NCBI RefSeq assembly: GCF_900113045.1
Contig: NZ_FONY01000010.1
Coordinates: 62,001 to 126,000, forward strand
DNA: 64,000 nt
Origin: Thermoflexibacter ruber
Lineage (GTDB): Bacteria; Bacteroidota; Bacteroidia; Cytophagales; Thermoflexibacteraceae
Reading direction: 5' to 3'
Under the pieces are notes generated by a model. The model was given only the letters and a program-made list of their open reading frames with translations, was not told the DNA's origin and did not search any database. This document shows, in pieces, positions 1 to 64,000 of this stretch. How positions within the stretch are numbered: position 1 is the stretch's first letter; the number at the start of each line of letters is the position of its first letter. Made by a program: the position numbers and the translations under genes.

Positions 1-901
1 CTACATAATTTGCTTCTTTGAAAAAGTCTTCCCATGCTGTGGTCGCACTGCACTCTACCTCAGAAGGATAGTCTATAGGAAGGCAACGAAAAGCGGCATC
101 CATGATATGACAAGCCATATCGCCCAAAGCTCCTGTGCCAAAATTCCACCACCCACGCCAGTTAAAAGGTAAATAAGCAGGGTTAAAGTCCATAGGCTTG
201 ACAGGACCTAACCACAAATCCCAACTTAATTCTTTGGGAATATCAAATTTGCCTTTGGGGGTAGGAATACCTTGGGGCCAAACTGGGCGATTTGTCCATG
301 TAAGTACATTGGTAACTTCCCCTATCAGACCTGCTTCTACCCATTCTTTGGTTACTCGTACATAGTCAGCAGAGGCATACTGGTTGCCCATCTGCGTTAC
401 TACTTTGTACTTTCTTGCGGCTTCGGTAAGCATACGTGCTTCGTAGATATTGTGTGTGAGTGGTTTTTGTACGTACACGTGCTTACCTCTTTGGATAGCT
501 GCCATAGTAGCCACTGCGTGTGTATGGTCAGGTGTAGAAACAGACACAGCATCTATATTTTTAGATTCTTTGTCAAACATTTCACGAAAATCTCTGTAAA
601 ACTTTGCATTAGGGAAATTTTTACGTGAATTGGCGGTCATTCTTTCATCTACATCGCATAAAAAAGCAATTTTTGCTTTTGGATTTTTAGCAAAACCTGT
701 CAAGTCAGATTCTCCTTTTCCCCCTACTCCTATACCCGCAATGTAAAGCGTGTCGCTTGGGGGAATGAATCCCTTACCTCCTAAAACAAAACGAGGTACG
801 ATGCTAAAAGCCGCAGTAGCTATCCCTGCACTTTTGATAAAATTTCTTCGTGAAAGATTTGATTTGGTAGCAGTGCTTTTCTCTTCGTTAGACATACTCA
901 T
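1..901 (-). CDS. Gfo/Idh/MocA family oxidoreductase, Tat-exported (3' end outside window)
   Basis: The frame is open from the left edge to an ATG at 901; a second in-frame ATG lies at 895. The N-terminus carries a twin-arginine motif (SRRNFIKSAG) and a hydrophobic stretch, so export by the Tat pathway is likely. A Rossmann start follows (IAGIGVGGKGE), then a substrate loop VSVSTPDHTHA, a QKPLTH motif in place of the usual EKP, and GDMACHIMD, which holds the family's catalytic-site histidine. About 300 residues are visible; the C-terminus is cut by the window edge. Family members are NAD(P)-dependent sugar or glycoside oxidoreductases. The substrate cannot be inferred. The family call is firm. 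Confidence 0.9.
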   Translation of the reverse strand, partial: MSMSNEEKSTATKSNLSRRNFIKSAGIATAAFSIVPRFVLGGKGFIPPSDTLYIAGIGVGGKGESDLTGFAKNPKAKIAFLCDVDERMTANSRKNFPNAKFYRDFREMFDKESKNIDAVSVSTPDHTHAVATMAAIQRGKHVYVQKPLTHNIYEARMLTEAARKYKVVTQMGNQYASADYVRVTKEWVEAGLIGEVTNVLTWTNRPVWPQGIPTPKGKFDIPKELSWDLWLGPVKPMDFNPAYLPFNWRGWWNFGTGALGDMACHIMDAAFRCLPIDYPSEVECSATTAWEDFFKEANYV

Positions 902-1031
902 TGATTGATGATTTTTAGTATTAAAAATAACTGAATTTATAAAAAATAGTATTGATTGAAATGCAAAAGTATCTATCTGAATGTCTAAAATTGGTCAAGC
1001 CACACAACTACCTTTCCCCAAGTAGCAGTTT

Positions 1032-3218
1032 TTATACTTTCTTTTCTTTAGGTAACTCTATCACAAACTCAGTCCCCTTGCCTAATTCACTGTTTACACT
1101 AATCTTACCGTTCATTCGCTCTACTAAGGTTTTGATAATAGATAAGCCCAATCCTGTAGAACTTTCCCCTGCGGTAGGTCTGGCAGAAAGTTTTTGAAAT
1201 TTCTTAAACATCTTTTTTTGGTCTTCAGGACTAATACCAGGTCCTTCATCTTTGACAGAAATAGAGACGATGTGAGAGTTTTCTACCGCCGAGATGTAAA
1301 TATTTTTTTCTTGAGGTGAAAACTTGATTGCATTAGAAACCAAATTGTCTAAAATACGATTGAGGTAACTGCGGTCTGCATCTATCACCTTCGTATTCAG
1401 TTGTTGGTCAAAATGTAGCTGTATTTTTTTGTTCTCTGCTTGTTGTTTGTAGCTGTTTACCACAGGAATCAAGAAGTTTTCTAAGTCAACCTTTTCCCAG
1501 TTAATCGCTTCTGGTTTTTGCTGTTCTATGGCATTAATATCTAACAAGTCTTCTATGAATTTTTTGCCCTCGAAAGCTACTTTGCGTATCATTTGCACAA
1601 ATTCTTCTTGCTCTTCGTTCAAATCTCCCAAATTGGGTAACAACTGTGCGGCTCCCGCAATTTTGTTGAGTGGTGCTTTCAAGTCATGAGCTACTATGTT
1701 CATCAAACTATTTTTCTCTCTGTCTAAGTCTTCTAATCGCGTATTTTTCTGCTCTATCTCCTGTTTCTGTACCTGTAATTGAGTATTTTGTTGTTCTATC
1801 TGAACTTTTTGTGCTTGTACTTGAGCGAGGGTTTCTGCCAATTCTTTTTTCTGCTTGTCCAACCGTCTTGATAAGATAAAGAGGAAAATCGCCGCAAAAG
1901 CAAAAACAAGAGCAATTAAGGAGAAAAGGATAATCTTATTTCTAAACTCGGCTGCAAGTTGCCTTTTTTCTGCCTCTATTTTCTCGTATTTCTCCTGCAA
2001 AATCTTTGCTAACTCTGCTTGTTTCTTCAGAGAATCTTGTTTGGAAGCAATAAGTAACTGCATCTGAGCTAATACTTCGCCTGACTGTTGCTGTAACTGA
2101 TTATAAGTTTCTTCATTCTTTGCTAAGGTTTCTTTCAGATTTGCCAAAACTTCAGTGTATTTCTTTTTCTGTGCCTCGGTCAAAGATTTATCATTTTTGA
2201 TTTTATCTTCTATTTTAACAATCTCTGCACTAATTCTCTTACTTTTTTCTCTCAATAGAATAGGCACAGTAAGTAGTTCCTCTGTAATTTTTTCAATATT
2301 TTCTCTTACACCTGACGTGTTTGGTGGAGGAATCTCTGTCTGAGCCTTTTTTATAAAAATGTAAGCATATCTATTATCTTGTTCTTTGTGTGTTACAAGG
2401 TAACTTTCTGGAAAAATAGGTTCTATAAGTTGAGTAATTGGAGATTTTAGGGTAATCTTGCCTTCTGTGTTGGTGATATAAGAATCTTCATTAATGAATA
2501 CTTTGAGATTTGCCGCAGGTTTTTTGTCTTCTAAATAAATAATATATTCAGAGATACCTTCTTGTTTCTGAACAGTATTTTTATTGTTAGCAATAGTCTT
2601 AGGCTCGCGATAAATAAGGCTAAATCTCACTGTGCCATTGGGTTGTTGTTCTGTATTTATATCCTCTTTGGCAATAAGTATTCCTTTAACCTCAAACTTG
2701 CTGTCTTTGCTCACTTTTTGATTGACCGGCGTATGTATGGTAAACCTGCCTGTTTTTGTAGTAACAACTGTTTCATTAAAATCTATGTACTTCACGGGAG
2801 TATTAGCCATAAGGCTTCCTCGTTCGTCATACAATGTCCCTGAATTTTCCTGAGTATTGTGCATGATTACAATCATCTCCTTCCCATCAGGGCTAAGAGA
2901 ATATGATTTAACACTTTTCCCTTTCTTAATGAAAACAAGACTATTAGCATCAAAACCTGCCCTATCTTCTAAATAAAATCTAACCTCTCCTTTCCCGTCT
3001 GTAGTTCGTTCAATTTTGCTACCCGCCAGACGCACAGTTACTCCTGCTAATTTGGCATTATTCTCATCAAATACTCTAATAGTTAGCTGTCCTCCTCCTT
3101 GTGCGTAAAGAGAGTAATTTCCTACTAAGAAAGAAATTAACCCAGCTACTAAAAAAGTTTGTAGTAGTCGGGCAATCAATATATGAAGTACTTGATATTG
3201 AGTATTTGAGAGTTTCAT
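1032..3218 (-). CDS. Membrane sensor histidine kinase with periplasmic Ig-like and coiled-coil region
   Basis: 728 residues. An N-terminal signal or anchor segment (about 12-40) is followed by segments resembling carboxypeptidase-regulatory/CNA-B beta folds (about 44-110 and later repeats). A long alpha-helical coiled coil (about 300-425), one membrane segment (about 428-449) and a second cytoplasmic coiled coil come next. HisKA follows with the H box IVAHDLKAPLNK (His511). The HATPase domain shows the N box DNLVSNAIKFSP, the G1 box DEGPGIS and GLGLSI. There is no HAMP or receiver domain, and no response regulator gene lies beside it. It should autophosphorylate on His511 in response to a periplasmic cue; the ligand is unknown. 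The gene stands alone, downstream of the metalloprotease gene on the same strand and behind that gene's terminator. Confidence 0.9.
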   Translation of the reverse strand: MKLSNTQYQVLHILIARLLQTFLVAGLISFLVGNYSLYAQGGGQLTIRVFDENNAKLAGVTVRLAGSKIERTTDGKGEVRFYLEDRAGFDANSLVFIKKGKSVKSYSLSPDGKEMIVIMHNTQENSGTLYDERGSLMANTPVKYIDFNETVVTTKTGRFTIHTPVNQKVSKDSKFEVKGILIAKEDINTEQQPNGTVRFSLIYREPKTIANNKNTVQKQEGISEYIIYLEDKKPAANLKVFINEDSYITNTEGKITLKSPITQLIEPIFPESYLVTHKEQDNRYAYIFIKKAQTEIPPPNTSGVRENIEKITEELLTVPILLREKSKRISAEIVKIEDKIKNDKSLTEAQKKKYTEVLANLKETLAKNEETYNQLQQQSGEVLAQMQLLIASKQDSLKKQAELAKILQEKYEKIEAEKRQLAAEFRNKIILFSLIALVFAFAAIFLFILSRRLDKQKKELAETLAQVQAQKVQIEQQNTQLQVQKQEIEQKNTRLEDLDREKNSLMNIVAHDLKAPLNKIAGAAQLLPNLGDLNEEQEEFVQMIRKVAFEGKKFIEDLLDINAIEQQKPEAINWEKVDLENFLIPVVNSYKQQAENKKIQLHFDQQLNTKVIDADRSYLNRILDNLVSNAIKFSPQEKNIYISAVENSHIVSISVKDEGPGISPEDQKKMFKKFQKLSARPTAGESSTGLGLSIIKTLVERMNGKISVNSELGKGTEFVIELPKEKKV

Positions 3219-3555
3219 GTTGTTGCCAATGCTTACTAACTAAATTTATGATGTTAGCAATACAAAATATTTCGCCAAAAATACAAATAAGTACATTTTC
3301 TATGTATAATTTTAAAACTTTTTTACATGGGGTCAAATTTCTATTACAGCATAGAGAGCGATAAGCACAAGATAGTTATTAAAGTCCTCAAATTTGATTA
3401 TTGTAAAAACGTAATAAATATAACAAAAGACGCACAAAAAATTATATTTTTATGATAAATTTTCTTAAATTAATGCAAAAAGCACCAAACTTCCTAAGTC
3501 CGATACTTGTAAGTTTGATGCTTTGTTTTTTGTATGCCAATTTACTTTGAAAAAA
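3219..3555. other. Intergenic region between metalloprotease and kinase genes
   Basis: About 340 bases with no credible gene. It holds the hairpin at 3481-3522 that probably ends the metalloprotease transcript, and AT-rich DNA in front of the kinase that probably carries its promoter. I could not assign a promoter box with confidence. Confidence 0.5.
3477..3522 (-). terminator. Probable intrinsic terminator of the metalloprotease gene
   Basis: Arms GCACCAAACTT (3482-3492) and AAGTTTGATGC (3511-3521) pair along 11 bases. The single difference is a G-U wobble on the minus-strand transcript. A short T run follows in the minus direction. A T run also follows on the plus side, so it could work both ways. 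Confidence 0.6.
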
Positions 3556-6500
3556 CTACTCTTTCACTATTTTCTTTATCTGTTTTCCTTGTCCATTTTG
3601 TATTTCTACAAAGTAAACTCCTTTTGTCAAGTTTTCTAAATCCAATACCACTTCTTGCTTGGTAAACTGTTTTTCAAAAATCTGCTCGTTGATTTCCTTA
3701 CCCAACATATCTTTCAAGCGAATTTGCACCTTACCTTTGTAATGGTTGTCTATATTGATTTTCAACTCTTTACTTGTTGGATTAGGATAAATAAGCAAGG
3801 ATTCATCTGGAATTACTTGAGCAAAAGCGACTTCAAATTTCAAGACGAAACGACTTGTATCTGTGCCTGCGTTGGCAGAAAAAGTATAGGGTTTTTCTCT
3901 CAAGTTTTGGGTAATTCCTAACTTCTTGTCTTCTAAGTAAATCGGCAAGTTTTCTTTGAAGTTTCTCAAATCGCTCAGGCTGATTTCATGCTGCCCGTTG
4001 CTTGCTACATAGAAATGCAAAGGCACTTCTTTGGGCAAGTTTTCTATGGACATAGCATTGTAAACCAAGTTTTTATTCCCCACTTTGGTATAAAGGCTTG
4101 GGGCAGGACTCGAGTTGAGCTGGATTTTAGGTACGTCTAAACGCTCATCAAACCCCTCAGTTGCGCCTCTTTTGAAGAAAAGTACCGTTTCATCTGACCA
4201 CCTTTGAGAGGAGAGTTTTAGCTTCATTGCTCCTTGTGTTTTGCCTTCTTCATTTTCTTCAGTCCTAAAAAACTGAGTATTATTGTAAGTGCGCATCGCA
4301 TTAGTAAATACTAAGTTATCGCTACCCATATTTGCTTTTAATACAAAGAAACCCTGTCCCATAGCAATTTCTTTCGTTCCTGAATTTGTCCCCATTTGCA
4401 CGTCTGCATTGTAAGTTGCCCAAGTTCCTGCGTAAGGGGCAGTAGCAATCCTACGATGGATAGTTGTATTTTGAAGTTTATTGCTATTTACATCAATCAT
4501 ATAACTACAAACCAAGTCCCAATCCAAATTGGAAGGATAAGGATTGCCTACTAAATTCCACCCAGAGTTAGTGGCTGTGCCTTTGGTAATAGGAATATTG
4601 ATGTCCCCGTTATTGAGCGTACCTACCCAATCTATGACTGTTCCAGAGTTGAGGTTTAAGATGTAGCCTCTGCCCACCTCTAAGTTTTCAGTCGTATTGG
4701 CAGGAGATTCCCAGCCTTTTTCAAAAATATCAAAAGTGGCTGGCGAGCTGACCACTTTGCTTTCATTGTAGCGATAGACATTAGGGAATGCACCTGAGTA
4801 TGGCACTACCCAGTCATAAGCAGGGTTTAAGACCGCTGCAAAACCCACCCCATTAAAATCGCTGACCTTGCCATTGGAAATCGGGGAAGAGAAATAATTG
4901 TAGCCTTGAACTGTGGTGCGAAGGGCATAATTAGGCACGTGTCTTTGTGCGGTTACATTGCCCACTACCACAGAAGTCCCATGATTTTGTACCATGCTTT
5001 GATGACTTGCACTGGATAGCAAGGTCAAGTTTCCATTGGAAATCAGATTGCCGTTTAGTAAAATCACCAACTCTTTTACTCCGCAGGCATTGGAAAGGGT
5101 TACGTGATTAGCATTATCAATCGTTAGGTTTCTCACTTGTGAAGGGAGGGCATTTCCTGTGTTTTGAGCGGCATTTCCCTTGTAAATATAATTGGCATCA
5201 TTGCTAAAAGTACGCGTACCTATTACCTGTACATCGCCTGCCGCTCCAGAGGAAGTAATACCTGCATTGCTACAAATTTGTAATATCCCGCCAGCTTGCA
5301 AGTTAAAGTTTCCATTTCCAGTAATGATATGGCAATCTGTAATTACCTTACCTCCATTTTGAATAGTAAAAGTACCATCTACATTGATATTTCCATTCAA
5401 AGTTAGCGTTCCTGTACCTGTTACCGTTACATTGTTGTAGTTACCACTATGAGTTTCATTCGCACTTACAGTTAAGTTCGGATTGGGCGAGGGGTCGGTG
5501 GTAAAAGTAGCTACCGAAGTATAAGCTGTCCCATTAGCATTGGTGGCATAGCCCTTAAAAGAAATATTAGTATTGGCGGGAAGCCCTGTTGCGGCGGTAG
5601 TAAATGCACTTACCGCCGTACCTCCCTCGATAACTTTGGTAACGCCTGTTCCCCCAATGATAGGGTTGTTGTTAGTGCTTGTAACCGACCAAACGATGCC
5701 TCTTTCTGTAATGGCAGAGCCTCCGTCTGCGGTAATAGTTGCTCCCAAAGTTGCAGAATTGTGGGTAATAGTCGCAGAGGTAGGGGTGTTAATAGTAGGC
5801 AATGCTCCCCCTTGTATGATGATGGTATAATCTTCGGCTTGCCCTGCACCAAAACCAGAAAAACCTGTAATCTGGCAAGGGCTAACGATACCTCCTGACA
5901 TATCTGCTAACACTCTCATTCTCAGGGGCGTGTTGGTGAGAGGAGGAGAGGCAGGGATAGTAACCGTACCAAGGTGAGGACCTTTAGAGTTATTGGAGGT
6001 AAAAACTGTTTCACCAGCATCTACAAAATCTCCATCATTATTAAAATCTATGTAAATCCGTACATCGTGAAAGTTCAAGTCAAACCATGTCTTTACAGAA
6101 ACATTGTAGGTAGTGTTAGTTTGTACGGTAGTGCCTTGATTACAAGTCATGTCCGTGTAATTAGTCCCGTCGCCTGCGGAAGAGGAGGAGGTTACGTTAA
6201 TCGTATTTGTGCCATTGGTAAAGGTAAAGTTTTCTATGCCAAATCCATTACCTAAACCATGAGTCGCAGAAAAAGCACAAGTGGGGGCAGTAGGCAAAGA
6301 AGCAGGCGGAGGCTCATCTCCCAAAGAACTGACCAAAGAGGAGCGAGAGCTAAGCAAAGCACTTTCCATTCTGTTTGCTTGCCCAGCAGTAAAAATGTCT
6401 TCCCCACAAGTAGAATAGTTCATAATATTTCGCAACACTGCCGTAGTCCAAGCTGCGCCTGTGCATGGATTATTGCCTGAAGCGCAAGTCAGGTTTGGGT

Positions 6501-7350
6501 TTTCATGAGGTTCTGTATCGCATACTTTATCCCCGTCTGTGTTACAATTCCCATTGGCAGGGCAGCCACTGTCATCTCCTTCAAAGGTGTGGTACAGCCC
6601 AAAAGCATGACCTAATTCATGGGCAAGCGTTCCACTTGTATTGGTCATTTGGCTTGCTAAGATTATCGTTCCATCAACATTAGCAGGTGCGCCCGGGAAA
6701 TAGGCATAGCCCGCAGTGAAAGACCCACAGCATACTGTTCCATCATTTCCATCAATCTTATTGACTACCCAAATATTATAATAATCTTTATTAGACCAAC
6801 GACTTAGGTCTTTTACTACTTCTTCATCTACCCCTGTCATGGTGCTTCTCTTAATTCCACCCGCTACATAAGTGGCATTTCCACCTACATTTACCCTGTT
6901 AATCCCTGTAGTAGCTGCGCAAGTGGGGCTTCTTTTTGCTAAGACAAACTCCATATTCGTATTGGTACTCAGCATAGAGCCTGCAAAAAGTTGATTCGCA
7001 TGGTCTAAGGCTTGCTGAATTTGAGCATCGGAAATGTTATAACTCGTACCTACTGCCGTCCCTGTGTGCATTACGTGAACTACTACGGGAATAATATAGG
7101 TAGCGGCTTCAGTTCTGTAAGCACTTCCTTTTTTTATCATCTCGAGTATTTTAGCCTCCATCGCCTCTACGTTTTTTCTATATTGCTCGTCTTTTTGAAG
7201 CATACTTTTGTGAATCTGGTCAAAAGCACACTGCCTAAAACGGTTTTGAGCAAAGGCGGAAAGTTGCAAAGTAATAAAGCAAGCCAGAAGCAGTGAGCGA
7301 AGGTTTACTGAATACTTGCTTAGAAACACAATAGGGTATTTTCGTTTCAT
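3556..7350 (-). CDS. Secreted M43-family zinc metalloprotease with type IX sorting domain
   Basis: 1264 residues. A signal peptide (about 1-35, ending SAFAQ) precedes a pappalysin/cytophagalysin-type M43 catalytic domain. The zinc motif HELGHAFGLYH has its ligands at His244, His248 and His254, and the Met-turn is NIMNYS. A GEVED-like beta domain (QAEDYTII), a fibronectin-like segment and long beta-rich repeats follow. The last 80 residues form a type IX secretion (Por) sorting domain, beginning YPNPTSKELKI and ending in a basic tail. The product should cross the outer membrane through T9SS and be released or surface-attached. It is monocistronic and divergent from purS. The peptidase call is firm; its substrates are unknown. 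Confidence 0.93.
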   Translation of the reverse strand: MKRKYPIVFLSKYSVNLRSLLLACFITLQLSAFAQNRFRQCAFDQIHKSMLQKDEQYRKNVEAMEAKILEMIKKGSAYRTEAATYIIPVVVHVMHTGTAVGTSYNISDAQIQQALDHANQLFAGSMLSTNTNMEFVLAKRSPTCAATTGINRVNVGGNATYVAGGIKRSTMTGVDEEVVKDLSRWSNKDYYNIWVVNKIDGNDGTVCCGSFTAGYAYFPGAPANVDGTIILASQMTNTSGTLAHELGHAFGLYHTFEGDDSGCPANGNCNTDGDKVCDTEPHENPNLTCASGNNPCTGAAWTTAVLRNIMNYSTCGEDIFTAGQANRMESALLSSRSSLVSSLGDEPPPASLPTAPTCAFSATHGLGNGFGIENFTFTNGTNTINVTSSSSAGDGTNYTDMTCNQGTTVQTNTTYNVSVKTWFDLNFHDVRIYIDFNNDGDFVDAGETVFTSNNSKGPHLGTVTIPASPPLTNTPLRMRVLADMSGGIVSPCQITGFSGFGAGQAEDYTIIIQGGALPTINTPTSATITHNSATLGATITADGGSAITERGIVWSVTSTNNNPIIGGTGVTKVIEGGTAVSAFTTAATGLPANTNISFKGYATNANGTAYTSVATFTTDPSPNPNLTVSANETHSGNYNNVTVTGTGTLTLNGNINVDGTFTIQNGGKVITDCHIITGNGNFNLQAGGILQICSNAGITSSGAAGDVQVIGTRTFSNDANYIYKGNAAQNTGNALPSQVRNLTIDNANHVTLSNACGVKELVILLNGNLISNGNLTLLSSASHQSMVQNHGTSVVVGNVTAQRHVPNYALRTTVQGYNYFSSPISNGKVSDFNGVGFAAVLNPAYDWVVPYSGAFPNVYRYNESKVVSSPATFDIFEKGWESPANTTENLEVGRGYILNLNSGTVIDWVGTLNNGDINIPITKGTATNSGWNLVGNPYPSNLDWDLVCSYMIDVNSNKLQNTTIHRRIATAPYAGTWATYNADVQMGTNSGTKEIAMGQGFFVLKANMGSDNLVFTNAMRTYNNTQFFRTEENEEGKTQGAMKLKLSSQRWSDETVLFFKRGATEGFDERLDVPKIQLNSSPAPSLYTKVGNKNLVYNAMSIENLPKEVPLHFYVASNGQHEISLSDLRNFKENLPIYLEDKKLGITQNLREKPYTFSANAGTDTSRFVLKFEVAFAQVIPDESLLIYPNPTSKELKINIDNHYKGKVQIRLKDMLGKEINEQIFEKQFTKQEVVLDLENLTKGVYFVEIQNGQGKQIKKIVKE

Positions 7351-7518
7351 GAGTTTAACTATTTTTTACTAAGGTCTATAACGGAGTAAATGGCTTTCAA
7401 GTTAATAGATTTTAACAATGTAATAATAATTTTAAGCAAAAACTATGTCTAATTTGGAAAAGCGTATGTAAGTTTACAGCATAATTTTTTGCATACAATT
7501 TTAAACTACTTAAATCTC

Positions 7519-7767
7519 ATGAAATTCAGAGCAGAAATAGATGTAATGCCCTTAAAAGAATTGCTTGACCCACAAGGCAAAGCCGTTATGCTTGGACTAA
7601 AAAATCTTGGCATACAAAGCCTTGATGTGCGAATAGGGAAGCATATTAGCATAGAAATAGAGGCAGATACCAAAGAAGAAGCAAACGAAAAAGTACAAAC
7701 CGCCTGTCAAAAATTACTTGCTAATCCTATCATGGAAGGCTTCGACTACGAACTTATAGAAATATAA
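7519..7767 (+). CDS. purS: Phosphoribosylformylglycinamidine synthase subunit PurS
   Basis: 82 residues starting MKFRAEIDVMP and matching the length and fold pattern of PurS, the small subunit that bridges PurL and PurQ in step four of purine synthesis (FGAR to FGAM). The conserved segment LDPQGKAV and the C-terminal NPIMEGFDYEL fit the family. An upstream TTG at 7489 would extend the frame, but the ATG at 7519 gives the usual PurS N-terminus. PurL and PurQ are not in the window, so the gene is separated from its partners. Confidence 0.9.
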   Translation: MKFRAEIDVMPLKELLDPQGKAVMLGLKNLGIQSLDVRIGKHISIEIEADTKEEANEKVQTACQKLLANPIMEGFDYELIEI

Positions 7768-7820
7768 AGCTTTGCCGAGGCAATGAACTTATTTTTGTAT
7801 TTATTGTTTTTAGTATTAAT

Positions 7821-7852
7821 GAAGTAAAATAGAGATTATGTTTTTTTACTTC
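7821..7852. repeat. Inverted repeat upstream of trxA
   Basis: Arms GAAGTAAAA (7821-7829) and TTTTACTTC (7844-7852) pair perfectly around a 14-base loop, about 40 bases before the trxA start. It could be a weak terminator for purS or a regulatory site for trxA; the sequence does not decide. Confidence 0.4.
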
Positions 7853-7890
7853 ACAGCAAAAAATTATTTTGACAAAAAATTAATAACAAA

Positions 7891-8214
7891 ATGGCAAAAG
7901 CAGTAATTGAAGCAACAGATAAAAATTTTGAAGAATTAATTGCTTCTGATAAACCCGTCTTAGTAGATTTTTGGGCAGAGTGGTGCGGTCCTTGTCGCAT
8001 GGTAGCTCCTGTAGTGGAGGAGTTGGCAGGCGACTATGAAGGGAAAGCTACCGTAGCTAAACTCGATGTGGATAGCAACCCAGAGGTTTCTTTCAAGTAT
8101 GGTATTCGCAGTATCCCTACCTTGATGTTTTTCAAAAATGGTCAAGTGGTAGATAAAATCATCGGAGCGACCACAAAAAACGTTTTAGCTAAAAAATTAG
8201 AAGCACAATTGTAG
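7891..8214 (+). CDS. trxA: Thioredoxin
   Basis: 107 residues, the standard thioredoxin length. The active site WAEWCGPCRM is canonical (WCGPC). The cis-proline loop SIPTLMFF and the C-terminal glycine motif are also present. It reduces protein disulfides in the cytoplasm with electrons from thioredoxin reductase, which is not in this window. It is a single gene between purS and the arginine-deiminase-like gene, ended by a strong hairpin terminator. Confidence 0.97.
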   Translation: MAKAVIEATDKNFEELIASDKPVLVDFWAEWCGPCRMVAPVVEELAGDYEGKATVAKLDVDSNPEVSFKYGIRSIPTLMFFKNGQVVDKIIGATTKNVLAKKLEAQL

Positions 8215-8241
8215 TCTTTTTTATACAAATTGAGGTAAATC

Positions 8242-8280
8242 AAACAGTTTTGGTAGGTTTCTGCCAAAACTGTTTTTATT
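8242..8280 (+). terminator. Intrinsic terminator of trxA
   Basis: Arms AAACAGTTTTGG (8242-8253) and CCAAAACTGTTT (8264-8275) are perfectly complementary over 12 bases and run into a T-rich stretch. Confidence 0.85.
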
Positions 8281-8343
8281 TTCAGAAAATAAGTGCTTTC
8301 TTGCAAATCTGAAAGACATTTTGCAAACAAACAATTAGCACGT

Positions 8344-9771
8344 ATGATTCACGTAAGTACTGAAATAGGCAAACTCAAAAGAGTAATTATTCATAGCCCT
8401 GATAGTGGTTTGGGGAAGGTAGTCCCTTCCAAAGCACAAGATTGGCTTTTTGAGGACATAGTCGACCTAAAAAATATTCGCAGACAAGAGTACGACTACT
8501 TTGTCAAAATTTTACTTTACTTTTTAGATACTGAAAAAGTCAAAGGAAAGTTAGCAGAGATAGATAAACCTGAAAATAACAGAGCATTTTATAAGCCCGA
8601 TGATGCTGGCTATCACAAATCAGATAAAGTATTGGATATGCAATACTTACTTTCTGAAATTCTTGTCGATAAAAGCCTTAAAAATGAGATAGTGGCTTCT
8701 ATCTGTGCATTAGAGCGTTGTTCTTTTGCCCAACAACGCCTCCTCAATGATTTATCGCCCATAGAGTTAGCTAAAACATTGATTTCTGGCTCTTTGCCAA
8801 ATGAGCAGATGCTTTTTGCCCCCGTTCCTAATTTTATTTTCACTCGCGACATAGGCATTACTATCAATGACCATATCTTGCTCAATAAGCCTGCAAAAGA
8901 AGCGCGCCGCAGAGAGTCTTTTATTTCAAAATATGTATTCCACTATCACCCTACTTTTGAAAGCTATAAAGATAAACTCATTGAAATACAAGACGATGAG
9001 TTGTTTTTCCTCTTAGAGGGAGCAGAGCGCGAACATAAGCAAGTTACGCTGGAGGGAGGCGACATCATGATGGTCGCTCCTAATAATCTGCTTGTAGGAG
9101 TGAGCGAGCGCACTACGCCCAATGCAGTAAATAAAATCATAGACGCTTTATTCAAGAAAGAAGTAGTAGAAAAAGTATCAGTTATCAAAATTCCGCCTAA
9201 GCGCGATTTTATGCACATAGATACTGTTTTTACCCAAGTAAAACGCAATATGTGGGTGCTTTTTGGCAAGTTCTCAAAGCGACAGTTAGAAGAAAAAGAC
9301 CGCTTAGAAAAAATGTATAGCAAGAGAAAACGAAATGAGGAAAATCAGATGAAGATAATGCAGTTTTGGGAAGGAAAGCGTAAGCCTGTCGAGTTTGACT
9401 ATTTAGAAGATTTATTAGACGACATCAGCCAGAACGACCTCAATTCCAAATCTCCTACCCAATTTATTTACTCTGGCGATGATGTTTTTCCTTATAGTCA
9501 AAGAGAGCAATGGACTGATTCGTGTAACTTGTTGGCTATCAAAGAGGGAGTAGTGGTAGGCTATGACAGAAATCATCACACAGCAGAGGCTTTTGCTAAG
9601 CAAGGATTTAGGGTAATTAAAGCGGCAGAACTGTTGGAAAAGTTTGAAAAAGAAGAACTTAAGCCTGATACACTCAAAGATACTCTCATCATGCTTCCTT
9701 CCGCAGAGCTTTCAAGAGCGCGAGGTGGCTCGCACTGTATGAGTATGCCTATCCTAAGAGATAAACTGTAG
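8344..9771 (+). CDS. Arginine deiminase-like (guanidino-group modifying) protein
   Basis: 475 residues from ATG 8344; a GTG at 8293 would add 17 residues of poor quality. All hallmarks of the arginine deiminase/amidinotransferase superfamily are present: FTRDIG (166-171), EGGD (237-240), HIDT (His291) and a C-terminal GGSHCMSMP with nucleophile Cys465. Family enzymes hydrolyse arginine to citrulline and ammonia or act on related guanidino substrates. At 475 residues it is longer than classical ArcA because of a charged insertion around 320-370. No arcB, arcC or arginine transporter lies nearby, so a classical ADI operon is not supported. Substrate uncertain. Confidence 0.88.
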   Translation: MIHVSTEIGKLKRVIIHSPDSGLGKVVPSKAQDWLFEDIVDLKNIRRQEYDYFVKILLYFLDTEKVKGKLAEIDKPENNRAFYKPDDAGYHKSDKVLDMQYLLSEILVDKSLKNEIVASICALERCSFAQQRLLNDLSPIELAKTLISGSLPNEQMLFAPVPNFIFTRDIGITINDHILLNKPAKEARRRESFISKYVFHYHPTFESYKDKLIEIQDDELFFLLEGAEREHKQVTLEGGDIMMVAPNNLLVGVSERTTPNAVNKIIDALFKKEVVEKVSVIKIPPKRDFMHIDTVFTQVKRNMWVLFGKFSKRQLEEKDRLEKMYSKRKRNEENQMKIMQFWEGKRKPVEFDYLEDLLDDISQNDLNSKSPTQFIYSGDDVFPYSQREQWTDSCNLLAIKEGVVVGYDRNHHTAEAFAKQGFRVIKAAELLEKFEKEELKPDTLKDTLIMLPSAELSRARGGSHCMSMPILRDKL

Positions 9772-9806
9772 AGGTAATAGGGCTGGCAAAAAGGCTTTCT
9801 CTCATT

Positions 9807-9849
9807 AAAAACGGCAAGCTAAAATAGACATAATCAATAGCTTGCCGTT
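9807..9849 (-). terminator. Intrinsic terminator between convergent genes
   Basis: Arms AACGGCAAGCT (9810-9820) and AGCTTGCCGTT (9839-9849) are perfectly complementary. In the minus direction the stem is followed by a T run, so it best serves the cytochrome oxidase subunit gene. Confidence 0.75.
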
Positions 9850-9865
9850 CAAACACGAAAATTTC

Positions 9866-10486
9866 TCAAAAGAAAAAGAACAACAAGTACAAAAATATAA
9901 TTATCCATAAACCGTCTAAGAAATGCCAATAATCCTTTAATAGACGCATTTTCATTTTTTCATATTTGTTGCTAAAGATAATGAGTGCTTGCACCGCATC
10001 TTCGCTTGCTTTTTTGTAATGGTTGAACTGTACTATCGCAAATATTAAGCCCGCAAGCAGGTGTAAGATATGTAGCCCTGTTAAAATATACATATAAGAA
10101 CCTGCTGCTTTTCCCGAGAACCTAATACCCTGTGCCACTAAACTTTGCCAGCCCAAGATTTGGCAAATTGAAAATGCTGCTCCTACAATAAACAGATAAA
10201 AAAGATTTGTACGCAAAGATTTTGCTTCGTCTATATGGAAGTCTGTCCATGCTTTTTGGGCAAAGTAGCTACTGACCAGAATAAAAATAGTGCTGACAAA
10301 GAAAAACTTAGGAAAAGCTAAATTACTAAGGTCAAATTTTTCTAAGGATTTGGTAAACCCAACTAAAAGAAATAAAAATACTACCCCGCTACCTGTCATA
10401 GCTAAATAGAGCATAATGAGGAAGGGGTGCTGTTTTTCTAATCGTTTGAAAAGAGGAATCTCTTGAGTAGGAACGTTTTTTTCCAT
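9866..10486 (-). CDS. Heme-copper oxidase subunit III family protein
   Basis: 206 residues with about five membrane segments. The motif GLHILHLLAGLIF and the C-terminal YWHFLDGLWIIIF are typical of cytochrome c/quinol oxidase subunit III. The protein would stabilise the catalytic subunit I of a terminal oxidase in the inner membrane. It stands alone: no subunit I, II or IV gene is nearby, so it may belong to a complex encoded elsewhere or be a second copy. It converges with the arginine-deiminase-like gene. Confidence 0.88.
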   Translation of the reverse strand: MEKNVPTQEIPLFKRLEKQHPFLIMLYLAMTGSGVVFLFLLVGFTKSLEKFDLSNLAFPKFFFVSTIFILVSSYFAQKAWTDFHIDEAKSLRTNLFYLFIVGAAFSICQILGWQSLVAQGIRFSGKAAGSYMYILTGLHILHLLAGLIFAIVQFNHYKKASEDAVQALIIFSNKYEKMKMRLLKDYWHFLDGLWIIIFLYLLFFFF

Positions 10487-10608
10487 AAAATAAGCAATAT
10501 TGAAAGGTATCTAATTAGTTACGAAACATTTTTTGAAGGCTTTATGTTTTATAGTGGTTCAATATTTAGTTGGTTCTTGATTTTCACTGTTCCAAAAATT
10601 AAAAGTAT

Positions 10609-10956
10609 ATGAATTGGCAAAAAATAACTTCATTAGAAGACTTAGCAAAAATTAATCAGCAATCTTATCACCAAAAAGCACTCATTTTTAAGCATAGCAC
10701 TCGCTGTTCTATCAGTGCCACAGTCCTAAATCGATTAGAAAGAAATTGGAAAGAGGAACAGGCAAAACACATCATTCCTTTTTATTTGGACTTAATTTCT
10801 TACCGAGAACTTTCTAATCATATTGCTGATTTTTATGGAGTTATACACGAGTCCCCACAGGTCTTGCTCATAGACAAGGGCAAATGTATTTATCATGCTT
10901 CACATTTTGATATTAATTTTGCTGAAATCGTGCAAGAATCTATGGCTAATTACTAA
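10609..10956 (+). CDS. ytxJ: Bacillithiol system redox-active protein YtxJ-like
   Basis: 115 residues with a thioredoxin-like fold pattern. The motif FKHSTRCSIS holds a single cysteine in the position of the active site, as in YtxJ-family monothiol proteins linked by phylogenetic profile to bacillithiol. A likely cis-proline (ESPQVLLI) follows. It probably acts as a bacilliredoxin-like protein in the cytoplasm. It ends three bases before the stop codon of the convergent barrel gene. The family is clear, the biochemical role less so. Confidence 0.87.
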   Translation: MNWQKITSLEDLAKINQQSYHQKALIFKHSTRCSISATVLNRLERNWKEEQAKHIIPFYLDLISYRELSNHIADFYGVIHESPQVLLIDKGKCIYHASHFDINFAEIVQESMANY

Positions 10957-10959
10957 AAG

Positions 10960-12150
10960 CTACCTCCTAAATGCTTTGTGTGTAAGCACGTAACTGATAC
11001 TTAATTGTAAACTAAGCGAGTTTAGAAGCATATTGTCAAAAATATCGTGATAACCAAATACTAAATCCTGATTGGTATATCGTTGGGCGGGATTGACGAT
11101 GTTGTTAAGCCCGTATCGATAAGTAGCAGAAAATGAGAAGCGAAAGTTTTGAAAGTGATAACCCATGCCTGTACCTATGACCAGCCCGTAGTAATGGCTA
11201 CTGAGTAGGTTAGTAACGTCATAGCGAGCAGAAGCAGTATTACCAAAAAAATCAGTCTTTTCTCCATTGATGCGTATGCCGGGTAGTTCTTTGATGACTA
11301 ATGTTTTACTTGCATTAGACAATAAGCCATTGAATGCCCCAAGAAGCAAGTAGGGTTTAAACTTTTTGTCGATTAAGAACTGATAACGCATCACCGCAGG
11401 TATTTCTATGTAATTGATGGATTGGATACTATTCTTTTCTAAGTCTAACAAAAGGCTCAAATTAGGTGCAGGGTTGTCAGCCCAGCCATAAAAATCCCGA
11501 TAAGCAAAGCGATAATTGCTATAAGAGGGCTGTATCAGCAAGGCAAAGTTTTTTGTTAGGGCATAAGTAAGTAAAAAACCCAGCCTAAAACCTATCAAAT
11601 TGTTTTCTTCAAAACTATTAAAATACTTTTTCTCAGAACTTATGCTATTGCCTAACTGCATATTGTTAAATATAGAGAACCGCTCAGTAGGCATAGCAAA
11701 AGAGAGATTGCTCCCTATGACCCCTCCTATCTGTAATCTTGGAGCTATATAGTAATCATAGCTTTTCGATTCTCTGATAGCTAACCAATACTCTTGGAAG
11801 TCCTCATCGACCCTAATGGCAAAAAGTTTACTTAGAAATCTGTCAGCTAAATTGGGTTTGTCCAAAGCGATATAAGCACGACAAACTATACTGTATATAT
11901 CGGCTTGAAACTCCTTTTTTACTTTTCTGAAATCTTTGGATTCGCGAGCCAAATCCTCATCTTTCTCTAAACAAGATTTTCTAAATAAGCTAATAACTTC
12001 TTCTAATTCACCATTTTGATACAATTTTTCTAAGTTATTGGCTATGGTTTTGTATTTATTATTGAGCAAGGTAATTTTAGAATCAGTATCTTGGGCAAAA
12101 GAAGTTTGAATCATCAAAGAAAGAAGCAATAATAACAATAAGTATCTCAT
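10960..12150 (-). CDS. PorT-like outer-membrane beta-barrel protein
   Basis: 396 residues. A signal peptide (about 1-20, ending SFAQ) is followed by a helical, TPR-like segment (about 25-130). The C-terminal region (about 140-396) alternates hydrophobic strands and glycine-rich turns typical of the Bacteroidota beta-barrel family annotated as PorT-like. It ends in an aromatic/hydrophobic strand plus a short basic tail. It probably sits in the outer membrane; no specific function can be assigned. A terminator between this gene and pdhA suggests separate transcription. Confidence 0.75.
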   Translation of the reverse strand: MRYLLLLLLLSLMIQTSFAQDTDSKITLLNNKYKTIANNLEKLYQNGELEEVISLFRKSCLEKDEDLARESKDFRKVKKEFQADIYSIVCRAYIALDKPNLADRFLSKLFAIRVDEDFQEYWLAIRESKSYDYYIAPRLQIGGVIGSNLSFAMPTERFSIFNNMQLGNSISSEKKYFNSFEENNLIGFRLGFLLTYALTKNFALLIQPSYSNYRFAYRDFYGWADNPAPNLSLLLDLEKNSIQSINYIEIPAVMRYQFLIDKKFKPYLLLGAFNGLLSNASKTLVIKELPGIRINGEKTDFFGNTASARYDVTNLLSSHYYGLVIGTGMGYHFQNFRFSFSATYRYGLNNIVNPAQRYTNQDLVFGYHDIFDNMLLNSLSLQLSISYVLTHKAFRR

Positions 12151-12250
12151 TTTGTAGTGTTTGTTTTATTCAAAGATAAAAATATTTTGAATAATTGTGC
12201 ATGGAGAAATGATTTATTTCTGTGTAGGTAATTTTATTTAGAAAGAAAAA

Positions 12251-12284
12251 AAAGGAACAGCTCTCACTTGGCTGTTCCTTTTTT
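12251..12284 (-). terminator. Intrinsic terminator downstream of pdhA
   Basis: Arms AAGGAACAGC (12252-12261) and GCTGTTCCTT (12271-12280) are perfectly complementary and flanked by A and T runs, so it can act in both directions. It follows the pdhA stop codon in the minus direction. Confidence 0.85.
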
Positions 12285-12301
12285 GAAGTATAGTTTCAGG
12301 T

Positions 12302-13339
12302 TTATTCCTTGATAAACGGATAGTCTGCTTGCAGATAAACATCTGTATAGATTTCGGAAGGGTCTGGGTAGGGAGATTTTTCTGCAAAATCTACCGCATC
12401 AAGCACCTCTGCTTTTATCTCCTCGTCTATTTTTTCTAAATCCTCCTCTGTAGCAAAGCCTTTCGCCAAAATAGTCGCTCTTACCTGCTCTATGGGGTCT
12501 TGTTTTTTGTACTCCTCTACTTCCTCTTTGGTGCGGTACTTAGCAGGGTCTGACATAGAATGTCCTCTGTATCTGTAAGTTCTAAACTCTAACAAGGTAG
12601 GACCTTCACCATTTCTTGCTCTTTCTGCTGCTTTGGCTACTGCTCGGTGTACCGCCTCTACGTTCATAGCATCGACAGGTTCGGAAGGCATATTGTAAGC
12701 AGAGCCTAACTGATACAGTTCCACTACATTAGATGTTCTTCTTACGGAAGTACCCATCGCATAGCCGTTGTTTTCTATCACAAAAATTACGGGTAGTTGC
12801 CAAGTCATCGCCATATTCAGTGCTTCGTGAAAAGCTCCCTGCCTTACCGCTCCATCGCCCATGTAGCACATGCACAAGTTTTTCGTACCTTTGTATTTTT
12901 CAGCAAAAGCAATACCAGCCCCCAGCGGAATCTGTCCTCCAACAATGCCATGTCCCCCAATGAAATTTACTGATTTATCAAAAATGTGCATAGAACCTCC
13001 TTTGCCTTTGGTTGTTCCTGTGGATTTTCCGTAAAGCTCAGCCATGACCGCTCTTGCGCTTGTGCCTAAGGCTAAGGGATGTCCGTGGTCGCGATAAGCA
13101 GTAATCCACTTGTCATCTTTGGTCAAAGCAGAAACCGCACCTGAGGCACAAGCCTCCTGACCAATATAAAGGTGGCAGAAACCTCTGATTTTTTGTTGCC
13201 CATATAGTTGCCCTGCCTTCTCCTCAAACCTACGCATCAGCAGCATACTCCTGAACCAATACATATAGGTTTCCTTAGAAAACTCATGTTCGTTTTCTAT
13301 GGCTATCTCTGCCGTTAGACCATTCGTTTTTACTTCCAT
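12302..13339 (-). CDS. pdhA: Pyruvate dehydrogenase E1 component subunit alpha
   Basis: 345 residues. The thiamine-diphosphate motif runs from GDGAVRQGAFHEALNMA to ENNGYAMGTS. The loop YRYRGHSMSDPAKYR holds the conserved phosphorylation-loop region of E1 alpha. The enzyme decarboxylates pyruvate and passes the acetyl group to E2. E1 beta, E2 and E3 are not adjacent, so the subunits are encoded apart. A related branched-chain 2-oxoacid E1 alpha is the main alternative, but the sequence is closest in style to PdhA. Confidence 0.92.
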   Translation of the reverse strand: MEVKTNGLTAEIAIENEHEFSKETYMYWFRSMLLMRRFEEKAGQLYGQQKIRGFCHLYIGQEACASGAVSALTKDDKWITAYRDHGHPLALGTSARAVMAELYGKSTGTTKGKGGSMHIFDKSVNFIGGHGIVGGQIPLGAGIAFAEKYKGTKNLCMCYMGDGAVRQGAFHEALNMAMTWQLPVIFVIENNGYAMGTSVRRTSNVVELYQLGSAYNMPSEPVDAMNVEAVHRAVAKAAERARNGEGPTLLEFRTYRYRGHSMSDPAKYRTKEEVEEYKKQDPIEQVRATILAKGFATEEDLEKIDEEIKAEVLDAVDFAEKSPYPDPSEIYTDVYLQADYPFIKE

Positions 13340-13448
13340 AATTTGCTGTATATTAGAATAAACCGAGATAAATATAGCTAAATCAAATACGATAGTGTAA
13401 AATTGAAAACTTTTTCTTTAAAAACCAAAACTTAGGGCTACACGAAGC

Positions 13449-13985
13449 CTATTTATATCTTGGAATTTTAATTTTTTCATAAATAATAGAGGCACTTGGA
13501 AAAACACCCTTGATTTTATAGTACAATTCATAGGCTTTAGGCTTCTCTAAATAATTGCCTACTTTTACTTTGAAATTGGGCTGTACATATTCCAATTCAG
13601 GTCTATCTTCTGAGCCTGTCCTTAAGTTGTTAAAATCTGCCATTGCTTTTTCTGCCTCCTTTCTGTCTAAACCTGAATAAATCTGTATTCTATATCCCTT
13701 GACAGAAAAAGATTTGTTGCTTTCTGCTATCTGCCCCAAAAGCGTATCCAAAGGAACTTTCATGCTGCCTATAGGTTCTTGCAAGTTAGTAACAGGGGGT
13801 TTAACTGCATTGTTATTAGGATTTACTGTTTGCACAGGAGTATCTGTTGGGTTAAATTTTATTCTAAAACTACTAACATCATCGCTAAAATTAGTGTTTT
13901 GGGAATTACTAACGGTGGAAGTAGTCTTACAACTTACCGATGCAAGAAGTATCACAAGAAAAAAACATTGTTGGGCTTGTTTCAT
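13449..13985 (-). CDS. SPOR-domain lipoprotein
   Basis: 178 residues. The N-terminus has a lipobox (LASVSC, lipidated Cys near residue 20) followed by a low-complexity Ser/Asn/Pro-rich linker. Residues about 97-178 (KGYRIQIYSGLDRKEAEKA onward) match the SPOR fold, which binds denuded peptidoglycan glycan strands. It is likely an outer- or inner-membrane lipoprotein in the periplasm. It lies upstream of pdhA on the same strand and is divergent from the polyketide synthase gene. Confidence 0.8.
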   Translation of the reverse strand: MKQAQQCFFLVILLASVSCKTTSTVSNSQNTNFSDDVSSFRIKFNPTDTPVQTVNPNNNAVKPPVTNLQEPIGSMKVPLDTLLGQIAESNKSFSVKGYRIQIYSGLDRKEAEKAMADFNNLRTGSEDRPELEYVQPNFKVKVGNYLEKPKAYELYYKIKGVFPSASIIYEKIKIPRYK

Positions 13986-14037
13986 AACTTTATCCTAATT
14001 ATCTTTCAAAGTAACATCATTCTATTGAAAAATCAAA

Positions 14038-15138
14038 ATGTCGACATCTTATATTACTGCTATCGGTACGGCAAATCCCTCCACAAAAGTAGCACAATCT
14101 CAAATTGCAAGTTTCATGGCAAAAGCCCTTCAATTAGACAAAGTAGAGGAAAGACGCTTGCGTATGCTTTACAAGGCGACTGCCATAGATTTTCGTTACT
14201 CCGTCATCAATGACTACGCCCAATTAGCTGATTTTGAGTTTTTTCCCAATACAAATGGTTTAGAACCTTTCCCTAACACTACTGCTCGTATGAAAATTTA
14301 CGAGCAATACGCCGCAGACTTATGTGTAAAAGCAATAGATAACTGCCTAAAAAATAAAGACTTACTAACAAAAATTACCCACCTCATCACCGTTAGCTGT
14401 ACGGGAATGTATGCTCCGGGTATAGACATAGAAATCATAGAAAAATTAGGCTTACCTACTCATACTCAACGTATTTGTATCAACTTCATGGGGTGCTATG
14501 CCGCAATTAATGCCCTCAAAGTAGCCGATGCGATTTGCAAGGCAGATGCTCAGGCTTATGTACTCATAGCCGATGTAGAACTTTGTACCTTGCATTTTCA
14601 AAAAGAAAATACTGAAAATCACTTGCTTGCTAATGCTATTTTTGCTGATGGTGCGGGAGCGATGCTTGTGCAAGCCCAAAAAGCAGAAGGCAAAGCCTTT
14701 AGTTTAGAAGGTTTCTATTGCGATTTAGCTTCTGAGGGAAGAAGCGATATGGCTTGGTTTGTCAGAGATTTTGGTTTTGAAATGCGACTTTCCTCTTATG
14801 TTCCTAAGTTATTAGAGGGAAAAATGAAAGAATTGATTTTCAAGCTATTAAGCAAGTTTGGTCTGACTTTAGCAGAGATAGATACCTTAGCAATACACCC
14901 AGGAGGAAAAAAAATATTGGAAACGGTAGAAAAAATCTTAGCCTTGCCTCCGCAAAAAAATCAATATGCCTACGAGGTACTGAGAAACTTTGGCAATATG
15001 TCTTCTGTTACAATTATTTTTGTATTAAAAAATATCTTAGAAAATTTTGATTTTCAAAAAGATACAGCCAATATTTTGGGTATGGCTTTCGGACCTGGGC
15101 TTACCGTAGAGTCAGCCTTAATGAAAATACACCAATAG
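14038..15138 (+). CDS. Type III polyketide synthase (chalcone/stilbene synthase family)
   Basis: 366 residues with the thiolase fold. The complete catalytic triad is visible: Cys153 in NFMGCYAAINAL, His287 in LAIHPGGKKIL and Asn320 in RNFGNMSSV. Such enzymes extend an acyl-CoA starter with malonyl-CoA to make alkylresorcinols, pyrones or similar aromatics. The usual bacterial partners (isoprenylcysteine-type methyltransferase, FAD hydroxylase) are absent next to it, so the product is not predictable. The start ATG at 14038 gives the normal family N-terminus. Confidence 0.93.
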   Translation: MSTSYITAIGTANPSTKVAQSQIASFMAKALQLDKVEERRLRMLYKATAIDFRYSVINDYAQLADFEFFPNTNGLEPFPNTTARMKIYEQYAADLCVKAIDNCLKNKDLLTKITHLITVSCTGMYAPGIDIEIIEKLGLPTHTQRICINFMGCYAAINALKVADAICKADAQAYVLIADVELCTLHFQKENTENHLLANAIFADGAGAMLVQAQKAEGKAFSLEGFYCDLASEGRSDMAWFVRDFGFEMRLSSYVPKLLEGKMKELIFKLLSKFGLTLAEIDTLAIHPGGKKILETVEKILALPPQKNQYAYEVLRNFGNMSSVTIIFVLKNILENFDFQKDTANILGMAFGPGLTVESALMKIHQ

Positions 15139-15140
15139 AC

Positions 15141-15221
15141 TTCTTGCAAAAGCGTTTTTTTTATCGCCTCACCCCTGCCCCCTTTCCTTCTGAGAGGGGA
15201 AATAGGTACTTTCGCAAGAAC
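15141..15221. repeat. 81-bp palindromic element with terminal inverted repeats
   Basis: Outer arms TTCTTGCAAAAG (15141-15152) and CTTTCGCAAGAA (15210-15221) match at 11 of 12 positions. Inside is a second hairpin, CCCCTTTC (15179-15186) with GAGAGGGG (15192-15199). It lies between the convergent polyketide synthase and ABC exporter genes. It may be a small non-autonomous element or an unusual double terminator. Confidence 0.55.
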
Positions 15222-15230
15222 TCTAATAAA

Positions 15231-17054
15231 TCATTGCCATTGCAAAGCAATCAATCGCTTGTAAAATCCCTCATTGGCGAGCAGGTCTTCGTGTGTACCC
15301 CTTTCTATAATTTCACCTTCCTGAAGCACAATGATTTCATCAGCTTGTTGGATAGTGCTAAGTCGGTGGGCAATGACTATGGAAGTACGATTTTCCATGA
15401 GGTGATTCAGGGCATCTTGTACCAAACGCTCTGATTGTGAATCCAAAGCGGAAGTTGCCTCGTCCAAAATCAAAATAGGAGGATTTTTCAGGACTGCCCT
15501 TGCGATGCTCAATCTTTGCCTCTGCCCGCCTGAGAGTTTCATTCCCCTGTCCCCAATATTGGTTTGGTAGCCGTTTTCTGTTTCTATGATAAAGTCGTGA
15601 GCATTGGCAATCTTAGCCGCTTGAATTACCGCTTCTTCCGTAGCGTTAGGCACACCAAAGGCAATATTGTTAAAAATAGTATCATTGAATAAAATAGACT
15701 CTTGGGTTACTATGCCCATGAGTTTTCTCAACTCTTCCAAGTCGTATTGTTGGATATTTGTGCCGTCAAGCAAAATTTCTCCTTCGCTCACGTCATAAAA
15801 TCTTGGAATGAGGTCTGCTAAAGTAGATTTTCCGCCCCCCGAGTTGCCTACTAAGGCAACCATCTTACCCTTTTTTATTTCCAAATTGATGTTTTTCAGT
15901 ATAGTACGTTCTGAATTATAGCTGAAGAATACATTTTTGAAAATAATACTTTCCTTAAATGCCTTGATGGAGATAGGATTTTCTGCATTTTTTATCTTTG
16001 GTCGAATATCTAATACAGCCCAAATCCTATCGGCGGCAGCAAGTCCTCTTTGCAAAGCACTCACCGCAGAGGAAAACGCTTTTGCAGGATTGAGAATTTG
16101 TAGAAAAATCGCAATGTAAGCAAAAAACTGAGAGGCAGTCAAATCCGGGGAGTCGCTCAGTACCAAAGAACCACCATAAAGCAAAATAATACAAACAGTA
16201 ACTACGCCTACGGTTTCGGAAATCGGGCTTGCCAAATCTCCCTTATTAAGAATGTATATGATTGTCTTAGTAAAGCTTTGATTTTGTTGGTGAAACTTCT
16301 GGCGGATAAAGTCAGACGCATTGAAAGCCTTAATAATTTTTAAGCCTGAGAGCGTTTCCTCTACGGTGGAAAGGATTTTCCCTAACAGTTGCTGGCTATC
16401 TATGCCGTGTTTTCGTAGGCTTTTTGCCAAGCGTGCAATAAGCAAAATAGCTACGGGCAGTACTAAAATTACAAAAATCGTTAGTTTGAAGGAAATATAG
16501 AGCAAAATACTAAAATTGACAAGGATAGTCAATGGCTCTTTGATAATGCCTTTGAGTTGCATCACCGCCCCATGCTCTACTTGCTCTACATCGTTAGTGA
16601 TGCGAGAAAGCAAATCTCCTTTTGCCTCATTGGAGAGGTAAGCCAAGTCCAAAGACAACATTTTATTAAAAATTTCCTCTCGTATCTTACTCAAAATCTT
16701 ATACATCGCCTTGTTTATCACTACAAAAGAAGCATAGCGAAATACATTGGAAAGCAGTACAGAAACCACAATAACGGCACAGACCAACTGCAAAGCCTTC
16801 ATGCTTCCGTATTGCTTCACTATGTTGGACAAATAATAGTAAAAAAACTGCTTAGGGTAATTGATACTCCATGCAAACTCTGGCTTTTGCAAGTTTTCAG
16901 CAGGAATGCTTTGGAAAAGTACATCTAAGACCGGGGTAAGCAATACAAAGTTCAAAGAGCCAAAAATCACAGCTAATAAGGTCAAAATCAGATAGGTAGG
17001 AACGTAACTACTGTATGGCTTGGAATAAGAGATAATGCGTAAATAAGAATTCAT
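15231..17054 (-). CDS. ABC exporter (MsbA-like, fused permease-ATPase)
   Basis: 607 residues. Six membrane segments occupy about 1-330. The ATPase follows with Walker A GNSGGGKST, signature LSGGQRQRLSIARA, Walker B ILILDEATSAL and the H-loop IVIAHRL. This is a half-transporter working as a homodimer, in the family of lipid A flippases and drug exporters. In Bacteroidota such genes are often called msbA, but the substrate cannot be fixed from sequence alone. A promoter -7 box lies at 17084-17091. Confidence 0.9.
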   Translation of the reverse strand: MNSYLRIISYSKPYSSYVPTYLILTLLAVIFGSLNFVLLTPVLDVLFQSIPAENLQKPEFAWSINYPKQFFYYYLSNIVKQYGSMKALQLVCAVIVVSVLLSNVFRYASFVVINKAMYKILSKIREEIFNKMLSLDLAYLSNEAKGDLLSRITNDVEQVEHGAVMQLKGIIKEPLTILVNFSILLYISFKLTIFVILVLPVAILLIARLAKSLRKHGIDSQQLLGKILSTVEETLSGLKIIKAFNASDFIRQKFHQQNQSFTKTIIYILNKGDLASPISETVGVVTVCIILLYGGSLVLSDSPDLTASQFFAYIAIFLQILNPAKAFSSAVSALQRGLAAADRIWAVLDIRPKIKNAENPISIKAFKESIIFKNVFFSYNSERTILKNINLEIKKGKMVALVGNSGGGKSTLADLIPRFYDVSEGEILLDGTNIQQYDLEELRKLMGIVTQESILFNDTIFNNIAFGVPNATEEAVIQAAKIANAHDFIIETENGYQTNIGDRGMKLSGGQRQRLSIARAVLKNPPILILDEATSALDSQSERLVQDALNHLMENRTSIVIAHRLSTIQQADEIIVLQEGEIIERGTHEDLLANEGFYKRLIALQWQ

Positions 17055-17083
17055 TATTTGAAAAGGGTATCTTTTTGAGCTGG

Positions 17084-17091
17084 CAAAGTTA
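17084..17091 (-). promoter_or_regulatory. Bacteroidota -7 box for the ABC exporter gene
   Basis: TAACTTTG on the minus strand matches the TAnnTTTG consensus, about 30 bases before the start codon. A good -33 TTG was not seen. Confidence 0.45.
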
Positions 17092-17281
17092 GGAAAAGTA
17101 TTGAATTTTTCCCTACATTGCCTTTCTTAGCAAAATTTAACAATAAATTCCTAATAAATTAGTTGCAAAACTAAAAAATTAGTACTATGTTTGAATTGCG
17201 AATGATAAATGATAGATTATAAATTATAATGTATATCAATCATTCATAACTTATAATTACTAATTCATAACTCGAAAAAAG

Positions 17282-17641
17282 ATGCAACTTACCAAAGCAG
17301 AAGAACAAATCATGCAGGTATTGTGGGACTTAGGAAAGGGTTTTGTCAAAGACATCATAGAGAAGCTGCCCGAACCCAAACCTGCCTATAACACAGTGGG
17401 AACCTTTATGAAGATTCTAAAAGAAAAAGGTTTTGTCGACTATAATGTCTATGGAAATACTTATGAGTATTTTCCTTTGATTTCTAAAAGTGAATACAGT
17501 AACTCATTCTTAAAGAACTTTTTAAGCGGCTATTTTGGTGGCTCGTTTGAGAAAATGGTATCTTTCTTTGTCAAGCAAAATGATATGGACTTGAAAGATG
17601 TAGAGGAGTTGATGAAGCATGTAAAGAAAGATTTAGAATAG
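17282..17641 (+). CDS. BlaI/MecI-family transcriptional repressor
   Basis: 119 residues with the MecI/BlaI winged helix: LTKAEEQIMQVLWDLGKGFV, then PAYNTVGTFMKILKEKGFV as the recognition region. These repressors bind as dimers and are inactivated when the cognate BlaR1-type sensor protease is triggered. The next gene, 79 bases downstream, encodes such a protease, so the two form a regulatory pair. No beta-lactamase or PBP gene is adjacent; in Bacteroidota these pairs often regulate other targets. Confidence 0.9.
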   Translation: MQLTKAEEQIMQVLWDLGKGFVKDIIEKLPEPKPAYNTVGTFMKILKEKGFVDYNVYGNTYEYFPLISKSEYSNSFLKNFLSGYFGGSFEKMVSFFVKQNDMDLKDVEELMKHVKKDLE

Positions 17642-17720
17642 TTTACAATTGTTTAAAAACGGTTTGAGGACTGCTTGAAGTAGTCTGACATTATTTTCCC
17701 ATTTATAACTCATAACTAAA

Positions 17721-18983
17721 ATGACCTACTTCATTTATCACTTTCTTAGCGTGCTTGTCTTTTTTGCTTTCTACCAAGTTTTCCTAAAAAAGGATACTTT
17801 TTTTGAAAGGAATCGTTGGTATCTGCTGACTTCTCTGGCAGTGGCTCTGCTTGCCCCTTTTTTGGATATTCCTCTATCAAGACAGCGTGCTACCGAAATA
17901 GGTGAAATGCAAGTTTTTGTGCTTCCAGAGATTACTGTAGAGCAAACAGAAACGCAAAGCTGGTCATGGGGAGAAATAGTTGGGAGAATTTATTGGTTAG
18001 GAGTGGGTATTGCCTTGATAATGTTTCTGATACGTATTTTCAAATTAATAAAAATGATAAAGGAAAACGAGTTAGAAAATCGTTTCCACAATTATTCAAA
18101 TATACGAGTTAGAAACTCGCACTCCAGTACTTTTTCCTTTTTCAACTACCTTTTTTGGGATAGTTCACAAAACTTGACTAAGCAGGAGGAGAAGCAAATC
18201 TTAGAGCATGAGTTAGCACACATCAGAGGAGGACATTCCTACGACTTGATTTTCATAGCCTTGCAAAAGGTTATTTTTTGGTTTAACCCTCTCATTTACT
18301 TATACGAAAAAGAAATCGTCAATCAGCACGAGTTTATTGCAGACCGAAAGGCAAAAACTATCTCTAATACAGAGGATTATGTCAGCCTTATGGTTAGTTC
18401 TCTATTTAAAAATTTACAACTTGATTTTATACATTCATTTCACAATCAACAAATTAAACAAAGAATCAAAATGTTACACGCACAAAAAACAACCAAGTTG
18501 AAAGGCAATGCTAAAACGGTTTTGGCGATAGCCTTAGTGGCTACAACTGCCCTATTGGTAGCTTGTAGTAAGCAAATTCTTCCTGAAATTGATAAAGCCA
18601 CAATTGCCTATCAGAATGGAAAAGATGTTTATTTTTATCAGAGTGAGAAGGATTTTGTAAAACAATTAAGCCCAATCATTACTCGCCATGCCAAAAATGC
18701 CTCTATGGAACTTGATGAAAACAGCATGGCAGAGAGAAAAATAGTGAGTTATAAAGATGGGAAAAGTGTCTTATATACTGCTATTAAAGACAAAAACAAT
18801 CGGTTAATTTCTATAGCTACTCCTTTAGAAAAAGACGGTAAAACATTTAAAATAAGTAGCACAGAATCCTCGATTTCATGTGAAGGTAGTTGTGGGTGTG
18901 TGGTAGAGTATCATCCACCGCAAAATAATAAACCAGCTTATTATGCGTGCTCTTGTAGCCCGTGCAAGATGCGTGTAGAATAG
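17721..18983 (+). CDS. M56-family (BlaR1-like) membrane metallopeptidase with Cys-rich tail
   Basis: 420 residues. Membrane segments lie at about 5-20, 33-50 and 90-110. The M56 domain has the zinc motif HELAHIRGGHS and a downstream EFIADRKA glutamate. A further hydrophobic segment (about 268-285, ending LLVACSK) leads to a C-terminal extracytoplasmic domain. That domain is not a penicillin-binding fold: it is about 135 residues and ends with six cysteines (SCEGSCGC and ACSCSPC). It probably senses an external or envelope signal and triggers loss of the BlaI-type repressor upstream. The Cys-rich tail could bind metal or sense redox state; this is inference. Confidence 0.85.
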   Translation: MTYFIYHFLSVLVFFAFYQVFLKKDTFFERNRWYLLTSLAVALLAPFLDIPLSRQRATEIGEMQVFVLPEITVEQTETQSWSWGEIVGRIYWLGVGIALIMFLIRIFKLIKMIKENELENRFHNYSNIRVRNSHSSTFSFFNYLFWDSSQNLTKQEEKQILEHELAHIRGGHSYDLIFIALQKVIFWFNPLIYLYEKEIVNQHEFIADRKAKTISNTEDYVSLMVSSLFKNLQLDFIHSFHNQQIKQRIKMLHAQKTTKLKGNAKTVLAIALVATTALLVACSKQILPEIDKATIAYQNGKDVYFYQSEKDFVKQLSPIITRHAKNASMELDENSMAERKIVSYKDGKSVLYTAIKDKNNRLISIATPLEKDGKTFKISSTESSISCEGSCGCVVEYHPPQNNKPAYYACSCSPCKMRVE

Positions 18984-19068
18984 CAAGCGAACGCTCTCCT
19001 AACAAACAAATATCCTTTGCATCAACGAAAGTTGCATAAAATTCAATCAAATGTTAGTTAATCCATTT

Positions 19069-19115
19069 AAAATCAACATTATGAGGTTCGCAGCCTTATC
19101 AATGTTGATTTTTAT
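19069..19115. terminator. Bidirectional terminator between convergent genes
   Basis: Arms AAAATCAACATT (19069-19080) and AATGTTGATTTT (19101-19112) are perfect over 12 bases. The stem extends inward through ATGAGG/CCTTAT past one bulge, and T runs flank it. Confidence 0.8.
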
Positions 19116-19130
19116 TTAAAATTACTCGCT

Positions 19131-20450
19131 TCATTCTCGGTTTCTTTCTCTTTGTACTACTTCTAATTCTTTTTCTAACCTTTCAAAATGATAAACGATA
19201 TTGCCTTGCTCATCATGTTTAATCTCTGCTTGCCATTCATGCAGTACCCTATCGTAAAGTTTTTCTTTTTCGCTGTTGGGTATATTCTCATCGAGGATTA
19301 AAAGAAGTTCTTGGGAGGAGAAAACTTTTTGAAGAAAGGAAAAATACTCATTTTCTTGCTTTCTCTTTTTGTTTTCTTTGAGCATTTTAGTCTTGCCCAC
19401 AATAAAAGTAGGTAAAAAGGTACTATACGCTAAACTTATTGTTATCCAAAATCCATAGTAAAGCAAGCTAAACATTGTACTGAACATAAAATTAGAATTT
19501 TGCATAAGAAAAAACCAAAGCGGTAAGAAAAACAAAGCATACAAAAACTGTATAGTAATTGCCTTTGCCATAGTGGTATTTTCTGAAGCGTAATTGCTGT
19601 TCCACTTTCGCAAAGGAATAAGGTTATCCCAAATGTAGGGGGAGGCATTGGGCTTAGTATTGTACCAAACCTTGTTTTGGCTGTCTATTTCTGGAAAGTG
19701 ATAAACGATGACTCCCTCTTCGGTAACATATACATTTCCTTGGTATTGTACCATCAGTTTAGTAGCTTCCTGCTCTGCCTTATCAAAACTCCAACCTGTC
19801 AGCATGACTAAATCTGCCGTAGTGATTTTTCCCCTGTGCAAATCTATGTATGACAAAATTCTTTTTTCTAAATCTAATTCATCTTTGTTCTCTTTTTCTC
19901 CAAAGATAAAGTTAAAAGCTATTTTTCTTATCTCATCTTTGCGAAAAGCATTGTAGTAAGGTGGAGGTTCTCCTTCACAAAAAAATTGGATAAGGTTATC
20001 TGTTTTAACTTTAAAACTTGGGATAAACTTGCGAAAAAGATAGTAAAAAGGAATCAGCGGTGAGAGAGGGGCAAGGGCAATCACCCAATTAATGATACCA
20101 CCACTATAGTTTTTGTATAGGTCATTGGAAACCCGCCATTTAACAAAATTAACGATGCCTTTTTTGGTACTTTGCCATGCTTTGCTTGCCCACTTTGCTA
20201 AAGTATTTTTTTCAGGTTGAAAATCAAACTCATAGATAAGTTCTCCTTTTTCATTGACATCTAAGCGGCAAGGGTGCTTTTTGATGAGCTCTGCTAAGGC
20301 ATCATTGACTTGGTACACAGAAAGCCCTGTTCTTACTATCAAATCCGCAGGAGTCATACCTTGTTTCTGCTTTTGAAGTTCTTGCTGTACAGTTTGAATA
20401 TCCTGTTTGGTAGCTTGTAAAGGTTTGGCAGAAAGTTGGGTGTTCGTCAT
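19131..20450 (-). CDS. Membrane protein with repeated winged-helix-like modules
   Basis: 439 residues from ATG 20450 (a TTG at 20459 is also in frame). Three similar modules can be seen: an N-terminal one containing LIVRTGLSVYQVNDALAEL and ending IYEFDF, a middle one with LVMLTGWSFDKAEQEATKL ending VIVYHFPE, and a C-terminal remnant ending NIVYHFERLE. The first two look like winged helices closed by a beta hairpin. Hydrophobic segments lie at about 120-140 and 298-345, so the modules are likely cytoplasmic around a membrane core. Family of unknown function. It follows the nucleotidyltransferase gene by 92 bases and may be cotranscribed. Confidence 0.7.
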   Translation of the reverse strand: MTNTQLSAKPLQATKQDIQTVQQELQKQKQGMTPADLIVRTGLSVYQVNDALAELIKKHPCRLDVNEKGELIYEFDFQPEKNTLAKWASKAWQSTKKGIVNFVKWRVSNDLYKNYSGGIINWVIALAPLSPLIPFYYLFRKFIPSFKVKTDNLIQFFCEGEPPPYYNAFRKDEIRKIAFNFIFGEKENKDELDLEKRILSYIDLHRGKITTADLVMLTGWSFDKAEQEATKLMVQYQGNVYVTEEGVIVYHFPEIDSQNKVWYNTKPNASPYIWDNLIPLRKWNSNYASENTTMAKAITIQFLYALFFLPLWFFLMQNSNFMFSTMFSLLYYGFWITISLAYSTFLPTFIVGKTKMLKENKKRKQENEYFSFLQKVFSSQELLLILDENIPNSEKEKLYDRVLHEWQAEIKHDEQGNIVYHFERLEKELEVVQRERNRE

Positions 20451-20542
20451 AGATGTCAATTTTTCTGATATGATTTACCAAATTTATTGATTAATTAGCA
20501 AAGAAAGCCTACTTTTCTGAAAAAGTAAGTAACCTGATACAC

Positions 20543-21535
20543 TTATTTCATTTCTGTATGGTCGCCGAGATTGAGTTTGAGGCTTGGGCTTTTCAGTATG
20601 ACATCATCTCCAATCAGCGAGGCATCTAAAACGGTATTTTGCAGTTCACTGTAAGAGCCAATAATGCTGTTTTTAATAATAGATTCCTTGATTTTAGTGT
20701 CATTGCCTATGGCTACATCGGGTCCGATAATGCAATTTTCTATTTGGCAGTTTTCCCCTATACTTACAGGAGGAATCAGGATACAAGAGCGGTATTTTTC
20801 AGGGTCAGCTGACTGAAACTCAGGGCGATTGAGCAGCACTACATTGGCGGCGAGCAGGCTGTCTTTTTTCCCACAATCATACCAGTAGTTTGCCTCAGCA
20901 ATGCCTACTTTTTCTCCTTCGGAAAGCATGATTTTCAGGGCATCAGTCATGTAATACTCACCATGCGTAATGAGTTCGTTGCTTACCAAATGTTCTACTG
21001 CTTTTAATAATAGAGGCACGTTACTAATTTTATAAATCCCAATCAGTGCCAAGTTAGACATAGGAATTTTAGGTTTTACACTGACTTTCTCGATAAACTT
21101 TTTATCATCATCTAACTCTACAATATTGTACTGTCCAGGATTATCTACTCTATGCACTCCTGCTACGGAGTTTCTCACCCAAAGTACTTCCTGTGGTTTC
21201 AAACTGAAAATGCTATCTCCCGGCACGATGAGTATTTCTTCATCATTTTCAATAAATTGTCTTGCTGTCCATATTGCATGAGCAGTTTCGAGTAGGCTGT
21301 CCTGTGCCACAAATACCCGCTTGATTTGAGGGTAAAAACTGCTGATATAGCTTTCTATTAAGTAACCCGAATCCCCTATAACAAACACAAAATCATCTAA
21401 ACCCACCCTCAGCAAGCGGTCTAAGATGTGTCCTAAAATAGGCTTTCCTGCCACTTGTAAGAGTGCTTTAGGTTGGGTGTAAGTATGAGGACGTAAACGC
21501 GAACCTATGCCTGCTAAGGGTATGACAACTTTCAT
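20543..21535 (-). CDS. Sugar nucleotidyltransferase (glucose-1-phosphate thymidylyl-/uridylyltransferase-like)
   Basis: 330 residues from ATG 21535. The NTP-transferase signature is present near the N-terminus (LAGIGSRLRP, then TQPKALLQVAGKPI). The metal-binding aspartate region is IVPGDSIF. Residues about 245-320 form a left-handed beta-helix of hexapeptide repeats (IGENCQIENCIIGPDVAIG). It should transfer a nucleotidyl group from NTP to a sugar-1-phosphate for cell-envelope glycans. The exact nucleotide and sugar are not determinable. A TTG at 21544 would add three residues. Confidence 0.88.
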   Translation of the reverse strand: MKVVIPLAGIGSRLRPHTYTQPKALLQVAGKPILGHILDRLLRVGLDDFVFVIGDSGYLIESYISSFYPQIKRVFVAQDSLLETAHAIWTARQFIENDEEILIVPGDSIFSLKPQEVLWVRNSVAGVHRVDNPGQYNIVELDDDKKFIEKVSVKPKIPMSNLALIGIYKISNVPLLLKAVEHLVSNELITHGEYYMTDALKIMLSEGEKVGIAEANYWYDCGKKDSLLAANVVLLNRPEFQSADPEKYRSCILIPPVSIGENCQIENCIIGPDVAIGNDTKIKESIIKNSIIGSYSELQNTVLDASLIGDDVILKSPSLKLNLGDHTEMK

Positions 21536-21644
21536 ATTTTGCAAATGGAGAATGTTCTAAAAGGTAAAATTTGTAAATTTTATTGGATTTGTAAAGTGTA
21601 AGAGTAAAAAGATTAGAAAAATTATAGCAGCACTCCCCTAAAAA

Positions 21645-21674
21645 GAAAAAGGCTACCTCCATAGGAGGTAGCTT
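21645..21674 (-). terminator. Intrinsic terminator after the small secreted-protein gene
   Basis: Arms GCTACCTCC (21652-21660) and GGAGGTAGC (21664-21672) form a perfect nine-base stem with a three-base loop. In the minus direction a T run follows. Confidence 0.85.
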
Positions 21675-21702
21675 TTAGCTACAACAATTAAAACATATCA
21701 AC

Positions 21703-22080
21703 CTATAAATTCACAATATAAAATGCTATTTTTCTGTACTCCATTAGCTTTTCGGCGTTAGAAGGAATATCTTTCATCTCGGTAGTTTTCAAAATCACAT
21801 TCCCCTCACTATCAACTACTTTTATCAACTCTACACCTCGCTCCAAAGTATTTGAGATAGCTTTGCTTACTTTCGCTTCAAACTCTTTACTTACCTGCTC
21901 TAAAAACGCCATCTCACTTGCACTATATATAACTACATTCTCCTGATTTTGTTCTTTCTTTTTTCCTTTGTCTTTGTTATCTTCAGCTTTCACACTGAAA
22001 ATCAAGGAGAAAAATATAAAAGCTAATGACAATAATCTGAAACTTATACTTCTAATAATACTCATTCTATTAGTTTTCAT
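21703..22080 (-). CDS. Small secreted protein of unknown function
   Basis: 125 residues. A signal peptide (about 1-32, ending VKAED) is followed by a Lys/Glu-rich stretch and an alpha/beta segment without a family I recognise. It has its own terminator and a long AT-rich upstream region, so it is probably expressed alone. Function unknown; it is likely periplasmic. Confidence 0.65.
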   Translation of the reverse strand: MKTNRMSIIRSISFRLLSLAFIFFSLIFSVKAEDNKDKGKKKEQNQENVVIYSASEMAFLEQVSKEFEAKVSKAISNTLERGVELIKVVDSEGNVILKTTEMKDIPSNAEKLMEYRKIAFYIVNL

Positions 22081-22579
22081 CTTTATTAAAGCTATTTTAA
22101 GTTTAAGTAATTAATTTTCTTTCAGGTTTAACTTTTCTATCTAACTAAGATTTTTCTTTCTATTTACTATCTATTTTTTCTAATTATTTTTCTAATACTT
22201 CTCTATTAGCCAAAGGATATGCCAAAAAATAGTAAAAGTTTGACAATCATTATTTTATATATTTTTTTGCCTCAGCTTTATCTAAAAAAGTGTACGTTTT
22301 TAGATACAATGTGTTCATTTACGTACAAATTTTAGGACACTCTGCTTATTAAGTGAGCATTTTCCTCTTTTTATTTGATTATTTTTAGGCTTAATTCAGT
22401 TTTTTTTAAAAAATTTGTACTTTCCATGCTATTAATTTTAAGCATTTTTAAAATAGTTTAACATATTAAAATGTAAGTATTTCATATTTAATCACTTATT
22501 TTTATTTTATTGATTTGATTTTTAATCTATTTTAACAAAAATATCATACACAAGACACTAATCCTGAAAACATAATACA
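22081..22579. other. Long AT-rich divergent intergenic region
   Basis: About 500 bases, very AT-rich, between the divergent small secreted-protein gene and the RemB/Wzi-like gene. No gene, RNA or terminator is seen. It should hold both promoters, but no TAnnTTTG box with a matching TTG was found. Confidence 0.5.
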
Positions 22580-24292
22580 ATGAAAAAAATTTTCCTTCTC
22601 GCATTTTCTTTTTTATATATCTTTCATTTACAAGCACAAAGCACATTTGTCCCCTTCAATACAGACTATTATCACTTAGTAGATAGGTATGAAATCAAAA
22701 AAGGGAGTTTTGCCGAGCATCTATTTACTGCTATGAAGCCGTACAGTCGCAAAGGGGTGGCGGCTTTAGCAGATTCCATGATTTTGAAACAGGGGCTTTC
22801 GCAAGTAGATAGGTTCAATTTGATTTATCTGCTCAACGACAACTCAGAATGGGCGGATAGTCTGGACAATAAAAGCAAAAAAGCGATTTGGAATCGTTTT
22901 TACAAAACCAAAGCAGACCTTTTCCGATTGAAAGACAATGACTTAGATACTTCTAAGGATTTTGATTTTCACTTAAATCCCGTCCTGCACCTAAGCGTAG
23001 GCAATGACGGCAATAGCCAAAAAAGACCTTTTACCAATACGCGAGGGGCAGAAATCAGGGGTATGATAGCGCGTAGGCTGGGTTTTTACTCCTATATAGC
23101 AGAAAATCAAGCGATTTTTCCCTTTTATGCCCAGCAGTTTATTACTGATTTCCAAGCTGTGCCTTATGAAGGATTTTGGAAAACTTACAAAGACCCTACA
23201 GGTACAAGTATTACTAACGGGGTAGATTTCTTGACTGCAAGAGGCTATATTTCTTTTGACATTATCAAAAAATATGTTTCCCTCCAATTTGGCTACGATA
23301 AAAATGCGTACGGCGTGGGCTACCGCTCGTTACAACTGTCTGATTTTGCCAATAATTATACTTTTTTGAAACTTAACACCAAGATTTGGAAATTTAACTA
23401 TTCCAACCTTTATACCCAGATGTTTTCTGAATCTTCTGGCACGAATCGTCTGTATCCCAAAAAATATGTGATGTTTCATCATCTTAGCCTAAATCTAACG
23501 GACAATCTAAATTTTGGTTTTTTTGAGTCCATCGCTTATGGGAGAGATGACCTTTACAGAGATGATACTTTTGAGCTGGCTTACCTGAACCCAATTATTT
23601 TTTACCGTAGCTTAGAACAAAACATGGGCAGTCAAGATAACTCCATTGCGGGTATTGATTTTAAGTGGAATTTCTTGAAGCAATTTCAGCTGTATGGACA
23701 GTTAGTGATAGATGAGTTAGTCATTAGCGAGGTAAGGGCAGGAAACGGTTGGTGGGCAAACAAACAGGCTTGGCAGTTGGGTTTCAAGTACATAGATGTA
23801 CTGAATATCCCCAACTTGGACTTGCAAGTGGAGCTAAATACGGTTAGACCCTTTACTTATACGCACTTCGACAAGCCCAGACTTTCCAATTATACGCATT
23901 TTAGCCAGCCTTTGGCACACCCGCTGGGAGCGAATTTTAGGGAAATTTTGGCAATCTTGCGTTATCAGCCTATCCCTAAACTGAGCCTGACAGCCAAAGT
24001 ATTTTCTACAAAAATGGGCAGGGATTGGGACGGCAAAAATTGGGGAAGTGATATTTTATTGGACAACACGACCAAAGAATTGGAATATGGAAACCGAGTA
24101 GGGCAAGGGGTAGCTACTAATCTGACTTTTATAGATTTAACGGCATCTTATCAACTTAAACATAATCTTTTTATAGACTTAAAGCAAGTGATTAGAAATC
24201 AGCAAACGGATTTTGCGAGTAGGAATTACAATACCAACTATACTGCACTTTCCTTGCGGCTAAATATACAGCAGCGTTTGCATGAGTTTTAA
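22580..24292 (+). CDS. RemB/Wzi-like outer-membrane beta-barrel protein
   Basis: 570 residues. A signal peptide (about 1-19, ending LQAQ) is followed by a helical segment and then many amphipathic beta strands. The stretch YLNPIIFYRSLEQNMGSQDN and the following GIDFKWNFLKQFQLYGQL resemble the conserved core of Bacteroidota proteins related to RemB (gliding-associated) and Wzi-type capsule-assembly proteins. It is probably an outer-membrane protein for surface polysaccharide attachment or gliding. Which of these applies is not resolved by sequence reading. Confidence 0.72.
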   Translation: MKKIFLLAFSFLYIFHLQAQSTFVPFNTDYYHLVDRYEIKKGSFAEHLFTAMKPYSRKGVAALADSMILKQGLSQVDRFNLIYLLNDNSEWADSLDNKSKKAIWNRFYKTKADLFRLKDNDLDTSKDFDFHLNPVLHLSVGNDGNSQKRPFTNTRGAEIRGMIARRLGFYSYIAENQAIFPFYAQQFITDFQAVPYEGFWKTYKDPTGTSITNGVDFLTARGYISFDIIKKYVSLQFGYDKNAYGVGYRSLQLSDFANNYTFLKLNTKIWKFNYSNLYTQMFSESSGTNRLYPKKYVMFHHLSLNLTDNLNFGFFESIAYGRDDLYRDDTFELAYLNPIIFYRSLEQNMGSQDNSIAGIDFKWNFLKQFQLYGQLVIDELVISEVRAGNGWWANKQAWQLGFKYIDVLNIPNLDLQVELNTVRPFTYTHFDKPRLSNYTHFSQPLAHPLGANFREILAILRYQPIPKLSLTAKVFSTKMGRDWDGKNWGSDILLDNTTKELEYGNRVGQGVATNLTFIDLTASYQLKHNLFIDLKQVIRNQQTDFASRNYNTNYTALSLRLNIQQRLHEF

Positions 24293-24298
24293 GGATTA

Positions 24299-24484
24299 TT
24301 ATTTTTGACGGATTGATTTTCTCAATCTTCCTAACTCTGCCAATGCTTCTTCTTTGGCTTGCTTCTCTTTGTCCTTAGTTTTCTTTTCTACCGAGATAGG
24401 GATAAAAAATTGCTCTTTAATAAATATGATTTCACCGCTCACAAGAGGTTTAAAAATAAAGACCGTAGGCTTCAGCAGAAAACT
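24299..24484 (-). pseudogene. Gene remnant (C-terminal fragment), unidentified
   Basis: The minus strand between two plus-strand genes is open for 61 codons without an ATG. It has protein-like composition, with KPTVFIFKPLVSGEIIFIK followed by a Lys/Glu-rich helix ending RLRKSIRQK. A GTG at 24442 could give 47 residues. It looks like the tail of a lost gene, or a very small GTG-started gene. Family not recognised. Confidence 0.35.
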
Positions 24485-24531
24485 TCATACATCTTTCAAG
24501 GTTTAGTAATTATTTGGTAATAGATAGATAG

Positions 24532-24539
24532 TAACTTTG
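24532..24539 (+). promoter_or_regulatory. Bacteroidota -7 box for the phosphatase gene
   Basis: TAACTTTG matches TAnnTTTG, 29 bases before the start codon. An upstream TTTG at 24513-24516 leaves a 15-base spacer, slightly short of the usual 17-23. Confidence 0.5.
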
Positions 24540-24568
24540 CAAGTCATACGTAAGCACATATTTTTCCT

Positions 24569-26443
24569 ATGCCATTTAATACTTTCAAAACCATTAAGGC
24601 TAAATTACTTTTCTCTTTTGGCATCATTTTTTTGATTACTTGCGTGGTAATTGGGTCAAATCTGTGGTTTACAAACAAAGAAGAAAGGCTCGGGCGTATA
24701 GTTGCCTTGCTTGGAGATATAGACCGCAATATACACATCTTGAATAAGTTAGAAAAAGATTTTTTTACAGACGAAGCCATTAATCCAGATTTTTATCGCA
24801 CTGGCAAGAGCGAATATTTGTATCGGCGTGAGAGGGTACTTAATACTATTTACAGCAAAATAGAAGGGCTACGCCAATTTCCTGAAATAAGTCAATTTGA
24901 GCTGCTGTCAGATTTAGATGCGGTGAAAAAAGATATCGATGAGTACTGTGAGATTTTTAATAAACTCCATGATTTTGTTCGGATTAGAGGCTTTAAAGAC
25001 TACGGCTTGGAGGGCAAAATGCGAGAGAGCATTCATACCATAGAAGAATCACCTTATCCTTTGGATAAAACTATCTTACTCACTGTTCGCCGCCATGAAA
25101 AGGATTTTATATTGAGGAAAGATGAAGATTATGTAAGAAAAAATATATTGGCTTTGAGAGAGTTAGAAGAAGATGTAGTGAAAAAAATCAAGCAAGAAGA
25201 GGCTCAAAAGCAAGTGAAATACCTAATTAATAACTACAGAGATACCTTTTTGCAATTAGCCAATGTAGAAAAAGAGATAGGTTTTGACAGCCAAAGTGGA
25301 TTAAAAAAACAATTACGTCAGATTTCTGATAAACTTTTGATTCAATTAAATCTCCTTAACCACCTGCTTATCCAAAAGACCAATGATGTATATGCCAACA
25401 TCAACTATGCTTTTTTTTCTACGATTGCGCTCTACGTAGTTGTTTTCATCGTTTTTGCATTTTTTATTACTCAATCTCTCAGCCTTCCTATTAGCCGCTT
25501 ATCAAGGTCTATTAATGATGTAATAGACAGTAATTTTGCTAAAGATATGAAAGTAATTAGCGTGCAGTCCAAAGATGAAATTGGGGGGCTGGCAGAGGAT
25601 TTTCAATATATGCTTACCAAAGTTCAGGAAAGTATAGAAGAAATCAGTAAGAAATCTGAAAAAATAGAAGAAAAGCAGCACTTACTAATGAAAAGTTTGG
25701 AATATGCCAAACAAATTCAAAGTGCTATCCTTCCCGACGACGAAGACCTCAGTAATTGCTTTGCAGAATATTTTGTCTTGTATATGCCCAAAGACGTGGT
25801 TTCTGGGGACTTTTATTGGATAAATCGGAGAAATGACAAGCTCTTTGTGGCTATGGTGGATTGTACGGGGCATGGAGTACCGGGGGCTTTTATGTCTATG
25901 ATAGGGCATACTTTGCTAAATAAAATCGTTACGCAAACCAAAATCCATGACCCTGCTACCATTTTGGAGGTCTTGCACATAGAAGTCAAAGACGCTTTAA
26001 AGCAGGAAAATAACAAAAATGATGATGGAATGGACATCGGTATTTGCTTGATAGAGAGTGATAAGCACAATCCTAAGCATTGTAAAGTAACTTTTGCTGG
26101 GGCAAAATCTAAACTTTTTTATACTGACAAAGGAGAGCTAAAAGAACTCAAAGGTACTAAACGCTCCATAGGAGGAGGAAAAAAATCAGAGGCTAAATCA
26201 TTTGAAAATCAAGAGTTTGTATTAAAAGGAAGTGAGATTATCTATCTATTTACTGATGGCATCACCGACCAGCAAAATCTTTCGGGAGAAAAATATGGCA
26301 AAGAGCGATTGAAAGATTTGCTAATGAATGTATCTCACCTTCCTTTAAGAGAGCAATATGGACGTTTATTGATAGAACTAAATAATTTTATGCAAACACA
26401 AGCTCAGCGCGATGATATTTCCTTAATAGGCTTTCGCATTTGA
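24569..26443 (+). CDS. Membrane sensor PP2C phosphatase (HAMP-SpoIIE)
   Basis: 624 residues. A first membrane segment (about 10-32) is followed by a mostly helical extracytoplasmic sensor (about 33-270), a second membrane segment (about 274-297), a HAMP linker (SLPISRLSRSINDV), a coiled coil and a SpoIIE-type phosphatase domain (about 385-624). The metal-binding motif VSGDFYW and DCTGHGVPGAFMSMIG are clear, as is the C-terminal DDISLIGFRI. It should dephosphorylate a Ser/Thr-phosphorylated partner protein. The architecture resembles SiaA of Pseudomonas, and a SiaC-like gene lies at 43.4-43.8 kb. The 3' end overlaps the convergent amidohydrolase gene by 21 bases. Confidence 0.9.
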   Translation: MPFNTFKTIKAKLLFSFGIIFLITCVVIGSNLWFTNKEERLGRIVALLGDIDRNIHILNKLEKDFFTDEAINPDFYRTGKSEYLYRRERVLNTIYSKIEGLRQFPEISQFELLSDLDAVKKDIDEYCEIFNKLHDFVRIRGFKDYGLEGKMRESIHTIEESPYPLDKTILLTVRRHEKDFILRKDEDYVRKNILALRELEEDVVKKIKQEEAQKQVKYLINNYRDTFLQLANVEKEIGFDSQSGLKKQLRQISDKLLIQLNLLNHLLIQKTNDVYANINYAFFSTIALYVVVFIVFAFFITQSLSLPISRLSRSINDVIDSNFAKDMKVISVQSKDEIGGLAEDFQYMLTKVQESIEEISKKSEKIEEKQHLLMKSLEYAKQIQSAILPDDEDLSNCFAEYFVLYMPKDVVSGDFYWINRRNDKLFVAMVDCTGHGVPGAFMSMIGHTLLNKIVTQTKIHDPATILEVLHIEVKDALKQENNKNDDGMDIGICLIESDKHNPKHCKVTFAGAKSKLFYTDKGELKELKGTKRSIGGGKKSEAKSFENQEFVLKGSEIIYLFTDGITDQQNLSGEKYGKERLKDLLMNVSHLPLREQYGRLLIELNNFMQTQAQRDDISLIGFRI

Positions 26444-28105
26444 TATATGATTTTTATTGTGTTCAAAAACTTTTTCCCCATTTACAAAAGTTGAAAGAAC
26501 CTTAATGCCTCTTAGTTTTTGATTTTCAGTGGTCATCAAATCACTTTCCAACATTACAAAATCTGCTTGCTTCCCTACTTCTATGCTTCCTCTTTCTTTT
26601 TCTTCAAAATTGGAATATGCCGCCCAGATAGTCATGCCACGCAAAGCATTTTCTCTGCTGATGGCATTTTCCATTTGAAAGCCTCCCTCAGGCTTATTTT
26701 CTGCATCTTGGCGGGCTACTGCGGCATGAAATCCGAATATCGGATTGACTGCCTCCACAGGAAAATCACTCCCCAAAGCAAGTATGTTGGTTTGCTCATA
26801 GAGTTTTTGGTAAGGGTAGGCTGTTTTTACTCTTGGGAAACCTAATCTTGCTCCTGCCCAAGGCATATCCGAAGTGCAGTGCGTAGGCTGGACGGAAGGA
26901 ATTACGCTATAATTTTTAAATTTGGCTAAGTCCTCATCGCTAACCACTTGAGCGTGTTCTATGCGCCAACGGCGGTCATTTTTACCTTTGAGCATTTTAC
27001 CGTACATATCCAAGATAATCCTATTGGCAGAGTCGCCTATGGCATGGGTGTTGGCTTGGAAATCGCTATTGGCGATGAGTTGGAAGTTTGCTTCTAACTC
27101 ATCTGGGCGAGAAAGTAAGAAGCCCGTAGTCTTGGGGTCATCGCTGTAAGGTTTGATTAAGCAAGCCCCACGAGAACCCAAGGCTCCATCGGCATAGATT
27201 TTAAAAGAACGCACATTGAGCCTATCTGTTTTGTAAATTCCTTTTTGGATAAAGTGTTCTACATTTGCTCTTGTGGCACTTACCATAGCATAGATTTTTA
27301 TTTTTAATTCATTGCTTTTCTGCATTTTATCTATCAAATCTATAATTTCCTTACCTAAACCTGCATCATCTACCGTAGTCAATCCATTTTCAAAACAGGC
27401 TTTTTGAGCGGTAAGCAATATTTTTTTGCTTTCCTCTTCGTTAGGAGGGGGAATGACGCTACTTACTAAACGCATGGCATTGTCTATCAGTATGCCTGTG
27501 GTTTTTCCGTTTTTAGTTTCTACCAAGCCACCTTCTACTTGACCGCCTTCTATCAGAGGCTTCTCACCTATCCTTCCCTGCCTAAGAGCCGCACCGTTGG
27601 CTAAGGCGGCGTGTCCGTCTATCCTTACTAAATATACAGGCGTTTCAGGGAAAAGTATATCTAAGGTATCTCGGTGAGGGAAAGTTTTATCCTCCCAATC
27701 ATTTTGGTCCCAGCCTCTCCCTAAAATCCATTGTTTATTAGGATTTTGTGCTTTATAATCTACTAATTTTTGGACAATTTCTTGGAAAGAAGATGTGCCT
27801 ACCAAATCTACTTGTTGCATGGAATTGCCCAAACCAAAAAAATGACAATGAGCATCGTAAAACCCCGGATAGATAAATTTCTCTTTAGCATCTATCTGAT
27901 TAGCAGATTGGTAGCTTTCTAAAATTTCTTTGGAACTCCCTATGGCAATAAACTTGCCGTCTTTGATAGCAAAAGCCTCTTGAGTAGTGAAGCTACTATC
28001 CACTGTATAAACTTTGGCATTGAATACGATTAAATCTGCTTGTTTTTTGCCACTACAAGCTAAGAGGAAAAGCAAAAGAACAAAAATATAGTATTGTTTT
28101 TTCAT
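26423..28105 (-). CDS. Amidohydrolase family lipoprotein (YtcJ-like)
   Basis: 560 residues. A lipobox (LLFLLACSG) makes this a lipoprotein. The YtcJ-type amidohydrolase domain shows the metal motif DAHCHF, ADGALGSRGA, HAIGDSANR and ALGSDFPVE. Family members hydrolyse amide or ester bonds with a metal centre; the substrate is unknown. It overlaps the convergent phosphatase gene by 21 bases. Confidence 0.9.
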   Translation of the reverse strand: MKKQYYIFVLLLFLLACSGKKQADLIVFNAKVYTVDSSFTTQEAFAIKDGKFIAIGSSKEILESYQSANQIDAKEKFIYPGFYDAHCHFFGLGNSMQQVDLVGTSSFQEIVQKLVDYKAQNPNKQWILGRGWDQNDWEDKTFPHRDTLDILFPETPVYLVRIDGHAALANGAALRQGRIGEKPLIEGGQVEGGLVETKNGKTTGILIDNAMRLVSSVIPPPNEEESKKILLTAQKACFENGLTTVDDAGLGKEIIDLIDKMQKSNELKIKIYAMVSATRANVEHFIQKGIYKTDRLNVRSFKIYADGALGSRGACLIKPYSDDPKTTGFLLSRPDELEANFQLIANSDFQANTHAIGDSANRIILDMYGKMLKGKNDRRWRIEHAQVVSDEDLAKFKNYSVIPSVQPTHCTSDMPWAGARLGFPRVKTAYPYQKLYEQTNILALGSDFPVEAVNPIFGFHAAVARQDAENKPEGGFQMENAISRENALRGMTIWAAYSNFEEKERGSIEVGKQADFVMLESDLMTTENQKLRGIKVLSTFVNGEKVFEHNKNHISNAKAY

Positions 28106-28205
28106 AAGAATATTTTTTGAATTGATACAAATGTATAAAATTTGAGCTATTGCTTTTAAAGCGTTTTCTTTTTTTTCAAAAAAATAATTGCTAATTGGCT
28201 CAAAC

Positions 28206-30536
28206 TTATTTTGCTATTATTTTCACTATCACGGACTTAGAAACAGGGGTATGGCTCTTGTCCGCTTTCAAATCTATGGGAACGAGTACATTGGCTTCAG
28301 GGAAGTAGGTAGCGATGCACTGCTGAGGAATATCGTAAGGCACAAGTACAAAGGTTTTAGCGATTCTTTCCTCACCATGATACTTGCTATACAAATCTAC
28401 CACTTGTTGGGCTTGCCAAGCAAACTTTTTCATGTCTTGAGGATTGATTAGTACTACTCTCCTCTCGTTAAAAATGCCTCTGTATCTGTCATTCAGCCCA
28501 TAAATAGTCGTATTGAATTGGTCATGGCTGCGAATGGTCATCATCAGAAATTCATCTTCTTGGAGTTCGTGTTTAGGCAGTTCGTTAATGGTAAAATGTG
28601 CTTTTTTATCTTTGGTATGAAACTTTCCTTCTCTTGCGCCATTGGGCAAATAAAACCCGTCAGGATGTCTTACTCTTTGATTGTAGTTTTCAAATCCTAC
28701 AATTACTTGCTCTATTTTATCTCTGATATTGTCATAATTTTCAATCATTTTATCCCAGTTTACTGTACTTTTTTCTCCCAAAGTTGCCTTTGCCAAGCCC
28801 GCCACTATGGAGGCTTCGCTCAGTAAAAACTTGGAAGCAGGAGGCAGTATGCCTTGTGAAGAATGGACGATACCCATAGAGTTTTCCACACTGACAAACT
28901 GCTCGCCGCTTGCTTGCACATCTTTTTCTGTCCTGCCTAAGCAAGGCAGAATCAAGGCATTTTTCCCATGAATGAGGTGAGAGCGATTGAGCTTGGTGGA
29001 AATATGCACTGTTAAATCGCAGTTTTGCAGTGCTTTAGCAGTATATTCAGTATCAGGCGTAGCCGAAAGAAAATTTCCACCTAAGGCAATAAACACTTTG
29101 GCAGTACCTTCGTACATGGCTTTGATAGCCGCAACGGTATCGTAGCCATGCTGTTGGGGAGGGGTAAAGTTAAACACCTTGCCTAAGCGGTCTAAGAATT
29201 CTGGTTTAGGCTTTTCTACTATGCCCATAGTGCGGTCGCCTTGCACGTTGCTATGCCCGCGCACAGGGCAAGTTCCCGCTCCCTCTTTTCCTATGCTCCC
29301 TTTTAGCAATAGCAAATTGACAATTTCTTGGATATTTCCTACTGCGTTTTTATGTTGAGTCAAGCCCATTGCCCAACAAGCAATGATTTTATGATATTTT
29401 TTGAGTAAATCTGCCGCTTTTTTTATTTCTTCTATGCTCACCCCACTTTGCTCTACTAAATATTCTAAATTGTATTTTTTCAAGTCTGTAATAAAATCTT
29501 CAAAGCCTGTGGTTTGTGTTTGGATAAAACCATAATCAATCGTATTTCTTTCGGAATGATGCTGATTTGCACTTTTACTCCAGTTCTCAAGTGTTTGGAG
29601 GTTTTCATTTTCTAATATACACAAAATCAATGCTTTGAGCAAGGCGACATCTCCATTAATTTTTACTTGCAAATACAAATCTGTCAGTTCTGTTCCTTTG
29701 CCTACCCAGTCTATTGGATTTTGAGGGTGTTTGAAGTTGAGCAAGCCTGTTTCCTTCAAAGGATTGATAGAAATGATTTTAACACCTTTTTTCTTTGCTT
29801 TTTGGAGGGCAGAGAGCATACGGGGGTGATTAGTCCCTGGATTTTGCCCAATAATCATAATAATTTCTGCTTTTTCAAAATCCTCTAAGATTACAGAGCC
29901 TTTGCCTATACCCAAAGTATCAGAAAGTGCTACTCCACTCGACTCGTGGCACATATTGGAGCAGTCGGGCAAGTTATTTGTACCAAATTGACGTACAAAG
30001 AGTTGGTAAAGGAAAGCTGCCTCATTGCTTGTTCTTCCCGAAGTATAAAAAATGGCTTCGTGAGGAGAGGAAAGTGCATTTAACTGCTTGGCAATGAAAG
30101 CAAAAGCCTCTTCCCAAGTGATAGGTTTATAGTATTTTTCCCCTGCTCGCAGTATCATAGGTTGGGTAAGTCTGCCTTGCTTGCCCAGCCAATAATCAGA
30201 CTGCTCAGAGAGTTCCTCAACGCTGTAATTAGCAAAAAAATCAGCTGTGATTCGCTTGTCAGTAGCCTCCTCTGCGATTGCCTTTGCTCCATTCTCGCAG
30301 TACTCAGCAACGGCAGAACGCTCTTTGGGGTCAGGAAAAGCACAACTCATGCAGTCTATCCCACCTTTTTGATTGAGTTTCGAGAGTAGGGCTACTCCTT
30401 TGCTCAAATTCATCTCCTCCAAGATGTGTTTGGCAGTCGATAGCACTGCGGTTAGTCCTGCCGCACTGTCTTTGGGTTCGGTCAGGGTCAGTCCAGTGAG
30501 CTTTTCTGGGGGCTGGGCATGAGGCTTGTCTTGCAT
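28206..30536 (-). CDS. FdhF/YdeP-family molybdopterin oxidoreductase
   Basis: 776 residues. The N-terminus has CMSCAFPDP instead of a standard four-cysteine FeS motif, as in the YdeP group. Molybdopterin-binding segments include YTSGRTSNEAA, NMCHESSGVALSDTLGIGKG and GQNPGTNHPR, and a C-terminal dinucleotide-binding domain (about 660-776) follows. No Tat signal is present, so it is cytoplasmic. It may act as a formate dehydrogenase-like or acid-resistance-associated oxidoreductase; the substrate is unproven. It lies 24 bases downstream of holB on the same strand and may share its transcript. Confidence 0.9.
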   Translation of the reverse strand: MQDKPHAQPPEKLTGLTLTEPKDSAAGLTAVLSTAKHILEEMNLSKGVALLSKLNQKGGIDCMSCAFPDPKERSAVAEYCENGAKAIAEEATDKRITADFFANYSVEELSEQSDYWLGKQGRLTQPMILRAGEKYYKPITWEEAFAFIAKQLNALSSPHEAIFYTSGRTSNEAAFLYQLFVRQFGTNNLPDCSNMCHESSGVALSDTLGIGKGSVILEDFEKAEIIMIIGQNPGTNHPRMLSALQKAKKKGVKIISINPLKETGLLNFKHPQNPIDWVGKGTELTDLYLQVKINGDVALLKALILCILENENLQTLENWSKSANQHHSERNTIDYGFIQTQTTGFEDFITDLKKYNLEYLVEQSGVSIEEIKKAADLLKKYHKIIACWAMGLTQHKNAVGNIQEIVNLLLLKGSIGKEGAGTCPVRGHSNVQGDRTMGIVEKPKPEFLDRLGKVFNFTPPQQHGYDTVAAIKAMYEGTAKVFIALGGNFLSATPDTEYTAKALQNCDLTVHISTKLNRSHLIHGKNALILPCLGRTEKDVQASGEQFVSVENSMGIVHSSQGILPPASKFLLSEASIVAGLAKATLGEKSTVNWDKMIENYDNIRDKIEQVIVGFENYNQRVRHPDGFYLPNGAREGKFHTKDKKAHFTINELPKHELQEDEFLMMTIRSHDQFNTTIYGLNDRYRGIFNERRVVLINPQDMKKFAWQAQQVVDLYSKYHGEERIAKTFVLVPYDIPQQCIATYFPEANVLVPIDLKADKSHTPVSKSVIVKIIAK

Positions 30537-30560
30537 AAGAAAATAAAAGTTAAAGCTAAA

Positions 30561-31694
30561 TCACTGCTTAAAAATTCCTGCTACTTGTAAGGACAAATCT
30601 AAAAATAAAATCTTAGAATTGGCGTTTCTTTCCAAGTGAAAATAGGCTTCATTGAACTTATTTTGTAGTTTTTCTACATTAGCCTCATGAATGACTTTAG
30701 AAAAGTTTTTGATAAATTCTAAGGATTGCTTGTCTGCCCTGACCAAATGCTCACCTCCAAACTTATAAACAAATGCCTCTCTGAGTAAATTCATGCCATA
30801 TTGGAGCAGACTTTTTTGGGCTTCTTTTTCTAAGTCATTGAATTTGTCTGCCTCTTTGATGAGGTTGGGAATATCAAAACGAAAGCATAAACGCATCCAA
30901 TCGCGAAAAGTGTCTTGGCTAAGGTTCTGTGTATCATTGAGTAAGCGATATGCTTCGTTCATATTGCCGTCGGCTAACATAGCAATTTGGCTGGCTCTTT
31001 CCTCATCGGTTTTCCAAACTTCTGTTAGGTGCTTTTTGATTTCTTCATCTTTAAATGGTCTAATCAGTACCAACTGTGTGCGTGATTGGATAGTTGCCAG
31101 CATATTTTCCGCACTGTTAGCCACCAAGAGAAAGATGGTTTTCTCTGGTGGCTCTTCCAATATTTTTAAAATGGCATTAGCAGCATTGACATTCATGAGT
31201 TCTGGTAGCCAGATTATCAGCACCTTATATTCTGCTTCAAATGCCTTTAAAGCCAAACTTCTGATGATGTTTCTTCCATCTTCCACAGGAATAATACACT
31301 GTTTTCCCTCTGCCCCAAAAGCCAAAGACCACGCTTTGAGAGAATTGTAAGGATTCTTCGTAAAAAACTCTCTCCATTCTTTCATAAATGCCTGACTTAC
31401 TGCCTCGTCCCTTTTGGTAATTTGCTTAGTGGTTGCTGTAGGAAAAATAAAATGTAAGTCAGGGTGAATCAGGCGGTTCATTTTATAGCAAGAGGGACAG
31501 GTCCCACAAGAGTCCGTGCTTGTTTCAGTCTTATTCTCACAATTCAGAAAAGTAGCATACGCCACAGCTAAAGCTAAATTGGCACTCCCTTCTATGCCTA
31601 AAAAAAGCTGAGCGTGAGCAACATGATTTTTATTGACCGACTGCACAAGAGTTTGTTTAATATCTTCTAAACCAATGATTTGAGAAAATTGCAT
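30561..31694 (-). CDS. holB: DNA polymerase III subunit delta-prime
   Basis: 377 residues. The start MQFSQIIGLEDIKQTLVQSV, the zinc motif CGTCPSC plus an upstream Cys, HPDLHFIFPT, NAANAILKILEEPP and the sensor segment QSRTQLVLIRPF are all typical of delta-prime. The P-loop position (LGIEGSANLALA) lacks a Walker lysine, as expected for this non-hydrolysing clamp-loader subunit. Housekeeping replication role. Confidence 0.93.
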   Translation of the reverse strand: MQFSQIIGLEDIKQTLVQSVNKNHVAHAQLFLGIEGSANLALAVAYATFLNCENKTETSTDSCGTCPSCYKMNRLIHPDLHFIFPTATTKQITKRDEAVSQAFMKEWREFFTKNPYNSLKAWSLAFGAEGKQCIIPVEDGRNIIRSLALKAFEAEYKVLIIWLPELMNVNAANAILKILEEPPEKTIFLLVANSAENMLATIQSRTQLVLIRPFKDEEIKKHLTEVWKTDEERASQIAMLADGNMNEAYRLLNDTQNLSQDTFRDWMRLCFRFDIPNLIKEADKFNDLEKEAQKSLLQYGMNLLREAFVYKFGGEHLVRADKQSLEFIKNFSKVIHEANVEKLQNKFNEAYFHLERNANSKILFLDLSLQVAGIFKQ

Positions 31695-32034
31695 TTGCTT
31701 ATATTTAAGAACATTACTGTTTTAGTGTTCAAAATTAATGAATTTTGATAAGAGATTTCTTTCAAAAGTTGTCTATTTGCTGATTTGGCACACAGATTTT
31801 AAAGAATAGATGGTTTTTTATCAAACAGGCAAAGGGCTTCTGTCTTTAAGATAAAATTTTTATTTTTACTTTTGACAAATATGCTTAACCTAATTCCTTG
31901 CTGGTTGGGATTTGTAATTTCGCCCTACTTTATCAAGGCTTTGCGATCCAAATTTATCATGTATTTATAATCTTGCCTTTTCATTCCAGATTTGCCCATG
32001 ATTTTCCCTATCTTTGTCTAAAACAAGATAGAAT
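31695..32034. other. Divergent intergenic region, holB to Rpn-type gene
   Basis: About 340 AT-rich bases without a gene. A TATCTTTG sequence at 32010-32017 matches the -7 consensus 18 bases before the Rpn-type start codon. It also overlaps a short imperfect hairpin (CTATCTTTG with CAAGATAG) that touches the start region. Confidence 0.45.
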
Positions 32035-32886
32035 ATGATTGCAAAAAAATACATCAATCCTTTTACCGATTTCGGCTTCAAGAAAATTTTTGGGGAAGAG
32101 GCAAACAAAGACCTGCTCATTGATTTTTTGAATGAACTGCTCACAGACAAAGGCAAAATCATAGACCTGACTTATTTGAAAAGCGAGCATTTGGGGACTA
32201 CTGACTTGGATAGAAAGGCAATCTTTGACCTATATTGTGAAAACGAAAAAGGAGAAAAATTCATTGTGGAAATGCAAAGAGCAAAACAGGATTTTTTTAA
32301 GGATAGGAGTTTATACTACGCCACTTTTCCCATTCAAGAACAGGCAAAGCGAGGCGATTGGAACTATCAATTGAAAGGGGTTTATTCCATAGCTATTACC
32401 GACTTTCTCATAGACGATGACAAAGCAAACAAAAACAAGATAGTGCATGACATCAGACTGATAGAAAAGGAAACACATAAGATATTTTATGACAAGTTGC
32501 GCTTTATCTATGTAGAAATCAAGAAGTTTGACAAGACCTTAGAGGAGATAGAAACACATTTTGACAAGTGGTTGTATGTGCTAAAAAACTTAGTAAAAAT
32601 AGAGGAGATACCAGCTAAGTTGCAAGAAAAAGTATTTAAAAAGCTGTTTCAAATCGCAGAGATTGCACGTTTTGATGAGAAGCAGTTGCAATCTTACCGA
32701 GATAGCGAAAAGAACTATTTGGACTTTACAGCCTCTTTGGAAACTTCGTTTAATGAAGGGAAAATTGAAGGAAAAATTGAAATAGCCAAGAACATGATAA
32801 GAAAAGGCTTTGACAATGAAACCATTGGAGAGGTAACAAGCTTAACCCTTGAGCAGATAGAAGCATTGAGGAAGGAGGTGAAGTAG
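32035..32886 (+). CDS. Rpn/PD-(D/E)XK nuclease-family transposase-like protein
   Basis: 283 residues. It opens with the family signature (INPFTDFGFKKIFGEE). The nuclease core shows DLYCENEKGEKFIVEMQRA (Asp, then E-x-Q), and a helical C-terminal half follows, ending in a short charged repeat (NEGKIEGKIEIAKNMIRKG). These proteins are multi-copy, fast-evolving recombination-promoting nucleases in many Bacteroidota. It lies next to palindromes and a transposase remnant, in keeping with an accessory patch. Confidence 0.88.
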   Translation: MIAKKYINPFTDFGFKKIFGEEANKDLLIDFLNELLTDKGKIIDLTYLKSEHLGTTDLDRKAIFDLYCENEKGEKFIVEMQRAKQDFFKDRSLYYATFPIQEQAKRGDWNYQLKGVYSIAITDFLIDDDKANKNKIVHDIRLIEKETHKIFYDKLRFIYVEIKKFDKTLEEIETHFDKWLYVLKNLVKIEEIPAKLQEKVFKKLFQIAEIARFDEKQLQSYRDSEKNYLDFTASLETSFNEGKIEGKIEIAKNMIRKGFDNETIGEVTSLTLEQIEALRKEVK

Positions 32887-33042
32887 GAGAAGTTGTAAAC
32901 TTTTATTTCTACCCGTTCTTCTTAGACTTAAACGCAGTGTGTCTAAGACGTTCTATCTGCCAGTTTCTGATTGGCGTGTAGGTGCGTAAGAATGAAAAAT
33001 AAGTTTTATTTCTTGGTAGTCAGCAGGTTATGTAAAGTATAG

Positions 33043-33068
33043 TTTTTCGCGTGAAAATACGCGAAAAA
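33043..33068. repeat. 26-nt palindrome (REP-like)
   Basis: Arms TTTTTCGCGT (33043-33052) and ACGCGAAAAA (33059-33068) are perfectly complementary around a six-base loop. It resembles the palindromes at 54022-54047 and 54061-54086 in length, in the TTTC..GTG arm pattern and in its AT-rich loop. Confidence 0.65.
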
Positions 33069-33080
33069 GCGTATTTTGCC

Positions 33081-33124
33081 AGTAATTTATATATTATCTC
33101 TCGGTACGAAGTGCATAAATTACT
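33081..33124. repeat. Inverted repeat beside the transposase remnant
   Basis: Arms AGTAATTTAT (33081-33090) and ATAAATTACT (33115-33124) are perfect over ten bases with a 24-base loop. It may be part of an insertion-sequence end. Confidence 0.45.
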
Positions 33125-33159
33125 TCTCTGTCCTTTTGGTTTGGATTGTGTGCAGGTGG

Positions 33160-33490
33160 CGAGTAAGGAGAATAAGGTGCAGTTTAACTACCTAAGCCTT
33201 CAACAAGCAATAAGACCAAATGGGTAGCCTTTTCATACCCAACTTTAAACGAAAAAAAATAGATACCGATGAGTATTTAGTAAGAGTATTGCATTACATA
33301 CACTTTAACCCACTGAAACACCAGTTAGAAAAAATACTGAAGCTATTTCTTGTCATAGTTTTTTGGTAGAGAAAACACTTTCTTGGAAAGGCAAAAAGTT
33401 ATTGAATTATTTGGTAGCATAGCAGATTTTTCAGAATTACCACCTAAAAAACTTATTGATAGACAAATTGGAAACGTTTTAGAAAATTAG
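33160..33490 (+). pseudogene. Decayed Y1/RAYT-like transposase
   Basis: Three reading frames joined by frameshifts give a recognisable C-terminal part of an IS200-like or REP-associated tyrosine transposase. Frame one ends LQQAIRPNG (to about 33224). Frame two runs GSLFIPNFKRKK, DEYLVRVLHYIHFNPLKH (about 33223-33325). Frame three gives LERQKVIELFG and ends IGNVLEN with a stop at 33490. The YIHFNP motif is characteristic. The N-terminal HUH part is missing, so the gene is non-functional. Confidence 0.75.
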
Positions 33491-33542
33491 TAGTTTCCAA
33501 CTTTACATTAAAGGTACAAATTTACTTTAAATTACATCGTCT

Positions 33543-34178
33543 ATGACCGTTTCACATTACGTAGCATCTGATTTTGAAGGATTTGAAAAACAGTTCCGTA
33601 CCAATTTCATTAACTCTTTGAGTGGTTTTAAAAGTGTCAATTTGGTAGGAACTGTATCCAAAGAAGGCATTACCAATGTAGCTATTTTCAGCCAAGTATT
33701 TCATATTGGCGCAAATCCAGCTCTTATGGGAGTATTGGTCAGACCCGATACAGTTCGCCGACATAGTTTGGAAAACATAGAAACTACAGGTTATTTTACA
33801 CTTAACCATATTCGTCCAAGTTTTTACAAACAAGCACATCAAACAAGTGCGCGCTATCAAATATCTGAGTTTGAGGCTTGTGGACTCACTCCCGAGTTTG
33901 GCTCTCTGCACCCTGCCCCTTATGTGGCGGAAGCTCACATCAAAATAGGATTGGCTTTAGCCGAAACGCATCACTTAGCTATTAATGGGACTATTTTGGT
34001 GATAGGCAAGGTCATAGAAACTTTTGTTCCTATGGATTACATTATGCCCGATGGCTATATTGACATAGAGAAAGCAGAAAGCATCACCTGTTCCTCTTTG
34101 GACTCTTACCACACTACACAAAGATTGTCAAGGCTTTCCTATGCTAAACCAGACAAAGCATTGGAAGAGATAAAGTAG
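33543..34178 (+). CDS. Flavin reductase-like FMN-binding family protein
   Basis: 211 residues. The FMN-binding split-barrel pattern is seen in VNLVGTVSKEGITNVAIFS, LMGVLVRPDTVRRHSLENI and YFTLNHI. Members are NAD(P)H-flavin reductases or related flavoproteins of the cytoplasm. No partner monooxygenase is adjacent. The exact reaction is not predictable. Confidence 0.85.
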   Translation: MTVSHYVASDFEGFEKQFRTNFINSLSGFKSVNLVGTVSKEGITNVAIFSQVFHIGANPALMGVLVRPDTVRRHSLENIETTGYFTLNHIRPSFYKQAHQTSARYQISEFEACGLTPEFGSLHPAPYVAEAHIKIGLALAETHHLAINGTILVIGKVIETFVPMDYIMPDGYIDIEKAESITCSSLDSYHTTQRLSRLSYAKPDKALEEIK

Positions 34179-34290
34179 CCAAAGCAAGATTTTTTGTCAT
34201 AATCCTATTAAAATAAGAAAATTTGTTGGTATAATTGAATAAATTTATTACGACCCACTTTTTTAATACCAAACTACAAACTTATTTGAT

Positions 34291-35574
34291 ATGAAAATGA
34301 AACAATCAAGACGCTCTTTTCTTGCCAAAAGTGCTTTGACAGGAGCATTTAGTACACTTTCTTTGACAGGTTTTGGGAAAGAACTGGAAAACGCCTTAGA
34401 AAAATCCCCCGTGATGTCTCGTCCTTCTGACTTGAAAATCACCAATATCAAGTGTGGTTATATTCGTGGAGGGCATAGCCTATTTGTAAAAATTTACACC
34501 AATCAAGACATTTGGGGGTGTGGAGAGGGTGTAGATGCTACACCGGGTACTTATCACTTAGTCAAGATGTTTGAAAGAAGGTTAGAGGGTAAAAATCCGC
34601 TAAATGTGCATCGCTTATTTGAAGAGTTACGTAGGTCTGGTTTTTTTGAGGGGGCGCAGTCTGGGATGTATGTGGCAGTACTTTCTGCGGTGGAGTCAGC
34701 CCTCTGGGATTTGGCAGGCAAGGCTCTCAATCTTCCTGTTTATCAATTACTTGGAGGGAAGTTTCGCGACAAAGTAAGGGTATATTGCGATACTGCGCTG
34801 TACCAAAGCAAACTACCAACTCCTGCACAGTTCGCAGAAGCGGCAACTCAAGCAGTAAAGATGGGCTTTAATGCTATTAAGTTTGATGTCGACCAAGCTA
34901 ATGACCCTGCAAAGTATGACTTCTATAACTGGACGGCAAGTAGAGGCGAACTCCAAAGAATGTACGACCAAATCTCCGCAGCTCGCAAAGCTGTAGGGGA
35001 CAAGATAGATATATGCGTAGATATGCACGGAAGGTATGACGCTATTACAGGTGAGCAGGTAGCTAAAATGTTTGAGCCGCTAAACCTAATGTGGTTAGAA
35101 GAACCCATCCCTGCTGAGAACGTAGAAGCCTACAAAAAAATTACAGATTCTACCTCTACCCCTATTTGTGCAGGTGAAAACTTATATCTGGCTCATGGTT
35201 TTAGGAGAATTTTAGAGTTGGGAGCAGTAGATATAATCATGCCTGACTTGCAAAAAGCAGGAGGACTTGGCGAAGGACAACGCATCGCCAATTTAGCCAA
35301 TCTTTATTATGTTCCCTTTGCTCCTCACATGGTAGCCTCTTATTTGGGGGCAATGGCTTCGGCTCATGTATGCGCTTCTGTGCCTAATTTCCTGATTTTG
35401 GAGTGGCAAATCTATTTCCATACTGACCCTATGTTCAAAGAAATTATTACTTTTGAGGGAGAAATGGTCAAAGATAGCTACATTACCGTATCCGAAAAGC
35501 CGGGCATAGGTGTAGAAATCAATGAGGAGGGTATGAGAAAATATGCTCAACCGGGCGTTCCTTTCTTTGAATAA
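34291..35574 (+). CDS. Mandelate racemase/muconate lactonizing-family enzyme, Tat-exported
   Basis: 427 residues. A Tat signal (SRRSFLAKSALTGAF) precedes the enolase-superfamily fold. The N-terminal capping domain (about 45-165) is followed by a barrel with metal ligands in CVDMHGRYD, WLEEP and AGEN, then PDLQKAGGLGE and FAPHMVAS. The pattern resembles the sugar-acid dehydratase (galactonate dehydratase-like) branch. Export by Tat is unusual for this superfamily outside Bacteroidota. It may dehydrate a sugar acid in the periplasm; this is inference. The neighbouring symporter gene fits a sugar role. Confidence 0.88.
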   Translation: MKMKQSRRSFLAKSALTGAFSTLSLTGFGKELENALEKSPVMSRPSDLKITNIKCGYIRGGHSLFVKIYTNQDIWGCGEGVDATPGTYHLVKMFERRLEGKNPLNVHRLFEELRRSGFFEGAQSGMYVAVLSAVESALWDLAGKALNLPVYQLLGGKFRDKVRVYCDTALYQSKLPTPAQFAEAATQAVKMGFNAIKFDVDQANDPAKYDFYNWTASRGELQRMYDQISAARKAVGDKIDICVDMHGRYDAITGEQVAKMFEPLNLMWLEEPIPAENVEAYKKITDSTSTPICAGENLYLAHGFRRILELGAVDIIMPDLQKAGGLGEGQRIANLANLYYVPFAPHMVASYLGAMASAHVCASVPNFLILEWQIYFHTDPMFKEIITFEGEMVKDSYITVSEKPGIGVEINEEGMRKYAQPGVPFFE

Positions 35575-35968
35575 AAAGGTTTGATTCCCATTTGTCCAAT
35601 CATAAAGCGGGGGATAGCTATAGCTGCTTGTTTAAAATTGCAGATGTTACGGATTACACAGCCTTTCACAGATTTAGGTTGTGCTATCTGTAAAATTTGT
35701 GTTCTATGCTATCTTGTGAAATAACCCCAAAATTTTATTGACAAGAGTTTCTAAACCTTAGTGGAACTTTTAGGCAGTTTCTAACAGTTCCATTGAGGTT
35801 TGGGAAGTCAGACCTGCACTAAGAAATCATGCAAATAAAAAATAGTGCAACATTGTAAAAATATTCCAAAATAATACATAGTTTAGCATCTGCAACCGAT
35901 TGCATAAACTTAATTTATATTTTGTCTTTTAACATTATCATTTACAGCGAAAACTAATCTAAGAAATC
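35575..35968. other. Intergenic region with a long stem-loop
   Basis: About 390 bases without a gene. The main feature is the 21-base-pair stem at 35748-35806, followed by GTCAGACCT (35806-35814), which recurs as AGGTCAGACCT in the 42.2 kb intergenic region. The remaining AT-rich part precedes the symporter gene and probably carries its promoter. Confidence 0.5.
35748..35806 (+). repeat. Long hairpin element upstream of the symporter gene
   Basis: Arms at 35748-35768 and 35786-35806 pair along 21 positions when G-U wobbles on the plus-strand RNA are allowed, with a 17-base loop. The core is AAACCTTAGTGGAACT against AGTTCCATTGAGGTTT. No T run follows, so it is not a standard terminator. It may be a repeat element or a transcript-processing structure. 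Confidence 0.5.
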
Positions 35969-37648
35969 ATGCAACAAGGACTTCAAACACTCGATTATCT
36001 GGTATTTATTTTTTATTTTATCGTAGTAGCTGGCTATGGCTATTGGATTTATCAAAGAAAAAAAGCCAAAGAAGCCTCCTCTAAGGACTTTTTTTTGGCA
36101 GAAGGTTCGCTTACTTGGTGGGCTATTGGGGCTTCGCTGATTGCTTCTAACATCTCGGCGGAGCAGTTTATTGGAATGTCCGGCTCGGGCTTCAAAATGG
36201 GCTTGACTATTGCTACTTACGAGTGGTTAGCGGCTTCTACTCTGATTATTATTGCTATCTTTTTTATGCCTATCTATCTGAAAAACAAAATTTTCACTAT
36301 GCCACAGTACATTACCCAAAGGTATAATACTACGGTGAGTTTGATTATGGCAATATTCTGGCTCTTGCTTTATATTGTGGTGAATCTGACTTCTATTTTG
36401 TACTTGGGAGCAATAGCCATAGGTACGCTGGCAGGAATTGATATTTATACTTGCATGATGGGGCTGGCGATTTTTGCAATTTTTATCACCTTGGGAGGAA
36501 TGAAAGTAATCGGCTTTACTGACGTAATTCAGGTACTTTTTTTGATTTTGGGAGGTTTAGCTACTACCTACTTAGCTATTGAGTTGGTTTCCATGCACAA
36601 TGGTTTGGAGGGAATTATGGCTGGGCTAAGAGAAATGCAAAGCAAGGCGGATAGTCATTTTCACATGATTCTGACCAAAGACAACCCCAATTATGTCGAC
36701 CTACCGGGACTTACGGTTATCTTAGGTGGTATGTGGATAGTTCACATGAACTATTGGGGTTGTAATCAGTACATTACGCAGAGGGCTTTAGGTGCAGACC
36801 TCACAACTGCAAGAAATGGGATTCTTTTTGCCGCTTTCCTAAAACTACTCATGCCTATCATCGTAGTACTGCCCGGTATAGCTGCTTATGTGCTTTACAA
36901 AGATGGTTACGGCAATTTTTCTGAAAAAATGTTAGGTGCTGATGGTACTATCAATCCCGACAATGCTTACGGGGTACTATTAGGTTTACTTCCTGTGGGT
37001 TTGAAAGGACTTTCTTTTGCGGCTTTGACGGCGGCAATTGTAGCCTCTTTGGCAGGGAAGGCAAATTCTATTTCTACTATTTTTACCTTAGATATTTACA
37101 AACATTATTTCAAAAGAGAGGCAAGTGAAAAGCACTTGGTAATAGTAGGGCGAATTGCGATTGTGGTTTCTATGTTAGCCGCTGTACTGATTTCTCCTTT
37201 TTTAGGCATAGACAAGAAAGGTGGTTTTCAGTACATTCAAGAATACACAGGCTTCATGTCGCCCGGTATTTTTGCCGTATTCATTTGGGGATTTTTCTGG
37301 AAAAAGTCTAATTCGCTTGGAGCAGTTTTGGCGATTGTAGGTGGTTTTGCCCTGTCGGTGATTCTCAAATTCTTGCCAGCTATGGGAGTAGATTTGTCTT
37401 TCTTGTATGCTTCTGGTTTTTCTTATCCTAATCCTAATGAAGCAGGTGTGTATGAAATTCCTTTCCTTGACCGCATGGGCTTTGTTTTTATCTACTGCTC
37501 TTTGGTAATTTGGGTTACAGGCATACGCAATCCTTCGCACAAAGGCTTAGAGATTAACAAAGAGATGTTCAAAGTAAGCCCAAGTTTTGCATGGGGAGCA
37601 GGGCTAATTTTTGCTATACTTGTCTTTTTGTATGCGTACTTTTGGTAA
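35969..37648 (+). CDS. Sodium:solute symporter (SGLT-like)
   Basis: 559 residues with about 14 membrane segments. The N-terminus (LDYLVFIFYFIVVAGYGYW) and the motif SSKDFFLAEGSLTWWAIGAS are typical of SSS-family sugar transporters such as vSGLT, as is ISAEQFIGMSGSGF. It should import a sugar or related solute with sodium across the inner membrane. It follows the sugar-acid dehydratase-like gene, suggesting related substrates. A strong terminator ends the transcript. Confidence 0.92.
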   Translation: MQQGLQTLDYLVFIFYFIVVAGYGYWIYQRKKAKEASSKDFFLAEGSLTWWAIGASLIASNISAEQFIGMSGSGFKMGLTIATYEWLAASTLIIIAIFFMPIYLKNKIFTMPQYITQRYNTTVSLIMAIFWLLLYIVVNLTSILYLGAIAIGTLAGIDIYTCMMGLAIFAIFITLGGMKVIGFTDVIQVLFLILGGLATTYLAIELVSMHNGLEGIMAGLREMQSKADSHFHMILTKDNPNYVDLPGLTVILGGMWIVHMNYWGCNQYITQRALGADLTTARNGILFAAFLKLLMPIIVVLPGIAAYVLYKDGYGNFSEKMLGADGTINPDNAYGVLLGLLPVGLKGLSFAALTAAIVASLAGKANSISTIFTLDIYKHYFKREASEKHLVIVGRIAIVVSMLAAVLISPFLGIDKKGGFQYIQEYTGFMSPGIFAVFIWGFFWKKSNSLGAVLAIVGGFALSVILKFLPAMGVDLSFLYASGFSYPNPNEAGVYEIPFLDRMGFVFIYCSLVIWVTGIRNPSHKGLEINKEMFKVSPSFAWGAGLIFAILVFLYAYFW

Positions 37649-37683
37649 AATAAGTAATATTTTTTAACAAGTCATAGATATTT

Positions 37684-37725
37684 CCTGTTAGTCAAGGTTT
37701 GTTGTCTTGGCTAACAGGTTTTTTT
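37684..37725 (+). terminator. Intrinsic terminator of the symporter gene
   Basis: Arms CCTGTTAGTCAAG (37684-37696) and CTTGGCTAACAGG (37706-37718) differ at one position that is a U-G wobble in the RNA. Seven T follow. Confidence 0.88.
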
Positions 37726-37778
37726 AAGTGGATACAGTTCATTAGAGGTTAGTGGTTGAGGGTAAATATGAAAAATTT

Positions 37779-39968
37779 TTAATTTCCTATCTGAAACCGC
37801 ATTTGGCTTGGTGGGTGCTGTATAGATTCTCTGTATCTTTGCTTGATTCGCTCTACTCCTATGGTAGAGTTATCAAAAAACATCTGCTCGGTAATGCCTG
37901 TAATAAGGAAACTTGTGCAAGGCTTTTTCTGACCAAAGATATGTACATCTACCCTTATTACTATCTCATGATTTCTGGCAGGAATAAAATTACCAGTGAT
38001 ATAACCATGATAGCCTTGTTCTCGGATAGTTTCTGGGTTGGTTGTATGGTCAAAATAGTCTTTTTTAGAGTATTTAAAGTTAATAAACTTTTTCGAGTCA
38101 GATAGTTCCCTACCGATGAATATTGTATTCCGCTCTGTAACCGTTTTGTAGTGTCCTTGGTCAAACTGATTTTCTTCTCCGTAGCGGAACTGCATGATTG
38201 CCAAGCGTGCATTCCGACAAATCTGCTCTGGTACGGGCTTGTCCGCTAACTCATTGTTTTTTTGTATTTCTCGTATTTGTTGTCTTAATTGCATGGTGTC
38301 GCTACGAAGCTGACTAAGGGCTTTTCTAAGTGCTGCAATTTGCGCGTTCTGCTCTTGTTCATCTTTGTTCCCTTCATCTAATCGCTTAATGATTTCTCCA
38401 TATTTGTTTTGTAACTCTCTCAATTTGAGGGAATAAGCTAATGCTGAGTCTTCTCTAGCTTTAATTTGGTCACTAAGGTCATCATTAAGTTCTAAGAGTT
38501 GGTTATATTGACTTTCTTTTTCTTCTAATTCTTTGACTTTTGCATCTAACTCTTTATCAGCACGCAAATAACGCCTTTGGATAGCAATGGTAACAGTACT
38601 TGCTATAATAGTAATAATCAATACGATAAGTAGTGTAACATTTCTTTGTTTAAGGCGTTTTCTTTCGTATTCTTTTTCCTTTTCATGGGTGTAAATATCT
38701 TGAGAAAAAATCAAAAACTCTTTTTCCAAATCGGTCAAATCACTAACCTTTGACCATGCAATCATATCTTTTAAAAACTTTCCCCTAAGTGCCGTAGCTT
38801 TATCACTTTTCCCCGATTGTACCCACCTTGCCAAGTCAAAAGTAAAAGGTCTATCCAACTTGCTCAGCATTTCTACTACCCAGTGTTTGTTAAAAAACTG
38901 CTCGTAAATCTTGTTGTCTATGCGCAAATACCCTTTGTTACTTTCTGATACTAAACCAGAAAGCCTCAGGTAAATTTGCACAGGATTGGAGCGTTGGATA
39001 GGAATAGAAGTTCTGTTAAGTAGGTCTTGGTATAAGTGCAACATCTCTACTCCATAGCGCATATCAGAGCAGATTCTGTTTTGAATATTGGCTAAGTTGG
39101 CATCTAACTCTCCTGTTTGATGACTAAGGAATAGCTGCTCGACTAATTGCTTGACTACTTCTTTTTCATTGACAATAAAGCCTTTCTGCAAGAGATAGGC
39201 ACATATTTTTTGCGTAAGGTATGGCTGTCCATTGGTATATTCAAAAACAGCTTTCAACAGTTTTTCTGGTTCGTGAGTAATGGAGGAGAATCCTTGTGTA
39301 AGGACGTGTTTGGATTCTTCAAAATTGAAATTTTCCAGATAAATAGGAACGCCAATGTTAAAAGGGGTGCGTGCAGAATCTCGCATCAGTTCATCAGGTG
39401 AAGCAACCCCTAATAGGGTAAAGTTTAAGCGATTTAGTTTGGGGTTGGTGTCCCTTGCATTGTAGAAGCTACGAATGACAGCAAAAAAGTCGTCAGCGTT
39501 AAATTCAGCAGAGTTTAGACCTAAAACCGTATCGATTTCATCAATAAAAATCACTATGGATTGCTTGGTCTTTTCTAAAACGACCTGTTCTAAAAAGTTG
39601 GCAAAACGACTCACAGGAGGCAGTTTGAGGTTATCCTCCCACCAAACCTCGAGTGCTTCGTAAATATCCAAGTCATAGGCGATACGGTCAAGCAGAGCAT
39701 AATACCACTGCTCAGCAGAAACGTTGTGCGTACCTATGGAGGTCAAATCTATGGCAGAGCAAAGAAAATCCTGTTCTATAAGACGTTTCATAGTTTGCAC
39801 TCTTAGACTCGATTTCCCCATTTGTCTTGCGGTAAGCACATAGCAGAAATGACTACCTTTCAGATGATAGAACAACTCATCGTCTGCCTTCCTTTTGACG
39901 TAGCTTGGAGAATCAAAAGGAAGCGAGCCGCCTGTTTGGTAGAAATTGATAGTGGTGTGTAAACTCAT
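37779..39968 (-). CDS. AAA-like (AAA_35) ATPase with membrane segment, coiled coil and C-terminal domain of unknown function
   Basis: 729 residues. Residues about 1-400 form an AAA_35/STAND-like ATPase: it begins FYQTGGSLPFDSPSYVKRK, has a P-loop TARQMGKSSLR and Walker B SIVIFIDEID, and is followed by a winged-helix-like region (RLSGLVSESNKGYLRID). One membrane segment lies at about 451-470, then a coiled coil (about 475-585). The last 140 residues form a beta-rich domain (from QICRNARLAIMQFRYGEE) that I do not recognise. AAA_35 proteins often carry WD40 or other sensor domains. The topology places the coiled coil and C-terminal domain outside the cytoplasm, so signal detection across the membrane is possible. 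Function unknown. Confidence 0.82.
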   Translation of the reverse strand: MSLHTTINFYQTGGSLPFDSPSYVKRKADDELFYHLKGSHFCYVLTARQMGKSSLRVQTMKRLIEQDFLCSAIDLTSIGTHNVSAEQWYYALLDRIAYDLDIYEALEVWWEDNLKLPPVSRFANFLEQVVLEKTKQSIVIFIDEIDTVLGLNSAEFNADDFFAVIRSFYNARDTNPKLNRLNFTLLGVASPDELMRDSARTPFNIGVPIYLENFNFEESKHVLTQGFSSITHEPEKLLKAVFEYTNGQPYLTQKICAYLLQKGFIVNEKEVVKQLVEQLFLSHQTGELDANLANIQNRICSDMRYGVEMLHLYQDLLNRTSIPIQRSNPVQIYLRLSGLVSESNKGYLRIDNKIYEQFFNKHWVVEMLSKLDRPFTFDLARWVQSGKSDKATALRGKFLKDMIAWSKVSDLTDLEKEFLIFSQDIYTHEKEKEYERKRLKQRNVTLLIVLIITIIASTVTIAIQRRYLRADKELDAKVKELEEKESQYNQLLELNDDLSDQIKAREDSALAYSLKLRELQNKYGEIIKRLDEGNKDEQEQNAQIAALRKALSQLRSDTMQLRQQIREIQKNNELADKPVPEQICRNARLAIMQFRYGEENQFDQGHYKTVTERNTIFIGRELSDSKKFINFKYSKKDYFDHTTNPETIREQGYHGYITGNFIPARNHEIVIRVDVHIFGQKKPCTSFLITGITEQMFFDNSTIGVERIKQRYRESIQHPPSQMRFQIGN

Positions 39969-40069
39969 GAAAATAAAGCCAAAAAGATGTTTATTTATAT
40001 TACGAAAAGGGCTTCAATTTAGTTGTAACTTATTTTGTAATTAGTAGCTAATTTTGCTATTCAATAATT

Positions 40070-40119
40070 TTTCATTTTCTTAGCAATAGGGTAGGGGAGT
40101 TATTGCTAAGAAAATGAAA
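40070..40119. repeat. Perfect 19-bp inverted repeat
   Basis: Arms at 40070-40088 (TTTCATTTTCTTAGCAATA) and 40101-40119 are perfectly complementary around a 12-base purine-rich loop (GGGTAGGGGAGT). It lies 17 bases past the stop codon of the DUF1080 gene. It may act as a terminator, but no clear T run follows in the minus direction. Confidence 0.6.
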
Positions 40120-40136
40120 TAAGGAAAAATTATTCT

Positions 40137-42032
40137 TTACCAAATTATTGCATACTGTATTTTTGCTTTGTTGCCGTCCCAAACAACAGGAATGAGTAGT
40201 TCCTTTTTATCTCCACTTTGGCGAATAAATGCCTTGGGCTTATTAGCCTCTGAGATTTGTATGTAATATTGTTTGTCGTCTATACTATAAGCCCCATCTG
40301 GTAGCTGGGCTATCTCTTTGCCTTCTGCTATTTTAGCGTACAAGTTATTGACTGTTTGAGAAACATTAAGCAATAGCTCTCTGCTCAACGCCCTGCTATC
40401 TTCTATAGGCATAATTTTATCCTCTACAGTGATACCTTGATATATGTACTTGAAAGTAGGTCTTCCACTGTCGTCGAGGTTGTAGCCTTTTTGTCTAAAT
40501 CCATCATTTTCTTTGTATTTACTTATCCATGAAGCATTGGCATCATTCAAGATGAGCAAAGTCGGTGTAGCAAAAAGTTCCACAGGATTGCCGATAGGGG
40601 CGGCTACTTGCGAGCCACCTCGGTCTTGCCACATACCTGTTACGTCTAAAAAATCCCCTCTCCATACTTGCATCAGTGTTCCTTGACTTAGGTCATAAGC
40701 GTAGTTAATTTTGCTAATTTCCCCTACTGAAATAACATGGGTACGCTTTTCTCCTTTGAAAAACATGAAACTACGGAGCAGATGTGGTTTTTGCTCTGGG
40801 TTGAGGTAAATCGCTCCCTCAGAAGCTATCAGAGGAATAGAACCTAAAGCGTGTAAGGGCTGGAAGCGCACTCCATTTCCTTCTATAAAAAGTCCTAAAG
40901 CCGTAGGAATCCAATTAGTGTTTTTTCTATATGCTATATCTATACTATGTTTCCCTTCGCTAAGAGGGATTATTTCTGTACGTTGTTCGTTGAACCAACT
41001 TTCAAACTTATTGGCTTCTATAGCTACTTTCTCATCAATGTATAAATGTGCCATGCCACCCTGTTGGATAGTAAAATAGTAATTGCCTGTCTCTGGCACA
41101 GTGAGTTCAGCTTTGAAACGAATCAAAAAGTCATTTTCTAAGCAAGTCAGCTCACTTGTTATGGCATCTGCTTTTCCTTGTTTTACTAACTTTAAGGTAT
41201 CATAGCTTGGCATTCCATTGAAAATCCCTTTGTAGCATTGGTAAGTAATATTCTCTAATTTAAGTGCCTGTCTATCAAATCTTTTGTATTTGATATTGCG
41301 AAAAGCAATGGCTCCATGGTCGCCTTGTATCCTCAAGGGAGCAGAAGCCACTTCCCGCTCAGAAACTGCCCCTCTGGTTACTCCAAGCAGTTCTACATTT
41401 TCATGAATCAAGATACCGTTAAGAAACACTTTCACAAACTGAGCGTTAGCGACCTTTTTTCCATTGGCATCAAACTTAGGAGCAGAAAACTCTATCCTCA
41501 ATTTTTGCCATAGTCCGGGTGCTTTAGAGGCATTCATACGGGGAGGGTGTCCTTGATAGCCTTTTTGCCCTTCGGGTTTGCTCTCGTCCCATCGCTCATA
41601 GATGCCTCCGCAATCTCCAGCTTTGACGGTTTTTTTTCCCCAAGAGTCCAATAGCTGAAGCTCGTAACGGCTTTGAAAATAAATCCCAGAATTAGAGCCT
41701 TTGGGCATCATAAACTCCAATTCCATTTCTATATCACCATGCTCCCAAGCAGTAAAAAGGTCTTCTTTAGCTTTTTCTGAGGGCATATTTACCAATATAC
41801 CCGTTCCTGTAGAGGTACTCATAGAAGCATTTTTATTGCGGTCTGCATAAACATCGCCTACAATTTGCCAGTTGGTACTTGGATTCTTAAAATTACTGAG
41901 GTCTGTTAAAGAAAGTGGAGATAAAGGATATTCTTTGGTCTGAGCCAACAGTGTAGGATATATCCTTAAAGTCAGGAGAAAGCATAAAACCAAACATTTT
42001 ATGCTGATAATAAGCGATTTATTCATTTTCAT
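40137..42032 (-). CDS. Secreted DUF1080 (3-keto-disaccharide hydrolase-like) plus PA14-like domain protein
   Basis: 631 residues. A signal peptide (about 1-31, ending TLLAQ) is followed by a DUF1080 concanavalin-like domain (about 40-255) with GSNSGIYFQSRYELQLLDSWG and APLRIQGDHGAIAFRNIK. A PA14-like domain (about 265-395; GNYYFTIQQGGMAHLYID) comes next, then a beta-rich C-terminal region of about 230 residues. DUF1080 domains occur in 3-keto-disaccharide hydrolases and glycan-binding proteins. It is probably periplasmic or surface glycan-active. The C-terminal part is unassigned. Confidence 0.83.
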   Translation of the reverse strand: MKMNKSLIISIKCLVLCFLLTLRIYPTLLAQTKEYPLSPLSLTDLSNFKNPSTNWQIVGDVYADRNKNASMSTSTGTGILVNMPSEKAKEDLFTAWEHGDIEMELEFMMPKGSNSGIYFQSRYELQLLDSWGKKTVKAGDCGGIYERWDESKPEGQKGYQGHPPRMNASKAPGLWQKLRIEFSAPKFDANGKKVANAQFVKVFLNGILIHENVELLGVTRGAVSEREVASAPLRIQGDHGAIAFRNIKYKRFDRQALKLENITYQCYKGIFNGMPSYDTLKLVKQGKADAITSELTCLENDFLIRFKAELTVPETGNYYFTIQQGGMAHLYIDEKVAIEANKFESWFNEQRTEIIPLSEGKHSIDIAYRKNTNWIPTALGLFIEGNGVRFQPLHALGSIPLIASEGAIYLNPEQKPHLLRSFMFFKGEKRTHVISVGEISKINYAYDLSQGTLMQVWRGDFLDVTGMWQDRGGSQVAAPIGNPVELFATPTLLILNDANASWISKYKENDGFRQKGYNLDDSGRPTFKYIYQGITVEDKIMPIEDSRALSRELLLNVSQTVNNLYAKIAEGKEIAQLPDGAYSIDDKQYYIQISEANKPKAFIRQSGDKKELLIPVVWDGNKAKIQYAIIW

Positions 42033-42261
42033 TACGTTTTTAATGATTTCTTTGGTGCTAAATTAAAGTAATTCTTGGGGTAAAAATAGTAATTCGTTAG
42101 AAATCTAAAAAACAAATCATGGAGCAGGGTAAGAAAATAACAAGGCAAGAGGGATAGCTCCTAATAATTTCAATATGGCTTAAAAGGTCAGACCTACAAG
42201 AAATGAATATTTGTTAGAACTTACTTATTTTGAAAAAGGATAACTAATAGATGTATGATTT

Positions 42262-42714
42262 TCAAGAAAATATCTTTGCAAACTCAATACTTACATTAAT
42301 GCTACTATCTTGAATGTAAGTGTGTTCCTTAGAAAAAGATTTGTGCTGCCAATCTGAGGAATAGATTTGTACTGTTTCCATAAGAGGGTTGATTAACCAG
42401 CAAGAGGGAACCCCAGCCTCAAAGTACTTGACAAATTTTTCTTTAATTTCTTGAGTGCCTTGCCTTGGCGAGATGATTTCAATAATGCAAAGAGGAATTT
42501 CTGTAATTCTGATTTCATCAAGTACCCAGTTGAGAGGACGCTTAGGAAAAATAGCCAAATCAGGCTCAGATTCCCAATCATTGAGCAAAAGAGTAGGTTG
42601 CGTGAGTGCGCGATATTCCGTTCCGTAACCGATATAAAAAAGTGCCGCAAGATTAGACTGCACTACGGAATGATAGAGGCTTGGCATATCTATACTGATT
42701 TCTTCTGTTTGCAT
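42262..42714 (-). CDS. Uma2-family putative endonuclease
   Basis: 150 residues from ATG 42714 (the frame opens further to 42762). The Uma2 fold is visible: ESEPDLAIFPKRP, CIIEIISPRQGTQEIKEKFVKYFEAGVPSCWLINP. This is a PD-(D/E)XK-like fold found in many paralogs in cyanobacteria and Cytophagales. Nuclease activity is predicted from the fold only, and no toxin-antitoxin partner is adjacent. Confidence 0.85.
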   Translation of the reverse strand: MQTEEISIDMPSLYHSVVQSNLAALFYIGYGTEYRALTQPTLLLNDWESEPDLAIFPKRPLNWVLDEIRITEIPLCIIEIISPRQGTQEIKEKFVKYFEAGVPSCWLINPLMETVQIYSSDWQHKSFSKEHTYIQDSSINVSIEFAKIFS

Positions 42715-42803
42715 AAGCAATAAGATTTTGTTCAAATTTACAAATTCCCCAAAAATTTTCAAGTATTTGACTTTGGGATATGTAAAATAAAAAATCTAAA
42801 AGT

Positions 42804-42811
42804 TAATTTTG
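42804..42811 (+). promoter_or_regulatory. Bacteroidota -7-like box for the B12-domain gene
   Basis: TAATTTTG matches TAnnTTTG, 39 bases before the start codon. No TTG at ideal spacing was seen. Confidence 0.4.
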
Positions 42812-42850
42812 TAAGCAAAGTCTTGTTTACATCAAGTAAATAACTATCAA

Positions 42851-43330
42851 ATGAACACAGCAACGCCTATTTACCAGCCAAAAAATAAAATACGCATTGT
42901 TACTGCCGCCTCGCTTTTTGACGGTCATGATGCAGCTATCAATATCATGCGAAGAATTATGCAAGCCTCTGGGGCTGAGGTTATTCACTTAGGTCATAAT
43001 CGCTCTGTGCAAGAGATAGTAGATTGCGCCATTCAGGAAGATGTGCAAGGAATTGCTGTTACTTCTTATCAAGGCGGGCATGTAGAGTATTTCAAATATA
43101 TGTATGACCTTCTGAAAGCAAAAAATGCTGGGCATATCAAAATCTTTGGAGGTGGAGGGGGGACGATTCTTCCCTCTGAGATAGAGGAGTTGCATGCTTA
43201 TGGCATTGCACGTATCTACTCACCAGATGACGGCAGAGCGATGGGTTTGCAAGGCATGATTAATGATTTATTAGAAAAGTGTGACTTTCCTACGATTGAT
43301 ATAGCTAATTTGATTAGCACTTTAAAGTAG
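42851..43330 (+). CDS. Stand-alone cobalamin-binding domain of IcmF type
   Basis: 159 residues. The sequence [72 protein letters not shown] and [14 protein letters not shown] matches the N-terminal B12-binding domain of IcmF, the fused isobutyryl-CoA mutase. In IcmF this domain is followed by a G-protein chaperone and the mutase. Here the protein stops after the first domain and a clean terminator follows. It may pair with a mutase encoded elsewhere, or be a cut-down remnant. The intact frame argues for function. A TAATTTTG -7-like box lies at 42804-42811. Confidence 0.85.
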
Positions 43331-43357
43331 ATATATAAAAATGATACAACAAAAAAA

Positions 43358-43384
43358 GCGTTGATTTATCAACGCAATATTTTA
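43358..43384 (+). terminator. Intrinsic terminator of the B12-domain gene
   Basis: Arms GCGTTGA (43358-43364) and TCAACGC (43369-43375) enclose a four-base loop and are followed by an AT-rich, T-containing stretch. An A run on the other side makes it usable in the minus direction too. Confidence 0.7.
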
Positions 43385-43402
43385 ATCAGCTGAGGTTCAT
43401 TT

Positions 43403-43783
43403 TTATGGGTAGGAAATGAAGTTAAATTTCAAATCTACGTCATCGGCGTACTCCTCGCCACTCTCAAGCATGTCTAAGTCACCTTCTTTGTAATACCAAT
43501 TTACCTCAGCCTTACCTCCTTTGTTTTTCACATAGTTTTCCAGCATGTCAAATATTTCTAAGAAACGTCTTGATGAACTTGTATTGAAGTAAGTCATTTT
43601 AAAATTGAATACAAAACTTCTCCCAGGTTGTGAGAGGTAAGTACTGAGCCATTCAAAAATAGGCTGAAAAAATTCTATGGTGTATTCGTGATAAGATTCA
43701 CCTGACATTTCTAAGATATTCGTCTGCGCATTAAAATCTACCGTAGGAATGTAGGTTGAGCCTTTGATGAATAAGTTGTCCAT
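43403..43783 (-). CDS. SiaC-family regulatory phosphoprotein (DUF1987)
   Basis: 126 residues. The family core is visible: LFIKGSTYIPTVDFNAQTNI, GESYHEYTIEFFQPIFEWL and FNFKMTYFNTSSSRRFLEI. The TSSS segment corresponds to the region phosphorylated in SiaC. In Pseudomonas, SiaB phosphorylates and SiaA (a HAMP-SpoIIE phosphatase) dephosphorylates SiaC, which controls a diguanylate cyclase. A SpoIIE phosphatase lies at 24.6-26.4 kb; no SiaB kinase is in the window. Confidence 0.87.
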   Translation of the reverse strand: MDNLFIKGSTYIPTVDFNAQTNILEMSGESYHEYTIEFFQPIFEWLSTYLSQPGRSFVFNFKMTYFNTSSSRRFLEIFDMLENYVKNKGGKAEVNWYYKEGDLDMLESGEEYADDVDLKFNFISYP

Positions 43784-44119
43784 GTGCTTTGCTCGGGTTT
43801 AGATAATCTAACAGCTAAAGTCAAACTGTTTCCTAAAAATACCTTTGTTTTATTAATTAAAATTGGTTATAAAACTCTCAAAAATAAACAATTTTTTAAT
43901 TCCAATACAATTTTATAAAAATAATACTTTGGAAATACAAATTGAAACAAACTTTTGCAGGAGTTTATATAAAAAACAAGAACATTTGTGGGGGCTGTCT
44001 GATAAATGCCTTTTATAAAGCAATAATACAAAAATTATGACAATATTTATAAAATCACAATTTTTTTTTAAAAATAAAGGCATAAACTTTTATAATTTAT
44101 GCCTTTATGAGAAAATTGC
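43784..44119. other. Intergenic region after rpsC
   Basis: About 336 AT-rich bases. It holds the rpsC terminator (44072-44108) and probably the promoter of the SiaC-like gene. No gene for L16 or other ribosomal proteins, which normally follow rpsC, is present. Confidence 0.6.
44072..44108 (-). terminator. Terminator of the rplB-rpsC operon
   Basis: Arms ATAAAGGCATAAA (44074-44086) and TTTATGCCTTTAT (44096-44108) are perfectly complementary over 13 bases. In the minus direction the stem runs into a T-rich stretch. Confidence 0.8.
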
Positions 44120-44890
44120 TTATTTCCCTTTCTTTTTATTGCGGTCTTTTTTCTTGCGTTTGTCCCTATCATTGCGGTCTCTTTCGTTGCGTCTGTTGCC
44201 TCCTTCACCACCAGTGCCTTGCTCTGCCTTAGGAACAGTACCCGTAATAGGAGAAAGGTCGCGCTTGCCATATACTTCACCTTTGAAAACCCAAACCTTA
44301 ATGCCTATTTTGCCATATACCGTCAATGCTTCTGAGATTGCATAGTCAATATCCGCTCTAAGGGTATGCAATGGTACTCTGCCTTCTTTGTACTCTTCGG
44401 TACGAGCCATCTCAGCACCTCCCAAGCGACCAGAAATACGAACTTTGATACCTTGTGCCCCTACTCTCATCGCATTGCTAATTGCTTGCTTCATCGCGCG
44501 ACGATAAGAGATACGACCTTCTATTTGTTGAGCTATCTGCTGACCTATCAGGCGTGCATCAATTTCTGGTCTTTTGATTTCATAGATATTGATTTGCACA
44601 TCTTTTTTAGTAACTTTCTTTAACTCCTCTTTGATAGTATCTACTTCCTTGCCGCCTTTACCAATGACTACGCCAGGACGAGCAGTATTGATAGTAATGA
44701 TGATACGCTTCAAAGTCCTTTCAATAACGATTTTGGCGATGCTTCCTTTGGGAATACGCGCATTTAAGTATTTTCTGATTTTTTCGTCTTCTACTAACTT
44801 CTCAGAAAAATCTCTGCCACCATACCAATTAGAATCCCAACCTTTGATGATTCCAAGTCTTAGACCATTAGGATTTACTTTTTGTCCCAT
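44120..44890 (-). CDS. rpsC: 30S ribosomal protein S3
   Basis: 256 residues: [20 protein letters not shown], a KH-domain segment ([17 protein letters not shown]) and the C-terminal S3 domain ([10 protein letters not shown]-like). The C-terminus carries an extra basic, glycine/arginine/lysine-rich tail after TGTVPKAEQ, which is common in Bacteroidota. It is the last gene of the four-gene ribosomal block; the rplV stop lies 18 bases upstream. Confidence 0.97.
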
Positions 44891-44908
44891 AGTATTTTAC
44901 CTCTTTTT

Positions 44909-45310
44909 TTAATCGTTATTTGACTCTGTTGTATTGTTATCAGTAGAGTTAAAAACTGCTTGGGGAGCGGCTAACTCATCTACTATCAAAGTTACGTGAT
45001 TTGAACGCTTACGAACGCGATAGCCACGACCTTGTGGGGCTGGACGCATTCTTTTAAGCATAGTTCCACCATCTACATAAATGGTTTTTACATATAGGTC
45101 TGCATCTTCTATCTTTCTGCCCTCGTTTTTCTGTTCCCAGTTAGAGATAGCAGAAAGTAATAATTTTTCTAATTTTTTTGCTCCTATACGAGCCTCGAAC
45201 TTCAATATGTTCAATGCCTTCGTTACTTTCTGTCCCCTAATCATATCAGCCACCATACGCATTTTTCGTGGTGAGGTAGGGACATTTTTTAGTCTTGCTA
45301 CTGCTTCCAT
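44909..45310 (-). CDS. rplV: 50S ribosomal protein L22
   Basis: 133 residues: [30 protein letters not shown], and the exit-tunnel loop [19 protein letters not shown]. The start codon overlaps the rpsS stop codon by one base (TAATG), indicating translational coupling. A polar Asn/Thr-rich C-terminal tail is present. Confidence 0.97.
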
Positions 45311-45585
45311 TATTTCTTTTTATCTTTTTTAGCTGTATGTCCTCTAAAAGTGCGAGTAGGTGCGAACTCACCAAGTTTATGCCCTACCATGTTTTCAGTT
45401 ACATAAACTGGAATAAATTTATTCCCGTTGTGTACTGCGAATGTATGACCAATAAAGTCAGGCGAAATCATTGAACGTCTTGACCATGTTTTAATGACTG
45501 ACTTTTTCCCACTTTCGTTCATCGCCAATACTTTGTTCTCAAGGCGAAAATCTATATAAGGTCCTTTTTTAAGTGAACGTGCCAT
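45310..45585 (-). CDS. rpsS: 30S ribosomal protein S19
   Basis: 91 residues: [39 protein letters not shown] and [16 protein letters not shown] are canonical for S19. Start and stop codons overlap the neighbouring genes by one base on each side. Confidence 0.98.
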
Positions 45586-46409
45586 TATTTTTTCCTCCTG
45601 CTGATAATTAGTGAGTTAGAATATTTCTTAGGTGTACGGGTCTTCTTACCTTTAGCATAAAGACCTTTACGAGAGCGTGGATGCCCACCTGATGCTCTAC
45701 CTTCACCACCGCCCATTGGGTGGTCTACTGGGTTCATTGCAACCCCTCTGTTACGCGGTCTGCGTCCCATCCAACGCGTACGACCTGCTTTGCCAAGTTC
45801 TACGTTCATATGGTCGCTGTTAGACACAGAACCTACGGTAGCCAAACAAGCGGTAAGTACCATACGAGTTTCTCCAGAAGGCATTTTCAGTATAGCATAT
45901 TTACCTTCTCTACCAAGCAATTGAGCATAAGTACCAGCACTACGAGCCAAACTACCACCTCCACCGGGTTGGATTTCAATGTTGTGAACGATAGTACCCA
46001 CAGGAATTTCAGCAAGGGGAAGGGCATTACCTACTTCAGGGGCTACGCCTGGACCAGAAATAATTTTTTGACCCACTTTAATTCCGTTTGGGGCAATGAT
46101 GTAGCGTTTTTCTCCATCTTCGTATTGTACCAAAGCGATACGCGCTGTGCGGTTAGGGTCGTATTCCACCCCTATTACCTCAGCAGGTACGTGATGCTTG
46201 TTTCTTTTGAAATCTACAATACGGTAGAGTTTTCTATGACCGCCGCCTATGTAGCGCATGGTCATTTTGCCTGTGTTGTTTCTACCACCCGTTCTTTTCA
46301 AACGAACTATCAGCGATTTCTCAGGCTTACTTTTGGTTATCTCCTCAAAGGTAGGAGCTATCCGTCCTCGCTGACCAGGTGTAATCGGTCTTAATTTTTT
46401 TACTGCCAT
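45585..46409 (-). CDS. rplB: 50S ribosomal protein L2
   Basis: 274 residues from ATG 46409 ([15 protein letters not shown]); the frame opens at 46430. The L2 core [19 protein letters not shown] and the C-terminal [17 protein letters not shown] loop, needed for peptidyl transferase function, are intact. It is the first gene of this block, with a consensus promoter directly upstream, whereas in most bacteria rplW would precede it. Confidence 0.98.
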
Positions 46410-46497
46410 TGTGATTAAAGTATTTAGCAATAAGATAACTTGCTTATTTGCAAGGTTTTAATGCAACGATTTGTTACCAAACACCGTTTTGAGACCG

Positions 46498-46527
46498 CAA
46501 AGTTATATAAAATATTGATAATGACAA
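46498..46527 (-). promoter_or_regulatory. Consensus Bacteroidota promoter for rplB operon
   Basis: On the minus strand TTG (46527-46525), a 19-base spacer and TAACTTTG (46505-46498) match the TTG-N17-23-TAnnTTTG consensus. It lies about 90 bases before the rplB start codon. Confidence 0.7.
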
Positions 46528-46724
46528 TGCTTTACTGCTATTTTTTTATTCAATTTGATTTATATATCTTTAAGCTATTGATTTTAGGTAAGTTAGCAGA
46601 ATTTTGATTCTATTTTGTGCTTAGTTTGTATTTTGCTAAGGTTGGTTTACATTTAGGAAAGAGCTAAAAAATACTGAGGCGTAGAAAATTCATTTACCTA
46701 ATTCCCAAAATTTCAAAAAAACTT

Positions 46725-46732
46725 TAACTTTG
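46725..46732 (+). promoter_or_regulatory. Bacteroidota -7 box for aspS
   Basis: TAACTTTG, 50 bases before the aspS start. TTC at 46702-46704 is a near-match -33 element at a 20-base spacing. Confidence 0.55.
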
Positions 46733-46782
46733 CGAACTTTTATTCAAAGTAAATCAAATTTAGCATTAAAACTTTAAAATAT

Positions 46783-48531
46783 ATGTTGAGGACGCATACT
46801 TGCGGAGAACTTCGCCTCCAAGATGTCAATAAAACTGTTACACTTTGTGGTTGGGTACAAAGAATAAGGGATAAGGGAAGCCTGATATGGATAGACTTGC
46901 GCGACCGCTACGGGCTTACGCAGTTGATGATTGAGGAAAATTCAAGTGCGGAGCAGATTGTATTGACAGCAAGGCAGTTAGGGCGTGAATTTGTCGTGAA
47001 GGCAGTCGGAACGGTGATAGAACGTGTTTCTAAAAATAATAAGATAGATACAGGAGATATAGAAATCAAAGTCAGCGAGTTAGAAATCTTGAACCCTGCT
47101 AAAACCCCTCCATTTGTGATAGAAGATGAAACCGATGGAGGGGACGACTTGCGAATGAGATACAGATATTTAGACCTTCGCAGACCAATAGTTCGGCAAA
47201 GTTTGGAACTAAGACACCGCATGGCAAAAGCCACCAGAGATTACATGGATAGTCAGGGCTTTTTAGAGGTAGAAACACCCGTATTGATTAAGTCCACTCC
47301 CGAAGGAGCGAGAGATTTTGTTGTGCCTTCTCGGCTTCATGCTGGCGAATTTTATGCCCTGCCACAGTCGCCCCAGACTTTCAAGCAGTTACTCATGGTT
47401 TCGGGTTTTGACCGCTATTTCCAAATTGTAAAATGTTTTAGAGATGAGGATTTGCGCGCTGACCGCCAGCCAGAGTTTACCCAAATAGACTGTGAAATGT
47501 CTTTTGTAAACCAAGAAGATATTTTAAATACTTTTGAGGGTTTGGTAAAACATCTTTTTAAAACTATCAAAGGAATTGAGTTTGGGCAGTTTCCAAGAAT
47601 GACCTATGCTGATGCCATGAAATATTACGGTTCTGATAAGCCTGACACGCGCTTCGATATGCAGTTTGTAGAAATTACGGATTTAGCCAAAGGCAAAGGG
47701 TTTAAGGTATTTGATGAGGCAGAAATCGTAGTAGGTATCAACGCCAAAGGTTGCGCGGAATATACGCGCAAGCAGTTGGACGAATTGACGGAATTTGTGA
47801 AAAAGCCACAAATAGGAGCCAAAGGCTTGATTTATGTGCGTTTGAGCGATGAGGGTATCAAGTCTTCGGTAGATAAGTTTTACTCTGCCGAGCAGTTAAG
47901 CGAGTGGGCTGGCTATTTCAAGGCAGAAAAAGGCGACCTTTTATTGATTTTAGCGGGAGAAACAGATAAAACGCGTAAGCAACTCAATGAGTTACGCTTA
48001 GAAATGGGGACTCGCTTAGGACTAAGAGATAAAAATGTGTTCAAACCTCTTTGGGTGTTGGATTTCCCCTTGTTGGAATGGGACGAGGAGTCTGGTCGCT
48101 ACCACGCCATGCACCACCCTTTTACCTCACCCAAGCCAGAGGACATCGGCAAGTTACACTCTCGTCCAGGAGAAGTCAGAGCCAATGCTTATGACATGGT
48201 TATCAATGGAGTAGAGGTAGGTGGAGGCTCTATCCGTATTCATGACAGAACGCTGCAATCTACCATGTTTCGCCTACTTGGTTTTTCTGACGAGCAGGCA
48301 AAAGCACAGTTTGGCTTTCTCATGGACGCATTTGAGTTTGGTGCCCCTCCTCATGGCGGTATTGCCTTTGGTTTTGATAGATTATGTTCTTTGTTTGGTG
48401 GAGCAGATTCAATTAGGGATTTCATTGCTTTCCCTAAAAACAATGCAGGGCGCGACGTAATGATAGATTCCCCTTCCACGATTTCTGAGGAGCAACTAAA
48501 AGAATTGCATATCAAGGTTGATGCTAATTGA
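46783..48531 (+). CDS. aspS: Aspartyl-tRNA synthetase
   Basis: 582 residues. The N-terminal OB-fold anticodon domain ([20 protein letters not shown]) is followed by the class II core with motif 2 ([18 protein letters not shown]), the bacterial GAD insertion (about 300-420) and motif 3 ([14 protein letters not shown]). It charges tRNA-Asp; absence or presence of Asn charging cannot be judged. A terminator follows. Confidence 0.97.
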
Positions 48532-48552
48532 TAAGCACTAAAATAATCTAAT

Positions 48553-48590
48553 AAAATAAGCCGATAAAATTTTTTATTGGCTTATTTTAT
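48553..48590. terminator. Terminator between aspS and the S9 peptidase gene
   Basis: Segments AAAATAAGCC (48553-48562) and GGCTTATTTT (48579-48588) are complementary, with ATAAA/TTTAT pairing further in. T-rich and A-rich flanks allow use from both sides. Confidence 0.75.
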
Positions 48591-48621
48591 TCAAATAGCT
48601 ATAAACGGTAATAATCCTTTA

Positions 48622-51054
48622 TTACTCTGAAGTTTTTGCGTTTTTCACATACTTCTCCAGCCATTGGTGCATTTCCCAAAGGGTGTGCATAATGGATTCC
48701 TTCGCCGCATAGCCATGACTTTCATAAGGCAGACTTACGTAGCGAACTGTTGCCCCTAAGCCTCTGAGTGCGTTGAAGTAGCGTTCGCTTTGGATTGGGA
48801 AAGTGCCTGTATTGTTGTCTGCTTCTCCATGAATGAGTAGCAAAGGTTCGTTCATTTTATGGGCATTCATAAAAGGCGACATGGCATTATATACTTGTGG
48901 TGCTTCCCAGTAAGTGCGTTCTTCATTTTGGAAGCCAAAAGGAGTCAAAGTACGGTTGTAAGCCCCACTTCTGGCAATACCCGCCCTAAACAAGTTGCTG
49001 TGAGTAAGCAAGTTGGCAGTCATAAATGCACCGTAGGAGTGTCCTCCTGCCGCTACACGCTTCGGGTCGACCACTCCTAATCTTACGCCTTCATCTATTG
49101 CTGCTTTTGCACTTGCGACTAACTGTTCTACGTAGGTGTCGTTGGGTTGCTGATTGCCTTCGCCTACAATGGGGATAGTGGCATTATTCAAAATTGCATA
49201 CCCCTGCGTAACCCAAAACAGTGGCGTTCCCCAATTCAAACGAGTGAATTGATACGGAGAGCCGCTTACCTGCCCTGCCGCATCTTTGCTTTTGTACTCG
49301 ACAGGGTATGCCCAAAGGAAGGTAGGCAATGCGCCTTGCTCTTTGGTATAGCCTGCGGGCAAGTACAATTCTGCGGTCAAATCCACTCCATCATTGCGTT
49401 TGTATTTTAGCACTTGTCTGCTCACATCTTTCAGCTGAGGATAAGGGTGCGGGAAGAAAGTGATTTGAGCGAGGTTATTTTTCTTTGCTTTCAAACTGCG
49501 AATGAAGTAGTTAGGGTTCTCAGTTTGAGACTCTCTGGTAGTCAAAATTTGCTGCTGCTCCAAGTTCAAAACAGCGACAGGTCTTTCAAAATAAGGTGCT
49601 TCTGAACGCCACAAACGCTTAGTTTGCTTGGTAGTGAGGTTCAAAATATCGACAAAAGGTCTGTCGCCTTCGGGAGAAGCCCCTTGCCCAAATAAGACAA
49701 TGCTGTTGTCTTTGCTAATATCCAAAACATATTTTCCATATTGATTTTTCTTTAGTTCAGGTGAGCCGGGGTTATTGTATCTGTCCTCAGAAGAACGGTC
49801 AAAAAGTACGACAGGCTCTGTCTTTGCACTTGGATTGATGATTTTAGTAATGGACTTCCTGGTAGCTCTCCAATACTCTGAGGCAAAAGCCAAGTTCGCG
49901 TTGCCCCAAGTAAAGCCCCCAAAACGGTAAGTAGAAGCATATAACTCGCTTGGAGTACCGTTGAACGGAGCATCGAGGGTAAATACTTTGTCGCGGATTT
50001 TTACTTCTTTTTTAGGGTCGCCGCCATCTTGAGCCTCTACCCAGTACAAGGTAGCGGGAGCATCACTGCGCCAAGCATGGTTTCTTTGCCCTGTTTGCAC
50101 TGCATCAAAGCCCGAAGGAATATTGTCCAACAAAGGATTGTCCACCAGTGTTTTTACAAAATTTCCATTAATATCGTACAAATCGACTTTTAAAGGGAAA
50201 CGCCCTGCGGGAACTAAGTAAGAATAAGGACGATGAGTGGTTTTTATCATTATGTATTTTCCGTCAGGGGAAGCATTGGCAGACTGAATTACTCCTGCAT
50301 TACCTATTTTTCCTACCTTCCCGTCTAAGGAAATTTTCATTACTTGCGAAGTGCAATAGTAGTCGAATAAGGCTTCATCATAGCTATTTTTTAGTAAGTC
50401 TTGGAAAGTCATGGCAGGGGCTTTTTTACCCAAATTTTCTTGTACAGTAGGACCTGTAGGCACTCTATTTGGCTCTGGGGCTTTGCCTCTGCCTTGTGCT
50501 ACTGTTCTGCAAATGAAGGTGTTATTATCTGCCAACCACTCAAAAGGACTCCCATAGTAAGCATCATTCATAGCTAAATCTGTTACTTTTTTAGCTTGGG
50601 CAGTGGCTACGTCTATTACCCAAAGCTGAATTTCAGAAGCAGTCGTATTAGTAAAAGCAATCTTACTTTCATCAGGCGACCATTGCACATTGCTAATCAA
50701 TGGATTCTCTGGCAAGCCTTTGATAGCAATGTCTTCTTTCCCAAGTAGTTTGCGAAGTTTTAAGCCAATATAGTGGCTGGTGCGGCTTTGTCCATTAGTA
50801 GCGGGATTGATTCGCAAACCTGCCAAACGAAGCTCAGGCTGAGAAAGCTCGGCGATACTTGGATAATCAGCACGTTCCATGAACAACATCATGCTCCCTT
50901 TGGAGTCTATGCTCACCAAAGGCGTAAGTGGGGCATTGAACAAGTCCTCTATTTCTTTCGGAGGTTTTTGGTAAGTAAGGGCTTCTTGGGCAAGCACAGG
51001 AGTCATCAGACAGAGTGCTAAGCAAAAGCATACGATTGGATATAGTCTTTTCAT
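48622..51054 (-). CDS. S9-family serine peptidase (prolyl oligopeptidase type)
   Basis: 810 residues. A signal peptide (about 1-22, ending PVLAQ) is followed by a beta-propeller region (about 80-560) and an alpha/beta-hydrolase domain. The nucleophile elbow is GGHSYGAFM, the acid lies in IHGEADNN and the histidine in ESHGYAAKE. It probably cleaves peptides in the periplasm or outside the cell. The specificity could be prolyl, glutamyl or dipeptidyl. No T9SS tail is present. Confidence 0.93.
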   Translation of the reverse strand: MKRLYPIVCFCLALCLMTPVLAQEALTYQKPPKEIEDLFNAPLTPLVSIDSKGSMMLFMERADYPSIAELSQPELRLAGLRINPATNGQSRTSHYIGLKLRKLLGKEDIAIKGLPENPLISNVQWSPDESKIAFTNTTASEIQLWVIDVATAQAKKVTDLAMNDAYYGSPFEWLADNNTFICRTVAQGRGKAPEPNRVPTGPTVQENLGKKAPAMTFQDLLKNSYDEALFDYYCTSQVMKISLDGKVGKIGNAGVIQSANASPDGKYIMIKTTHRPYSYLVPAGRFPLKVDLYDINGNFVKTLVDNPLLDNIPSGFDAVQTGQRNHAWRSDAPATLYWVEAQDGGDPKKEVKIRDKVFTLDAPFNGTPSELYASTYRFGGFTWGNANLAFASEYWRATRKSITKIINPSAKTEPVVLFDRSSEDRYNNPGSPELKKNQYGKYVLDISKDNSIVLFGQGASPEGDRPFVDILNLTTKQTKRLWRSEAPYFERPVAVLNLEQQQILTTRESQTENPNYFIRSLKAKKNNLAQITFFPHPYPQLKDVSRQVLKYKRNDGVDLTAELYLPAGYTKEQGALPTFLWAYPVEYKSKDAAGQVSGSPYQFTRLNWGTPLFWVTQGYAILNNATIPIVGEGNQQPNDTYVEQLVASAKAAIDEGVRLGVVDPKRVAAGGHSYGAFMTANLLTHSNLFRAGIARSGAYNRTLTPFGFQNEERTYWEAPQVYNAMSPFMNAHKMNEPLLLIHGEADNNTGTFPIQSERYFNALRGLGATVRYVSLPYESHGYAAKESIMHTLWEMHQWLEKYVKNAKTSE

Positions 51055-51238
51055 GATAAATAATTTTAGATTAACTAATTAGAATAATGGTAATATTTTT
51101 TATAACAATAATACAACTCTCTAAGCAAAAAGCATCAAAAAAATAAAATATTCCTTCTTCTTGGAATACTCGAACTTATCTCTAAATTTGCCCTAAATAA
51201 TAAAGATCCTTCTGAAAAAATTAGTTTCCATATTTTTA

Positions 51239-51760
51239 TTGATATTACTTCTGCACAATATGCTGGGGTATTATCTATTTTTAGTATTCAAAAGAATACA
51301 AATAAATCAAGAATTGGCAGAGTATATAAATAGTAATCAAATTAAAGAGAGTGAATTAGTTGTGTTTAAAATCCCCATACTTATATATCACTATCCTGAT
51401 AGAGAACTACATCATGCAAAAGGTGAGCTGGAGTATAAAGGTAATTACTACGATATAGTGAAACAAAGTATTTCCAAAGATACTTTGTACACTTATTGTT
51501 ATAATAATCCCAAAAAAGCAAAACTCCATCAAGACCTCTCTAAACACAATAAAGAACATATTGTAAATCACGAACAAACTAACTCTTCCAATAACGCAAA
51601 AAAAGTAATTAAACCTTACCTCAAAGACTACATAGCTATTATACAAAAAATCAATTTAATTATATTACCGCAGCATACTAAAGTAGTTTATCCTCCTTTA
51701 ATCGTTAAGTACTCCTCTATTAATATGCAAATTAGCTTACCTCCCCCTAAGCAGGCATAA
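51239..51760 (+). CDS. Small membrane-anchored protein of unknown function, unusual start
   Basis: 173 residues when read from the TTG at 51239; an ATG lies at 51260. The same frame stays open back to about 51197 and encodes a convincing signal/anchor (ILLKKLVSIFLLILLLHNML) but without an ATG, so the true start may be a rare codon (for example CTG 51212). The body contains FKIPILIYHYPD, a KGNYYDIV-type segment and CYNNPKKAKLHQDLSKHN, which resemble small Bacteroidota proteins of unknown function. It is divergent from the S9 peptidase gene. Confidence 0.6.
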   Translation: MILLLHNMLGYYLFLVFKRIQINQELAEYINSNQIKESELVVFKIPILIYHYPDRELHHAKGELEYKGNYYDIVKQSISKDTLYTYCYNNPKKAKLHQDLSKHNKEHIVNHEQTNSSNNAKKVIKPYLKDYIAIIQKINLIILPQHTKVVYPPLIVKYSSINMQISLPPPKQA

Positions 51761-51923
51761 CTTCTTCTTCTTATTGGTTACTTCATTTTTGATACTTCAT
51801 TCTTTACAATTTCTGTTTTTAAAGAAATAACGGAATGACTTACTCAATTTACTGTTGTTTCTAATTTATTTGATTATAAGGTACTTATAATCTGTACACC
51901 TTATTTCAAAAAAACACAAAAAT

Positions 51924-52514
51924 ATGCCATACATTTCCTTAGATGAGCATTTGCCCGGGATTACAGGCTTGCTCGAATACCGTCAGGATACCGCCAAACC
52001 GATTCGTGAGCTAACTCAAATTTTGCTCAGAGGTGATTCTACGCTTACGCAAGGCGAAAGAGAACTCATTGCGACTTTGGTATCTTCCAAAAACCAATGT
52101 AAGTTCTGTACTGCCGCACACACTGCCGCCGCAGATTTACTATTGGGTGAGTCGGAAACTTGCGAATTAGTCAAACAAGATTACGAGAATGCACCTATTA
52201 GCGCAAAAATGAAGGCTTTGCTGGCTATTGCAGCTTTGGTACAGCAAAACGGAAAAAACGTAACCTTTGAGGCAATCACACGAGCCAAAGAAGCAGGTGC
52301 AACAGACATGGAAATCCATGATACTGTGCTGATTGCGGCTTTGTTTTGCCTTTACAACAAGTATGTAGATGGCTTGGCAACCTTTACACCTTCTAACCCT
52401 GAATTTTATGAAAAATTAGGGGAACGCATTGTCAATCTGGGTTATAACCGCCCTAAGTACGGTTTTGATGAAATCAAAAAACAAAACGAAAGTCTTATTC
52501 AATCAATCTCGTAG
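51924..52514 (+). CDS. AhpD-like carboxymuconolactone decarboxylase-family protein (copy 1)
   Basis: 196 residues. The AhpD motif CKFCTAAH (CxxC followed by His after three residues) lies in QGERELIATLVSSKNQCKFC. The C-terminal segment EIHDTVLIAALFCLYNKYVDG is shared with two paralogs downstream. AhpD proteins use the two cysteines to reduce peroxiredoxin adducts; peroxidase-related members may act directly. It is the first gene of a cluster with an MFS transporter and two more copies. A 108-bp palindrome separates it from the transporter gene. Confidence 0.9.
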   Translation: MPYISLDEHLPGITGLLEYRQDTAKPIRELTQILLRGDSTLTQGERELIATLVSSKNQCKFCTAAHTAAADLLLGESETCELVKQDYENAPISAKMKALLAIAALVQQNGKNVTFEAITRAKEAGATDMEIHDTVLIAALFCLYNKYVDGLATFTPSNPEFYEKLGERIVNLGYNRPKYGFDEIKKQNESLIQSIS

Positions 52515-52523
52515 AGATGACCG

Positions 52524-52631
52524 CTTTGTAGGAAGTTAATGTTAGGTTTTAAGTCCCATAAGGACGGAACAATGAATTACATAACAACAAGTTACGTCCC
52601 TATGAGACTTAGATTTTTTGTTTCTACAAAG
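52524..52631. repeat. 108-bp nested palindromic element
   Basis: Outer arms CTTTGTAG (52524-52531) and CTACAAAG (52624-52631) are perfect. Inner arms AAGTCCCATAAGGACG (52551-52566) and CGTCCCTATGAGACTT (52595-52610) match at 14 of 16 positions, both differences being wobbles on the minus strand. It looks like a small palindromic repeat element inserted in the AhpD/MFS cluster. Confidence 0.65.
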
Positions 52632-52704
52632 CTATCGTTCTTAACGGAACTGAATAACGGATAACAAGCATTTCAAAACTCATAACTTATAACTAACATT
52701 GGAA

Positions 52705-53940
52705 ATGAAATTAAAAATAGCTGAAAATCAAACCAATAAATGCAATAACTTGGCTTTTGCCTTGTGTATGCTTTCCTACCTGATTGGAGGAACGGTGGCT
52801 ACTTTGATGTCTGCTTACTTGCCTGTGGCAATTCCTGAGCTATTGCAAAAGGTAGTTTCAGAGCAAGAATTAGGAGAAATAGGTGCGTACTTAAACTCCT
52901 CATTTATTTATGGTTGGATGGTCGGCGGAATGTGTATGGGCTTTCTCAGCGACAAAATAGGTCGTGTCAAAGCCTTGTCTTTTTCGGTAGGTCTGTATGG
53001 CTTATTCACTCTATTGGTCGTTTTTGTTCCTCATTGGCAGGTTTTATTGGCTTATCGCTTTTTGGCGGGCATGGGCGTAGGAGGAGTTTTGCTCATTAGC
53101 ACTGTTTACATTGCAGAAATTTGGAAAGAGGACAGTCGCCCTGTGGCTTTGGGCATTTTGGCGGTAGCTTTCCCCATAGGCATCGTTTTGACAGGAGGCT
53201 TAAATGTCGTTTTTTCTTATTGGAAACAAGCATTTTGGCTGGGAGTTTTGCCTTTGATTTTGTCAATCCTTGTTTTTGCTTTATTGCCTGAATCTGAAAG
53301 GTGGAAAAAAAGCAAAAGTACAAAACAACAAACCCGCTCAAGCGATTTTTCTCCTGAGATTCGGCAAAATTTGTTTCTTGGTACATTGATTTTCGGTTCG
53401 GTCTTGGTGGCATTGTGGGCAATTTTTTCTTGGATACCGACTTGGATTCAAAACCTTTTAGCAGGAGTTTCTGATGGGCAAAAAGAAAGAGGCTTGACCA
53501 TGATGTTGCTTGGCATGGGGGGCATTGTTGGGGGAGTTTTTTCAGGTTTTCTCATCAAAAAGTTAGGCATACGCACCACTTTGATACTCACATTTTTAGG
53601 TTGTATTTTAGCTTGTTGCTTGCTTTTTTTAACCAATACGAGTTTTTCGTCTATTATTTACCTTGAATTGGCTTTGTTGTCTTTGTTTTTTGGGATTAGT
53701 CAAGGCTCGCTTTCCAGCTATATTCCTTCACTTTTCCCTACCATTATCAGAGCAACAGCCACAGGTTTTTGCTTTAATATTGGCAGGTTTTTTACAGCCA
53801 CAGGTGTATTTTTCGTAGGAACTTTAGTAAGTCTTTTTGGTGGCTTTGGTAATACTTTGTCTGCTTTTTCGCTTGCTTTCATCTTTGCTTTGTTAGGTAC
53901 TTTCCTAAGCAAAGATACCCAAGGGAGAATGGTGGAGTAG
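52705..53940 (+). CDS. MFS transporter
   Basis: 411 residues from ATG 52705 (a TTG at 52699 is in frame). Twelve membrane segments are seen. The MFS signature between helices 2 and 3 is GFLSDKIGRVKALS, and the second-half counterpart is GFLIKKLGIRTT. It resembles the sugar/acid-type MFS group with long N-terminal helices. Substrate unknown. It lies between AhpD-like genes, which suggests import or export of a compound linked to their chemistry. Confidence 0.92.
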   Translation: MKLKIAENQTNKCNNLAFALCMLSYLIGGTVATLMSAYLPVAIPELLQKVVSEQELGEIGAYLNSSFIYGWMVGGMCMGFLSDKIGRVKALSFSVGLYGLFTLLVVFVPHWQVLLAYRFLAGMGVGGVLLISTVYIAEIWKEDSRPVALGILAVAFPIGIVLTGGLNVVFSYWKQAFWLGVLPLILSILVFALLPESERWKKSKSTKQQTRSSDFSPEIRQNLFLGTLIFGSVLVALWAIFSWIPTWIQNLLAGVSDGQKERGLTMMLLGMGGIVGGVFSGFLIKKLGIRTTLILTFLGCILACCLLFLTNTSFSSIIYLELALLSLFFGISQGSLSSYIPSLFPTIIRATATGFCFNIGRFFTATGVFFVGTLVSLFGGFGNTLSAFSLAFIFALLGTFLSKDTQGRMVE

Positions 53941-54021
53941 TTATGAATAGTTATAAGTTATGAATTAATACAAATAATTGATAATTAGTAATTTGTGTAA
54001 TAATTATAATATAAATTTACG

Positions 54022-54047
54022 TTTTTCATGTGATAACACATGAAAAA
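54022..54047. repeat. 26-nt palindrome, first of a pair
   Basis: Arms TTTTTCATGTG (54022-54032) and CACATGAAAAA (54037-54047) are perfect around the loop ATAA. Confidence 0.75.
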
Positions 54048-54060
54048 TGGTTTAATACAC

Positions 54061-54086
54061 TGTTTCACGTGTTATCACGTGAAACA
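54061..54086. repeat. 26-nt palindrome, second of a pair
   Basis: Arms TGTTTCACGTG (54061-54071) and CACGTGAAACA (54076-54086) are perfect around the loop TTAT, the reverse complement of the first copy's loop. The two copies thus face each other, as in a BIME. Confidence 0.75.
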
Positions 54087-54116
54087 CAACCATCACTCAA
54101 AACTCATAACTTAAAA

Positions 54117-54644
54117 ATGGCACATATCCAATTACCAGAAGGCGTGGCGGGAATCCGTAGCCTTGTCATGTTCAGACCCGATACAGGGAAACCTTTGTAC
54201 GAAAGGGAAAATTCGCCTCTGAGCCAAGCAGAAAGAGAACTCATTGCGGCTTATGTTTCATTCAGAAACTCATGCGTTTTCTGCTCAATGAGTCATGCCG
54301 CCGCCGCTCGTTTTTTATACAAAGACGAAAAGCAAACCGTTGATTTGGCACTCAAAGACTATCAAAGCGCACCTATTCCCGACAAATTGAAGGCTCTGCT
54401 GAGCATTGCAGGAAAAGTACAGACTGATGCTCGCACTGTTAGCGCCGAAGATGTCCAGTTCGCTAAAAGTTTTGATGCAACAGATAGGGACATTCATGAT
54501 ACAGTGCTGATTGCCGCCGCTTTTTGTATGTTCAATCGCTATGTAGATGGCTTGGCAACGCTAACTCCTACCGACCCAAGTGCTTATGAGCAAATGGGTG
54601 AACGCATGGGAACGTTAGGCTATGTTTTGCCCAATAAGCAATAA
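54117..54644 (+). CDS. AhpD-like carboxymuconolactone decarboxylase-family protein (copy 2)
   Basis: 175 residues from ATG 54117, giving an N-terminus (MAHIQLPEGVAGIRSLVMF) colinear with copies 1 and 3; an upstream extension to 54030 would run through the palindromes and is unlikely. The CxxC motif is CVFCSMSH and the C-terminal DIHDTVLIAAAFCMFNRYVDG is shared. Both redox cysteines and the histidine are intact. Confidence 0.9.
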   Translation: MAHIQLPEGVAGIRSLVMFRPDTGKPLYERENSPLSQAERELIAAYVSFRNSCVFCSMSHAAAARFLYKDEKQTVDLALKDYQSAPIPDKLKALLSIAGKVQTDARTVSAEDVQFAKSFDATDRDIHDTVLIAAAFCMFNRYVDGLATLTPTDPSAYEQMGERMGTLGYVLPNKQ

Positions 54645-54673
54645 ACAATATCTTAAACCTTTCAAGTTTTCAA

Positions 54674-54688
54674 AACCTGACAGGTTTG
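54674..54688. repeat. Short palindrome AAACCTGACAGGTTT
   Basis: A 15-base near-perfect palindrome between AhpD-like copies 2 and 3. The motif is of a type seen repeatedly in intergenic DNA of Bacteroidota; here only one copy is noted. Confidence 0.5.
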
Positions 54689-54757
54689 AGTAAGTCTTAA
54701 ATAAATAACTAATTATTAATATCTTACATCTCAAAAAAACATCTCACAAACAAAAAC

Positions 54758-55306
54758 ATGGCACACATAGACTTACCAGAACCCCTGCCGGGGATTAGAG
54801 GATTGATGGCTTTCCGTCCTTTTACAGCGCAACCTTTGAATCTTTTGGCGGAAGTACTTTTGCGAACAGATGAGGGGCTTTCCAAAGGCGAAAGAGAACT
54901 CATTGCCACCTTTGTTTCTTCGTTGAATGATTGCTTTTTCTGTCAAAATATTCATGGAGCAGTGGCACAGTATTACGCCAAAGAAGATGAAACTTTGGTG
55001 GAAAAAGTCAAAAGAGATTATGAAAATGCACCTATTTCAGAGAAGATGAAGGCGTTGCTTTCCATAGCGGCAAGCGTGCAGAAAGGAGGAAAATTTGTAA
55101 CTGAAAGCCAAGTAGAGAAGGCAAAAAACTTAGGAGCAACTGATATAGAAATCCATGATACAGTGCTGATTGCCGCCGCTTTTTGTATGTTTAACCGCTA
55201 TGTAGATGGTTTGGCTACTTTTGCACCTACCGACCCCGAAATGTATAAAGCACGAGCAAAAAAGATAGCAGAAGAAACAGGTTATGCACTTGCAAAACCA
55301 CAGTGA
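54758..55306 (+). CDS. AhpD-like carboxymuconolactone decarboxylase-family protein (copy 3)
   Basis: 182 residues. The N-terminus MAHIDLPEPLPGIRGLMAF and the C-terminal EIHDTVLIAAAFCMFNRYVDG are close to copy 2. The redox motif is CFFCQNIH. It is the last gene of the cluster, followed by a terminator at about 55345-55374. Copies 2 and 3 look like the most recent duplication. Confidence 0.9.
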   Translation: MAHIDLPEPLPGIRGLMAFRPFTAQPLNLLAEVLLRTDEGLSKGERELIATFVSSLNDCFFCQNIHGAVAQYYAKEDETLVEKVKRDYENAPISEKMKALLSIAASVQKGGKFVTESQVEKAKNLGATDIEIHDTVLIAAAFCMFNRYVDGLATFAPTDPEMYKARAKKIAEETGYALAKPQ

Positions 55307-55344
55307 TATAAGGAATTTGTTTTTTATTTTTATTACCTTTGGAA

Positions 55345-55374
55345 AAGTAGCCTTGATTTTTGGGGCTATTTTTT
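55345..55374 (+). terminator. Terminator of the AhpD/MFS cluster
   Basis: Arms AAGTAGCC (55345-55352) and GGCTATTT (55364-55371) pair over eight positions with one G-U, followed by T-rich sequence. Confidence 0.65.
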
Positions 55375-55382
55375 ATTGTTTT

Positions 55383-55451
55383 TCAAAATTGCATTAGCAG
55401 CAAAATTTCTATTAGCAAGAAGGCAAGTGCAATATAAAGAAGTCGTATCAT
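55383..55451 (-). CDS. Possible 22-residue hydrophobic peptide
   Basis: ATG at 55451, stop at 55383. The peptide begins MIRLLYIALAFLLIEIL and is entirely hydrophobic after an Arg, as small membrane proteins are. No other support exists, and chance is quite possible. Confidence 0.2.
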   Translation of the reverse strand: MIRLLYIALAFLLIEILLLMQF

Positions 55452-55595
55452 TGCCAACTTATTTACTCCACTTTTATTAGGGAATACTACAAAGTTAATT
55501 TTTTTAGGGAAAGTGGAGAAAAATATGTAAATTTAACACGGTTTTAGAAGTAATCTATTGATTATAAAATTATTAACTTATTTATTAGCATAGTC

Positions 55596-56510
55596 TTGAC
55601 ATTCGAGCTAACTATACTTGGGGCTACTTCTGCTACGCCTACGGTAGGCAAGCACCCCACTTCTCAACTACTCAACTACAACGACCAGTTTTACTTAATT
55701 GATTGCGGTGAGGGTACGCAAGTACAACTATTGCGGTATGATTTCAAGTTTAATAGAATTAATCACATATTTATCAGCCACTTACATGGCGACCATTATT
55801 TTGGTTTGTTAGGGTTGTTGTTTTCTATGCACTTGCAAAAGCGTACTAACGACTTGCACCTTTATGCTCCCAGAGGTTTAGATGAGATTATCTTGACACA
55901 CTTCAAGCATAGCAAAAGTGTACTTCATTATACGCTGATTTTCCACCCTTTTGAAGGAAATGAGCCTGAGTTACTTCTTGATAATGAAGATATTACAGTA
56001 ACTACTATTCCAATGAATCACGGCATACTTTGTTGTGGTTTTTTGTTCAGGGAAAAGCCTAAAAAATTGAATATCAATAAGGAGAGACTTCCGACAAATC
56101 TGCCTGTTCCTTTGATATTGGCTTTGAAAGATGGAGAAGACATTTTTTTTGAAGGAAAACTTATTCGTAATGAGGAACTTACCTTACCGCCTAAGCCATT
56201 AAGAAGTTATGCCTTTTGTGCAGATACTAAATATACAGAAAGTATCATTCCTCAAATACAAAACGTGGATTGGTTGTACCATGAGGCTACTTTTACCGAA
56301 GATTTGGCACACAGGATTGAAGAAGGAACTTATCATAGCACTGCTAAGCAAGCGGCAATGATTGCTAAAAAATCTAATGCCAAACAACTTATCATTGGGC
56401 ATTTTTCAGTACGCTACGGGGACTTAAATATACTTTTGCAGGAGGCAAAAGAGGTTTTTGAAAATACTGTATTGGCAGTTGAGGGGCATACTTATCAGAT
56501 TACTGCATAA
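55596..56510 (+). CDS. rnz: Ribonuclease Z
   Basis: 304 residues. The metallo-beta-lactamase motif HLHGDHYFGL and the N-terminal GATSATPTVGKHPTSQLL are typical of tRNA 3' processing endonuclease RNase Z. Further metal ligands lie in NHGILCCGF, FCADTKYTE and IGHFSVRYGD. The frame has no ATG near its proper N-terminus; TTG at 55596 gives MTFELTILGATSATP, which matches the family, so a TTG start is chosen. Confidence 0.94.
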   Translation: MTFELTILGATSATPTVGKHPTSQLLNYNDQFYLIDCGEGTQVQLLRYDFKFNRINHIFISHLHGDHYFGLLGLLFSMHLQKRTNDLHLYAPRGLDEIILTHFKHSKSVLHYTLIFHPFEGNEPELLLDNEDITVTTIPMNHGILCCGFLFREKPKKLNINKERLPTNLPVPLILALKDGEDIFFEGKLIRNEELTLPPKPLRSYAFCADTKYTESIIPQIQNVDWLYHEATFTEDLAHRIEEGTYHSTAKQAAMIAKKSNAKQLIIGHFSVRYGDLNILLQEAKEVFENTVLAVEGHTYQITA

Positions 56511-56538
56511 AGTATGGATAATTTTGTAAATTAGCAAA

Positions 56539-57543
56539 CTATCTTCTTCTTAGTATTACCCAAACCACTACGGGTACACCTACTAAGGCAGTAATTGCAT
56601 TAATAGGCAATACGTGAGGAGAATAGGGTAACTGACAAAGCATATCACATGCCAGCATCAGTATAGCACCCAAGAAGGCACAGGCAGGAAGTAGCCTCTT
56701 ATGCTCTGACGTGTCAAGTAAGTATCTACATATATGAGGAACTGCTATCCCAACAAAGCCAATAATCCCACAAAAAGCAGTGATACAACCTGTTATCAAA
56801 CTGGTAAGTAAGATAACTTGAATGCGAATTTTGTGAATGTTTAACCCCATGCTTAGTGCGTAGTTGTCGCCTAAAAGTAAACTGTTCAGTGGCTTATACA
56901 GAAATATGGAGGAGAACAAGCCAACAAGCACCAAAGGGGCAAGAATGAGCATTTTTTCCCAATCTACTCCTCCCAAAGAGCCATAAGTCCAGTTGGCAAA
57001 GCGTTGCAGTTCTTCTTTGTTACTAAAAGACTGCAGAATGACAATCAAAGCCCCCACACCATTGCCAAGCATTAATCCTATAATAAGTAAACTTACCAGT
57101 TGGCGGACTTGGGTAGCAATAAAAAGCACTAATGCCATGATTGAGGCTGCCCCTACGACTGCTGATACGGCTATTGCCCACTGCCCTGCAAAACTGGCAA
57201 AACCCACACCTGCCAAAATCAGTAAAGCTACTCCTAAACTCGCTCCAGAGGAAACACCTAAGATATAAGCATCTGCTAAGGGATTGCGGAATAGCGTTTG
57301 CATCAGTAAGCCACTTACAGACAGCCCTGCACCTGCTAATAAAGCAGTAGTGGCTTTGGGAAGTCGGAACTGCCAAACAATAATTTCCCAACTCTTCTTT
57401 TCTGTATTTTTTTTTAGGAGAATATTAAAAACTTCATCTAAAGGAATATAAACCGACCCATAACTTACATCAGCAATAAAAAATACAAGCAATAAAAAAA
57501 AGAAGATAAAAAAAGGATAAGATTTGCCTAATAATGTTTTCAA
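56539..57543 (-). CDS. FecCD-family ABC transporter permease
   Basis: 334 residues with about nine membrane segments. FRLPKATTALLAGAGLSVSG, RNPLADAYILGVSSGASLG and IGFVGIAVPHICRYL are the family signatures. It would import iron-siderophore, heme or vitamin B12 together with a periplasmic binding protein and an ATPase. Neither partner is adjacent; a small lipoprotein gene lies 30 bases upstream. Confidence 0.93.
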   Translation of the reverse strand: MKTLLGKSYPFFIFFFLLLVFFIADVSYGSVYIPLDEVFNILLKKNTEKKSWEIIVWQFRLPKATTALLAGAGLSVSGLLMQTLFRNPLADAYILGVSSGASLGVALLILAGVGFASFAGQWAIAVSAVVGAASIMALVLFIATQVRQLVSLLIIGLMLGNGVGALIVILQSFSNKEELQRFANWTYGSLGGVDWEKMLILAPLVLVGLFSSIFLYKPLNSLLLGDNYALSMGLNIHKIRIQVILLTSLITGCITAFCGIIGFVGIAVPHICRYLLDTSEHKRLLPACAFLGAILMLACDMLCQLPYSPHVLPINAITALVGVPVVVWVILRRR

Positions 57544-57573
57544 ACGCTCTTTCTTGGGATTTATAGAAATAAA

Positions 57574-58038
57574 TCAATTACTGCTGGCTAATACTACTTT
57601 GGCTTTTTTCATACTCTCCCCTATTTTTTCTCCGACTTGATAGATTTGTTGTTTTTGTCTTAGTAGATAAGACCTAATTTCTTCATCTCTCATCCCCTCG
57701 TAGTTGGTCTTATAGTTACGCATCCAAGTCATCATTGCTTCTTCTGCCCCATCTAAAGAGTTGAAGACGGTTCTGAGTTCTTTGAGTTGGTGCTCGTCAG
57801 AGATATTGCCTTCTTGGAGTTTGATTTTGACTGCTGCTTTAATTTGTACCAGATGGCTAATAGAGGGCATAATAGAGTCATGCATTAGCATCACTTCTTT
57901 TTGCAGGTTTGCAATAGCAATACATGCCTGTCGGTCAAGGGTCGGTCTGTTTTCATTTTCCGTTTTTTGACTGATGCAAGAAAAGGATAATGAAACTACA
58001 AGTATTAGAAAGTAATTTATAAAGTAGCTATGTTTCAT
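57574..58038 (-). CDS. Small lipoprotein of unknown function
   Basis: 154 residues with a lipobox (VSLSFSCISQ). The mature part is almost all alpha-helical with many charged residues and no recognised domain. It is probably cotranscribed with the FecCD permease gene, since only 30 bases separate them. It does not look like a substrate-binding protein. Confidence 0.7.
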   Translation of the reverse strand: MKHSYFINYFLILVVSLSFSCISQKTENENRPTLDRQACIAIANLQKEVMLMHDSIMPSISHLVQIKAAVKIKLQEGNISDEHQLKELRTVFNSLDGAEEAMMTWMRNYKTNYEGMRDEEIRSYLLRQKQQIYQVGEKIGESMKKAKVVLASSN

Positions 58039-58199
58039 TTAAAATGATAAATAAGTTTTTGTAAATTTCTACAAAATTAATCTGCATTTCAAAGGAATTT
58101 TTCCCTTTGTTTTTCATAAATTGAAAACAAAAATACATAAACTTTAAGTCGTTATAGCTAAATTAGCATTTTTTAACAACCTCATTATCATTTATTTAT

Positions 58200-59240
58200 A
58201 TGAAATATCAATCTATTTTATGCTTCTTTGCAACGCTTTTATTTGCTTGTCAAGATAATACAAAAAATGAAGAAAAGCAAGTAACTGATTCTATGATTGA
58301 AACAACAGGACAAGAAGAAAAGACGAGTATATCAAGTATGAAAGCCGAACTTTTATTAGATGCGAAAGCCTCACTGGGCGAAGGTGCGCTCTGGAACAGT
58401 AAAACTAACGAACTGTATTGGGTAGATATAGAAAAGGGAGTTTTGCATATTTTTAATCCTCAAAGCCAAGAGAACAAATCTATTAACTTAGGACAAAGGG
58501 TAGGTACAGTGGTACCTACGGCAGAGGGAAATGTTCTTGTTGCTTTGGAAGATGGAATTTATGAGGTAGATTTAAAGACAGAAAAGAAAAAAATGCTTAC
58601 AGCACGCCCTGAGAAAAATTATCCTGATAATCGCTTCAATGACGGCAAATGCGACCCTGCAGGGAGATTTTGGGTGGGAACGATGTCCATGAAAGGCATA
58701 GCTAAGGCAGGGGCTTTGTACTGCTTTGATAATCAAGGCTATATCAAAAGGGTTTATGATAGTGTTACAGTTTCTAATGGCATTGTGTGGTCTTTGGACA
58801 GTACCAAGATGTATTACATAGATACCCCCACAAAAGAAGTAAAAGAATTTGCTTATGATATGTCCACGGGAAAAGCTACTTTTACAAAAGTTGCAGTACA
58901 AATTCCAGATGGAATGGGCTATCCCGACGGCATGACCATAGATAACGAAGGAATGTTGTGGATAGCTATGTGGGAAGGGTATAGCGTATTGAGGTTCAGT
59001 CCTTTTACAGGTGAACTCCTCATGAAAATAGAAGTACCCGTAGCAAGAGTAACTTCCTGTGCCTTTGGTGGAGAAAACTTAGATACTCTTTATATTACCA
59101 CCGCCAGTATAGGAGCAAAAGAAGAAGAACTGAAAGAATATCCCCATAGTGGTAGTCTTTTTGTGGTCAAAACAGGACATAAGGGCATTCCTAACTTTGC
59201 TTATCAAAAGAAAAAGAAAAAAATGACAGTAAGTTTTTAG
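58200..59240 (+). CDS. SMP-30/gluconolactonase-family lipoprotein
   Basis: 346 residues. A lipobox (LLFACQDN) is followed by a linker and a six-bladed propeller with ASLGEGALWNSKTNELYWVD, RFNDGKCDPAGRFWVGTM and SNGIVWSLDSTKMYYIDT. These carry the metal and active-site residues of the SMP-30/gluconolactonase family. It likely hydrolyses a sugar lactone in the periplasm. It may work with other sugar-acid genes in the window, although none is adjacent. Confidence 0.9.
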   Translation: MKYQSILCFFATLLFACQDNTKNEEKQVTDSMIETTGQEEKTSISSMKAELLLDAKASLGEGALWNSKTNELYWVDIEKGVLHIFNPQSQENKSINLGQRVGTVVPTAEGNVLVALEDGIYEVDLKTEKKKMLTARPEKNYPDNRFNDGKCDPAGRFWVGTMSMKGIAKAGALYCFDNQGYIKRVYDSVTVSNGIVWSLDSTKMYYIDTPTKEVKEFAYDMSTGKATFTKVAVQIPDGMGYPDGMTIDNEGMLWIAMWEGYSVLRFSPFTGELLMKIEVPVARVTSCAFGGENLDTLYITTASIGAKEEELKEYPHSGSLFVVKTGHKGIPNFAYQKKKKKMTVSF

Positions 59241-59673
59241 CTATGAGGTACTTAAGTTTTTGTACGAAAATGACCACTTACCAAAGTGTGGCTACTCAGA
59301 TAGCACAGTCAAAGATGGCACTTATGATAGTAGAACACATAAGAGTTATATTATAAATACCGAAGAAGAATATCATAAGTTAGTAAATCAATGTCCTACT
59401 CTAAGCAATGGGTAAGTAGTTTCTCTATCCAAAATAGATTTTGAAAAATATAGTTTGCTGACAGGAGTTGTTTTTTGTGTGAGACCTCCTCGCGTTAGAA
59501 GTATGAAACTCATTAAGTATTGTGATGATTATGTTTTTACGATAGGGTTTGTTTTAGGTGCGGCTTCTATCATAGTTCCTAATGCCAATTACTTTGCTCT
59601 TGTCCCCAAAATACCTTCTCATTCAAAAATCAAATATGAAATTTATCAAAAATTCTTTTCAAAAACGTTATTT
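59233..59673 (+). pseudogene. Decayed gene with one in-frame stop and no start
   Basis: One frame runs from 59233 to 59673, broken only by TAA at 59413-59415. The parts read SYIINTEEEYHKLVNQCP before the stop, and SKIDFEKYSLLTGVVFC, then FALVPKIPSHSKIKYEI after it. The order (NTEEEYxKL, IDFxKYSLL, VPKIP) resembles a family of Bacteroidota lipoproteins of unknown function. There is no ATG at the front, so it is probably 5'-truncated and inactive. Confidence 0.65.
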
Positions 59674-59859
59674 ATGAAATCCATGAAAAAGTTAATCACA
59701 AGCGTTATCTTATTTGTTTCTTTTAGCCAATGTATTTATTCTCAAGAATATGCTGTTTATTTTTCAAATAAACAAAAAACAATACTGACTACTCCTCCTA
59801 AAAAAGTATTAAGTTCAACAATGCTTGACTTGCCTAATTTTGATAAGAAGGCTAAGTAA
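59674..59859 (+). CDS. Small secreted peptide of unknown function
   Basis: 61 residues from ATG 59674: a signal peptide (MKSMKKLITSVILFVSFSQ, ending near IYSQ) and a short basic mature part with TTPPKKVLSSTM. It is in the same frame as the upstream decayed gene, which lost its own stop codon. It could be real or part of the decay. Confidence 0.45.
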   Translation: MKSMKKLITSVILFVSFSQCIYSQEYAVYFSNKQKTILTTPPKKVLSSTMLDLPNFDKKAK

Positions 59860-59935
59860 ATCAAATTTTTATTTACTCCTCCGCTCCGTTAAGTAAGTGA
59901 GAAAATAAATTGGTTTCTGATAAAATACATTGTAG

Positions 59936-62515
59936 ATGTTGTATAAAAGCAAAGAATCAAAAAACATGAATCAAGCAAATAATAATAAAATATTTCAAGA
60001 TATAACTGATGTCTATGAGTTCATCAAAGATAAACAAATAGTTACAGATAGCCGTAGCCTCATTGCTGTACCGAGTGAGGCTGTATTTTTTGCTTTCAAA
60101 GGTAAACACGCAGACGGCAATCAATTTGTAGAGGAGATGTATGCAAAAGGAGTGCGTGCTTTTGTAACTAACTTGGAATCGTCTAATTTTCAACACTTGG
60201 AAGGGCTTTGGGTCCGAGTACCCCATACGCTTACTGCCCTGCAAGAGTTAGCCACTTTTCATAGGTTACAGTTTCCTCATTTAGAAGTGATTGGTATTAC
60301 AGGAAGTAATGGGAAAACCATGGTAAAAGAGTGGCTTTCCCAACTTTTACAAGGGAAATTTTCGCTGGTTAAAAGCCCAAAAAGTTACAATTCGCAGTTA
60401 GGAGTACCTCTTTCAATTTGGCAAATTAAAGCACATCATCAGATAGGCATATTTGAGGCAGGCATTTCTAAACCCGCTGAGATGGTCAAGTTAGCCCAAA
60501 TCATACAACCTACTTTGGGTATTTTCACTAACATAGGTACGGCACATGACGAAGGTTTCCATAGCCGCCAAGAAAAAATTAGAGAAAAACTCCAGCTTTT
60601 TCAGCATAGTAGGCTAATTATTTACTGCAATAATTATGAGGATATTACACAAGAAATTTTGAAAAGTAAGCCTACCTATCAAACGCTTACATGGGGGAGA
60701 AAAGCCAATGCTCATATCCAAATTTTAAATACGGAACGCCATGCAAACAGACAGACTTTGTCTATCCAATACCATTTTCAAAATCACTTATCCCAAGAAA
60801 AGTCAGGTAACTACTTGCTTAGCTTACCTTTTACTGATATGGCTTCGGTAGAAAATGCTATGCACTGTGTAGCAATGCTTTTGTATTTGGGCTATGATTT
60901 GGCGGAAATCCAATCTCTGATTTACCAGCAATTTGTAGGGAAAAATAAGGCTTTGCCGATGCGTTTGGAGCTAAAGAAGGGTATTCACCAATGTACACTC
61001 ATAGATGATACTTATACCAATGATTTACAAGCACTTAGTGTGGCTTTAGACTTCATGAACCAACAACGGCAAAAACAAACCTTTGGACAATCCTTGAAGC
61101 ATAAGACACTTATTTTGTCGGATATTCTCCACACCAATATGGCTTCTGAAAATGTTTATCAGCAAGTAGCACGTATGCTTCAAAGTAATGCTATCAGCAA
61201 ACTAATAGGTATTGGGCAGGATATTCGTACTTTAGCGGTTTTCCAAGAAGAAACCAAAGACATAGAGAAATATTTTTACTCTGATACAGAGGAGTTTATA
61301 CAAGATTTCTTACAAGGCAGGATTCATTTTCAAAACGAACAGATTTTGATTAAAGGAGCGAGGAAGTTTCAGTTTGATAGGATTACTGCCTACTTGCAAG
61401 AAAAAGTACACGGCACTCGCTTAGAGATTAACTTAGATGCTTTGGTGCATAATTTGAAATTTTATAAGAGTTTGTTAAAACCACAGACCAAGGTTATGGT
61501 CATGGTCAAAGCATTTGCTTACGGGAGCGGAAGTGCTGAAGTTGCCAGCGTTTTGCAATACCAAAACGTAGATTATTTGGCTGTAGCCTACACCGATGAG
61601 GGAGTGCATCTTAGGGAAAACGGAATCCGCTTACCTATCATGGTGATGAATCCCTCTGAGGAAACTTTTGATAAAATCATACAGTATCGCTTAGAACCAG
61701 AGATTTACAGTTTTCGCCTCTTGAAGCAATTTTTAAACTATGCCAAAATGGCTCAGATAAATATGGCTACTCCCTTGCCTATTCACTTGAAGTTGGATAC
61801 AGGAATGAGGCGATTAGGTTTTGAAGTAATGGAAATAGAGGAAGTTGGCAAAATTTTATCTCAACATACAGCCTTGAAGGTAGCTTCTATTTTTACACAT
61901 TTAGCAGGGGCTGATGAGGAAAGGCACAATACTTTTTCTTTACAACAACTTACTAATTTTCAAAAAGTAGCCAATGGATTAGAGAATCTTTTGGGTTATC
62001 ATTTCATCAAACACGCACTAAACTCTGCGGGAATTACCCGATGGGCTGATTATCAAATGGATATGGTAAGGCTTGGTATTGGGCTGTATGGAGTAGAAGC
62101 CAACGGATTTCTCCAGCAGCACTTACAAAATGTAACTACTCTAAAGACGACTATCTCACAGATAAAAAATATCAAAAAAGGTGAAACAGTTGGCTATGGA
62201 AGGCGTTGGGAGGCTCAGCAAGACAGCAAAATTGGTACGATTGCCATAGGTTATGCTGACGGATATGACCGAAGATTTAGCAATGGACTTGGAAAGGTAT
62301 TTGTCAAAGGCAAATTAGCACCGATTATCGGAAGTGTTTGTATGGATATGAGCATGATAGACCTGACAGGTATAGACGTAGAAGAAGGGGAGGAGGTCAT
62401 TGTTTTTGGGAAAGAGGTCAGTGTGATTGATTTGGCAAAAAGCATCAATACCATTCCTTATGAACTTTTTACGGGCATAGGGGAGAGAGTGAAAAGAGTA
62501 TTTTTTACAGAATAA
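59936..62515 (+). CDS. murF-alr: Bifunctional UDP-MurNAc-tripeptide:D-Ala-D-Ala ligase / alanine racemase
   Basis: 859 residues from ATG 59936; ATG 59966 would give a start nearer the family norm. Residues up to about 485 are a Mur ligase with P-loop ITGSNGKTMVKEW and IGTAHDEGF. Residues about 490-859 are an alanine racemase with the PLP lysine in MVKAFAYGSGS, GIGLYGVEA and GSVCMDMSMID. This fusion is typical of Bacteroidota. It makes D-alanine and adds D-Ala-D-Ala to the cell-wall precursor. The Mur half seems to lack some canonical residues seen in free MurF, as is usual for these fusions. Confidence 0.94.
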   Translation: MLYKSKESKNMNQANNNKIFQDITDVYEFIKDKQIVTDSRSLIAVPSEAVFFAFKGKHADGNQFVEEMYAKGVRAFVTNLESSNFQHLEGLWVRVPHTLTALQELATFHRLQFPHLEVIGITGSNGKTMVKEWLSQLLQGKFSLVKSPKSYNSQLGVPLSIWQIKAHHQIGIFEAGISKPAEMVKLAQIIQPTLGIFTNIGTAHDEGFHSRQEKIREKLQLFQHSRLIIYCNNYEDITQEILKSKPTYQTLTWGRKANAHIQILNTERHANRQTLSIQYHFQNHLSQEKSGNYLLSLPFTDMASVENAMHCVAMLLYLGYDLAEIQSLIYQQFVGKNKALPMRLELKKGIHQCTLIDDTYTNDLQALSVALDFMNQQRQKQTFGQSLKHKTLILSDILHTNMASENVYQQVARMLQSNAISKLIGIGQDIRTLAVFQEETKDIEKYFYSDTEEFIQDFLQGRIHFQNEQILIKGARKFQFDRITAYLQEKVHGTRLEINLDALVHNLKFYKSLLKPQTKVMVMVKAFAYGSGSAEVASVLQYQNVDYLAVAYTDEGVHLRENGIRLPIMVMNPSEETFDKIIQYRLEPEIYSFRLLKQFLNYAKMAQINMATPLPIHLKLDTGMRRLGFEVMEIEEVGKILSQHTALKVASIFTHLAGADEERHNTFSLQQLTNFQKVANGLENLLGYHFIKHALNSAGITRWADYQMDMVRLGIGLYGVEANGFLQQHLQNVTTLKTTISQIKNIKKGETVGYGRRWEAQQDSKIGTIAIGYADGYDRRFSNGLGKVFVKGKLAPIIGSVCMDMSMIDLTGIDVEEGEEVIVFGKEVSVIDLAKSINTIPYELFTGIGERVKRVFFTE

Positions 62516-62662
62516 GTAAATTAGAACATTTAAGCACCTGTTTGCGTTATTATTTAAAAGCCAAAGTTTTAAAAAGTATTTTTGATTAATTATAAAGTTA
62601 ATTGTCAGAAAAAAACCTTATTATTGTAAGGAGAGTTTTAAATTTTTTTCAAAATAAAGCAT

Positions 62663-62670
62663 TATCTTTG
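62663..62670 (+). promoter_or_regulatory. Bacteroidota -7 box for the J-domain/pspA operon
   Basis: TATCTTTG matches TAnnTTTG, 31 bases before the J-domain gene start. Confidence 0.5.
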
Positions 62671-62701
62671 GCATATTGCTAAAAATCATTCACTTTTGAT
62701 T

Positions 62702-63082
62702 ATGTTTGACCGTATTTTTAATATTTTGCGTGCCAATTTGGGGGATATTTTCCAAGAACAAGAGGAAAAAATCTCTAAGGAAGACTGGGAACTGTACGAG
62801 CAGTACCAAAGAAATAAGCGACAAGAGGAGCAGAAAAACTATGAGCAACAGTTTCATCAGTCATCTTGGCAGCAACAGCAAGAAGAAAAGCAGTATTATG
62901 GCGTATTAGAATTGCCTTACGGTGCTTCATTTGAGGAAATTAAGATAGCCTACAAGCGTTTGATTAAACAATATCATCCTGACCGCTTTCACAACGACGC
63001 AGAAAAGCACAAAGCAGCAGTAGAAATTTCTCAGAAACTGAACGTAGCTTTTGCTTATTTTGAGAAAAAATTTGGTCAGTAG
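62702..63082 (+). CDS. J-domain protein with PspA-like N-terminal helix
   Basis: 126 residues from ATG 62702 (TTG 62696 also in frame). Residues about 64-124 form a DnaJ J-domain (YYGVLELPYGASFEEIKIAY, HPD in KQYHPDRFH). The N-terminus FDRIFNILRANLGDIFQEQ resembles the amphipathic membrane-binding helix of PspA/IM30. The middle is a Gln/Glu-rich linker. The pspA gene follows by 48 bases, so the protein may bring DnaK to PspA or to stressed membranes; this is inference. Confidence 0.88.
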   Translation: MFDRIFNILRANLGDIFQEQEEKISKEDWELYEQYQRNKRQEEQKNYEQQFHQSSWQQQQEEKQYYGVLELPYGASFEEIKIAYKRLIKQYHPDRFHNDAEKHKAAVEISQKLNVAFAYFEKKFGQ

Positions 63083-63130
63083 AAGTATTTATAAAAGTAA
63101 AATAAGAAATTATCATAGATATAAATTAAC

Positions 63131-63946
63131 ATGGGATTCTGGAAAAATTTAGTAGATTCCTTCCGTGCATTCTTAGGATATAAAATAGAACAGCAAGAAG
63201 ACCCCGTCAAACTTACTGAGCAAAGTATCAGAGAGTTAAAAGTAGATTTGAGTGAGAGTTTGAAAAGTTTGGCAGAGGCAAAGGCAGGCTTCATCAAAGC
63301 CAAAAGAGAAGTAGAGCTGCAACAAAAACAGGCTGAGCAGTGTGAGTACAAGGCAACAGCATTGTTGGAAAAAGCCAAAAACGGGCAGTTAGATAGCCAA
63401 ACAGCCGATAAGTTTGCCTTGATGGAACTGGGAAAAAAAGAGGAGATAATGAGAAGAGTAAATATCAGCCTCAAAGGATTAGAAAATTACGAAGCTATGG
63501 TCAAAAAACTCGAGGACCAAACCAGAGCTATCAAAGAGCAAATCTATGCTTGGGAAACTGAACTCAACACGCTTAAAGCCCGTACTAAAATCAGTCAAGC
63601 TACTAAAAATCTACACGAAAGACTTTCAAGGTTTGATACTAATAGCACAGCTAATCTGTTGGAGAGCATCAAGGAAAAAGCCATAGAACAAGAGGTGCTT
63701 GCTGAGTCTATGGCATATATATCAAGTGGGAAAACCAGTTGGGAAATGGAGGTAGATAAGATTTTGGGTATGGACAAACCTGCCAATAATCCACAACTCA
63801 ATGAGGCTTTGAACCAACTCAAGCAGAATGTCAATTCGCCTGATTATAAGCCTACTCCGCCGCAAATAGTACAGCCCAAAGATGTGCCTCCACCGAGCAG
63901 TTTACTTTCTGAACTGGAAAAATTAAAATCTAAACTTAAAGAATAA
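63131..63946 (+). CDS. pspA: PspA/IM30-family membrane-stress protein
   Basis: 271 residues, nearly all coiled coil. It starts MGFWKNLVDSFRAFLGYKIE (membrane-binding helix), then QEDPVKLTEQSIRELKVDL, typical of PspA/IM30. It forms scaffolds on the inner face of the membrane under envelope stress. A Pro-rich C-terminal extension (TPPQIVQPKDVPPPSS) is present. It is cotranscribed with the J-domain gene upstream. Confidence 0.92.
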   Translation: MGFWKNLVDSFRAFLGYKIEQQEDPVKLTEQSIRELKVDLSESLKSLAEAKAGFIKAKREVELQQKQAEQCEYKATALLEKAKNGQLDSQTADKFALMELGKKEEIMRRVNISLKGLENYEAMVKKLEDQTRAIKEQIYAWETELNTLKARTKISQATKNLHERLSRFDTNSTANLLESIKEKAIEQEVLAESMAYISSGKTSWEMEVDKILGMDKPANNPQLNEALNQLKQNVNSPDYKPTPPQIVQPKDVPPPSSLLSELEKLKSKLKE

Positions 63947-63956
63947 CTTTCAGATT

Positions 63957-64000
63957 ATGAAAGGAGTAGAAATAATCCAAGACACCAGCAAAAAGCCAAG
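63957..64000 (+). CDS. Start of a further gene, cut by the window edge
   Basis: ATG at 63957 opens a frame reading MKGVEIIQDTSKKP to the edge, 10 bases after the pspA stop. It is too short to identify. Confidence 0.35.
   Translation, partial: MKGVEIIQDTSKKP

Follow-up and report, generated by a model that had tools for sequence, protein, structure and literature searches.

A REP-type palindrome family in Thermoflexibacter and its likely RAYT partner

The 26-nt palindrome and the adjoining inverted repeat at positions 33043-33122 of the window (the whole 64 000-nt stretch of Thermoflexibacter ruber DNA analysed here) are best read as a degenerate pair of a genus-restricted REP family. An intact RAYT on contig C50 is most likely its cognate enzyme and would have helped the copies to spread, the window copy would have come with a Rhs/Rpn module, and the transposase remnant next to it would be there by juxtaposition. 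We put the probability of this reading as a whole at about 0.78.

The palindromes lie in a mosaic patch

The palindrome at 33043-33068 (TTTTTCGCGT-GAAAAT-ACGCGAAAAA) is perfect, with arms of 10 bases, as an earlier note on this DNA had described. Its apex, GTG-AAAA-TAC, is a single base away from the family consensus GTG-loop-CAC. The second inverted repeat reported in that note is real and is a long form of the palindrome. Also correctly recognized were the adjacent Rpn-type gene and the frameshifted transposase with a YIHFNP motif downstream, which in addition carries an in-frame stop (Table 1).

Table 1. Features of the patch and of the second palindrome pair in the window.
Feature	Position	Strand	Remarks
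Rpn-type gene (PDDEXK_2), patch neighbour	32035..32886	+	Pfam PF12784 247 bits, TIGR01784 100 bits
Spacer repeat, left flank of the palindrome	32888..33038	+	several genome copies in Rhs clusters
5' foot ATAG (variant of NTAG foot)	33039..33042	+	
Short REP-type palindrome, 26 nt	33043..33068	.	training sequence of model R1
Long palindrome form, ~40 nt, loop insert CTCTCGGTACGAAGT	33083..33122	.	training sequence of model R2
Rhs core scrap (GLDCVQVASKENKVQFN)	33138..33188	+	blastn 82-90% to C27, C111, C68, C19
Decayed Y1 transposase, C-terminal half, other RAYT-like clade	~33196..33490	+	
Short palindrome, first of pair	54022..54047	.	not a training sequence
Short palindrome, second of pair, 13 nt away	54061..54086	.	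not a training sequence

Copies of the Rpn gene recur in Rhs clusters of the same genome (G000), and window 32888-33053 matches 15 other places in it at E<=1e-7. Rhs core-type reading frames were present on at least five contigs (C49, C79, C68, C116, C90), and the same CAAAGTATAG precedes a palindrome at two places on C49 and one on C79. A scrap of Rhs core separates the palindromes from the transposase remnant. The patch is a mosaic of Rpn gene, Rhs-linked spacer repeat, two palindromes, Rhs scrap and remnant. Because its left flank is common to Rhs-linked loci, the window palindrome probably came with the Rhs/Rpn-linked repeat module. The flavin reductase gene beside the patch has an orthologue on contig C318 of the sister genome G002, which offered no clean empty site for the patch, since the neighbourhood is rearranged, with a different gene upstream. 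The small contigs L046-L053 carry clusters in which the spacer repeat links copies of the Rpn gene, small ORFs, variable tips and the ends of Rhs cores.

A single perfect hairpin in such a window is near chance; a genome-wide family is not. The window contains four distinct perfect hairpins (arms >=10, loops 3-8), three of them family members, as compared with 0-2 in each of 10 first-order Markov sequences (mean 0.8), so that any one of them alone is unremarkable. There were no Rfam matches in the window at gathering thresholds, and none of its three tandem repeats lies at the patch.

The second pair (54022-54086) has copies at six places in G002, 90-95% identical over 47-73 nt, with different surroundings where examined; a search there for an orthologue of its flanks returned repeats only. 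Beside it, at 53936-54015, lies an AT-rich repeat of ~80 nt with >15 matches in G002 at 75-89%, and an AAACCTG(A/T)CAGG-type palindrome is found nearby at 54647-54693.

A dispersed and mostly extragenic family

The earlier note had proposed that genome copies of the arm pattern be counted, and the count revealed a dispersed family: with <=3 mismatches the pattern occurred at nine places in the 5.5 Mb genome, as against none for the reversed control. Covariance models built without flanks from 16 short forms (R1) and six long forms (R2) together gave at least 82 tabled places, including weak ones with E up to ~7, of which a part may be due to chance. The table joins both searches with strand duplicates merged; one of the nine pattern places (C66:8073, a poor palindrome) and a weak long form (L055:5219-5256) were left out. 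Copy numbers are lower bounds because only the best 150 of 3978 candidates were scored in one of the searches. Thirteen of the tabled places surround one RAYT gene and 69 are dispersed at 56 loci, comprising 43 singles and 13 pairs; the members of a pair are 11-23 nt apart (12-14 nt in 9 of the 13). R1 at E<=0.01, with stricter filters than those of the tabling searches, matched all three genomes of the genus and none of 56 other genomes of the family and order.

In its short form the palindrome measures 26 nt and has a loop of 4 nt. In its long form, arms of the same kind enclose a loop insert, which is CTCTCGGTACGAAGT or one of its variants or, in Rhs-linked copies, of the CACCCCGCGTC type. 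The inserts (e.g. window 33097-33112) are GC-richer and of several kinds: CTCTCGGTACGAAGT, CACCCCGCGTC and, in G002, ACCCGTAGTGGAACGGT. Among 60 ungapped 26-mers (57 distinct), stem pairs differed and pairing was retained, the second pair being T-A, C-G, G-C or A-T, a count biased toward pairing because a structure model picked the copies. Exact GTG-4 nt-CAC was present in 35 of the 60.

The flanks, which were outside the models, are also patterned. Around the 63 dispersed copies that were not used to train R1, a 3' foot TTGA/TGGA was found on 20 of 126 sides (~1.3 expected from window base frequencies) and a 5' foot NTAG/NTTG on 36 of 126 (~5.1 expected). Both feet occurred on one strand in 12 of the 69 dispersed copies. 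The canonical 5' foot GT[AG]G was rare (GTAG at four feet in the array and two dispersed feet, GTGG at none), and we therefore do not class the family with the canonical GTAG REPs, in line with the lack of GT[AG]G that PMC6006769 gives for subclass 2.6 hairpins.

Of the 82 palindrome midpoints, 14 fell inside ORFs of >=100 aa, as compared with a fraction of 0.80 for random nearby positions; the ORFs were called mechanically, and upstream extensions may account for part of the 14. As is usual for REPs, the palindromes are short, numerous and for the most part extragenic. No published description of it was recognized in a literature search that covered few subscription journals.

An extragenic bias, with some copies shortly upstream of start codons, would also be expected if the palindromes did not move and served as regulator binding sites, as terminators or as hairpins in mRNA. 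We regard this as very unlikely: stem sequence differs while pairing stays, loops tolerate inserts of ~14 nt, and the near-identical copies of the 54022-54086 pair occupy six differently surrounded places in G002 (where examined). For terminators, moreover, the arms are the wrong way round, with a T-rich 5' arm and an A-rich 3' arm. The palindromes may nevertheless have side effects on expression.

An intact RAYT within a palindrome array

The earlier note had also suggested a search for an intact RAYT with these palindromes on its flanks, and one was found at C50:72341-72913. Its 191-aa product passes the NCBIfam model NF047646 (82.5 bits, cut-off 80); the Pfam Y1_Tnp score of 18 bits lies below the cut-off of 23. 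A profile of the protein with seven relatives matches the TnpAREP structure 4er8 (E 1.6e-6). The motifs NHIH, FWQ, YIHQNP and YSSAR, the last with a serine pair after the tyrosine, fit Quentin subclass 2.6, with a HuH-to-Y distance of 76 by our count as compared with the median of 82 given in the accessible text of PMC6006769.

Four of the 13 tabled palindromes of the array lie upstream of the gene, one over the start codon and eight downstream; three of the upstream four are situated past a neighbouring acetyltransferase gene. Downstream, plus-oriented copies with GTAG/TGGA feet are interleaved with minus-oriented TTAG..TTGA copies, an alternation of orientations that resembles BIMEs. A long palindrome (L055:4311-4349) includes the start codon of the RAYT in its 3' arm, so that the enzyme could act on its own gene. 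An AAACCTG(A/T)CAGG-type palindrome is present on the same contig inside the metH reading frame (L055:9404-9436).

Two other RAYTs of the genome were considered as partners and rejected. The C59 RAYT has palindromes of its own (CCCAACAGTT.., CACCTACTT..), and at the C116 RAYT R1 found no palindromes. A classical IS200/IS605 element was likewise set aside. The earlier note had named descent of the remnant from such an element as grounds for giving up its view, and the outcome was negative: the Y---Q motif is absent from both the C50 RAYT and the remnant (YIHFNP), and NCBIfam transpos_IS200 matched neither. Taken together, the data support the reading of these palindromes as the REPs of a RAYT.

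The sister genomes provide evidence that counts against the link. In G002 the orthologue of the C50 RAYT is 5'-truncated, with residues 57-191 remaining; it too lies upstream of metH and is followed by three palindromes. In G001 (62% complete), the best RAYT match is 30% identical. Palindromes are present in both genomes, despite the truncated RAYT in one and the lack of a close RAYT match in the other. A second RAYT in G002 (L170:2133-2915), 36% identical, lies upstream of the truncated one, and the palindromes on its flanks form another family, GGTCAAGATT-tgt-AATCTTGACC.

By analogy with Escherichia coli TnpAREP, the C50 RAYT would bind the single-stranded hairpin through foot and apex, would nick beside it, and would thereby help copies to spread both singly and as inverted pairs. 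Mobilization of this kind is what we infer from the analogy; the role of the enzyme could be maintenance alone. The copy in the window would then have arrived as part of the Rhs/Rpn-linked module.

The remnant belongs to a different clade

The earlier note had further proposed that the decayed transposase was the relic of the founder of the palindrome family. The remnant does adjoin two palindromes, and its read-through gave a weak match to positions 96-137 of NCBIfam REP_Tyr_transpos (25.4 bits, E 1e-5, cut-off 80); no Pfam family matched the read-through. Its YIHFNP motif is encoded at 33295-33312. The best relatives are proteins of other genera, 39-40% identical, and the relative encoded in the same genome, on C77, is 33% identical. 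In a FastTree tree the remnant grouped with nine such proteins (support 1.0), apart from the clade of the C50 RAYT.

The palindromes at these nine relatives are of another kind, with stems of 10-16 bp and mostly 3-nt loops. Long stems lie on both sides of the gene at six loci, on one side at one and on neither at two; at two of the nine a palindrome is also found inside the gene. On C77, ACACCTGTCAGGTTT-tta-AAACCTG(T/A)CAGGTGT flanks the gene on each side. Since both most of the relatives and the C77 gene carry different palindromes, the remnant's own partners were probably different ones too, to judge from these sequences. The C77 flanking palindromes (L237:1695-1727 and 2394-2428) are of the AAACCTG(A/T)CAGG type, which is probably the REP family of the C77 RAYT-like gene itself.

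We therefore give almost no credence to the founder proposal: the clade is a different one, other palindromes stand at most relatives, the patch is a mosaic in which an Rhs-linked repeat lies to the left of the palindromes and an Rhs scrap between them and the remnant, and an intact RAYT occupies a palindrome array elsewhere. The remnant, from a different RAYT-like clade, would have come to lie beside the palindromes by juxtaposition.

Terminal repeats and target duplications in some pairs

To judge by their terminal inverted repeats and 5-bp duplications, some of the pairs may be moved as miniature elements of the DDE type. All three G002 pairs with two exact TAGGACTTACG ends (C213, C260, C344) showed 5-bp target duplications, as judged by eye, and two of the 13 pairs in G000 (C75:241906, C50:163352) combined degenerate ends with 5-bp duplications. 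Separate from the pairs, G002 also contains a miniature element that is 177-178 nt long and bounded by TAGGACTTACGCA..TGCGTAAGTCCTA (e.g. L208:1501-1677, L216:1501-1678); several of its copies have 5-bp target duplications.

These five pairs, and the fact that the separate 178-nt element shares the TAGGACTTACG ends, invite the view that the palindrome pairs are MITEs moved by a DDE transposase, with TAGGACTTACG ends and a 5-bp duplication, and that the RAYT neighbourhood is secondary. As an account of the family this is unlikely. The other 11 dispersed pairs of G000, the 43 singles and the pairs in the window had no such ends on inspection by eye, and of four exact TAGGACTTACG matches in G000 none is at a palindrome. 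The array around the RAYT shows NTAG/TTGA-type feet instead, and in other families of the order, too, related RAYTs have comparable hairpins.

The hairpin apex in other genera

RAYT loci of relatives were searched with a regular expression for hairpins with the apex (A/G)TG-loop-CA. The 29 loci include the G002 orthologue, and several come from one genome. There were 33 such hairpins at 10 of the loci, as compared with 0.33 per shuffled set (simple base shuffling of the 29 loci, done three times). At these 10 loci the stems differ from those of T. ruber and the apex matches: L114 has four copies of GTGTCAGGTG-ttat-CACCTGACAC, L115 has GTGTCAGGTG-ataa-CACCTGACAC, L137 has three of ATTGCTTGTG-tcct-CACAAGCAAT, and L122 has ATGGTTCGTG-gga-CACGAACCAT. 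GGC (or GCC on the other side) was adjacent to 22 of the 33 apex hairpins, as compared with one of 86 other hairpins. The remaining 19 loci had no hairpin with this apex; the G002 orthologue is among them, yet R1 detects palindromes there.

A tentative proposal, which we think may well prove wrong, is that subclass 2.6 RAYTs of Bacteroidota read the apex and not a GTAG foot, so that stems drift between genera but GTG-loop-CAC persists together with a short tail on the 3' side (GGC in other genera), and that in Thermoflexibacter a cut-and-paste element has in addition captured hairpin pairs. If so, REPs would gain a second, DDE-driven vehicle able to outlive a broken RAYT, as in G002.

Comparison with known systems

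The family described here brings together an intact enzyme, many copies, stem variation that preserves pairing and an apex common to relatives, and thereby offers a concrete candidate for a recognition rule. In addition, its REP pairs may travel by two transposition routes. Experimental studies of how REPs are recognized deal, in the accessible text of PMC8266576, with group 2 and group 3 enzymes.

Subclass 2.6 TnpAREP/RAYT proteins (Bertels group 5) are described for Bacteroidota in the accessible text of Quentin et al. (2018; PMC6006769). They have the motifs NH[LIV]H, WQ and YIH[QN]NP, a serine pair after the tyrosine, a length of ~179 and an insertion of ~21 aa that separates helix C from strand 4; their hairpins are atypical, with no general GT[AG]G foot, and have copies elsewhere in the genome. 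The C50 RAYT shares the motifs, the flanking hairpins with genome copies and the lack of a general GT[AG]G foot. What differs is that the hairpin family is detailed here (26- and 40-nt forms, pairs, NTAG/NTTG feet, GTG-loop-CAC apex), with possible overlap with the hairpins of Table S1 of that paper. For subclass 2.4 the same text reports a palindrome inside the gene. The relatives of the remnant share NH[FLI]H, YIHxNP and palindromes beside or, in two of nine, within the gene, a resemblance by which alone the remnant may be placed in that subclass.

In the accessible text of PMC3116915, REPINs consist of two REP hairpins in inverted orientation, set apart by a short spacer and linked to RAYTs. 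Inverted hairpin doublets with a short spacer and a tie to a RAYT occur here too, but singles dominate (43 of the 56 tabled dispersed loci), spacers are 11-23 nt, and some pairs have terminal inverted repeats and duplications. GTAG-tagged REPs, as presented in the accessible text of PMC3733652, are short hairpins that carry an unpaired tag at one of their feet and form dimers, some within larger palindromes; the repeats listed there with GTAG are from other phyla, and only CGTC repeats are given for Bacteroidetes. The present family likewise has short foot-tagged hairpins and dimers, some of these enclosed in larger palindromes, but here GTAG is a minority tag (six feet). What is new is a further REP family, its kind being already known, and a proposed apex rule.
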